In this document: piece after piece, positions 1 to 32,610 of the stretch | Numbering within the stretch: the first letter of the stretch is position 1 | How the letters are laid out: every line of letters starts with the position of its first letter | From: a virus | IMG/VR virus record: IMGVR_UViG_3300045120_000108 | Location: 1 to 32,610 of that record | Direction: 5' to 3' (one strand) | DNA length: 32,610 bases | Program-made: the position numbers and the translations under genes | Notes under the pieces: model-generated | The model's database searches: none | Told to the model about the DNA's origin: nothing | The model's input: the letters and a program-made list of their open reading frames with translations, nothing else

Positions 1-1322
1 ACTCCGCTAAAGGAACAGATGTAGATGAAGATACAGGCGTAGAAGTTCAAGGTGATGATGAGTTACCTTACGAGCATGGTAACTATCCATTTGCAAAAAT
101 GGATCATACCGCTTCTGGACGTTGCTACGGTATCTCAACTATTGAAGATATTATTCCTCTGCAAAAGGAGTACAATAAGACAAGATCACAGATCATTGAG
201 GCAAAGAACCGTATGGCTAAGCCTCAAATGACGTATGTGAAAGGTTCGATTGATGTTACCAAGGTCACTTCGGAAGTCGGACTATACATTGCTGTTAATC
301 CTGGTTTTAATCCTCCTCAGCCAATTCAAATTGAACCGCTACCTCAATATGCGCTTGAAGAACCACAACGAATTATTGATGATATGGACGAAGTGGCAGG
401 AAGAAATGAAATTTCTAGAGGATCAGTACCAACAGGAATTGAAGCAGCATCAGCAATCGCATACCTTACGGAGCAGAATGACTCCAAAATCTATAATACA
501 GTTGCATCTATTGAAGAAGCTACTACAGAAGTTGGGAAACAGACCTTAGCTTTGATTAGCCAATATTGGGATGAGAACTATATTGTAGAGATTGTCTCTA
601 AGCAGAATATGTTTGAGGCAAGCCTGTTTAAGTCCAAGAATCTTAAGAACAACATGGATATTCAGGTTGAGCCTGGTTCTATGGCTCCTAAATCCCGTGC
701 TGCTCAGCAAGCATTTATTACTGACTTGATGAAGAATGGCTTGATTCCACCAGAAAAGGGTCTTCGTTATCTACAGATGAATGAAACCAATCGTCTTTAT
801 GATGAGTTGCAGGCTGATTCAAAGCAAGCTATTCGTGAGAATTATGCAATGGCTAATGTTCCAGAACCTGCTCCACAACCATTACCACCATTAGGTTTAG
901 GTGGAATGGATCCAAATCAACCAGGTGTTGGCGGAATACCTGTAGATCCTAATTCTATGGGAGTACCGCCTGGAATTGATCCTAATCAACAACTTATGAA
1001 TGGTCAACAACCTCCTATGGGAATGCCTACACAAGCAGGAGCAGGTTTACCTCCTGAGGCTAATTTCCAACCTAATTCGTATGATAATGACCAAGTGCAT
1101 ATCTACGAACATGAATTGCATATGAAGTCTCAAGAGTACGAAGGTTACTCAGACTTTACTAAGGCAATCTTTGAGAATCATCTAACGTTAACTAAACAGA
1201 AAGTGGTGAACGCACAAAATGTCGGACTTCAACAATCCGGTAATGCCGGACCTAATAATTCCGCCATTCCAGCCAACGGACAGCCCCAGCCCCAATTTGC
1301 AGGAAACGGAGCCGCCGGATAG
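1..1322 (+). CDS. Portal protein, 3' part (5' end outside window)
   Basis: The reading frame is open from base 3 to the stop at 1320-1322, so the start lies upstream of the window. The portal forms the dodecameric ring at the capsid vertex through which DNA is packaged and ejected. The visible part has the look of a podovirus-type portal: an alpha/beta core with IPLQKEYNKTRSQIIEAKNRM, then SRGSVPTGIEAASAI and a helix-rich wing ending near residue 250 of the visible piece. A Pro/Gln/Gly-rich tail of about 130 residues follows. Position directly before scaffold and capsid genes agrees with this. The last 104 bases also encode the start of the scaffold gene in another frame. Family assignment rests on recognition of the overall pattern plus synteny, not on a catalytic motif. 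Confidence 0.8.
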   Translation, partial: SAKGTDVDEDTGVEVQGDDELPYEHGNYPFAKMDHTASGRCYGISTIEDIIPLQKEYNKTRSQIIEAKNRMAKPQMTYVKGSIDVTKVTSEVGLYIAVNPGFNPPQPIQIEPLPQYALEEPQRIIDDMDEVAGRNEISRGSVPTGIEAASAIAYLTEQNDSKIYNTVASIEEATTEVGKQTLALISQYWDENYIVEIVSKQNMFEASLFKSKNLKNNMDIQVEPGSMAPKSRAAQQAFITDLMKNGLIPPEKGLRYLQMNETNRLYDELQADSKQAIRENYAMANVPEPAPQPLPPLGLGGMDPNQPGVGGIPVDPNSMGVPPGIDPNQQLMNGQQPPMGMPTQAGAGLPPEANFQPNSYDNDQVHIYEHELHMKSQEYEGYSDFTKAIFENHLTLTKQKVVNAQNVGLQQSGNAGPNNSAIPANGQPQPQFAGNGAAG

Positions 1323-2022
1323 TTCAGATTTCTCTGAATTTGCAAGAGGTATTCTTAGTGGAATTCCCGATGAAGATCGTCCTGTAGTCGCGAAGTACAT
1401 TAAGGAATGGGATGGTAATGTAACTAGGAAATTCCAAGAAATTCATCAACAGTATCAGCCTTACATGGAATTAGGTGATATTGAAGATATTCAGTATGCA
1501 AGATACTATGCATCTATGATGCAGAATGACCCTGCTGAATTGATCCGCACACTAACTAACGCAATGAAGGAAGCCGGAATGCCTGTAGATAATCTATTTG
1601 AACCTCCTCAAGAACAAGAACCTGAGCAGCAAGGATATCAAATCCCACCGCAGTATTTGAGTAAAGTAGATCAGCTTGAGAAAGCTCTCGGTACTGTTTA
1701 CTCGCAGCAACAAACGTTTCAACAGCAGCAAATTGAAGCGCAGCAAATGGCTCAACTTGACAAATTGATGTCTGATATGCATAGTCAGCACGGTGACTTC
1801 GATGACGACTGGTTTCTTCTGCAATTAGAAAAAGGGAAGACTCCAGATCAAGCAATAAACGCATACAAAGAAAGGTTTGGCAGTCCAGAACGTAAACCTG
1901 CCCCTAGAATTTTGACAGGGAATGGTGCAGTACGTCAGGACCAGGTTGATCCTTCTAAGTTAAGCGATAAAGATCGCAAGGCTTATGCCTTAGCAATCCT
2001 TCAAGCTAATTCTCAAACTTAG
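1219..2022 (+). CDS. Capsid scaffolding protein
   Basis: A 267-residue, very acidic and Gln-rich protein between portal and major capsid genes, the usual place of the scaffold that guides procapsid assembly and is then removed. Residues 1-35 are Pro-rich, 40-100 carry a helical segment (FARGILSGIPDEDRPVVAKY), 145-190 are a Gln-rich coiled-coil-like stretch, and the C-terminus is basic-to-mixed and helical (PSKLSDKDRKAYALAILQ), as expected for the capsid-binding end of a scaffold. The ATG at 1219 gives a 104-base overlap with the portal gene; no better ATG occurs until after residue 85, so most of the overlap is probably real. Scaffolds diverge fast, so the call depends mainly on position and composition. 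Confidence 0.7.
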   Translation: MSDFNNPVMPDLIIPPFQPTDSPSPNLQETEPPDSSDFSEFARGILSGIPDEDRPVVAKYIKEWDGNVTRKFQEIHQQYQPYMELGDIEDIQYARYYASMMQNDPAELIRTLTNAMKEAGMPVDNLFEPPQEQEPEQQGYQIPPQYLSKVDQLEKALGTVYSQQQTFQQQQIEAQQMAQLDKLMSDMHSQHGDFDDDWFLLQLEKGKTPDQAINAYKERFGSPERKPAPRILTGNGAVRQDQVDPSKLSDKDRKAYALAILQANSQT

Positions 2023-2036
2023 AAAGGTAAACTAAA

Positions 2037-3248
2037 ATGCCGGCAACCCTAACCACAGTTAACGGTATTCTCAAAGAGGTTTATGAGGGTACTGTTACCG
2101 ATCAATTGGATGAGAACGCAGTTGCTATTAAGAGAATTGAAAAGTCCTCAGAAGGAATTTTTGAGACTCCTGGTGGTAAGTATGTGGTATTCCCTCTCCA
2201 TACTCAGCGTAACTCTGGTATCAGTTATCGTGCAGAGAATGCTCAATTGGGTGCAGCAGGCCAGCAAGGCTATGCACAAGCTCAAGAGCGTTTAAAGTAC
2301 GGTTATGGTAGAATCAAGGTTACAGGTCAAGTAATCTCTTTGGCTAACAGTAACCCAAAGTCCTTCATTAACGCACTCGATGGTGAAATGACAGGACTTA
2401 AGAAGGATCTGACAAAGGATTGCAACCGAATTGCATGGGGAGATTCAACATCTTTCGCATCTTCGGGTAAGACCGCTGGAATTACAGTTCTTACTGGTGC
2501 AAGTGCAGCATCTACAACTGTAACTGCTCCTACAAGACTCCTGCAAATTGGTGAAGTAATTGATATTTGCCTTGCAGCTACAGGTGTTCCTATTGGTGGT
2601 GCAGCAGGTCGCACAATTGTTTCTATTACTTCTGCATCGGCTTTTGTTGTTGATGCAGTTGTTACAGCAGCAATTGGTGACTTTGTTACTCGTCAAGGTA
2701 ACACAGACAATGAGCCTTATGGCTTTGCTCAATTGGTAGATGACATTGGTACTCTTCACAACATTAACTCTGCTTCGGCAGGTAATGAATATTGGAGAAG
2801 TCTTGATGATGGTGCTACAACTGCTCTTACAGAGACAGTTGTTATCAAGATGCTTGATGACATTAAGCAAAAGAGTGGTGGAAAACCAAGTGTTATCTTT
2901 GCTGCTCTTGGTGTTCGTAGGACTTACTTTAACCTTCTTCTCTCACTTCGTCGGTATAATGAACCGAAGACGTGGGATGGTGGTTTAGTTGGTCTTTCCT
3001 TCATGTATGAAGGTGATCTTCCATTTATTGCTGATCCCGATCAACCTCCTAAAAGTCTCTATCTCGTTGATGAATCAGAAATTATGATTTATCGAGATAA
3101 GGATTGGTACTGGGAAGATATCGACGGTTCTGTTTTGAAGTACGTGCATGATTATGACGTCTTTGAAGCATTGATGAAGCAGTATTGGCAAATCGTTACT
3201 CACAAGCGTAGCGCACATGGTAGGTTCACAAACCTTACCGAGTCCTAA
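2037..3248 (+). CDS. Major capsid protein
   Basis: A 403-residue protein, the shell subunit of the phage head. It follows the scaffold gene by 14 bases and starts behind AAAGG at a good distance. The sequence has an N-terminal arm, an early beta segment with YVVFPLHTQRNSGISYRAE near residues 50-70, the glycine-rich YGRIKVTGQVISLANSN region around 90-105 typical of HK97-fold capsids of this type, an Ala/Thr/Val-rich inserted domain near 145-225, and a C-terminal half with PSVIFAALGVRRTYFNLL. Codon choice is smoother and more biased than in neighbouring genes, as expected for the most abundant virion protein. A GC-rich hairpin follows the stop. Confidence 0.85.
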   Translation: MPATLTTVNGILKEVYEGTVTDQLDENAVAIKRIEKSSEGIFETPGGKYVVFPLHTQRNSGISYRAENAQLGAAGQQGYAQAQERLKYGYGRIKVTGQVISLANSNPKSFINALDGEMTGLKKDLTKDCNRIAWGDSTSFASSGKTAGITVLTGASAASTTVTAPTRLLQIGEVIDICLAATGVPIGGAAGRTIVSITSASAFVVDAVVTAAIGDFVTRQGNTDNEPYGFAQLVDDIGTLHNINSASAGNEYWRSLDDGATTALTETVVIKMLDDIKQKSGGKPSVIFAALGVRRTYFNLLLSLRRYNEPKTWDGGLVGLSFMYEGDLPFIADPDQPPKSLYLVDESEIMIYRDKDWYWEDIDGSVLKYVHDYDVFEALMKQYWQIVTHKRSAHGRFTNLTES

Positions 3249-3255
3249 TTAGTCC

Positions 3256-3304
3256 GTGCCGGTGGCATTTGGGTGTTTTCGCGCCACCCTTATGTCACCG
3301 GCAC
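3256..3304 (+). terminator. GC-rich two-step hairpin after the capsid gene
   Basis: GTGCCGGTG (3256-3264) pairs perfectly with CACCGGCAC (3296-3304). A symmetric 6/6 internal loop follows, then an inner GGGTG (3271-3275) with CACCC (3285-3289). It starts 7 bases after the capsid stop and ends 18 bases before the next start. There is no T-run, so it is more likely a partial terminator, an mRNA end-stabiliser or a processing site than a full stop. Confidence 0.6.
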
Positions 3305-3322
3305 TTCATCTTTGGAGAAACA

Positions 3323-3808
3323 ATGGTTGTTTTAGATGATGGTAAGAACTACATAGATATGGGTAATTGTCTTGTTGAAGCTGACGCTTTACGTGTCGCT
3401 CAAGCTATCCATGACTATGATGAGAATCTAGAAGTAATTTGTCTTGATCCTGATCTTCCCGGTGTTAAAGTTACGTCTGCACCATTTATGGTTGTGCAAC
3501 GTATGCCGAACGGTACATATCAAAAAGTCTTAGAAGCATGGGAATTAGATGATCGTATGATTGAGCGCGTTTATGCCGCCGATCAACACCATACTAATAC
3601 TTTTCAAACTCTTGAACAGATGGAAAAAGCAGCCAGAGAAGGCGCGGAAAAGAGATATCGTGAATCTATGGACGAGGCTAACGAATTGGCCCTTGGTGTT
3701 ATCGCTTCTCGCTATTCGAGTTATTCTTTTAAGAACAAAGAAGGTGATAAAGTCAAGATCCATGAGGAAGGTCCTGTAACACTTAATGATGCAAAGAAGA
3801 GCTTCTAA
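3323..3808 (+). CDS. Unknown small virion-module protein
   Basis: A 161-residue acidic protein of unknown function. I place the start at the ATG at 3323, behind GGAG at 3314, because the frame extending further upstream would run through the hairpin and encode an unlikely leader. The N-terminal half is beta-rich (YIDMGNCLVEADALRVAQAI) and the C-terminal half is helical and charged (EQMEKAAREGAEKRYRES). Placement between major capsid and adaptor genes suggests a head decoration, completion or head-assembly role, but no motif confirms it. Its stop overlaps the next start in a TAATG arrangement, so it is translationally coupled to the adaptor. Confidence 0.7.
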   Translation: MVVLDDGKNYIDMGNCLVEADALRVAQAIHDYDENLEVICLDPDLPGVKVTSAPFMVVQRMPNGTYQKVLEAWELDDRMIERVYAADQHHTNTFQTLEQMEKAAREGAEKRYRESMDEANELALGVIASRYSSYSFKNKEGDKVKIHEEGPVTLNDAKKSF

Positions 3809-4431
3809 TGAACGTCACAGATATCACTCGTAAAGTTCTTAGACTATTTGGCGATAGCGCTGATGCTATTGTCATTCAGCAGACTGATATCTATGATTGG
3901 ATTAATGAGGCTCAATTAGTCATCTGTAGACAGACAGGTTGTCTTACAGGAACTCTTACATCTGCTTTAAGTAGTTATCCTAAAGCTCTACCGGCCGACT
4001 GGATTTCTACTAAACGTGTAGGATATGGTACTAATCCTACAGTAAATCTCAAGTTCATTGAGATTGATGATTTAGACAATCTCAATGTTGATCCAACACA
4101 AGTGGTTGATACACCTTTGTATTACTATCATTTTGCTGGTCAACTTCGTCTGTATCCAATGACTACAACTAGCGGCCAAAATATCATTCATGATTACACT
4201 AAGCTTCCAACAACTGTCGCTGGTTTGGGCACCGCCCTTGATGTGCCTGTATCTTTTCATGAAGATATTGTAAGGTTCTGTGTTATGCGAGCACATGAAC
4301 GAAATGAGAACTGGAACGCTTTCAGAGAATCTAAAGTAATCATGCAAGAGTCTAGTGGACTTAGGCAGGATGAAGCTAACATCTCTGATGACGAATTCTT
4401 CGTTGTAAGAGATGACCCTGGAGAATGGTAA
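3808..4431 (+). CDS. Head-tail adaptor (connector) protein
   Basis: A 207-residue protein in the slot where podoviruses encode the adaptor ring beneath the portal (comparable to T7 gp11 or P22 gp4). The N-terminus has the pattern common to such adaptors: helical, with a short segment containing DIYDWINEAQLVICRQTG at about residues 28-45. A beta-rich middle follows (YYYHFAGQLRLYPMTTTSGQ, 108-127), then a helical C-terminus with HEDIVRFCVMRAHERNENWN, a typical adaptor signature. It starts inside the TAATG overlap with the preceding gene and is followed 6 bases later by the nozzle gene. Assignment is by pattern and synteny. Confidence 0.65.
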   Translation: MNVTDITRKVLRLFGDSADAIVIQQTDIYDWINEAQLVICRQTGCLTGTLTSALSSYPKALPADWISTKRVGYGTNPTVNLKFIEIDDLDNLNVDPTQVVDTPLYYYHFAGQLRLYPMTTTSGQNIIHDYTKLPTTVAGLGTALDVPVSFHEDIVRFCVMRAHERNENWNAFRESKVIMQESSGLRQDEANISDDEFFVVRDDPGEW

Positions 4432-4437
4432 TAACTC

Positions 4438-6102
4438 ATGGCTGTATTTGGTGAGGAAACTGTCAAAATACCTATGCAGTTTGGACTAGACCCTGTAGGT
4501 ATTCCTGTCTCCGAAAAAAGCTTCAATATTCTGACTAATCTTATTAGGACAGAAGATAATAGTTTAGCGATTCGTGAAGATTTCCTGATGCTAATGGATG
4601 TAGCTAAGACTCCACGAGTTCTTCCAGTTACTACAGGAATCGTTCCTAAGAATACTTCTGAAAGAGATATGGAAGTATTTACAGCTACAGGATCAGCCTC
4701 GGTTAATACTCCCTCTTTATTGATGTGTTTCGATGATGGAACAACGAGAGATGTAAACTGGGTTAATTACAACAACGTTCCAACACCACAAATAACAACA
4801 CAGACAATTGCGACTGCTCGTGGAATTAAAGCGTTCTGCCAATATAAGGATAGATACTACGCATCAAATGTGACTGATACAATCTTTAGAGTATCTAACT
4901 TTACTACAGCAGGCGGAGCTTTAACTATCACTGATCTAGTGGCTATTGCTGGAGTTAACATTCTAATTAGTTTTAAGAATAGAATTTTCGGTATCTTCAA
5001 GAACCGAATTTACTATACAGACCTTCCTGCAATTGGTGGTTATCCTGAGACTTGGAGTTCAAGCCTCAACTTTGTAGATATGCCAACGTCTGACTTGGAC
5101 TTGACTATCTATAATGCTCTTGTCTATAAGGACAGGATGTATTTGTTCACTGATCGTGGAGTATATTACTTCTCCGCTAATGGTGCTCCAATCAACTGGT
5201 CGATTCAATTAGTATCTCCTGATTATCCAATCTACCACAGAGACTCTGTGTGTTTGAACAAGGGATTCATTTTCCTAACTAATCAGGTTAGAGTCTTTGC
5301 TTTTAATGGTGTTACATTCAAGGATGTGACAGGAAGTCTTACAGGTCTTTATAGATTATGGGGTTCTACAGGAGCTACTATTGTTAAGTTGTATCCGTAT
5401 GACAATGGTATCATTGCTGAATCTATCTCGTATGGTATAATTACAAACTATACGAGGGCAGGTTCTCGAATATTCTACTTTGACCTAGTTGGTTGGACAG
5501 AGTTGGATTTGAACAGTGGAACTTTTATCACAGCCGGTGGAACTAATTTTCAAGGTGAAATTCTTAGAGCAGGAATCAACTTACAGCCTTACAAGAGTAA
5601 GTTGGGTTCTAGCTATATTGCATATAAGAATAGTAATACATCTCATCGTGCAATATATCTAGATAAGAATAGATTTCTTGGAGATGCTTGGAATACATCT
5701 CATGTAGACAATGTTAGAACTTCTAAGAAATTTAGCTTCTCAAGCCCTAGTCCCTTCGTAGCAAATAAGAAGAACGTTCGCTTTAAGTACTGGAGTATCT
5801 TTGGATATTTCAATGATACTGCTCAGAAAATGAACATAGGTGCAGAAGATATGTATGGGCAGATATCAACACCTGTTCCAACTAGTAAATTTGCAGCCTA
5901 CAGTCAGTATATTAAAGGCGCAGTTCTAGATGACCAGGGTCTTTTTAATGCACCATTCAAACACAACGTTACATCTCTTTATGTATTTGGAGAAGCTTTA
6001 ACGGAGCCTTCAAGTGCATCAAGTCCCTCTATCATATTTGAAAAACTAGAGGCTGTAGTGAATAGTGATAACAAGGACAAAGATCAAATGAGCAACGCAT
6101 GA
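4438..6102 (+). CDS. Tail nozzle / tail tubular protein B-like beta-propeller
   Basis: A 554-residue protein with repeated beta-blade patterns such as IKAFCQYKDRYYASNV, DRMYLFTDRGVYYFS and KGFIFLTNQVRVFAFNGVTF, at spacings of roughly 50-90 residues through residues 120-330. Such propellers form the nozzle of podovirus tails (T7 gp12) and the P22 gp10 plug, closing the channel and carrying fibres. The gene order adaptor, nozzle, fibre supports the call. The last residues overlap the fibre gene by 4 bases (ATGA). The call as a nozzle rather than a general tail-hub protein is an inference. Confidence 0.65.
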   Translation: MAVFGEETVKIPMQFGLDPVGIPVSEKSFNILTNLIRTEDNSLAIREDFLMLMDVAKTPRVLPVTTGIVPKNTSERDMEVFTATGSASVNTPSLLMCFDDGTTRDVNWVNYNNVPTPQITTQTIATARGIKAFCQYKDRYYASNVTDTIFRVSNFTTAGGALTITDLVAIAGVNILISFKNRIFGIFKNRIYYTDLPAIGGYPETWSSSLNFVDMPTSDLDLTIYNALVYKDRMYLFTDRGVYYFSANGAPINWSIQLVSPDYPIYHRDSVCLNKGFIFLTNQVRVFAFNGVTFKDVTGSLTGLYRLWGSTGATIVKLYPYDNGIIAESISYGIITNYTRAGSRIFYFDLVGWTELDLNSGTFITAGGTNFQGEILRAGINLQPYKSKLGSSYIAYKNSNTSHRAIYLDKNRFLGDAWNTSHVDNVRTSKKFSFSSPSPFVANKKNVRFKYWSIFGYFNDTAQKMNIGAEDMYGQISTPVPTSKFAAYSQYIKGAVLDDQGLFNAPFKHNVTSLYVFGEALTEPSSASSPSIIFEKLEAVVNSDNKDKDQMSNA

Positions 6103-7541
6103 GCGACTTCTTTGGTTTAGATACTGAACTTAGTCTTGACTTGACTGGAATTCAGCCTGTCACAGAAGATTTTTCTACTGATGGTCAATTAGATCAATTT
6201 GCACGTATCGACCATCAGCATCCTTTAAGTGAGAGTTTAAGAGCTGCTATCTTTAGCTCTACGTTGTATATTAAGAAGTCTGGCGATACGATGACCGGGC
6301 AGTTAAATTTGACCACTTCTCATATTGCTTTGAATTTTGGATATGCTGTATACTTTAATTATCCTACTAGTACTGAATTAATTTATGCTATATCCGCTCC
6401 AGGGGGAATGCCTTGGCATACTGGAATAAGAATTCAAGCTATAGATGGTTGGTCATTTTATAATACTGCTGTCGCAGCTGATGTTATGGGATATCGTGGA
6501 GTAGCAGGTACAGGTTATCTTTGGGTGGGTAATAGAACTTTGCTAGGTCAAACTCCGAATGATGCTAGCTCAGTATATACTCTGAATATGAATGGCCATA
6601 TAGGTATGCTTGCTAGTAGCGCCATTATATGGACTAATTGGTACAACGCTGCTTGTATTTGGATGCAAGATGCAACTTGGGTAAGAGTTCAACCTAATTT
6701 CTATACTGGTGGGATTTGTGGCGGTAATAGTGGAATATCTGCCGGCGGCGGTGCTGGTGGAATGGGTGGCTATTCTGGTATATATTGCCCAGGTACAGCT
6801 GGATTTAGTACTACGTTATATGTTGCAGGTACTATAACAGGTGCTGGAGCAATTAATGGTTATCAAATAACAGGCAGTTCTCAAGGCGGAGCATGGCAAA
6901 ACTCAGCTATTAGATCAATTCCTGCAACAGCAACAGCCTCTCTTTGTTTACACAATGGTAGTTACGCACCTGTTATTGGCTCTACCCTTGGTACAGGAAA
7001 CAATATGTATTTCCGTGATGGAGCATTTAATGGTGCTTCTGCTGCATGTTTTGCTGCTTCTTGGAATTCTGATTCCTCAGTGCGGTTTAAGAAGAATATA
7101 AATGACTGGCCTCTTAAGGCTGTAGGAGCTTCTGTAGAGAATGTTATTGACTTGGTTGCAAAGCTACGTACAGTTACATTTCAACATAAGTTACCTCTGT
7201 TAGATACCGGTGGTAGTCGCCGATCATTAGCTTTAGTGCGTCTTAATGCCTTTAAAGATAGTAAAGGTCTTGAAAGATATAATTATGAAATGCCAGAACA
7301 TGATTGTGCAATCCATGAATGTGATGGTACGGATGAAAACCCATGTATTCCAAAAGTAATGGCTGATAGAGAACGTATAGGATTTATTGCAGAAGAAGTA
7401 TATGAAATCTTTCCTAATGCTGTTCCCTTAGATGCTTCAAATAAGCCTGAAGCTATTGACTTAGGTCAAATGCTAGCCATTTCTTTTGCAGCTATCCAAG
7501 AACTAACCAATCGAATTAAAGTTTTGGAAGGTGCAGCATAA
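6099..7541 (+). CDS. Tail fibre/spike with C-terminal S74 intramolecular chaperone
   Basis: A 480-residue receptor-binding fibre. Residues 1-60 carry a likely virion-attachment part with DGQLDQFARIDHQHPLS and then a SGDTMTGQLNLTT stretch common in phage fibres. Residues 60-315 are Gly/Ala/Tyr-rich beta structure, the probable variable host-binding shaft. From about residue 320 a peptidase S74 domain begins. SSVRFKKNI keeps the Ser-x4-Lys dyad used for self-cleavage, and GFIAEEVYEIFPNAV and a C-terminal coiled coil (AISFAAIQELTNRIKVLE) are typical. The domain helps trimer folding and is then cut off. It overlaps the gene before by 4 bases and touches the next by one. Confidence 0.85.
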   Translation: MSDFFGLDTELSLDLTGIQPVTEDFSTDGQLDQFARIDHQHPLSESLRAAIFSSTLYIKKSGDTMTGQLNLTTSHIALNFGYAVYFNYPTSTELIYAISAPGGMPWHTGIRIQAIDGWSFYNTAVAADVMGYRGVAGTGYLWVGNRTLLGQTPNDASSVYTLNMNGHIGMLASSAIIWTNWYNAACIWMQDATWVRVQPNFYTGGICGGNSGISAGGGAGGMGGYSGIYCPGTAGFSTTLYVAGTITGAGAINGYQITGSSQGGAWQNSAIRSIPATATASLCLHNGSYAPVIGSTLGTGNNMYFRDGAFNGASAACFAASWNSDSSVRFKKNINDWPLKAVGASVENVIDLVAKLRTVTFQHKLPLLDTGGSRRSLALVRLNAFKDSKGLERYNYEMPEHDCAIHECDGTDENPCIPKVMADRERIGFIAEEVYEIFPNAVPLDASNKPEAIDLGQMLAISFAAIQELTNRIKVLEGAA

Positions 7542-7762
7542 TGGCCAATATCAATTTAGTAATTCCAGACGCACAAGTACCACGAGTTGTTAATGCATTA
7601 TGTGCTGGATTAAAGACTCCTACAGGACAAGATGTAGTTCCAACTCCTGCTCTTGCCAAGGAAGTTGTAATTCAAATGATTAAGGCTCGTGTCCTAATGT
7701 ATGAAGAAGAATTAGCGCGAAGGGCAATTCAAGCCACAGATGTAACCGATATTGTAGCGTAA
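7541..7762 (+). CDS. Small unknown protein after the tail fibre
   Basis: A 73-residue protein whose ATG overlaps the fibre stop (TAATG). It begins MANINLVIPDAQVPRVVNAL and continues with a helical, charged second half containing VVIQMIKARVLMYEEEL. Small proteins of this pattern are commonly found behind fibre genes of actinophages, but I know of no proven function. Fibre-folding or tail-associated roles are possible. Confidence 0.7.
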   Translation: MANINLVIPDAQVPRVVNALCAGLKTPTGQDVVPTPALAKEVVIQMIKARVLMYEEELARRAIQATDVTDIVA

Positions 7763-7771
7763 AGGAAGACT

Positions 7772-7948
7772 ATGATTCAATTTGAAGTTAAGCCTGAGGA
7801 AATTCTTGAAGTTTTACAAGCTGAGTTTCCTAAAGAATTCACTATCGCTGTCCAACGAGTTCACATTCGTAAACTTGAAGAGCGGCTAAATAGTCTTGCA
7901 CCTGATCCATCTTTGAATGGTTCTCCTAAGGAGGCCATAAATGGCTAA
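7772..7948 (+). CDS. Small unknown protein, 58 residues
   Basis: ATG at 7772 behind AGGAAG (spacing about 4) opens a 58-codon frame ending TAA at 7946-7948. The product is acidic-to-neutral with a clear amphipathic helix: EVLQAEFPKEFTIAVQRVHI followed by RKLEERLNSL. It fills an otherwise empty 179-base gap and its 3' end overlaps the next start by 8 bases, both signs of a real gene. Function unknown. Confidence 0.7.
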   Translation: MIQFEVKPEEILEVLQAEFPKEFTIAVQRVHIRKLEERLNSLAPDPSLNGSPKEAING

Positions 7949-8171
7949 CATCTATGATACTCGTTCTACTGTAGGCAGTTACCTGCGTGGTAATAATGTC
8001 TACAATGGTACAGCTTCTAGTCCTAACCCAATGGGACAGAATCAGTATCCTAAGAATTTACAAGCAGCTGCTAGGCTTCGTAGAAGGCGCAGAGCAGCAC
8101 AGTCTTTAAGTCCTAAACCACCAACAAATTCTAATTCATTAGTGACCGAAGTAGGAGGGTTGTATCAGTAA
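7941..8171 (+). CDS. Small basic protein of unknown function
   Basis: A 76-residue protein with a near-consensus ribosome site (AAGGAGG) 6 bases before the ATG. The N-terminal half is Asn/Gly/Tyr-rich and polar; residues 40-53 are strongly basic (NLQAAARLRRRRRAAQS). The arginine block could bind DNA or RNA or the inside of the capsid. Sits in the late operon between fibre and internal-protein genes; its stop overlaps the next start by one base. Confidence 0.7.
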   Translation: MANIYDTRSTVGSYLRGNNVYNGTASSPNPMGQNQYPKNLQAAARLRRRRRAAQSLSPKPPTNSNSLVTEVGGLYQ

Positions 8172-8860
8172 TGGCTAGTTACCTATCACCAGGATTGACT
8201 ATTGGACCTGATCCTGTAGTTCCTAAATATGGAGCGCCGTTAGATCAACTGCCTACTCCATTAGCAACTGATGAGAGTGTTGTTGCAGCTTATCAGGCAT
8301 TAATGCAGTATATTGCTACAGGAGATGCCAATAAGGGTGTTTTCCAACGGAATTTAACAGATAATCTCGCACAAACGCAAAAGAATAGGCTTAAGGCAGT
8401 TCTACAATCTCATCAATCTTTAGCTGATCGTGGTCTTTTGAATAGTGGTATTGCATTAGGTCAAGAAGCTGATGTTGGTACACAATACGATGCTTTGGCC
8501 GCGGGTTATCAAAATCAATATACAGATCAAGTAGGGGCAATTGATAGAAATACTACAGGTCTGAGAACTGCCTACGATAATTCACAGGATGTGGCTTCTG
8601 GCAAATATACAGCCGCACAAGCTAAAGCAGCTGCTGATGCAATGGCTGCTCAAGATGCTGCTGCGGCACAACAACAGCAAATTGCAAATATGATTGCAGC
8701 TTTAACACCGCCACCGCTTACTCAACAAGCAGCTATTCCAAATTATACTCCACCTGCACAAGCTCCGTATATTCCACCAGCACCTAAGCCAAAGCCTGCT
8801 CCTAAGCCTTCTGGGACAACAGGTGCTCTAAAGCAAAGTATTTATGGCGGACCACAATAA
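8171..8860 (+). CDS. Ala/Gln-rich virion protein, probable internal/ejection protein
   Basis: A 229-residue protein with a helical Ala/Gln-rich body. Residues 60-100 include the pattern LADRGLLNSGIALGQEADVG, a motif I associate with phage structural proteins encoded next to ejection proteins. Residues 150-178 are Ala/Gln-rich coiled structure (AAADAMAAQDAAAAQQQQ), and the end is a Pro/Lys tail (PAPKPKPAPKPSGTTG). Late-operon position before the giant 1185-residue protein suggests one component of the ejected internal complex, as with the sets of two or three ejection proteins in T7-like and P22-like phages. No enzymatic motif seen. Confidence 0.6.
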   Translation: MASYLSPGLTIGPDPVVPKYGAPLDQLPTPLATDESVVAAYQALMQYIATGDANKGVFQRNLTDNLAQTQKNRLKAVLQSHQSLADRGLLNSGIALGQEADVGTQYDALAAGYQNQYTDQVGAIDRNTTGLRTAYDNSQDVASGKYTAAQAKAAADAMAAQDAAAAQQQQIANMIAALTPPPLTQQAAIPNYTPPAQAPYIPPAPKPKPAPKPSGTTGALKQSIYGGPQ

Positions 8861-9012
8861 TGGATACTAAAAAGGCAGCTAGCGATTATTTCGAGGCTCT
8901 GTATCTAAAGAAACATCCTGGTAAATTTGATCCACAACGTGCTGCCCTGCTTAAAAGATTAAAGAAGCGAAAGGCTAATACTCATGGTAAACAAGCCAAA
9001 AATTCACGATGA
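8860..9012 (+). CDS. Small basic protein, 50 residues
   Basis: ATG at 8860 overlaps the preceding stop (TAATG) and the frame ends TGA at 9010-9012, giving a 50-residue protein. It starts MDTKKAASDYFEALYLKKHP and is Lys/Arg-rich toward the end (LLKRLKKRKANTHGK). It covers what would otherwise be a 120-base gap, and overlaps the next gene by 29 bases. Function unknown; the charge suggests nucleic-acid contact. Confidence 0.6.
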   Translation: MDTKKAASDYFEALYLKKHPGKFDPQRAALLKRLKKRKANTHGKQAKNSR

Positions 9013-9349
9013 TTCTAGGATTCAAGAGTTAAAGAAAAATCCAGGCTCTAGAGCTTATTCCTTGACTCATGATAAAATGGGAAATACAGTAGATAATCTC
9101 AATTTTAGAGATGAAACTACTCGGAGATACATTCCTCATAAAGGTGGAATAGGAGTTTGGCAGAATTCAAATGGTACGCAGTTAGGTCAATCAATAAGTG
9201 AAGATTCTCCTATGATGCCTTCTAAATCTACAGGTGATATTCCATCAACTAATCTTGGTCATGCTATTCATGTTCATCTTCATGGATTAGGTGATGTTAT
9301 GCAGGGAGATTTTAAGAAGGCAGCTAAGTTAAAGAGAAAGAGGATGTAA
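8984..9349 (+). CDS. Unknown protein, 121 residues
   Basis: A polar protein with a His-rich motif near the end (HAIHVHLHGLGDVM, about residues 93-106) followed by a strongly basic tail (KKAAKLKRKRM). The middle contains NFRDETTRRYIPHKGGIGVW. The ATG at 8984 lies inside the end of the 50-residue gene; an ATG later in the frame (after LTHDK) would be an alternative. Its stop overlaps the next start by one base. The basic tail resembles those of its two small neighbours, hinting that the three work together on DNA inside the head. That is inference. Confidence 0.55.
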   Translation: MVNKPKIHDDSRIQELKKNPGSRAYSLTHDKMGNTVDNLNFRDETTRRYIPHKGGIGVWQNSNGTQLGQSISEDSPMMPSKSTGDIPSTNLGHAIHVHLHGLGDVMQGDFKKAAKLKRKRM

Positions 9350-10650
9350 TGCCTCCAGGTCAAAGAAGTCAGTATGGTGGTAATGTCTATTGGTTAAATC
9401 AACCACAGACAGTCAATGCACCATTACTTCCACGTTTACCTACACAAACTCCAGTTATACCTAAAGCAATAGTTGCTCCTTATACTGGAACAGGTGGTTC
9501 TAGAGCATATGCTAATACTCATGGAGCGCAAGTTGGTATGCCTTCAACAGCAGATCAACAGAAATGGGCAGATACACTTAAGTGGAATGCTGCTGTTGCT
9601 GCCAATTCAGCATTAAATAAATCTACTGGAGGTTCTAGTGGAGGTTCTAGTGGTGGAGGAGGTTCTAGTGGAGTTGTCGCTCCTGTAGAATCTGCGTTTA
9701 CCCCACAAGTAGCTGATTTATCTAGAAATCCATATCCCGGTTTCTATGATACTTTACTGGCATATGTGAAAGCTAATGCTGATAATCGTCCATCGGAATA
9801 TGCAGCTATAAGCGATCAATTTAAAGCTCGACAAGCAACAGCTAACCAACAAATGTACGATATGTATCAGGGAAGTCGTGCACAAACAGATGCTAGTGCA
9901 ACTGCTTTAGGGGCTGATCCTGCGATTGTTTCTGCTGCTAGAGATTTAGCAATGCGAAGAAGTCAAGAGAACTCAGATCAAAGCCTTGCAGATAATCAAG
10001 CCTGGTTGCTTAAGATGGGAGAACTCTCTAAGCAACAAGGTGAAGCTTATTTGAATCAATTTGCTGGACAAGGTGCTGCTGGTGCTGCTGCGTGGGTTGG
10101 ACAAGAACAACAAAGAGTTGCAGATGCTAATTTGGCCGCTGTTCAAGCTTTATTAGCTAAACAAGTAGCAGCTTCTAAAGGTGGTGGAGGCGGAAGAAAA
10201 AGCGGAGGCGGTGGTGGAAGTTCTAGTGGTGCAATAACTGATACAGCTACAGAAACTACTACAGATGCTGGAACTTATGATCCAGCTGTAGTTGCAGCTT
10301 TGCAAGGTAATCCAAAAGCTCTTGCTGAGTATATGAATCAGATTAATCTAAGCAGCCCCAATAAGGTAGTTGCGGCTACTCAAGGAAATGTTAATAGCTC
10401 TACGGCTGCAAGAGATAAAGCTATAAAAGCTATGATAACGACAATTGGTAATCCGTTTGCTCATCCAATGTCTCCTGCTCAGATTACCGCGAATCAAGTA
10501 TCTGGTCAAACGGCGGCCAGTCAGCTTCCTATTTATCAAGCAGTTCTCAATCAACTTGCAGGTGCTCCGCAAGTAAGTAAGAAGGTAGTTACAACTTCTA
10601 AGAATAAGACTCCTGCTCCTAAGCCTAAGGCTAATCCAAAGGTTCTCTAA
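9349..10650 (+). CDS. Gly/Ser-linker virion protein, probable internal protein
   Basis: A 433-residue protein built from helical Ala/Gln-rich blocks joined by flexible linkers. Residues 93-108 are a Gly/Ser repeat, and another glycine-rich linker (KGGGGGRKSGGGGG) lies near 277-290. Between them, residues 120-270 form a long helical region with YDMYQGSRAQTDASATALGA and LKMGELSKQQGEAYLNQFAG. The C-terminus is a Pro/Lys tail like that of the 229-residue protein upstream, suggesting a shared targeting or packaging role. Late-operon position just before the giant protein supports an internal/ejection protein. Nothing enzymatic recognised. Confidence 0.6.
   Translation: MPPGQRSQYGGNVYWLNQPQTVNAPLLPRLPTQTPVIPKAIVAPYTGTGGSRAYANTHGAQVGMPSTADQQKWADTLKWNAAVAANSALNKSTGGSSGGSSGGGGSSGVVAPVESAFTPQVADLSRNPYPGFYDTLLAYVKANADNRPSEYAAISDQFKARQATANQQMYDMYQGSRAQTDASATALGADPAIVSAARDLAMRRSQENSDQSLADNQAWLLKMGELSKQQGEAYLNQFAGQGAAGAAAWVGQEQQRVADANLAAVQALLAKQVAASKGGGGGRKSGGGGGSSSGAITDTATETTTDAGTYDPAVVAALQGNPKALAEYMNQINLSSPNKVVAATQGNVNSSTAARDKAIKAMITTIGNPFAHPMSPAQITANQVSGQTAASQLPIYQAVLNQLAGAPQVSKKVVTTSKNKTPAPKPKANPKVL
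9628..9669 (+). repeat. In-frame 12-base repeat coding Gly-Gly-Ser-Ser
   Basis: The unit GGAGGTTCTAGT occurs at 9628-9639, 9640-9651 and 9658-9669, with one GGTGGA spacer between the second and third copies. It encodes the first Gly/Ser linker of the surrounding protein. Identical codons in all copies point to recent slippage expansion. Confidence 0.9.
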
Positions 10651-13600
10651 TGGCTAGTGCTGCTGAAGATAAACGGGCACAATTTATGCAAGTGTTTAAC
10701 AAAACACTTGGTGACAAAGTTGGTCGTCCTCTTAATTATCAATCTGATGCTCAGTTATGGTTGGCTGCCCCACAATCTGCTCGTGATGCAGCAGCTAATA
10801 TGCTGGCTAAGAAACTTAAAGAGGCTAAGCCAAAGACTAAGAAAGATACTCCTGGTGCTACTACAGCAGACCAAATTCGAGCTATCTTAGGTCAAAGTAA
10901 AGTTCCAGGATCAGCAGCACTATCTTCTGGACTTACATTAAACGGTGGTCCTAAATTAGATATTAGTGCAATGGGTCCACAACCTGGCGGTCTTGAAGGT
11001 CTTTGGAATCATATCACAAATAATCCTGTAACTCGTGCTGTTCAAAGTAACGACTTTACAAAGGGTATCGCTAAGGGTATTATGTTACCAATTGAAGGTC
11101 TTGGTCGAATCTCTGCTATGACTGCCGAAGCTCTTAATCGAGCTAGTGATACATCCTTTAATGGCAGGTCTGATTGGGCTATTCCTGCTGAAGCATTACA
11201 TGGTGCATGGGCAGGATTAGCTGGTAAAAAGCATACAGGCTTTGGGGATGTAATCAATAATGATGATAAGCAATTAGCTCTTGCGGATAAGCTACGAGCA
11301 TGGGGTCAGAAAACTGGTAATAAGCAGCTGCAAGATGCTGGTGATAAGATTACTCATGATACATTAGATAAGACAGGCTTTGAACAATGGTCTCATAGAG
11401 CTGTAGGTCTTGCTGGTGATATTATTACTGATCCTTCTACATATTTCACAGGTGGATTAGCTACAGTTGAAAAAAGTGCTGCTGAACAAGGTGGTAGAGC
11501 TTTAGGAAAAGCAGCTGTAGAAGGTACTCTGAATCTCGGTAAAGATGCTTTGAAGAATCGAGCATCTACTATAGTTAAGAAGACTGTAGATGAATTCAAA
11601 CTTCCTAATACTCTTAAGCCAAGATTAGGTAGTACAACAAATAAAACTCTAGTAGATCATATTACTTCACAAGTTAGTGATAAGATAGATAATATGGTCT
11701 ACGATATGCATAAAGGCGGTATGATTGGTGGCGGTGCTAATGATGTTGGTACAATTGCAAATACTATTTCTGAGGCCGCTAGAGAAAGTCTTGTAGATAG
11801 AGTTAGAAAGCAGAGTGAAACATTCGCAGCTAACTTAAAACTAGGTAAGAGATATTCTACAGCCGAACGTAAAGCTCTTACAAAGAGTAATCCTTTGTTT
11901 GGTGAATGGCTGGACATTGCAGAGAAGCTAGCAAAGGAAAACAAACTTAGCCCAGATGAGATTTGGGCAGCAGCACATAATGAATTCTCTAAGAAACTGG
12001 AACCTAGAATTCGTGAGATTCATGCACGAGTAGAGGATCAACTTAAGGATTCATTACTTAGAGTTCCTACTATGGAGTTCATGGGGAAGAAAGTTTATCT
12101 TCCTAAAGTAGGAAAGATCGCTCATGGAGTTGCAGTAAAAGCTGGTGAACATCCACATATTGCTAACTTTAACAAGGCTATGCGTTATTCATCCTGGTTC
12201 CCTGGATATACTACGCATATTTCTCAGAAGTTAAAGTCTATGAATGTGCAAGCTTATGATGAATTTAAAGCCGGCATTGAAACGCTTCTAAAGGATACAA
12301 CTCCTGACCAACGAAGAAATATTCATAGGGCTATTCAAGAAGATATCATGTTGCCTGGTGTAGATGGTGATATCCAGAAAGCAATCAAAGCTCATTACAA
12401 GCAAATTTATGATGATGAGATTGGAGCAGGCGCTCGTACAGTAAGTGCAACTCCTCCTGCTGATAACTATGTCTACAATCAAATAGGCAAAGGTCAGAAA
12501 TCTCATCCAAAATTTACAGAAGATTGGAAAGCTCCTAAAGCAAACCAAGTAAAGCTACATAAGAATATTGATGGATTCACTTCACAAGATGCTATTGCTA
12601 GAGGTTGGCATCCCGAAGAAGATGTAGGTCAAGCTTTACTTGCTCGTAAAGCTAAGTCTATTCGTGAACTCTCGAGAATTAATTTCATGAAGGATTTAGT
12701 GAATCACTATGGAATCAAATCTGCCATGCATGAAACTATGGCTACAGGTGCAGGTATGGTTAAAGTAGATCCAAATAGATACTCTGAGCTTTATAGACGT
12801 GCTAAGCTTAAGCCAGGTGAGGCTTTATATTTGGATAAGGACATTCAGAAAGTTTACAAGAACTATAATGACCTAGTTAAGTATGGGCAGAATGCTGCGA
12901 ATAACTCCGTGGCTTTGGGTTTTGATAAATTAACTAAGCTGTTCAAGCAAGCCAACACTATTTATTGGCCTGGGTTCCATGTTAGAAATATGACTTCTGA
13001 CATCTTTATGGGTATGCTTGATGGTGTGCATTCTAAGAGGTATGAGCAAATCATACGAGGAATGACACATAAGGATACAGCTAAATTAATGGTTGGTGGC
13101 GCAAAGACTGACTTTAGAAAAGTCTATGACTCTTACTACAAGAATGCAGCCACAGCAGGCTTCTTTGATTCAGAGATGAAACATGCTTTTGATCCTAGAG
13201 ACCTATCTACCATGAAGTATATGAACTCTACCTTAAAAGGTAATCTTAAGGGAGTCAACAGTAAACTTCGGGACTGGTCTCAGCATAGAGAAGACTTTGG
13301 ACGTTTTGTTCATTACTACCACGCTCTAGATGAGGAAATGAGTGCTCAACTTAAGAAGGGTATTCCTCAGGAGAAAGCTTGGAAGAATGCAGAAGAAGCT
13401 GCTATTGAACGAGTTAACAAGTTCAAGTTTGACTACAACGCTTTGACTCCAGATGAGCAGAAAATTCGTCGATATGGAATGCCTTTCTACACGTATATGA
13501 GAAAAGCTACTCCAGTTCTTTTAGAGAATATCTTCATGCACCCTAAGTATTTCTCACGTATCAATATGATCCAACGATCTTTAGCCCCATCTGACCAATT

Positions 13601-14207
13601 TACTGGTAATAATTTACCTGGATGGATGCGTGGAATGGCTTATAGTGAGCTATCATCTGGACAGCATATTGGATTCACTGATGCGTTATTCCCAACTCGA
13701 ACTCTACAGGAAACTTTCTCTAATCCAGTACAACGAGCTAATCCTATCGTTCAAGGTATGTTTGAATATGCCTCAGGTAAGGATACTTTTTCAGGCAAGC
13801 CTGTAGGGAAAGGTATAACTGGTATAGAGGACATACTTAAGAATAAATTCCGTGGAATCTCCACATGGCGTTCATTCTTTGAGTCTGATACTAAGCCTAC
13901 AATTGATAAATTTGCAGGTTTCCTAGGTATTCCTCTTGTTCAAGTATCTAAAGCTCGACAAGGGCAGCGTTTAGCTGAATTGGAACAGCAGATGACCGAC
14001 AAGGTTACAAAGATCAATACTAAGCTGGATGATGCAGGTTTGAAGGTTAGAATTACTAATGGTAAGCTGACTTTAATTCAACCTAAGTCTCCTACAGCCG
14101 ATGAGGTTCGACACAATAAGAAACCACGCTATCCTGCCAATGAAAAGGAAAAGGTACTTGGTACTTATAGCACATTTGATGAGCTAATGTCGAACGTCAA
14201 GTTGTAG
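10650..14207 (+). CDS. Giant internal virion (ejection) protein
   Basis: An 1185-residue, largely helical protein, the last gene of the virion operon. The N-terminal 250 residues carry MAKKLKEAKP-type charged helices and glycine-rich amphipathic segments (GFEQWSHRAVGLAGDIITDP). The middle holds FHVRNMTSDIFMGMLDGVHS at about residue 776. Around 925-945 comes FDYNALTPDEQKIRRYG and then MPFYTYMRKATPVLLENIF, a pattern I associate with large polyvalent proteins of phages and with ejected internal proteins. No lysozyme or transglycosylase catalytic motif was found. Length and end-of-operon position match T7 gp16-like ejection proteins that form a DNA channel through the host envelope. Function by analogy only. 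Confidence 0.65.
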   Translation: MASAAEDKRAQFMQVFNKTLGDKVGRPLNYQSDAQLWLAAPQSARDAAANMLAKKLKEAKPKTKKDTPGATTADQIRAILGQSKVPGSAALSSGLTLNGGPKLDISAMGPQPGGLEGLWNHITNNPVTRAVQSNDFTKGIAKGIMLPIEGLGRISAMTAEALNRASDTSFNGRSDWAIPAEALHGAWAGLAGKKHTGFGDVINNDDKQLALADKLRAWGQKTGNKQLQDAGDKITHDTLDKTGFEQWSHRAVGLAGDIITDPSTYFTGGLATVEKSAAEQGGRALGKAAVEGTLNLGKDALKNRASTIVKKTVDEFKLPNTLKPRLGSTTNKTLVDHITSQVSDKIDNMVYDMHKGGMIGGGANDVGTIANTISEAARESLVDRVRKQSETFAANLKLGKRYSTAERKALTKSNPLFGEWLDIAEKLAKENKLSPDEIWAAAHNEFSKKLEPRIREIHARVEDQLKDSLLRVPTMEFMGKKVYLPKVGKIAHGVAVKAGEHPHIANFNKAMRYSSWFPGYTTHISQKLKSMNVQAYDEFKAGIETLLKDTTPDQRRNIHRAIQEDIMLPGVDGDIQKAIKAHYKQIYDDEIGAGARTVSATPPADNYVYNQIGKGQKSHPKFTEDWKAPKANQVKLHKNIDGFTSQDAIARGWHPEEDVGQALLARKAKSIRELSRINFMKDLVNHYGIKSAMHETMATGAGMVKVDPNRYSELYRRAKLKPGEALYLDKDIQKVYKNYNDLVKYGQNAANNSVALGFDKLTKLFKQANTIYWPGFHVRNMTSDIFMGMLDGVHSKRYEQIIRGMTHKDTAKLMVGGAKTDFRKVYDSYYKNAATAGFFDSEMKHAFDPRDLSTMKYMNSTLKGNLKGVNSKLRDWSQHREDFGRFVHYYHALDEEMSAQLKKGIPQEKAWKNAEEAAIERVNKFKFDYNALTPDEQKIRRYGMPFYTYMRKATPVLLENIFMHPKYFSRINMIQRSLAPSDQFTGNNLPGWMRGMAYSELSSGQHIGFTDALFPTRTLQETFSNPVQRANPIVQGMFEYASGKDTFSGKPVGKGITGIEDILKNKFRGISTWRSFFESDTKPTIDKFAGFLGIPLVQVSKARQGQRLAELEQQMTDKVTKINTKLDDAGLKVRITNGKLTLIQPKSPTADEVRHNKKPRYPANEKEKVLGTYSTFDELMSNVKL

Positions 14208-14234
14208 AAACCACTATCATCTGTTATCGGCCTG

Positions 14235-14243
14235 TGGTACAAT
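14235..14243 (+). promoter_or_regulatory. Extended -10 promoter of whiB (leaderless)
   Basis: TGG directly followed by TACAAT (14238-14243) makes an extended -10 box. The whiB ATG begins 8 bases after it, so transcription would start at or within a base of the A of the ATG, giving a leaderless mRNA, which is common in Actinobacteria. The -35 region (TATCAT 17 bases upstream) is weak, and no Shine-Dalgarno sequence precedes the ATG. Confidence 0.6.
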
Positions 14244-14250
14244 ACCCACT

Positions 14251-14667
14251 ATGTCTGAGGAAGATGGATTCTTTTGCCTGGATAACCGTATTCCCACAGA
14301 AATCTTTTTCCCTAAATCCTACACACGGGAAAACTCTGCAAGGGCTTTATCCTATTGTAGATTATGCGACCGTGAAACTGAGTGCTTAGAAATAGCCTTA
14401 TTGTTTCACTTGGATCACGGCATATTCGGTGGTATGAGACCGCAGGATAGGGATAGATTACTTGTTACAAGAGCTTCGACGGCAGCGCAAATCCGCGTTT
14501 CACAGCGAAATACATTGCATGAGCAGCAGCGTCTTGAATATGAGTCCCAGGCTTCCCCTTCACATAAAGCATATGGGCAAAGCCATACCCCATTGGTTTT
14601 ATCGTGGGCTGTTGAAGAACAACCTTCTTTCCAATTAGAGCTGCCAAAGTTTGGATGGAGCCAATAA
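14251..14667 (+). CDS. whiB: WhiB-family [4Fe-4S] transcription regulator
   Basis: A 138-residue protein whose first 70 residues are a WhiB domain. Cys9, Cys36, Cys39 and Cys45 form the four-cysteine iron-sulfur set (Cx26Cx2Cx5C), followed by HGIFGGMRPQDRD, the glycine-rich turn plus basic helix used for binding sigma factor and DNA. The family is confined to Actinobacteria and their phages; phage copies are thought to redirect host transcription or block superinfection. The last 70 residues have no WhiB counterpart and lie antisense to the resolvase gene, so they may be simple read-through to the next stop. It has its own promoter and is separated from the late operon by 43 bases. Confidence 0.9.
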   Translation: MSEEDGFFCLDNRIPTEIFFPKSYTRENSARALSYCRLCDRETECLEIALLFHLDHGIFGGMRPQDRDRLLVTRASTAAQIRVSQRNTLHEQQRLEYESQASPSHKAYGQSHTPLVLSWAVEEQPSFQLELPKFGWSQ

Positions 14668-14902
14668 TCTTAGGAGTTTCCATCGGAGACCAATCAAAGC
14701 TTCCTCTCTTGGCTTTATTTGGTCTAACCTTGAAATCCTCAACTACAATAAAATCAGCTGCTTCGATCAAGTTTTTATACTCGATAGCAGTTACATCAGA
14801 AGAAGTTTCGGCCAGGTCTATCCTGGCCTTTTTTGTTTCTGTGTCAATGATGATTACGGCTAATCCTGTAGTTTTACCTGGGTCTATGCCAAGGATATTC
14901 AT
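14465..14902 (-). CDS. RuvC-like Holliday junction resolvase
   Basis: A 145-residue RNase H-fold endonuclease that would cut four-way and branched DNA during replication, recombination or before packaging. The catalytic acids are visible: Asp7 in LGIDPGKTTG, Glu55 in FIVVEDF, and Asp124 with neighbouring His121 and His128 in HIQDAAAHAMYFAV. Length is near the usual 150-190 of phage RuvC-like enzymes. It is the last gene of the leftward replication operon, starting one base past the next gene's end. Its 3' 203 bases overlap whiB on the other strand, and codons for KKARIDLAET double as a + strand terminator. Confidence 0.85.
   Translation of the reverse strand: MNILGIDPGKTTGLAVIIIDTETKKARIDLAETSSDVTAIEYKNLIEAADFIVVEDFKVRPNKAKRGSFDWSPMETPKIIGSIQTLAALIGKKVVLQQPTIKPMGYGFAHMLYVKGKPGTHIQDAAAHAMYFAVKRGFALPSKLL
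14810..14834 (+). terminator. Intrinsic terminator inside the resolvase gene
   Basis: GGCCAGG (14810-14816), a five-base loop, CCTGGCC (14822-14828) and six T (14829-14834) form a textbook rho-independent terminator for + strand transcripts. It lies 142 bases after the whiB stop and wholly within the resolvase coding sequence on the other strand, so it would end whiB and late-operon mRNAs before they run against the early operon. Confidence 0.85.
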
Positions 14903-15201
14903 TATTCCCTTTGATCTTCAAGATGCTCACACATAAAGGCTCTCCATTTATTGAATTGTTTTTCTAATTCCTCCTGTAGCCATAAATCTCTTCCAGATAT
15001 GGATGGTAGTTTCTCTATAGGAAAACAGACACCTTCTTCATGGTCTCGCCAACCATCTTTTGTTAAGATTTTTGTCTTAAGCCAGACAGGTTTCTCATCT
15101 TCGGTCATTCCATAGAAATGTTCAAACAGATAGATCACTCTAAGATCATAGGCAGGCTCATTTCTTATAACAAGTTCTCGAACTTTATGATGTATCTTCA
15201 T
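14902..15201 (-). CDS. Unknown protein, 99 residues
   Basis: A charged helical protein beginning MKIHHKVRELVIRNEPAYDL with Trp-rich second half (LWLQEELEKQFNKWRAFMCE). It starts in a 4-base ATGA overlap with the gene upstream and its last base touches the resolvase start, so it is translated as part of the polymerase-resolvase group. No motif recognised. Confidence 0.7.
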   Translation of the reverse strand: MKIHHKVRELVIRNEPAYDLRVIYLFEHFYGMTEDEKPVWLKTKILTKDGWRDHEEGVCFPIEKLPSISGRDLWLQEELEKQFNKWRAFMCEHLEDQRE

Positions 15202-15410
15202 TCAGGATGCCTTAAAGCTTCAAAAGCTCGAAGCATATCCATAAGTTCTTTATTTAAAGCCTGTATACCAGGAATGGTTAAACTGAATTTTACACTCTCC
15301 ATACCATCATATGCAGCATAAATGTCTACGTGATCTTGACTTTCCACGTTAAACATAGTGTGCGGAAGTATAATTTTACCTACATTGTTGATGTGCAATT
15401 TTTGTTTCAC
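15198..15410 (-). CDS. Unknown small protein, 70 residues
   Basis: A short protein with a beta-rich N-terminal half (INNVGKIILPHTMFNVESQD) that resembles a swapped-hairpin or AbrB-like start in pattern, and a helical C-terminus (ALNKELMDMLRAFEALRH). It overlaps the DNA polymerase gene and its downstream neighbour by 4 bases each (ATGA couplings). The AbrB-like resemblance is weak and I do not name it on that basis. Confidence 0.65.
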   Translation of the reverse strand: MKQKLHINNVGKIILPHTMFNVESQDHVDIYAAYDGMESVKFSLTIPGIQALNKELMDMLRAFEALRHPE

Positions 15411-17068
15411 GCTAGCCTCTTGGCTTCTGTTGAGAATCTAAGTCCAAATACTTCTGTAGTCCAATCACTAAGGAGACTTTGAGCTTCCTCAATTTGATTT
15501 TCTACACTACGCTTGCTAGGATCGATATTGAGCCAGACCGCATCATGCACCTGATTTCGCATATCAAAGTTGTGCTCTCTAAGTTTGAGCATTCCAACTT
15601 TGACGATTTGGAAAGAGCCTCCTTGGATACAGGCAGACCAGGCGATATGATATAAGGATGAATGATCGAAGTGCCGATACCTTCCATGCCACATCTTTAC
15701 CTTTCCTCCGTTAGCTGCACAAACTATGGCAGCTTCCTTACTCTTTCTATACATATCTGAATATGTACGTCTAAAATCATTTACAATTGATTGAGCTTGT
15801 TCTTCTGGGATTCCCATTGTATCCGCAAGTTGTCCTGCTCCTGCTCCATACGCAAGGGCAAAGTTAATGGTTTTTCCTGCTTGCCTTGGAACTCCCAAAG
15901 AAGATGCTGTAAGCTGATGAATATCTCCTTCATTATGGAAAATCTCAAGTGCATTTTGTTGTTTACCATAAACTGCCCCAAGTCGGAATTCCAGAGTTCT
16001 GTAGTCAAGCTCCCATAATTCACACCCGGTTTCTGGCATAAAGAAACCCTTAATATCTGAGTCTCTTGGGATTTGTTGCATATTAGGATCATAGCAAGAG
16101 AGCCGTCCTGTAACAGTTCCATGTTGTTTAAAATTAGGGTGGAATCTTCCATTTGGTGCCAGCCTTAAATAGGGTCGATAGTAACTAGTTAATCTCTTTT
16201 GCTGTACTTTAAATTCTCGGAAACCTTTGCACCACGGATGGTCTGTCCTCTCTAAGAACTTCGTATTTATTTGAGGCTCCCTCTTTATGGGCGTATAGGA
16301 TAAAGGGGTAAGCCCTAATGTACCAAATACATACTCCTGTAGAAGTTTCTTTTTTCCTGGATCAAAGCCCAGTTCTTTCACATATTGAGCGCACCATTTT
16401 TCCGTTCTACTAAGCGCAGCTTTAGTTCTATCTCGATCAAGTCGAATTCCTACAGACTCCATATCTTTGAGTAAGTACATGAATTCACGGTCGGTAGATG
16501 ACCATAAATCCATGTAAATGTCAAATTTGTTCATCAAGAAGAAGAACAGATTGTAGGTTACAAGTGCGTCCTGTTCTGAGTATTTACCCATTACTTTAAC
16601 TGGAACATGCTCCCATTTGTAGGCATCCATAGCCTTAGCCATTTTTGTATCTTTATGGATACCCAGATATTTAGAGACTAGATAATCTAGTTCGTAGTTA
16701 TACTCATTCTCATCAATCAGATGAGCCATTAACATGGTACAGTATACCTGCTCTGATGGAAGATGAATCTTGGCTTGTTCAAGAACATCTAAGTCCCATT
16801 TAGCATTGTGCATGACCAAGGGTACATTAGCTACATTATCGAATAGACCGTCTATTGATATTCCTGTAGGTTCTTCTGCTCCCCATTCATGATGCTCTAC
16901 AGGGATATAGAACGTAGAACCATCTATGCAAAGCGAGATGCCCATAAGATAACGATCTTCTGGAAGAATCCAATCTTTGTTGGTTTCTGTGTCTATTACA
17001 ATATGGTTCTTAGTCGAAGCTAAAAGTAACCGAGTCTGGGCCAGGCTTTCCGAGTTCAATACTAACAT
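15407..17068 (-). CDS. polA: DNA polymerase I-like, family A, with 3'-5' exonuclease
   Basis: A 553-residue replicative polymerase. The proofreading domain has Exo I (IDTETN, Asp26/Glu28), Exo II (HNAKWD, Asp92) and Exo III (YSEQD, Tyr163/Asp167). The polymerase domain has GTVTGRLSCYDPNMQQIPR at 317-335, motif A LDYRTLEFR (Asp355), motif B RQAGKTINFALAYG (Arg395, Lys399, Phe403, Tyr407) and motif C QVHDAVWL (His508, Asp509). Motif C usually reads HDE; here Ala510 replaces the Glu. Phe at the site equivalent to E. coli Phe762 is commonly associated with lytic phages. No 5' nuclease domain. The start at 17068 overlaps the primase-helicase gene by 59 bases but is needed to keep Exo I. Confidence 0.93.
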   Translation of the reverse strand: MLVLNSESLAQTRLLLASTKNHIVIDTETNKDWILPEDRYLMGISLCIDGSTFYIPVEHHEWGAEEPTGISIDGLFDNVANVPLVMHNAKWDLDVLEQAKIHLPSEQVYCTMLMAHLIDENEYNYELDYLVSKYLGIHKDTKMAKAMDAYKWEHVPVKVMGKYSEQDALVTYNLFFFLMNKFDIYMDLWSSTDREFMYLLKDMESVGIRLDRDRTKAALSRTEKWCAQYVKELGFDPGKKKLLQEYVFGTLGLTPLSYTPIKREPQINTKFLERTDHPWCKGFREFKVQQKRLTSYYRPYLRLAPNGRFHPNFKQHGTVTGRLSCYDPNMQQIPRDSDIKGFFMPETGCELWELDYRTLEFRLGAVYGKQQNALEIFHNEGDIHQLTASSLGVPRQAGKTINFALAYGAGAGQLADTMGIPEEQAQSIVNDFRRTYSDMYRKSKEAAIVCAANGGKVKMWHGRYRHFDHSSLYHIAWSACIQGGSFQIVKVGMLKLREHNFDMRNQVHDAVWLNIDPSKRSVENQIEEAQSLLSDWTTEVFGLRFSTEAKRLA

Positions 17069-18650
17069 CTGTTTTCACCTCCTGTGGATTGTTTAGATCG
17101 AATGTTAAGTGTGTCGTTCTAAGTAAGTTGAATGTTTTCTTTTCGGTAAACCGTGCCTTGAGGAGATCAAGCTCAAGACCAATCCTTCCTTCTTCGTGCC
17201 ATAAAGACATAACTGTTTCTGAATTTTTAGCAAAGATGAAGGAGCCATATAAGTCTCCGAGTTTACGTGGTTTCTTATTCGTATCCGAGGCTTTGCGGTT
17301 GTGGTGAATAGCGATAATTGCAACATTATGCACCTTTCTAATCTTCTTCATCCACTTCATTATAGTTCTAGATTCAGTTTCAGTTAAGTCATCTGTGGCT
17401 AATTCTGAAATGGAATCTATGATGAGTACATCTGGTTGTATCTTGATTAATGTCTTTTCAAAGCCTCTCATATCTGAGTCTATATCAGGGCTTACAATAT
17501 ACATATTTGCATTCCAAAGACCATGTTCTTTAAAAACTTCAGCCTGATGCTTAAATATGTATTTTAGCTCTACAACATCCATCTCCAAGGAAAGATACAT
17601 AACCTTATAAGGACGACTTAGCTTTAAACCGAGAATGGCTAAACCTACAGCCAACCGATAAGCCCAGTCAAAGGTTAATTGAGTCTTTCCCACACCAGGT
17701 TGTCCAGAAAGAATTAACATTCCTGTAGTGTGAAGAAGGTTTGGAATAATCCACTCTAAGTCGTAACTATGTGTAAGAATTTCATTAGGTGAATAGACAC
17801 TAATATAGGATGTACGTTCAACTTTGAATAGAGCAAGCGAGGCAATCTCAGATAACCGTTTAAGTTGATCTTCTCTGCCTACAAACTTCTTGATTCTAGA
17901 GTCTATCTCATATAAACATGAGACTATCTCTAAGCCATTCAAACCTGCTTCTGCAAGCAGATACCCTGTAGCCATTAGAAACTCTGAACGATGAGGATGT
18001 TTTACAACTTCCTTATCTACTTTATAAGTTAGGCTAGGGTCTAGCTTGATACTAGCTCTATCCAACAATATATCGTAGGTATACGCCTCTACAGGTTTCT
18101 CTATGCTAGGAGCAACATCAAATTCTGAGTACTTGTGGGAACCTTCTTGAAACTTTACTAGTTTTGTTGGGACGGTGTGTTTGTAGTTTATGGTGTTTGG
18201 GGGACGTAATACCTGAGTGATATCCCAACCTGATGAGTCCGCTTCTAAGTAGTATGTTAATCGTCGGTTGGTATCCTCGGACAATTCCGTAGATAACGAT
18301 TCCGTTTTCCAATAACAATGTACGTGTTGCGAATTGCTGGTTTGAACGATGACGTTCGGTTCGGATAGCTTGCCCCATTTGATACTTTCTTGTCCGTCGA
18401 ATTCAACCCAAACAACATTGGAGTGTAGGATAGCTTCTTTAGAAACTTTCTTTTCTCTATACAAAGCGGGACCAATGTATACATCACTTTCTAAACTATT
18501 GGTTATGATCCAATCAAGTAATTCAGGTCTTTCTATAGGCCAATTGAAGAATTTCTGTTTCCAGGTTTGGTCTGGTTTCTTAATAGGCGCATAGACATAC
18601 CCTACATCTTCTTCAAATAGGAAATCCAGATACTTCTGTAGGTCTGTCAT
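17010..18650 (-). CDS. Primase-helicase fusion (AEP primase + RecA-fold ATPase)
   Basis: A 546-residue protein combining primer synthesis and DNA unwinding at the fork. Residues 1-170 look like an archaeo-eukaryotic primase (PrimPol-type): acidic motif VVWVEFDG (Glu83, Asp85), SQHVHCYW (the S-x-H motif, Ser107/His109) and ITQVLRPPNTINYK, the third motif seen in RepB-like primases. Residues 300-500 are a RepA/DnaB-like ATPase with Walker A SGQPGVGKTQ (Lys322) and Walker B PDVLIIDSISE (Asp412), then AIIAIHHNRK. It lies next to DNA polymerase with a 59-base overlap, forming the core replisome. AGGGA precedes the ATG. A hairpin terminator separates it from the ssDNA-binding gene upstream. Confidence 0.85.
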   Translation of the reverse strand: MTDLQKYLDFLFEEDVGYVYAPIKKPDQTWKQKFFNWPIERPELLDWIITNSLESDVYIGPALYREKKVSKEAILHSNVVWVEFDGQESIKWGKLSEPNVIVQTSNSQHVHCYWKTESLSTELSEDTNRRLTYYLEADSSGWDITQVLRPPNTINYKHTVPTKLVKFQEGSHKYSEFDVAPSIEKPVEAYTYDILLDRASIKLDPSLTYKVDKEVVKHPHRSEFLMATGYLLAEAGLNGLEIVSCLYEIDSRIKKFVGREDQLKRLSEIASLALFKVERTSYISVYSPNEILTHSYDLEWIIPNLLHTTGMLILSGQPGVGKTQLTFDWAYRLAVGLAILGLKLSRPYKVMYLSLEMDVVELKYIFKHQAEVFKEHGLWNANMYIVSPDIDSDMRGFEKTLIKIQPDVLIIDSISELATDDLTETESRTIMKWMKKIRKVHNVAIIAIHHNRKASDTNKKPRKLGDLYGSFIFAKNSETVMSLWHEEGRIGLELDLLKARFTEKKTFNLLRTTHLTFDLNNPQEVKTDVSIELGKPGPDSVTFSFD

Positions 18651-18669
18651 AGATTATCCCTAGAAATGG

Positions 18670-18707
18670 AAAAGGGAGGAGAGCCATTTAAGACTCTCCT
18701 CCCTTTT
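18670..18707 (-). terminator. Bidirectional hairpin terminator after the ssDNA-binding gene
   Basis: AAAAGGGAGGAGAG (18670-18683) and CTCTCCTCCCTTTT (18694-18707) form a perfect 14-bp stem with a 10-base loop. It starts 2 bases after the stop of the ssDNA-binding gene and ends 20 bases before the primase-helicase start. The A4/T4 ends make it able to act in either direction. It probably lowers transcription of the replisome genes relative to the recombination genes. Confidence 0.8.
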
Positions 18708-18709
18708 AG

Positions 18710-19141
18710 TTATGCTACAGGTTCAAAGACGTTTACAACGTTTTGCATTTTGGTAGAGCCATCTTCATTCACAGCCCCATCATTTCGAGGTTGTGTAGTA
18801 ACATGGCCAATTACTTTCCTACCAAACAAGTCTTTCGGATCAAGAGAAATTGATCCAGAAAGAGAAGTGTCATAAACAGCTTCGAGGAATTCCCGAAGAT
18901 AGGCCATTGCAAGTTCACTTTCCTTATCCAAGTAAAGGTACTTCCAAATGGTCTTTTTCTCATCTTCAACCAACTTGAAGGTAATTTTCAGAGAAGGCTT
19001 CTTATCTGCCTTCTTACTAGGTGCAACCTCTGCATCAGCAATGATGAGAAGATACTCTCCGTCATCGACGGGAGTATACATTTCTTCGAGTATTTCTGCA
19101 CTCGATCGGGTGGAATCACCCGAAAAGTCGAGGTCAATCAT
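18710..19141 (-). CDS. ssDNA-binding protein, DUF669-like
   Basis: A 143-residue acidic protein matching the pattern of DUF669 proteins, which serve phages as single-stranded DNA-binding proteins. After an acidic N-terminus (MIDLDFSGDSTRSSAEILEE) comes an OB-like beta domain: GEYLLIIADAEVAPSKKADK, PSLKITFKLVEDEKKTIWKY, a helix AYLREFLEAVYD, and KDLFGRKVIGHVTTQPRNDG. It lies directly downstream of the Sak4-like recombinase, its usual partner, and ahead of a strong terminator. Predicted to coat ssDNA and to help annealing and replication. Confidence 0.8.
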   Translation of the reverse strand: MIDLDFSGDSTRSSAEILEEMYTPVDDGEYLLIIADAEVAPSKKADKKPSLKITFKLVEDEKKTIWKYLYLDKESELAMAYLREFLEAVYDTSLSGSISLDPKDLFGRKVIGHVTTQPRNDGAVNEDGSTKMQNVVNVFEPVA

Positions 19142-19151
19142 TTCAACTCCT

Positions 19152-19868
19152 TTATGTTAGGAAGATTGTTTTAAAGTCTGGATTTTTGATTGTGGTTTCT
19201 TGTATATTCAATCGGTTCTTGGCTTCAATTTTTTGGTATGGGTTAATGGTAAGTTTCCTCTCTCTTTCTCCTCGTATGTTAGTATCGACTTCGAGGTAAG
19301 CCGCGACATTTATAAGTCCCATTACACTCTTCTTCAAAGTAGGAGTAATATCGGGTGTGATTCTGATAACTTCCTGAGTTTTCATATCAACATCAATTCT
19401 CTCGTGAGCGATGATGATTACATGAATGGGAGCTTTCTGTAGGAACATGAACATTTCGTCAATCTTGTTTGTAGAGATTCTATAATCTCCCCATAGTGGA
19501 AGATAAGGATCTCGTTTAAATTGTCCAGGCTTACCTGGAATCTGAGCATCTTTTCTAAGATCAGATTGAATCTGGTCATCTTGTGCTCTACCAATTGTAT
19601 CTATAACAATGGTTTCGTAAGCCTGTTTCTTAACTACTTCCTTAGAGAATTCAAACATTTCCTCTAGAGAGGTAGGTACAAAGATTGGCATATGTTCAAA
19701 GTCTGGAATTCTACGAAAAGTTTCTGCTGAACGTTCTGTATCTACCCATACGGGATTAGGTGCATTAGCGGCAAATCTTGTTTTACCAGCACCATAACGT
19801 CCATACAGAAGTAACTTTATGTAGTAATCCGTATCACGGATTTCCTGTATTCTATCAAGTAGTCCCAT
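19152..19868 (-). CDS. Sak4-like RecA-family recombinase ATPase
   Basis: A 238-residue single-domain RecA-type ATPase of the AAA_24/Sak4 group, used by phages for single-strand annealing and recombination-dependent replication. Walker A is LLLYGRYGAGKTRFA (about residues 20-34), Walker B is ETIVIDTIGRAQDD (about 84-97), and IHVIIIAHERID (about 148-159) carries the conserved sensor segment. KKSVMGLINVAAYLEV near 178-193 is typical of Sak4. Length matches the family. Context: Cas4-like nuclease upstream and DUF669-like ssDNA-binding protein downstream, the same set found in other phages. An HNH gene sits between it and the nuclease, overlapping its start by 14 bases. Confidence 0.87.
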   Translation of the reverse strand: MGLLDRIQEIRDTDYYIKLLLYGRYGAGKTRFAANAPNPVWVDTERSAETFRRIPDFEHMPIFVPTSLEEMFEFSKEVVKKQAYETIVIDTIGRAQDDQIQSDLRKDAQIPGKPGQFKRDPYLPLWGDYRISTNKIDEMFMFLQKAPIHVIIIAHERIDVDMKTQEVIRITPDITPTLKKSVMGLINVAAYLEVDTNIRGERERKLTINPYQKIEAKNRLNIQETTIKNPDFKTIFLT

Positions 19869-20262
19869 TAAGAATCCGATCTATAGTAGATAGCGAACAG
19901 TTAAATTCTTTAGTTAGGTACAGTCTAGATACATTATCGTAATGGTATAGATCTTGTATTTTTTCAATCTCCTCTTCTGTTAGTTTAGAGTTCGGGTTAT
20001 TAATTCCTTTGTTTGTTCTTCTACCTTTAGTGTAACAGTCTAGCATATTGTCTGAGTGTGATCCAAGGATCAAATGTGTTTCTTCTATACATCCAGGTGT
20101 ATCACAAGTATGCATGACTTCTTCACCAGGTTTAAATATGTAGTTATTATGAGTCTTGGAATATACATACCTATGCTCATAATTATGTCCCCATACATCT
20201 TTTGCTAACCTGGAATAGCCATTTTCATCTTTATGTCTCCATGATATTAGACACGTTTTCAA
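19855..20262 (-). CDS. HNH homing-type endonuclease
   Basis: An HNH nuclease of the free-standing homing type. The core reads EHRYVYSKTHNN, GEEVMHTCDTPGC, THLILGSHSDNML: conserved HR, the H-C-D pair, the second Cys and the DN end. The C-terminal 45 residues (KLTEEEIEKIQDLYH and TKEFNCSLSTIDRILNG) are a helix-turn-helix DNA-binding module as in many homing nucleases. I prefer a TTG start at 20262, because GGGGAG sits 7 bases upstream and the product then begins just before the conserved core; ATG codons at 20277, 20295, 20313 or 20331 would lengthen it. It overlaps both neighbours, suggesting insertion into a compact operon. Confidence 0.83.
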   Translation of the reverse strand: MKTCLISWRHKDENGYSRLAKDVWGHNYEHRYVYSKTHNNYIFKPGEEVMHTCDTPGCIEETHLILGSHSDNMLDCYTKGRRTNKGINNPNSKLTEEEIEKIQDLYHYDNVSRLYLTKEFNCSLSTIDRILNGTT

Positions 20263-20428
20263 TATCTTTCTCCCCATAAGTCCAGTAGGCTTCATGGATA
20301 ATAAATCGGCCATTTTCACCAATATATTCACTAACTCTATGAAAGCCTTGTTGATCTATGACTTCTAATTCTTGAGAAGAACCGTCCTCATAGGTTAATA
20401 AAATTGACTTCAAATTTCGAGTCGTCAT
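20231..20428 (-). CDS. Small unknown protein, 65 residues
   Basis: Start ATG at 20428 yields a 65-residue protein with a neat beta pattern: KSILLTYEDGSSQELEVIDQ, GFHRVSEYIGENGRFIIHEA, YWTYGEKD. Small proteins with HR-x-SEYIGE and HEAYW are common in actinophages; function is unknown. The same frame is open further upstream, but that part lies inside the nuclease gene in another frame and looks like a shadow. It overlaps the Cas4-like gene by 41 bases and the HNH gene downstream. Confidence 0.7.
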   Translation of the reverse strand: MTTRNLKSILLTYEDGSSQELEVIDQQGFHRVSEYIGENGRFIIHEAYWTYGEKDIENVSNIMET

Positions 20429-21329
20429 TGGTGTGTTCACTGGTCTTTGAGTTCTGGCTTGAAAGTCTAGTACTACCTGGCTCATGTGCTTCCTTTGTCC
20501 TAAAGTGAAGTGACTTAATCCTTTGAACATTTGTTCCACGAGTTTCAGCGTGACATAGTTCAAAGAACTGGCAGTTTGGACAGGTAGGACTGTAGTTCTT
20601 GTGCGGCTCTGTGTCAAGTATTTTATCAATCTTCTGTAATATGTTCAACTTGATTACAGATAACCCTACAGGTGTGTGTCGATATCTATGCAAGGCAAAC
20701 AACGAATCAATCGGTGGTTGCTTCTTCTTGTGTAGATACGAGTTAATGAAACTGATCTCAATATCTGGAATATCGTTAGATACCGAATAATGACCCAGTT
20801 GATCGTCCAACATTACTGAGTTGCTTGAATGTGTTTTAGCATTTGCTCCAGTCTTATGGTCTCGAATACGAGGAGTTCCTGATCTATCCCTGTAGATTAG
20901 ATCAATGATTCCATGAAGATCAACTTCATGACCATGCGGCGTAGTTACGGTTGTAGTGAATTCCTTTTCTACTTCAAGTACTTCAATTCCTTTGTCAATT
21001 TGTGCTGACTGATGCCTAAAGAAAACCAAGAGCCGAGGCCATACTAAGGAGACTAATTCGATATTGTCGAAGTCTGCCTGTAGCAAATCGTTCTTAACTC
21101 TTGACTCCATTGCCTTGATTAGGAAATCAGAACCGGCGGTATGTCCACCAAGTTTAAGGATGTTATAATACACATGCATTAGTTCGTGTGCATAATTTCC
21201 AAAATCAAAGTGTTTTCCAGTTCTCTCTGTTCTCTGAATGCCCTCCGTATATGAATAGTGATGTTCTTGAGGACAGTGGTCATAAACTCTTAATTGCGAC
21301 GGTGAAAACGTCCTATTAGCTGTCGTCAT
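20388..21329 (-). CDS. Cas4/RecB-like PD-(D/E)XK nuclease with Fe-S cluster
   Basis: A roughly 313-residue exonuclease of the Cas4/AddB type. With numbering from the ATG at 21335: Cys21 (VYDHCPQEHH), GNYAHELMH with His50, IIDLIYRD with Asp145, and IRDHKTG with Asp159 and Lys161 form the nuclease centre; Cys252, Cys255 and Cys261 in CPNCQFFELC complete a four-cysteine [4Fe-4S] site with Cys21. I place the start at the second ATG (21329), about 8 bases behind AGGG. It lies in the recombination set with Sak4 and the ssDNA-binding protein, so resection of DNA ends for annealing is likely. The last 50 residues are polar and probably disordered. No Cas1/Cas2 is nearby, so a CRISPR role is unlikely. 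Confidence 0.85.
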   Translation of the reverse strand: MTTANRTFSPSQLRVYDHCPQEHHYSYTEGIQRTERTGKHFDFGNYAHELMHVYYNILKLGGHTAGSDFLIKAMESRVKNDLLQADFDNIELVSLVWPRLLVFFRHQSAQIDKGIEVLEVEKEFTTTVTTPHGHEVDLHGIIDLIYRDRSGTPRIRDHKTGANAKTHSSNSVMLDDQLGHYSVSNDIPDIEISFINSYLHKKKQPPIDSLFALHRYRHTPVGLSVIKLNILQKIDKILDTEPHKNYSPTCPNCQFFELCHAETRGTNVQRIKSLHFRTKEAHEPGSTRLSSQNSKTSEHTNDDSKFEVNFINL

Positions 21330-21591
21330 CTTCATACCCTATGGCTTCTAACCAATTAAGAAACAACTCTCCAGCTTCATCTCTAACTTCATGGTTGTAA
21401 TCCTCAGGACCACCAATCATAAATTTGAATGTGGAGTTATACTGATCCGTAATTTTAAGTAGCCAAACAGTTTCTGTACCATCCTCAACTAGTCTAGACA
21501 ATGAACCAAAATCTACAGTCTTAACCCTGCTTGTTAGTTGTAATTGTATAGATTTCTCCGAGGACAATTCGGAACCATCTCCCAAGTTCAT
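21316..21591 (-). CDS. Unknown acidic protein, 91 residues
   Basis: I place the start at ATG 21591, behind AGG, giving MNLGDGSELSSEKSIQLQ at the N-terminus. The rest reads as a small beta-alpha protein with VWLLKITDQYNSTFKFMIGG and an acidic end (LFLNWLEAIGYEDDDS). It overlaps the upstream gene by 71 bases and the Cas4-like gene by about 14. The long overlap makes the exact start uncertain. No function recognised. Confidence 0.6.
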   Translation of the reverse strand: MNLGDGSELSSEKSIQLQLTSRVKTVDFGSLSRLVEDGTETVWLLKITDQYNSTFKFMIGGPEDYNHEVRDEAGELFLNWLEAIGYEDDDS

Positions 21592-21796
21592 AATACCTAT
21601 CTGCGGAGAATGACTCGATAATGTATCCGAGTTGTTCGAGCGATTGATTCTTCCTAAAATACGTTGCCAATTCATCTAAGCTCATTTCGTCTAGGTTTAG
21701 TACCCTTACTGTAGGGTCTTTTCTGATTGTCTTTTCAATTGCCTTATTCATCTCAATTCTGAGAACTTCAGATATATCGAAGTCCGCCGCCATCAT
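21521..21796 (-). CDS. Unknown helical protein, 91 residues
   Basis: Begins at ATG 21796 with an excellent ribosome site (AAGGAGG, spacing 7). The protein is charged and helical: SEVLRIEMNKAIEKTIRK, DEMSLDELATYFRKNQSLEQ and YYELGRWFRIVLGEI. It overlaps the genes on both sides. No motif recognised; possibly a regulator or a small inhibitor, but that is a guess. Confidence 0.65.
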   Translation of the reverse strand: MMAADFDISEVLRIEMNKAIEKTIRKDPTVRVLNLDEMSLDELATYFRKNQSLEQLGYIIESFSADRYYELGRWFRIVLGEIYTITTNKQG

Positions 21797-22016
21797 TTTG
21801 TTCCTCCTTCATTCTTAGGTAATCTTCGTATGTAAATGGACAAGGGATTCTCATGTAAGGTAGAGTTACTGGTACAAAGAAATCTTCATCTCCAAACCAT
21901 TGCCCAAAACAATTTACTGTATCACAAGCATGGGGATCCATTTCCGAATGTCCCTTAGGGAGTAGGCACACACACTCAAATAAAGTAGCGCCGCAAATGA
22001 CATATTCTTCCATCAC
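21768..22016 (-). CDS. Small Cys/His-rich protein, possible zinc binder
   Basis: An 82-residue protein with CGATLFECVCLLPKGHSEMD followed by PHACDTVNC, so Cys and His residues cluster in the first 36 positions. Similar C-x-PKGH-x-H patterns are frequent in small actinophage proteins and probably bind zinc. The start overlaps the exonuclease stop (ATGA, 22013-22016). Function unknown. Confidence 0.65.
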   Translation of the reverse strand: MMEEYVICGATLFECVCLLPKGHSEMDPHACDTVNCFGQWFGDEDFFVPVTLPYMRIPCPFTYEDYLRMKEEQNDGGGLRYI

Positions 22017-22582
22017 TCCCTTTCATAATCTAGTAGTTGGCTAAACACTCTAGCTTGAGCAATTGCATCACTTAAAGCATCATGCGGAAACTCTGGTTTA
22101 TCTTGCATCCATTCTGGAAAATCATCATGGCCAGCACCAAAGTCTTTACCTAATTTTCCACAAGCATATGACTTAATGTCAATAGTCCTGTAGTTAAAAG
22201 GATTCTTCAACCAAGCATTCTTGAATAGAAGTTGAATGAAAGGATAATCATAAGATGCAGGCCAAGCTACAAAGAAAAGCTCATCTTCTAATTCAGTGAG
22301 CCAAGTGTGAAAGTCCTCAGCTACATTCAATATCTCAGTCCTGTAGGGAATGATTGCTGAAGCTTTACTATTCAATCTCATCATTGCATCTGCTTGATCT
22401 TCGTGTGTCCACCAATCGTGAGTATCAGGTTCCCATTGAACACCTGGAGTTTCTGTTCCCGCAATTATTCTATGAAAGCAATCACCAGGATCATCTACAA
22501 TACACGCTCCTACAGAAAGTAGCGAATAAAGATTTGGTACTAGAGATGCAGCTTCCACATCTACTGATATGTATATTGTCAT
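22013..22582 (-). CDS. DnaQ-like DEDDh 3'-5' exonuclease
   Basis: A 189-residue RNase H-fold exonuclease. All catalytic positions are visible: Asp8 and Glu10 in ISVDVEAAS, Asp112 in WPASYDYPF, and His167 with Asp172 in FPHDALSDAIAQ. WDWWTHEDQA-like text at 56-64 (HDWWTHEDQ) is typical of this group. It would trim 3' ends of DNA or RNA; the DNA polymerase has its own proofreading domain, so a role in repair, recombination or host nucleic-acid turnover is likely. It overlaps the MazG-like gene and the small Cys-rich gene by 4 bases each. Confidence 0.87.
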   Translation of the reverse strand: MTIYISVDVEAASLVPNLYSLLSVGACIVDDPGDCFHRIIAGTETPGVQWEPDTHDWWTHEDQADAMMRLNSKASAIIPYRTEILNVAEDFHTWLTELEDELFFVAWPASYDYPFIQLLFKNAWLKNPFNYRTIDIKSYACGKLGKDFGAGHDDFPEWMQDKPEFPHDALSDAIAQARVFSQLLDYERE

Positions 22583-22923
22583 AAAATCTTACCTCCATGT
22601 TTTGTTGGACGTGTCCAATTGAATTTCATTTTTCTATCAAATTCTGATTCTAAATCTATATTATACCGATGACAAGTGTCTAAAAGTCTAATTAAGATAT
22701 CAGCAGCTTCACTTCCAATACCCTCCGGCTTTGGACGATATTCATTACTAGCATGTGGTACTGCTGTAGCATCATTTACACCATATACTCTATAAGCTTC
22801 AAGCATCTCACTTACTTCCGAATGGAGTAACGCCATATCATCACCAAAAGAACGGCTATCATCAAACCATCCTTTGTCTACATTTAACGCATAAACTTCT
22901 TTTCTTAGATCATCTAATTTCAT
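22579..22923 (-). CDS. MazG-like nucleotide pyrophosphohydrolase
   Basis: A 114-residue single-domain protein of the all-alpha NTP pyrophosphatase superfamily. The metal-binding pattern is MALLHSEVSEMLEAYR (E-x-x-E-like acids on one helix, near 30-45) and GSEAADILIRLLDTCH (E and D on a second helix, near 69-84). Such phage enzymes hydrolyse nucleoside triphosphates or alarmones and may clean the nucleotide pool or keep the host in a growing state. Its start is only 2 bases from the lysin stop upstream. Confidence 0.85.
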   Translation of the reverse strand: MKLDDLRKEVYALNVDKGWFDDSRSFGDDMALLHSEVSEMLEAYRVYGVNDATAVPHASNEYRPKPEGIGSEAADILIRLLDTCHRYNIDLESEFDRKMKFNWTRPTKHGGKIL

Positions 22924-22924
22924 T

Positions 22925-23380
22925 TTATAACCTCCAAGGTTGTAATCCGTCTATGTCGTATGCTACTTTAACTGCACATGCTTGCTTAAATTTTTGGCTA
23001 TCAGAAAGGCCATAAATTGATTCAACTCCTGAAATTCCGCATACGTTAATGAGGGCATTTCGGTAGCTGGAGTTAGACGAAAGCCAAAGTGATATGTAGA
23101 CCTGCCAGTAGCCATAGCAACAGAATGTTCTGACGTCATTTCGACAGTTAGATTCACGCCAGCCAAGTCCATTGAATGTCTCTGGGAGTCCAACATAGTT
23201 TTTATACCATTCCATTTCTGCACAACCAGTTAGTCTTTCTGGATTATAAATAACTGGCGGCGGTTGTAAGGGTGTTTCTTGATATTGATTATTTAGTCTA
23301 ACAGCCGAAGCTAAGTTAGAATCTACAGGATGTACTCCTGTAGTAAAGGTTAGTGACAGAGCTATAAGTAATTTAACTAT
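22925..23380 (-). CDS. Secreted lysozyme-like endolysin, apparent AUA start
   Basis: A 151-residue endolysin. From 23380 the frame reads (M)VKLLIALSLTFTTGVHP, a signal-peptide-like segment, then a Pro-rich linker, then a lysozyme-like domain with WRESNCRNDVR (the Glu is the probable acid), FCCYGYWQVYIS, and DSQKFKQACAVKVAYD. Similar short lysozyme-fold lysins with GCCHGYWQ-type motifs are known in actinophages. No ATG, GTG or TTG occurs in frame upstream of the ATG at 23215, which would delete the signal and the linker. ATA at 23380 overlaps the upstream stop as ATAG, in the place of an ATGA coupling, so I take it as the start; CTG at 23359 is an alternative. Secretion through Sec would make it holin-independent or holin-triggered. 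Confidence 0.7.
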   Translation of the reverse strand: MVKLLIALSLTFTTGVHPVDSNLASAVRLNNQYQETPLQPPPVIYNPERLTGCAEMEWYKNYVGLPETFNGLGWRESNCRNDVRTFCCYGYWQVYISLWLSSNSSYRNALINVCGISGVESIYGLSDSQKFKQACAVKVAYDIDGLQPWRL

Positions 23381-23643
23381 GGTCGTTCTGCTTTCAGTTG
23401 TTCAAGCTTATCATCTAGCTTCTCTAGCTGACTTTGAACTTGTACTTGTCTATTAATACAAAATTGTAGAACATCTCTTTGAGCTTTACCAGCCATAGGT
23501 GAGGCAGGCTCTACAGAATAGATACGATCATGAAGTTTACGAAATTCTTCAGCTAATTCTTTAGCCATTTGAATATCTCGCATGACTTCACCTATACGAT
23601 CATCCCAGTATTTACGTTCCTGTTGTAAACTTCTTTCCATCAT
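23377..23643 (-). CDS. Coiled-coil protein, 88 residues
   Basis: Nearly entirely alpha-helical and charged: RKYWDDRIGEVMRDIQMAKE, ELAEEFRKLHDRIYSV, and a C-terminal heptad segment QVQSQLEKLDDKLEQLKAER. AAGGAG lies upstream of tandem ATGs at 23643 and 23640. It directly precedes the lysin and shares ATAG with it. An i-spanin-like or lysis-accessory role is imaginable from position, but there is no membrane segment, so function remains unknown. Confidence 0.7.
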   Translation of the reverse strand: MMERSLQQERKYWDDRIGEVMRDIQMAKELAEEFRKLHDRIYSVEPASPMAGKAQRDVLQFCINRQVQVQSQLEKLDDKLEQLKAERP

Positions 23644-23655
23644 ATGCTTTCTCCT

Positions 23656-24174
23656 TTATCGTTGAATGGTGTGTTTAAGAAATGTAGTGCGAACCCTAGC
23701 ACAATAAGCAGTATTTTCTGGCTCAAGTTTAGTAGAGATTGGTTTAATAATAGGCCAATCACATTCTAATCCGTGAAACTTACTTAGATCACAACCACAA
23801 GCATAGAATAGAATTTTATAAAGTGCTGGTCTAGTAGCCCAATCAGGACAAGCCATAACTTGTGGAATCCAGAGATAGAACATATGCTCTACACCCAGTT
23901 TAGTTTCTGCCCAGATTGTATTTACTTCCTGAATCATCAACTGAGTAAAAGTAAATTCTTCACCAGGCTTAGGAAGACTAGCTAATAAATCTTCTAAAGC
24001 TAGAGAACGTTGTGAAGGAGTTACCTGTAGTTTGAGCTGAGCTAAACGTCGATCAGCAATTGATATAGCAATCTGTCGATCTACAGTATCAGTTCGCTGA
24101 TGTTGAATTAAATTCAATTCCCAATCTCTAAACTCAGATGTTCCTGGTTTATATGGGTTATCACTTATTTTCAT
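23656..24174 (-). CDS. Unknown protein abutting the tRNA-Leu
   Basis: A 172-residue protein starting MKISDNPYKPGTSEFRDWEL at ATG 24174, one base from the tRNA 3' end. Codons further upstream would run through the tRNA and are not coding. Residues 25-70 are helical (RQIAISIADRRLAQLKLQVT). The C-terminal half has YACGCDLSKFHGLECDWP, a Cys pair plus a third Cys. No family recognised. The only ribosome site is the tRNA acceptor strand AGGGGGC. Confidence 0.65.
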   Translation of the reverse strand: MKISDNPYKPGTSEFRDWELNLIQHQRTDTVDRQIAISIADRRLAQLKLQVTPSQRSLALEDLLASLPKPGEEFTFTQLMIQEVNTIWAETKLGVEHMFYLWIPQVMACPDWATRPALYKILFYACGCDLSKFHGLECDWPIIKPISTKLEPENTAYCARVRTTFLKHTIQR

Positions 24175-24175
24175 G

Positions 24176-24257
24176 TGCCCCCTGTGGGACTCGAACCCAT
24201 ATGAATTAAATTCAAAGGAGTTTAAGTCCTTCGCGTCTGCCATTCCGCCAAGAGGGC
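24176..24257 (-). tRNA. tRNA-Leu (anticodon UAA)
   Basis: 82-base class II tRNA. Acceptor arms GCCCTCT and AGGGGGC pair over seven positions (one G-U). The D-arm has GGCGGAATGGCAGACGC, the anticodon arm is AAGGA-CTTAAAC-TCCTT giving anticodon TAA, a long variable arm follows, and the T-arm is TGGGTTCGAGTCCCA. CCA is not encoded. It reads UUA, a codon used by this AT-rich phage. Confidence 0.93.
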
Positions 24258-24264
24258 TATCCAA

Positions 24265-24507
24265 TTACAAATCTAAAGCCGCACGAACTGCTGCATCTTT
24301 AGCTTCTAACAACTTACGAAGTGCTGTAGATTTCTCTGCACCATTAGGTAGATAATCTTCTACAAATTTAGCTAATTCAGAGAATTCTCTACTAACACCC
24401 TGTAGTTTTTCTGGAAGATGAGTATACTCAAAGTACCTCATGATTGCATTAGCTAATTGATTGTGCTCTCGTGGAGGCTCAATCTTTGGTGAATTTGATT
24501 GTTCCAA
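24265..24507 (-). CDS. Acb2/Tad1-like cyclic-nucleotide sponge (anti-CBASS/anti-Thoeris candidate)
   Basis: An 80-residue protein that matches the pattern of the Acb2/Tad1 hairpin domain: MRYFEYTHLPEKLQ (26-32 equals the F-x-Y-H..P start), a long first helix SREFSELAKFVEDYL, a turn with PNGAEKS, and a second helix TALRKLLEAKDAAVRAAL. In family members the turn and second helix usually read P-x-S-x-D-x-T-x-ALRKLREA. Acb2 and Tad1 bind cyclic di/trinucleotides or gcADPR signals and so disable CBASS and Thoeris immunity. The start is TTG at 24507 with GAGG 5 bases upstream. It lies between a tiny zinc-type protein and tRNA-Leu. Most actinophage members of this group are untested, so the activity is an inference from the fold pattern. 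Confidence 0.72.
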   Translation of the reverse strand: MEQSNSPKIEPPREHNQLANAIMRYFEYTHLPEKLQGVSREFSELAKFVEDYLPNGAEKSTALRKLLEAKDAAVRAALDL

Positions 24508-24619
24508 GTTCCTCTGCTCCTTCTATCTTAAGTGAAAATCTGTATGGATTACAGATAGTGCAACTTTCTTTCGGAAAGATTAGATGTATACATTCCTCCT
24601 GTTCGTCATCCTCATCCAT
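24479..24619 (-). CDS. Tiny zinc-finger-like protein, 46 residues
   Basis: ATG at 24619 overlaps the preceding stop (TAATG) and the frame ends TGA at 24479-24481. The product has an acidic start (MDEDDEQEE) then Cys10-x-His12 and Cys20-x2-Cys23 (CIHLIFPKESCTICNP), a small zinc-binding pattern repeated in many actinophage micro-proteins. It overlaps the sponge-like gene by 29 bases. Confidence 0.65.
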   Translation of the reverse strand: MDEDDEQEECIHLIFPKESCTICNPYRFSLKIEGAEELGTIKFTKD

Positions 24620-24786
24620 TAGTCATCCAGTATATCTACTATAAGTACATCTTCTGGAAACTCTAACTCTCCACCCGCAGGTTCAAATGAAAATGAAAGT
24701 ATATCTCCATCCACATTTACTAACTGCAAATTACCATTCTCTTTCAAGGAATCCTGTAGAGTTCTGATAGCCTCTGTTGTATTCAA
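24619..24786 (-). CDS. Small unknown protein, 55 residues, TTG start
   Basis: TTG at 24786 lies behind a strong GAGGAG and overlaps the upstream stop in an ATTGA arrangement; the frame ends TAA at 24619-24621, joined to the next ATG. The protein is acidic with NTTEAIRTLQDSLKENG and then a beta-rich half FSFEPAGGELEFPEDVLIVD. Unknown function. The tight couplings on both sides argue that it is real. Confidence 0.65.
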   Translation of the reverse strand: MNTTEAIRTLQDSLKENGNLQLVNVDGDILSFSFEPAGGELEFPEDVLIVDILDD

Positions 24787-25088
24787 TCTTCTTCTCCTCT
24801 ATATAGTTGATACCTAAGTCTCTTGCCTATCCATGTATCTCTCACATATGATTGTTCAAGCAACTCATAACTTGCAGATGAGTTAGCTCCTTTAATCATA
24901 ACGAAAGCTCCATCTCTAGCTATAATATCAACGAAAGGTGGATAATCAATCGACTCGTTTGAGAAATGTGCATAGGGATCGGCTTGAATAACCTCATAAG
25001 TTCCATCAGGAAAACCCATGACAGTTACTTGACCAACCTCTACAGTCACATTTTCTTCCCCAGATATATAGCTATAAATATTAGACAT
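24783..25088 (-). CDS. Unknown beta-rich protein, 101 residues
   Basis: ATG at 25088 has AGGAG 4 bases upstream, and the product starts MSNIYSYISGEENVTVEVGQ. Earlier codons in frame are less likely because they run through a small hydrophobic frame. The sequence is beta-rich: TVMGFPDGTYEVIQADPYAH, VDIIARDGAFVMIKGANSS, and a Tyr/Arg-rich end (IGKRLRYQLYRGEED). No family recognised. Confidence 0.65.
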   Translation of the reverse strand: MSNIYSYISGEENVTVEVGQVTVMGFPDGTYEVIQADPYAHFSNESIDYPPFVDIIARDGAFVMIKGANSSASYELLEQSYVRDTWIGKRLRYQLYRGEED

Positions 25089-25138
25089 AACGCTCCTGCA
25101 CATAAAATCCAATATGGAAGGCCAAAGAACATAAACAT
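25046..25138 (-). CDS. Possible 30-residue membrane protein
   Basis: ATG 25138 to TGA 25046 encodes a very hydrophobic peptide, MFMFFGLPYWILCAGALC then LIFIAIYLGKKM, one membrane span with a Lys end. The ribosome site is weak, and it overlaps the 101-residue gene by 43 bases. It resembles the other tiny membrane peptide at 30390-30485 in size and shape. May be chance. Confidence 0.3.
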   Translation of the reverse strand: MFMFFGLPYWILCAGALCLIFIAIYLGKKM

Positions 25139-25191
25139 ATCCCAGGCTTGTTTCAAGCAAATCTCGATTCTGTTATGGCTGTACGCTTACA

Positions 25192-25274
25192 GGTGTTGTG
25201 GATAAGTCGGTGCCGCTCATAAGCCGATCTAGGCGATAGCGGCTCTGAGCAGCCACTACAGCCGGTCGGACACC
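25192..25274. ncRNA. GC-rich structured intergenic element
   Basis: The 146 bases between 25139 and 25284 carry no convincing gene and are richer in G+C than the surroundings. GGTGT (25192-25196) pairs with ACACC (25270-25274); inside, GCCGCT (25212-25217) pairs with AGCGGC (25238-25243), enclosing GCC/GGC (25223-25225/25232-25234), and GGCT/AGCC (25241-25244/25251-25254) offers an alternative hairpin. No canonical T-arm, so not a normal tRNA. A small RNA or a processed leader is possible. Confidence 0.45.
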
Positions 25275-25284
25275 ATATAGGATG

Positions 25285-25590
25285 TCACAAACCTTGTCTC
25301 TCCGCATGGATTTTAATATCAGGAGATGCTTTTGGTTTTTCTATTAGAGCTAATTCGCTTTCTATGAACCAATGTAAACTTTCAGTTCCACTAGCGGTAA
25401 AACGTACACCCCATTCTATATAGGGTTCTTCACGTGGAAAGTTGGGATTTCCCTCATCTATGTTTACAACGATAATTCTACCAACCTTGTTAACATAGCT
25501 GGGCCAGGTACCTTTAGATGGATATTGTTCCTTATCCCGTTCTATAATAACCCAATCACCTACTTTAAAAGCAAGACGAACTTCAGTCAT
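25285..25590 (-). CDS. SH3/KOW-like unknown protein, 101 residues
   Basis: Starts MTEVRLAFKVGDWVIIERDK, and GRIIVVNIDEGNPNF, EWGVRFTASGTESLHWF follow. The early V-GDWV-I and VGRIIVVN pattern is typical of small SH3-like barrel domains that bind nucleic acid or proteins. The helical C-terminus is Lys-rich. The start overlaps the previous gene by 8 bases. No exact family known to me. Confidence 0.65.
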   Translation of the reverse strand: MTEVRLAFKVGDWVIIERDKEQYPSKGTWPSYVNKVGRIIVVNIDEGNPNFPREEPYIEWGVRFTASGTESLHWFIESELALIEKPKASPDIKIHAERQGL

Positions 25591-25753
25591 TATCTCTACT
25601 TTCTATTGTGATATGCACAAAACCTCCTACTCGAAAGCAGGAGGTATCATTGAGAATAAACTTCATAGTAGTAGGTTTACCCCACTCATCTGGGGTTTCC
25701 GTATCTAATAGAGTGATAGAGTTAAGATCTATCTCTATGATCTTGTAATCCAT
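25583..25753 (-). CDS. Small unknown protein abutting the tRNA-like gene
   Basis: 56 residues from ATG 25753, two bases after the predicted 3' end of the tRNA-like gene. The product MDYKIIEIDLNSITLLDTE and then WGKPTTMKFILNDTSCFRVG is all beta and acidic. No Shine-Dalgarno sequence lies between the tRNA-like gene and the ATG. Codons further upstream in frame run through the tRNA-like gene and are not counted. Function unknown. Confidence 0.55.
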   Translation of the reverse strand: MDYKIIEIDLNSITLLDTETPDEWGKPTTMKFILNDTSCFRVGGFVHITIESRDND

Positions 25754-25755
25754 AG

Positions 25756-25833
25756 TAGGGCAGGAAGGATTTGAACCTTCATACACAGATATTGCTTTTG
25801 ATTCTGTGCTTTCTTCCAGAAAAAAACTGCCCA
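25756..25833 (-). tRNA. tRNA-like gene with enlarged anticodon loop
   Basis: The T-arm GAAGG-TTCAAAT-CCTTC and an acceptor GGGCAG/CTGCCC are clear, and a short U-rich D-arm with CTGGAA is possible. The anticodon arm is a 6-bp stem CACAGA/TCTGTG, but its loop is 13 bases (ATCAAAAGCAATA) instead of seven. If GCAATA were an insert, the loop would be a normal ATCAAAA with anticodon CAA. The variable loop is only three bases. It may be a decayed tRNA, a tRNA mimic, or part of the adjoining structured RNA. Confidence 0.6.
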
Positions 25834-25836
25834 TCC

Positions 25837-26221
25837 ATCTAAGTAAACATATTGGTGTAAGGTTCCGACCGACACCGCAATGTTATTGCTTACTTAGATT
25901 CTAGGTTGGTCTGACTCGATAAGTAAACATTCAGGGTAATAAGATTCGTCGGAATCTGTTGCCTCGGCTCCTTTTGCCATACCAGACAGTACAGATTAAT
26001 TGAACTTCGCTGCAAACATTACCGATTGGGAAGCTCACCTGTAACAACCTAGATTAAATCAGGAAGTCTGATCACCTATGTCCCATCAGCTAGGCTATGA
26101 ATCAGATATTAATTTCGTTTATTTTCTGATCTTCCTGAAACTTTATATATAGTGCGGGTTGTTTCAGTCCCAAAGCGTAGCTTTTGGAAAAGAACTTAGG
26201 ACAACCCCGCGAAACCTATAT
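25837..26221. ncRNA. 385-base multi-helix noncoding region (candidate ornate phage RNA)
   Basis: No gene fits this stretch, but it is full of nested inverted repeats. Domain 1: ATCTAAGTAA/TTACTTAGAT (25837-25846/25890-25899) enclosing ATTG/CAAT, GTGT/ACAC, GGT/ACC. Domain 2: closing helix TCTAGGTTG/CAACCTAGA (25900-25908/26045-26053), with GTCTG/CAGAC and a hairpin GGTAA..AGATTC-GTCG-GAATCT..TTGCC (25935-25963). Domain 3: TCAGGAAG/CTTCCTGA (26059-26066/26131-26138) over TCTGAT/ATCAGA and CCTA/TAGG. Domain 4: ATATAG/CTATAT, GCGGG-TTGT/ACAACCCCGC, CCAAAGC/GCTTTTGG (26147-26221). The tRNA-like gene adjoins it, a setting shared with GOLLD and ROOL RNAs of phages. Strand not settled. Confidence 0.65.
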
Positions 26222-26977
26222 TTAATCTTCGTCTGGATCAGTTCCATCATCATCGCCATTATCTTCTGCTTCCTCAGAATCATCTGCGGCAGGAGCATCG
26301 GCGGACTTTGTTCCGATCAACATACGGCCATCTGGCAATTCAAATTCAATTGTATCGCCAGGCTTTGTGGTATCAATCTTTGCGGCTCGCATTGCAGCGG
26401 TAAGATCGGCAACCCGATCATAAACCGGAACTGCTGCAATAACCTCCTTAAGATCGGCATAATCCGTTCCTTCAATTTCCCAACTGAAGAAAGACAATTG
26501 ACGAGGACCACGCTTTCCTTTAGGAGCACCGCCACGACGACGAGGGGCAGGCATTTCATCCAAATCATCATCGCCAAACAATTCAGCCATATCCCGAATT
26601 GACTTAATCATTGCGTAAACCTTCTTACGCTGTTCCATCAAAGGCTCAACTTCCTCTTCTGAAATAAGAGGCTCAACCTTTGGTGCCTGCTCAACTTCAG
26701 CATCAATTGATTTCTTAGCTTCCTTACCGAACTCTTTATCAAGTCCACGAACCAAGCCGTAATAGAAACCAATTCGCGCACGATCAGGAGCTTCTGCAAG
26801 ATGAGCAACCAATTGCTTGAGAACAGTTGACCAATTCTCTTCTGTCTCAGTAATCAGACTCTTGAGAACAGCGGTACGAATTGTAGTTGCACCACCATCT
26901 CGTGAATCCAATTTCTCATCAATGTCATCCAATGTAATTTGAAGTTCATCGAACTTCTCCTTAAGATCCATTGCCAT
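26222..26977 (-). CDS. Acidic-tailed protein with basic linker, unknown, probably abundant
   Basis: A 251-residue protein with its own leader and downstream structure. Residues 1-120 are helical and charged (LKEKFDELQITLDDIDEKLD). Residues 144-158 are a basic linker (PAPRRRGGAPKGKRGPRQ). A compact alpha/beta domain follows (SFFSWEIEGTDYADLKEVIA, TIEFELPDGRMLIGTK), and the last 25 residues are almost all Asp/Glu/Ala. Base composition and codon use are more G+C-rich and more biased than in neighbours, a sign of high expression or separate origin. A basic patch plus an acidic tail suggests nucleic-acid or histone-like binding, but I recognise no family. AAAGGA precedes the ATG. Confidence 0.75.
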   Translation of the reverse strand: MAMDLKEKFDELQITLDDIDEKLDSRDGGATTIRTAVLKSLITETEENWSTVLKQLVAHLAEAPDRARIGFYYGLVRGLDKEFGKEAKKSIDAEVEQAPKVEPLISEEEVEPLMEQRKKVYAMIKSIRDMAELFGDDDLDEMPAPRRRGGAPKGKRGPRQLSFFSWEIEGTDYADLKEVIAAVPVYDRVADLTAAMRAAKIDTTKPGDTIEFELPDGRMLIGTKSADAPAADDSEEAEDNGDDDGTDPDED

Positions 26978-27062
26978 TATATTTGTATCCTTTTCTGTTG
27001 GTACGGGGCAACATCTAGTTTCCCCCCTTGTGAGTACAAGTGTCTCATGGATTGATATTCGG

Positions 27063-27068
27063 TGTCAA
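27063..27068 (-). promoter_or_regulatory. Consensus -35 (TTGACA) in the leader of the acidic-tailed gene
   Basis: On the - strand TTGACA lies at 27068-27063 in the 137-base gene-free gap before the gene at 26977. The matching -10 region (about 27039-27045) is poor (GACACT/AGACAC). A hairpin CTTGT-GAGT-ACAAG and a G-run follow in the leader. A promoter here would uncouple the gene from the operon, but the weak -10 keeps this tentative. Confidence 0.35.
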
Positions 27069-27088
27069 GCGTTATCTGGCTGACGTTT

Positions 27089-27111
27089 CGTTATGGGCCA
27101 GGACCATAACG
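27089..27111 (-). terminator. Hairpin after the HNH gene
   Basis: CGTTATGG (27089-27096) pairs perfectly with CCATAACG (27104-27111) over a 7-base loop, 4 bases past the HNH stop. No T-run follows on the - strand, so it is a weak terminator or mRNA end stabiliser. Confidence 0.5.
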
Positions 27112-27114
27112 GCC

Positions 27115-27456
27115 CTACAGGAAATCGTCAATTGACGAGGTGCTTTCTTTGGTACTCTCTCCTTTACCTGATTTATTGTCATGCTTCTTATGACAACCTG
27201 CACAACGCCATGCCAATTCATTTACGTCATTGTTTGTAACGTCTTTTGTTTCATGATCTGCCTGTAGGCTGTAGTCGAGAACTCTATTTTCTTCAGGCCA
27301 AATCTCATCAAACCATTCAGGTGCGTCCATTGGTTTAAACATTGAAGTCTTCCCGCAATCAACGCACATGAATGGAACGTAGTTAGCAAACAATTCCTTT
27401 CTAGCTTTTCTACGTCCTGTAGAACGCCAGTCTTTAATTCTTGATTCATCTTTCAT
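27115..27456 (-). CDS. HNH endonuclease
   Basis: A 113-residue HNH nuclease. Cys31 and Cys34 (CVDCGK) and Cys85 and Cys88 (CAGCHKKHD) form the zinc site; ADHETKD (Asp67/His68) with TNNDVNELAWRC gives the HNH core. The N-terminus is basic (RSTGRRKARKELF), the C-terminus Ser-rich. Phages use such enzymes in packaging, homing or host DNA breakdown; no terminase is close, so the role is open. It overlaps the upstream gene by 4 bases (ATGA). Confidence 0.82.
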   Translation of the reverse strand: MKDESRIKDWRSTGRRKARKELFANYVPFMCVDCGKTSMFKPMDAPEWFDEIWPEENRVLDYSLQADHETKDVTNNDVNELAWRCAGCHKKHDNKSGKGESTKESTSSIDDFL

Positions 27457-27695
27457 GAGACATTACCTGGTAACATAATAGGATAAGCATTTCTATGATA
27501 TGGTTCTAAACATACATATGTCATATTAGAAGGATATTTCCAATGTCCTGTATCATTAATAGCTTTACCTACAGCTGTAAAAATACTTGGCTCATCCCAA
27601 TATGGAGACATATCAATTTGAAATTGATCATAATATTTTCCAGACAATTTAAATCTAGTTACTAAACAATGTCCTGGATTATCTGAATAGTTCAT
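27453..27695 (-). CDS. Unknown protein, 80 residues
   Basis: Start ATG at 27695 forms an ATGA overlap with the gene upstream; longer starts lie inside that gene. The protein is aromatic-rich: MNYSDNPGHCLVTRFKLSGK, YYDQFQIDMSPYWDEPSIF and SNMTYVCLEPYHRNAYP. Sequence looks like a small folded domain with one Cys pair. No family recognised. Confidence 0.65.
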   Translation of the reverse strand: MNYSDNPGHCLVTRFKLSGKYYDQFQIDMSPYWDEPSIFTAVGKAINDTGHWKYPSNMTYVCLEPYHRNAYPIMLPGNVS

Positions 27696-27910
27696 TTTAG
27701 CGGAACCGCAAATTGTGATGGATGATCTGTTACGAAATACATCCACTCTCTATCTGATTGCTGAGCTAATTCATCAATTACTTCTAATGCCTTAGCCTTA
27801 GCTTCATCTTGCTTATCTCTTGGAAATTCAATAACCTTTCCATATGGATCTGTTGCAAGAAATGGATGGTGTGTATCCATATCCCAAAGTTCAATAACGA
27901 AGTTAGTCAT
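27692..27910 (-). CDS. Unknown protein, 72 residues
   Basis: ATG at 27910, preceded by GGGAG at 8 bases, overlaps the upstream stop by 4. The product, MTNFVIELWDMDTHHPFLAT and then a charged helix KQDEAKAKALEVIDELAQQS, ends YFVTDHPSQFAVPLK. Similar in layout to small phage proteins of unknown function. Confidence 0.65.
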   Translation of the reverse strand: MTNFVIELWDMDTHHPFLATDPYGKVIEFPRDKQDEAKAKALEVIDELAQQSDREWMYFVTDHPSQFAVPLK

Positions 27911-28287
27911 GTTGGTATCTCCCATTTTAGTACCGCATATGCGGGCTTCCATCTTGCTTCAAATATCTTCTTGAATCGTGGACTCATCTCCTTAGTTGGC
28001 CAAAAGCCATATAGATGACACATTTTTGGTGCCGCACAATAATCTTTCTCTCTGTGTCCGTGGATAATGGCAGATTTATAATCAACATCATCCGAGGATT
28101 CCTGAATAAAAAAATTGGCTAGATTCAATACCTCTAACTTGGAAGGAGGTTCCATTCCTACAGGCATTAAATATTCTATCCAGAATGTATGCCTGTAGGG
28201 TTGGATATAATCCCTACGTTCCAATTGTTCTTTAGCTGAATCTAGATCAATCTTCATATTCAGAAGAAATTGGTCAAGATTGTCCAT
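27907..28287 (-). CDS. Unknown protein, 126 residues
   Basis: Helical N-terminus (DNLDQFLLNMKIDLDSAKEQ), an aromatic middle (YRHTFWIEYLMPVGMEPPS) and a Cys/His-containing stretch (REKDYCAAPKMCHLYGFW). It overlaps the upstream gene by 14 bases. The Cys/His placement could bind a metal. Function unknown. Confidence 0.65.
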   Translation of the reverse strand: MDNLDQFLLNMKIDLDSAKEQLERRDYIQPYRHTFWIEYLMPVGMEPPSKLEVLNLANFFIQESSDDVDYKSAIIHGHREKDYCAAPKMCHLYGFWPTKEMSPRFKKIFEARWKPAYAVLKWEIPT

Positions 28288-28597
28288 AGTACTCGTATAA
28301 CGCCTTTCCTTGTTCGCTATCTACTAATTCACCTAATATTGCGACCTGCAAACCGAATATCTCTTGCACTGTTGTATTACCTTTGTCAGTTATTTCGTTA
28401 AACAAAGCGGTGATAGTAACAGCGTAAGAGAATCCTATAAGCATAGGATACAGTTCATCTACCGAACTTAATTGATCCAACAGAATGTTGGCATGGGTTT
28501 TAGCCATGCGAACTAAGGTCAATTCAACCATGTTCTTAGTAGTATCTCGAACTAATAGATACTTAGCAGTCTGTTCTTTAATTGTAGGTAGATCCAT
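28274..28597 (-). CDS. Unknown helical protein, 107 residues
   Basis: All-helical, moderately hydrophobic protein: MDLPTIKEQTAKYLLVRDTT, VELTLVRMAKTHANILLDQL, YPMLIGFSYAVTITALFNEI. The last segment could be a buried helix or a single membrane span. Its first base coincides with the last base of the helicase stop (28597), so it is coupled to the helicase. No function recognised. Confidence 0.65.
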   Translation of the reverse strand: MDLPTIKEQTAKYLLVRDTTKNMVELTLVRMAKTHANILLDQLSSVDELYPMLIGFSYAVTITALFNEITDKGNTTVQEIFGLQVAILGELVDSEQGKALYEYYGQS

Positions 28598-30390
28598 TAT
28601 AGCTTGTCCTTAAGGTATTGCTTCCAATCGTGACGGATAGCACCACTATTTGTGATGGTATCAAATGAAGCTTGCTTCTCCTCATTAAGAAGATTGATGA
28701 AGGTATCTACAGAACTCTCATTCTCGAGGAAATAGAATGCACCTTTATCAGTGGAACCAGGTCGAACAATTCTTCTATAGCATTGATCGTTACGAGCAGG
28801 TGAGTACCATTTATCTAGCATGATACCATACCTTGCTCCACCTGGCCACTTTGTCTTATCCTTATGAAGATTCAATCCCTCACCAACTGCGCTATTCATT
28901 AGAAGGACTTTGATCTTACCTTGTTGGAAGTCACGCTCTAATGCACCAACTTCCCAGGTATTATCACCTGTAAGCATTCTACAGGTATATCCTGCTTCAC
29001 GAATACGTCGTTGCATTTCGACCAATGGCTCATTGAATGTAGAGAACAGAACTACTTGCTCATGCTCTTCCAATTCATCAATGATATCCATTGCCTCATC
29101 AATTTTAGACGACTCTTTAATGTTCAAGGTACGCTCACCTATTACATTACCATCCTCATCCTTGATCTTAAAGACAATGTTGTCTGGCCAAACGTTAATC
29201 TGCCTCAGACGAATTAACTGCGCAAGAATAGCCGTAGCTGTCAAAGGCTCATCTCCCTGTTCTTCCAACCAAATGTAAAAGAACTTCAACATTTGATCGT
29301 ATGCTTCTCGTTGCTGAGGAAGCATTTTAAGAATGCGAGGAATCCTTTGAATATCTGGCAATTCAAGTCCAACTTCTTCACAAGTCCTACGGAACATTTG
29401 TCCTTTAAGGAGTTGCAGCAAAGTACTAGATGCTTGTGCTGTTCCATCTGAATAGGACTTGAACACATTGAATTGACGTTGGAATTGTCTGAGGTTTGGG
29501 AACCTTACAGGATCGAAGATATGTAGATAGCTCCACATTTCCTCAGACCTATTAACCATCGGAGTACCAGTAAGAAAGATACTGAACTTCATGTTCTGAC
29601 ACAAACGATTAACGTATGTCCAAATGGCTGTAGGCTTACCAGGGTTAGCTCCGCCCTTAAGCTTATGAGCTTCATCAATGATGAGATAATCGAAGTGAGT
29701 ATCGAAAATCTTAGGAGTTGATGTGACAAACTCATAGTTAGCAACCATGATGTTAAAGCCCATATCCATGAAGTCAAGAAGTAATTCTCTTTGAGCTTTA
29801 CCTGTCATAACCGCTGAGGTTACAATTCTTGCATCAGGGAACCAACGCATAATTTCATGCGGAGTTGAAAGAGTAAGAGAATCCTTAGTAAGCCAAAGGA
29901 ATTTAGCATCAGGATTGAAGTGAAGAAGAACCATCATAGTAAGAACTGCCTCAAAGGTTTTACCCATTGACATATCATTACCGTTGATAACGCCAGACTT
30001 TTGGTCTTTAAAAGCTTTTAACGTTACAGCTAAGTCTTCTTTTTGATAATGCCTACAAGCTGCCCAAGCTTCTGTGCCTGCAAGGATTGTGTCTAATTCA
30101 ATGGAGTATTCTTCCATCTCCTCAGCTTCTTTACGCAATGCCTTGAGACGTTCTTTCTCAGCATCATTCTTACGTTGTTCTCTTTCAAGATCGTAGATTT
30201 GTGTACGCAGTTTCTGAGTTTCACCTGCAATCACAACTTTCTTATCTCTAAGAGCATTCAACTTCCTGAGTAGATCATTCTCCTCATCGTGAATGAGATT
30301 CAATTGACTCAAGCTCTTATTAATAGCTTCTTGAGCCAATTCCAAAGGAGTTGGAGTTTCAAACATTTTGAGTTCTAGTTCCTTATCCAT
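28597..30390 (-). CDS. SNF2/SF2-type DNA helicase (DEAH)
   Basis: A 597-residue superfamily 2 ATPase. Residues 20-98 form a coiled coil. The first RecA lobe has NDMSMGKTFEAV (Lys144), FLWLTKDSL (motif Ia), YLIIDEAHKLK (DEAH 239-242) and IFLTGTPMVNR (motif III). The second lobe has EQVVLFSTFNEPLVEMQ (motif IV), LLMNSAVGEGLNLHK (motif V) and RNDQCYRRIVRPGST (motif VI). The pattern is that of SNF2-like phage helicases that translocate on dsDNA and aid replication, recombination or removal of proteins. The order of motifs is complete. The start overlaps the stop of a tiny membrane-protein gene (TAATG). Confidence 0.9.
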   Translation of the reverse strand: MDKELELKMFETPTPLELAQEAINKSLSQLNLIHDEENDLLRKLNALRDKKVVIAGETQKLRTQIYDLEREQRKNDAEKERLKALRKEAEEMEEYSIELDTILAGTEAWAACRHYQKEDLAVTLKAFKDQKSGVINGNDMSMGKTFEAVLTMMVLLHFNPDAKFLWLTKDSLTLSTPHEIMRWFPDARIVTSAVMTGKAQRELLLDFMDMGFNIMVANYEFVTSTPKIFDTHFDYLIIDEAHKLKGGANPGKPTAIWTYVNRLCQNMKFSIFLTGTPMVNRSEEMWSYLHIFDPVRFPNLRQFQRQFNVFKSYSDGTAQASSTLLQLLKGQMFRRTCEEVGLELPDIQRIPRILKMLPQQREAYDQMLKFFYIWLEEQGDEPLTATAILAQLIRLRQINVWPDNIVFKIKDEDGNVIGERTLNIKESSKIDEAMDIIDELEEHEQVVLFSTFNEPLVEMQRRIREAGYTCRMLTGDNTWEVGALERDFQQGKIKVLLMNSAVGEGLNLHKDKTKWPGGARYGIMLDKWYSPARNDQCYRRIVRPGSTDKGAFYFLENESSVDTFINLLNEEKQASFDTITNSGAIRHDWKQYLKDKL

Positions 30391-30485
30391 TACTTTCCCG
30401 CCTTTCTCTTAGTGTAGTAGTTGATTACCCAAACTCCAAATATGCCCCAAAAGGCAAACGTAAGAACAATGTCATTCAGTTTCAT
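30390..30485 (-). CDS. 31-residue single-span membrane protein
   Basis: ATG 30485 overlaps the end of the gene upstream and the stop (30390-30392) overlaps the helicase ATG as TAATG. The product MKLNDIVLTFAFWGIFGVWV plus INYYTKRKAGK is one hydrophobic span with a basic tail. Coupling on both sides supports expression. Function unknown; small phage membrane peptides include holin-like and host-interfering proteins. Confidence 0.55.
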   Translation of the reverse strand: MKLNDIVLTFAFWGIFGVWVINYYTKRKAGK

Positions 30486-31203
30486 CGTCTTCCTTTTCTT
30501 TAGATATATCAACGAGCTTCACAGTGTGACCTTTGATCTTCTCATTGCCTGTAGGCTGAAGCTTACGGATAGCATCTGGAAGATCCATGTAATGCTTCAT
30601 TTCAATTTCCAACAACTTTGCGACTGGAAATGGGTTAATCCATTCAGCCCCATCAATAATGAACTGATAGGTCTTGATTCCACTTGTAGCCGAATGATCG
30701 GAGTAATTACCTTTCTTCGGTGGGATAACCGGAGGTTGCTTATAGATCATTTCCGGCTGGAAGAATTGCATGAATTGAATGTATGTCTCATACGTTTTCT
30801 TCAACTTAATGTAGAGCAAATTGATCTGCCGCTTGCTCAGTGTTGTAACGTTTCCGCTACGCATAGACATAGACCGTATGGATGAATTCATCATCGAGGT
30901 AATGTCTGCAATGAGAGGCATGAGATTAACTAATACCTCTGGGTCTTGATCGGCAATCAATTCATAGATTTGCTCATACAGAACTTCAGCCTTAGCCTTA
31001 GCATCTGTATTCTTCATTGCCTTTTCTTTGAAGGTACGTTCATGCTCTGAAAGAGTACCACGAGCATCCAATTGCTTAGCCAATTCTTTTGACTTAGCAA
31101 TCACCCTATCAATGAATTGCTTAGGGTTATCCATCATATCAGATGAATCAACCTCAAGGTCCGCTAGGACTTGATTGAATTGTTCTTTAGCATTTGCAGC
31201 CAT
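30472..31203 (-). CDS. Unknown protein, 243 residues
   Basis: Start taken at ATG 31203 (MAANAKEQFNQVLADLEV); an ATG at 31215 is also possible. The protein is helical for its first 160 residues (QFIDRVIAKSKELAKQLDA, TDAKAKAEVLYEQIYELIAD), then has a Pro-rich loop PPVIPPKKGN and a small alpha/beta end with AEWINPFPVAKLLEIEMKHY. Acidic C-terminus. It lies directly before the helicase group and may be a helicase accessory; no known family recognised. Confidence 0.65.
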   Translation of the reverse strand: MAANAKEQFNQVLADLEVDSSDMMDNPKQFIDRVIAKSKELAKQLDARGTLSEHERTFKEKAMKNTDAKAKAEVLYEQIYELIADQDPEVLVNLMPLIADITSMMNSSIRSMSMRSGNVTTLSKRQINLLYIKLKKTYETYIQFMQFFQPEMIYKQPPVIPPKKGNYSDHSATSGIKTYQFIIDGAEWINPFPVAKLLEIEMKHYMDLPDAIRKLQPTGNEKIKGHTVKLVDISKEKEDDETE

Positions 31204-31204
31204 G

Positions 31205-31393
31205 TTAGCAACCATCCTTATTCTTGTAGGTCATTACTTGCACTGATGATATCAGGTTAGGATTATCCCGCACTGCATCATAGATCTTTCCCATTACCTG
31301 TAGGAATTCTTTCTTATTCTCTACAGTTTGTTGTCCCTGAAAATAACTAGGGTTCCAACGTGTTCGGTTATTCATGAGTAGATGAAACTTCAT
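31205..31393 (-). CDS. Unknown protein, 62 residues
   Basis: ATG 31393 has GAGG just upstream; a TTG at 31411 could add six residues. The protein, MKFHLLMNNRTRWNPSYFQG then a helix KEFLQVMGKIYDAVRDNP, ends ISSVQVMTYKNKDGC. Overlaps the upstream 49-residue gene. The stop is one base before the next start. Function unknown. Confidence 0.6.
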   Translation of the reverse strand: MKFHLLMNNRTRWNPSYFQGQQTVENKKEFLQVMGKIYDAVRDNPNLISSVQVMTYKNKDGC

Positions 31394-31517
31394 AATCCTC
31401 ATCCTTTCCAACTAATTCGTAGTGCTCATCACACAAGTGTTGAACTTCTCCCCAATAAACTTCATGATGGGTAGAGAGCTTATGACAATTAACCCAGGTG
31501 CAGAAGATATCTCTCAT
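31368..31517 (-). CDS. Small Cys/His protein, 49 residues
   Basis: ATG 31517 is joined to the upstream stop as ATGA, and the frame ends TAA at 31368-31370. The product MRDIFCTWVNCHKLSTHHEV then EVQHLCDEHYELVGKDED carries Cys6, Cys11, His12, His17/18 and a C-x2-H later, a likely zinc site. Fills an otherwise empty 100-base gap. Confidence 0.65.
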   Translation of the reverse strand: MRDIFCTWVNCHKLSTHHEVYWGEVQHLCDEHYELVGKDEDYEVSSTHE

Positions 31518-31744
31518 ACCTGTTCCTTATTGATTGTAAAGATAGGAGCTTCTACCATTCGACCAAATGTATAGGTCCTAGCTTGATATGGAGAAAGAAG
31601 CATCAAGCGCCGTGCGCTCTTATAGAAAGTTCGTACTGCTTTCTTTGCATATCGCTGTGTACCTATTGTACTCCAGTAAACGGAACGAATATAAGACTCA
31701 TCCATTCTACGTTGTGCTACAGGTCGAGTGTAAAGCCTATTCAT
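31514..31744 (-). CDS. Small basic unknown protein, 76 residues
   Basis: Start placed at ATG 31744 (MNRLYTRPVAQRRMDESYIR), about 10 bases behind AAAGGA; an ATG two codons earlier is possible. Very Arg/Lys/Tyr-rich (IGTQRYAKKAVRTFYKSARR), which suggests binding to RNA or DNA. Overlaps the zinc-ribbon gene by 8 bases and the next gene by 4. Function unknown. Confidence 0.6.
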   Translation of the reverse strand: MNRLYTRPVAQRRMDESYIRSVYWSTIGTQRYAKKAVRTFYKSARRLMLLSPYQARTYTFGRMVEAPIFTINKEQV

Positions 31745-31925
31745 TTTCATATTCCTTTCTAGGGAAGTTAACCGTCTTTGGATCTTTTCTTGTATAGATA
31801 CCTGCATACGTGACTCTTCCACAATCACAGCAGATTTCTTTAGTAGCACCGATTATTACATGCGCTCGTCGATTAGGATTCTCTGTATCCCAACATTGAT
31901 TACATTGTGCTTGTGTCCAACTCAC
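31737..31925 (-). CDS. Zinc-ribbon protein, 62 residues
   Basis: MSWTQAQCNQCWDTENPNRR opens with a C-x2-C pair and continues with EICCDCGRVTYAGIYTRKDP, a second C-x2-C pair. Small proteins with WTQA-x-C-x2-C and CC-x-CG-x-x-T-x-x-GIY are common in actinophages and surely bind zinc; function is unknown. Overlaps the gene upstream by 4 bases. Confidence 0.72.
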   Translation of the reverse strand: MSWTQAQCNQCWDTENPNRRAHVIIGATKEICCDCGRVTYAGIYTRKDPKTVNFPRKEYENE

Positions 31926-32140
31926 AATTCCTCCAAAGGATGATCTTTAAGAAAAACTTCCTTAAGGTGGGCGTAGTGCTCTACATAATTCTCAGCCGAT
32001 GTTCTCTGAGAATTATGGAAGTATTTCCAATCTGGACTACCATCATCTACTTTAGCTTTAACAGCTAATAGATCTTTCATAGCCTCACTCCACTTACGAT
32101 GAATAATTCCTACAATGTCGAATGCATCTTGTTGATTCAT
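31922..32140 (-). CDS. Unknown helical protein, 72 residues
   Basis: MNQQDAFDIVGIIHRKWSEA leads into a helical, His/Tyr-rich body (SAENYVEHYAHLKEVFLKDH). ATG 32140 overlaps the stop of the gene upstream in an ATGA arrangement. No motif recognised. Confidence 0.62.
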   Translation of the reverse strand: MNQQDAFDIVGIIHRKWSEAMKDLLAVKAKVDDGSPDWKYFHNSQRTSAENYVEHYAHLKEVFLKDHPLEEL

Positions 32141-32610
32141 TTGATCTTCGCTTTCTTTAGTAGTTGTTTGGTTTCAGGCAGTAGTTCGTAATCACCTTTC
32201 ATATCTGCCCAATTACTTACATCTCCTGCCATGATTGAACAGAACGCTAAGCCATTCTGCATTTCATACAACATATCTAACTGCTCTGTAGGATCAATGA
32301 CTTTCTTGAGAGCCTCACAAATTCCTACAGGATCAGCTTGAGTTGCAATATAAGCTGCAAGATGTGTCCAAGCACATTGTTCAGGTGGCATTGTCCTTTC
32401 TTTGACAAATGATACTAATGGATAGGCTGTACGGTTCCCATTAGTTCTAGGAACCATATCAGAGGCTTTGAATGTAACATAGCCATACTCATCAACTATT
32501 CCTCTATCTCTTAGCCCTTTGTAACTCTTATACAAAGTAATAGGGGAAAGATTAGAGTTTTGAAGTAGTTTCACTACCTTACCAGCATTTAGCCCTGGAT
32601 GTTTAATTAA
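32137..32610 (-). CDS. Unknown protein with winged-helix-like start (5' end outside window)
   Basis: The frame is open to the right edge, so the start may lie outside; GTG at 32574 would be an internal alternative. The visible N-terminus reads KHPGLNAGKVVKLLQNSN, then SPITLYKSYKGLRDRGIV, a winged helix-turn-helix-like pattern followed by a small beta wing (DEYGYVTFKASD). The rest is helical (EALKKVIDPTEQLDMLYEMQ). A DNA-binding regulator or replication accessory is possible. Not assigned to a family. Confidence 0.55.
   Translation of the reverse strand, partial: LIKHPGLNAGKVVKLLQNSNLSPITLYKSYKGLRDRGIVDEYGYVTFKASDMVPRTNGNRTAYPLVSFVKERTMPPEQCAWTHLAAYIATQADPVGICEALKKVIDPTEQLDMLYEMQNGLAFCSIMAGDVSNWADMKGDYELLPETKQLLKKAKIK

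Follow-up and report, generated by a model that had tools for sequence, protein, structure and literature searches.

Large structured phage RNAs lying near tRNAs have resisted explanation, and the locus described here raises the question once more: what is the role of a gene-free stretch that ends in a tRNA-like gene, itself set almost against the start of the next reading frame? The window, that is, the whole stretch of DNA that we analysed (32,610 nucleotides, IMG/VR record IMGVR_UViG_3300045120_000108), carries 468 nt of non-coding DNA between the end of gene P0001 at 26222 and the start of gene P0002 at 25753, or 388 nt without the tRNA-like gene (Table 1). A sequence-only reading had described a 385-base stretch here as free of genes, and this was borne out: there is no conserved ORF in 26221-25834, where the minus-strand frames opened by ATG, GTG or TTG and lying mostly inside code for 41-46 aa, none being longer. 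The stretch does not qualify as a protein-coding gene; the relatives cannot be aligned there. No terminator-like site was found in 25500-27000. P0001, which precedes the RNA on its 5' side in the relatives as well, belongs to no family that we could find: a match to SesA was weak, below the cut-off, and a fold search with its AlphaFold model (pLDDT 80, pTM 0.41) gave no match. The MDYK start of P0002 is kept in three phages (the window and its relatives L002 and L003), with codon-position differences of 17/14/25 and 20/15/31, third positions varying most; the frame evolves as coding sequence and looks like a real gene.

Table 1. Features of the locus in the window, in minus-strand order.
Feature	Coordinates	Strand	Description
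Upstream gene P0001	26222..26977	-	251 aa; RG-rich basic patch and an acidic tail; of no known family
Stem-loop 1	26146..26219	-	right after the P0001 stop; GCGGGGTTGT 26210-26201 / ACAACCCGC 26162-26154; outer pairing AUAUAG/CUAUAU; GGGTTGT 26207-26201 pairs with 26162-26156
Stem-loop 2	26059..26138	-	closed by TCAGGAAG 26138-26131 / CTTCCTGA 26066-26059 (8 bp)
Three-way junction	25900..26053	-	P1 TCTAGGTTG 26053-26045 / CAACCTAGA 25908-25900 (9 bp); P2 TACAG 26043-26039 / CTGTA 25994-25990; P3 GTCTG 25987-25983 / CAGAC 25913-25909; counterpart in L008 7194-7270
Stem-loop 4	25837..25899	-	AUCUAAGUAA.../...UUACUUAGAU; helix ATCTAAGTAA 25899-25890 / TTACTTAGAT 25846-25837 (10 bp)
tRNA-like gene	25756..25833	-	Rfam tRNA 29.3 bits, gathering cut-off 29.0
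Downstream gene P0002	25583..25753	-	56 aa, MDYK...; ATG 2 nt past the tRNA-like; no Shine-Dalgarno

The helices named in the sequence-only reading are all present where it had placed them. Perfect helices were counted in the 388 nt and in 500 dinucleotide-shuffled versions of it, and the real sequence has more: those of at least 7 bp numbered 9 (2.36 in shuffles, P 0.002), those of at least 8 bp 3 (0.58, P 0.022) and those of at least 9 bp 2 (0.15, P 0.010). The global fold of the stretch gave z scores of -2.3 on the minus strand and -3.6 on the plus strand (60 shuffles); when the tRNA-like was included, the scores were -2.9 and -4.3. Taken by itself, the window RNA has structure in excess of chance, yet this excess is modest.

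Comparison reaches further. Relatives were collected via P0001 and the helicase gene upstream: L002 and L003 (82% identity in P0001), L008, which is phage MW202795, a 42.6-kb podovirus from Manatee Spring, the pair L012/L025 and some twenty more IMG/VR contigs, most of them with the common gene order helicase, P0005, P0001. An origin in freshwater actinophages, as implied earlier, is not established: the distant relatives of the helicase in named phages come mostly from phages of Gordonia and Arthrobacter and in some cases from those of Bacillus, and a search of bacterial genomes for the host returned remote helicases only, mostly from Bacillota, which is uninformative. In about 15-20 of the relatives P0001 is followed by some 100-700 nt of non-coding DNA, rich in long helices when the sequences are read by eye, and most of these phages have a tRNA or tRNA-like within or after that stretch; only a terminator-like hairpin or a simpler layout is seen in others, for example L039, L040, L043, L178, L186, L191 and L195-L198. 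Over 30 phages, some of which have a simple hairpin only, the mean fold z of the 240 nt that directly follow P0001 is -4.0, against -1.1 for random stretches of the same contigs (Mann-Whitney p 5e-11).

The structure thus found at one site is built from changing sequences. Even the closest relatives, L002 and L003, carry other RNAs there, of which only short pieces align with the window: a different long hairpin occupies the position of stem-loop 1, and the 5' strand of stem-loop 2, AGGAAGATCAGA, is found in L002 too, with a short loop. Alignment of the full RNAs with MAFFT mostly fails, because modules have been swapped. The whole window RNA has no close homologue, and its own helices are mostly without a covariation comparison; a search for RNA homologues in annotated phages and for exact motifs in IMG/VR returned the same contigs or chance matches only. 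Matches in L102, L103 and L105, which look like coding sequence, were rejected as chance.

Compensatory changes, to which the sequence-only reading had looked for confirmation, occur among the relatives in three independent comparisons (L008/L012, L041/L044 and a pseudoknot described below), and for the window itself in its junction. In the window the junction helices P1 (GGTTG/CAACC), P2 and P3 are joined by linkers of 1, 2 and 0 nt, and at L008 7194-7270 the same P2, P3 and linkers accompany a compensated P1, CGTAG/CTACG. A descriptor of this junction matched twice in 468 kb (window and L008) and never in a shuffle; drawn from those two sites, it shows specificity, not independent discovery. 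What looks by eye like a partial second copy, at L008 6837-6912, has both helices compensated (AGTAG/CTACT, GGCTG/CAGCC). The pair L041/L044 has one stem-loop with 4 compensated pairs and another with 2. A stem-loop at L041 ~15025-15075 and L044 ~14870-14925 has conserved GUUGAGCGC...UGCGAUCC and a compensated outer helix; its GUUGAGCG recurs in L034 at ~15288.

An added find is a recurrent 28-nt H-type pseudoknot with strong covariation, present soon after the P0001 stop in L027, L034/L035, L036, L050 and L173 and absent from the window. In its consensus, N4C-CU-GRGNA-[AU]-GN4-[UA]AAAC-UNCYC, both stems covary and the loops are fixed; 96% of cells are paired, with 11 two-sided changes against 3.7 in shuffles, and the covariation score of 0.67 compares with 0.21 for shuffled alignments and at most 0.17 for slid controls. 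It has no Rfam match in the loci searched. The sites after P0001 are L027 4797, L034 ~15242, L036 14532, L050 13719 and L173 ~1648; further ones are L034 4852, L036 6052, L050 3350 and 4297, and L124 5850. Its places are intergenic, after a stop and often ahead of a Shine-Dalgarno sequence. Compact pseudoknots number 9 in the post-P0001 regions of the relatives, against 1.25 in mononucleotide shuffles. As far as comparison of sequences can tell, a structured non-coding phage RNA, kept at a fixed place and renewed module by module, is established for this family, and the earlier proposal of such an RNA joined to a tRNA-like gene is upheld, with compensatory changes among the relatives; the anatomy of the tRNA-like and its spacing to the next ATG, to which we now turn, stand on the same comparative footing.

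In the tRNA-like gene at 25833-25756, which ARAGORN does not call, the acceptor stem and the D arm are intact, as is the T arm (GAAGG-UUCAAAU-CCUUC). The predicted fold gives its anticodon arm a 7-bp stem and a 13-nt loop, with no 7-nt decoding loop, and such a molecule should not decode. Non-standard anticodon arms combined with sound acceptor and T arms recur in L002, L003, L029, L033, L041 and L188 (loop sizes read by eye), and other relatives have an ordinary tRNA at the same site, often tRNA-Leu(UAA). The tRNA-likes lack a terminal CCA and finish with ACTATG. In 12 of the 22 tRNAs called by ARAGORN in the phage family, an ATG lies 0-2 nt past the tRNA without a clear Shine-Dalgarno sequence. 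Other phages show this in 4 of 32 cases, three of which share a contig, and bacterial contigs in 2 of 31. The count, which leaves out the window tRNA-like, takes ORFs of at least 30 codons, and the letters before the ATG are those of the tRNA acceptor. The window tRNA-like obeys the same 0-2 nt spacing, and the depositors of MW202795 annotated two such starts, each 2 nt past a tRNA, tRNA-Arg and tRNA-Lys respectively. Dense packing or mis-set start codons could produce this spacing instead. The window has a second case of the arrangement at 24257-24172 (minus), where a tRNA-Leu(UAA) is followed at 0 nt by an ATG that opens a frame of 130 codons or more. Outside the phage family, the contig L151 has, at 1538-10076, three tRNAs with an ATG at 0-3 nt, and is perhaps a further phage with the same arrangement.

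On which strand is the RNA made? The earlier reading had hesitated, setting a G-U pair that favoured plus against flanking genes that favoured minus. The case from the genes holds; that from G-U pairs does not, since the evidence is divided, GGTAA/TTGCC pointing to plus and a second helix, GAGCTTC/GAAGTTC (26036-26030 / 26008-26002), to minus. Fold energy chooses no strand in the window, both strands beating their shuffles. The RNA strand is minus: this is the strand of the tRNA-like and of the two flanking genes, and in most relatives folding is stronger on the operon strand than on the opposite one.

We tentatively put forward, as the best explanation, that the stretch forms a structured RNA within the minus-strand operon and that the tRNA-like serves as a processing mark and not as a decoder. 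One transcript would span P0001, the structured RNA, the tRNA-like and P0002. Host RNase P, cleaving just ahead of the tRNA-like (25833/25834), would give the upstream RNA a 3' end that is both defined and structured, and tRNA 3' processing would cut near 25756, so that the P0002 mRNA would keep some 2-3 nt of leader and be translated near-leaderless. The RNA freed upstream may belong to the P0001 message as its protected 3' UTR, or it may be a free molecule, and its exchangeable modules – long hairpins and the three-way junction here, pseudoknots in relatives – may protect or mark the transcript. Cutting of such degenerate tRNA-likes is putative. The tRNA-likes retain the features that RNase P and the enzymes of tRNA 3' ends recognise, while those that the ribosome reads are gone, which makes the two roles separable and the idea of tRNA punctuation testable. 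Punctuation of this kind is familiar from mitochondria, from bacterial tRNA-mRNA transcripts and, in animals, from MALAT1-mascRNA, where the ends of adjacent RNAs are set by a tRNA or tRNA-like; the present locus differs in that its processing is putative and its downstream ORF would be almost leaderless. A wider claim is doubtful: that a whole phage family uses non-decoding tRNA-likes as processing marks, releasing fast-evolving modular RNAs upstream and nearly leaderless genes downstream, in a mitochondria-like tRNA-punctuated operon with an undescribed class of RNA. In the open-licence literature we found no description of this arrangement of RNA, tRNA-like and ATG.

The strongest rival, unlikely in our opinion, sees a free ornate RNA acting in trans, similar in role to GOLLD or ROOL, that accumulates during infection and works alone or in the form of an RNA assembly; the part of the tRNA-like would be confined to trimming. 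GOLLD and ROOL are indeed large structured phage RNAs of unknown function near tRNAs, GOLLD often exceeding 800 nt (PMC12286853), and the window RNA resembles them in its phage origin, its contact with a tRNA gene and its ornate look. The multi-branched, pseudoknot-bearing folds of the relatives would suit this role, and so would the pair L008/L012, where some 150 nt before tRNA-Leu are nearly identical (nearly 100%) while the flanking proteins have drifted to 71-72% identity, a contrast that counts for our own reading too; the near identity of the RNAs could reflect recent exchange. Among the few changes between the two are 8 compensated pairs, 7 of them in the anticodon and variable arms of tRNA-Leu and one in the structured RNA, and these pairs likewise count for our own reading. 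Against this role, no class of sequence or structure is common to the whole family, with lengths of about 100-700 nt, and no Rfam family matches. The kinship with GOLLD or ROOL suggested earlier is unsupported: Rfam covariance models found neither in the window (E up to 5) nor in the relatives searched, the window RNA has 388 nt (up to about 700 nt in relatives), and this phage family, unlike GOLLD or ROOL, lacks a single conserved RNA core. There was no tmRNA match in the stretch with Rfam or ARAGORN, and ribozyme, intron and riboswitch models of Rfam gave chance-level matches only; every Rfam family except tRNA was rejected for lack of a match in the window and the relatives searched. An old precedent for small stable RNAs beside a phage tRNA is given by T4 rnaC and rnaD, known as the stable RNAs of species 1 and 2, the likeness being one of description; their length, however, is 119-139 nt and their place is 3' of the tRNAs. 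The window RNA is a candidate new class of structured phage RNA in a familiar kind of place, and not a member of GOLLD or ROOL.

Less probable still is counter-defence: the tRNA-like with its altered loop would serve as a decoy or a cleavage-proof tRNA to counter anticodon nucleases of the host, and an arms race would account for the fast turnover. The non-standard anticodon loops of the window and of the relatives named above would fit, and phage tRNAs with changes in the anticodon stem-loop do escape the PARIS nuclease AriB (PMC11455837). Those tRNAs decode, however, while the 13-nt loop should not; nor was any nuclease or defence link seen, and the 388-nt RNA would be left unexplained.

That the locus holds functionless remains, a decayed tRNA and spacer hairpins, is quite improbable. 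The tRNA score at its cut-off, the minus-strand z of the window and the lack of conservation in the closest relatives speak for it, but structure at the same site in 30 relatives, the compensatory changes and the intact acceptor and T arms of many tRNA-likes speak against it. We give little credit, too, to the idea that P0002 is regulated by a switch, either an attenuator or a riboswitch. Its ground is a direct repeat, AUGUUUACUUA, whose copies (the upstream one at 25930-25920) flank their own inverted copy, so that two mutually exclusive helices, 25930-25920/25896-25890 and 25899-25890/25846-25837, could toggle the junction, the alternative pairing of the stem-loop 4 5' arm breaking P1; yet no such repeat is seen by eye in L008, L002 or L003, the terminator is missing, and the tRNA-like stands between switch and gene. 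An element acting as DNA (replication origin, packaging or recombination site) is very improbable, for although the window hairpins fold equally well on both strands and a DnaA-box-like TTATCCACA lies ~0.6 kb downstream, the tRNA-like is on one strand, the operon strand folds better in most relatives, and the pseudoknot stems of relatives covary around fixed loops.

Other structured stretches deserve mention. Beyond P0001, L188 4046-4640 (L189 1241-1835) contains a tRNA-like whose anticodon arm has a 7-bp stem and an 11-nt loop, and then about 450 nt of very ornate non-coding sequence for which Rfam, searched up to E 0.1, gave no match. Another block that is non-coding and structured, the second in the window, is found there at 25150-25300 (minus), at 6320-6490 in L002 and at 6470-6650 in L003. 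The window and L002 blocks have in common CCGACTTATCCACAACACCTGTAAGCGTACAG, which includes the DnaA-box-like sequence, and all three blocks have in common TAACAGAATCGAG; in L003 a DnaA-box-like sequence lies on the opposite strand.
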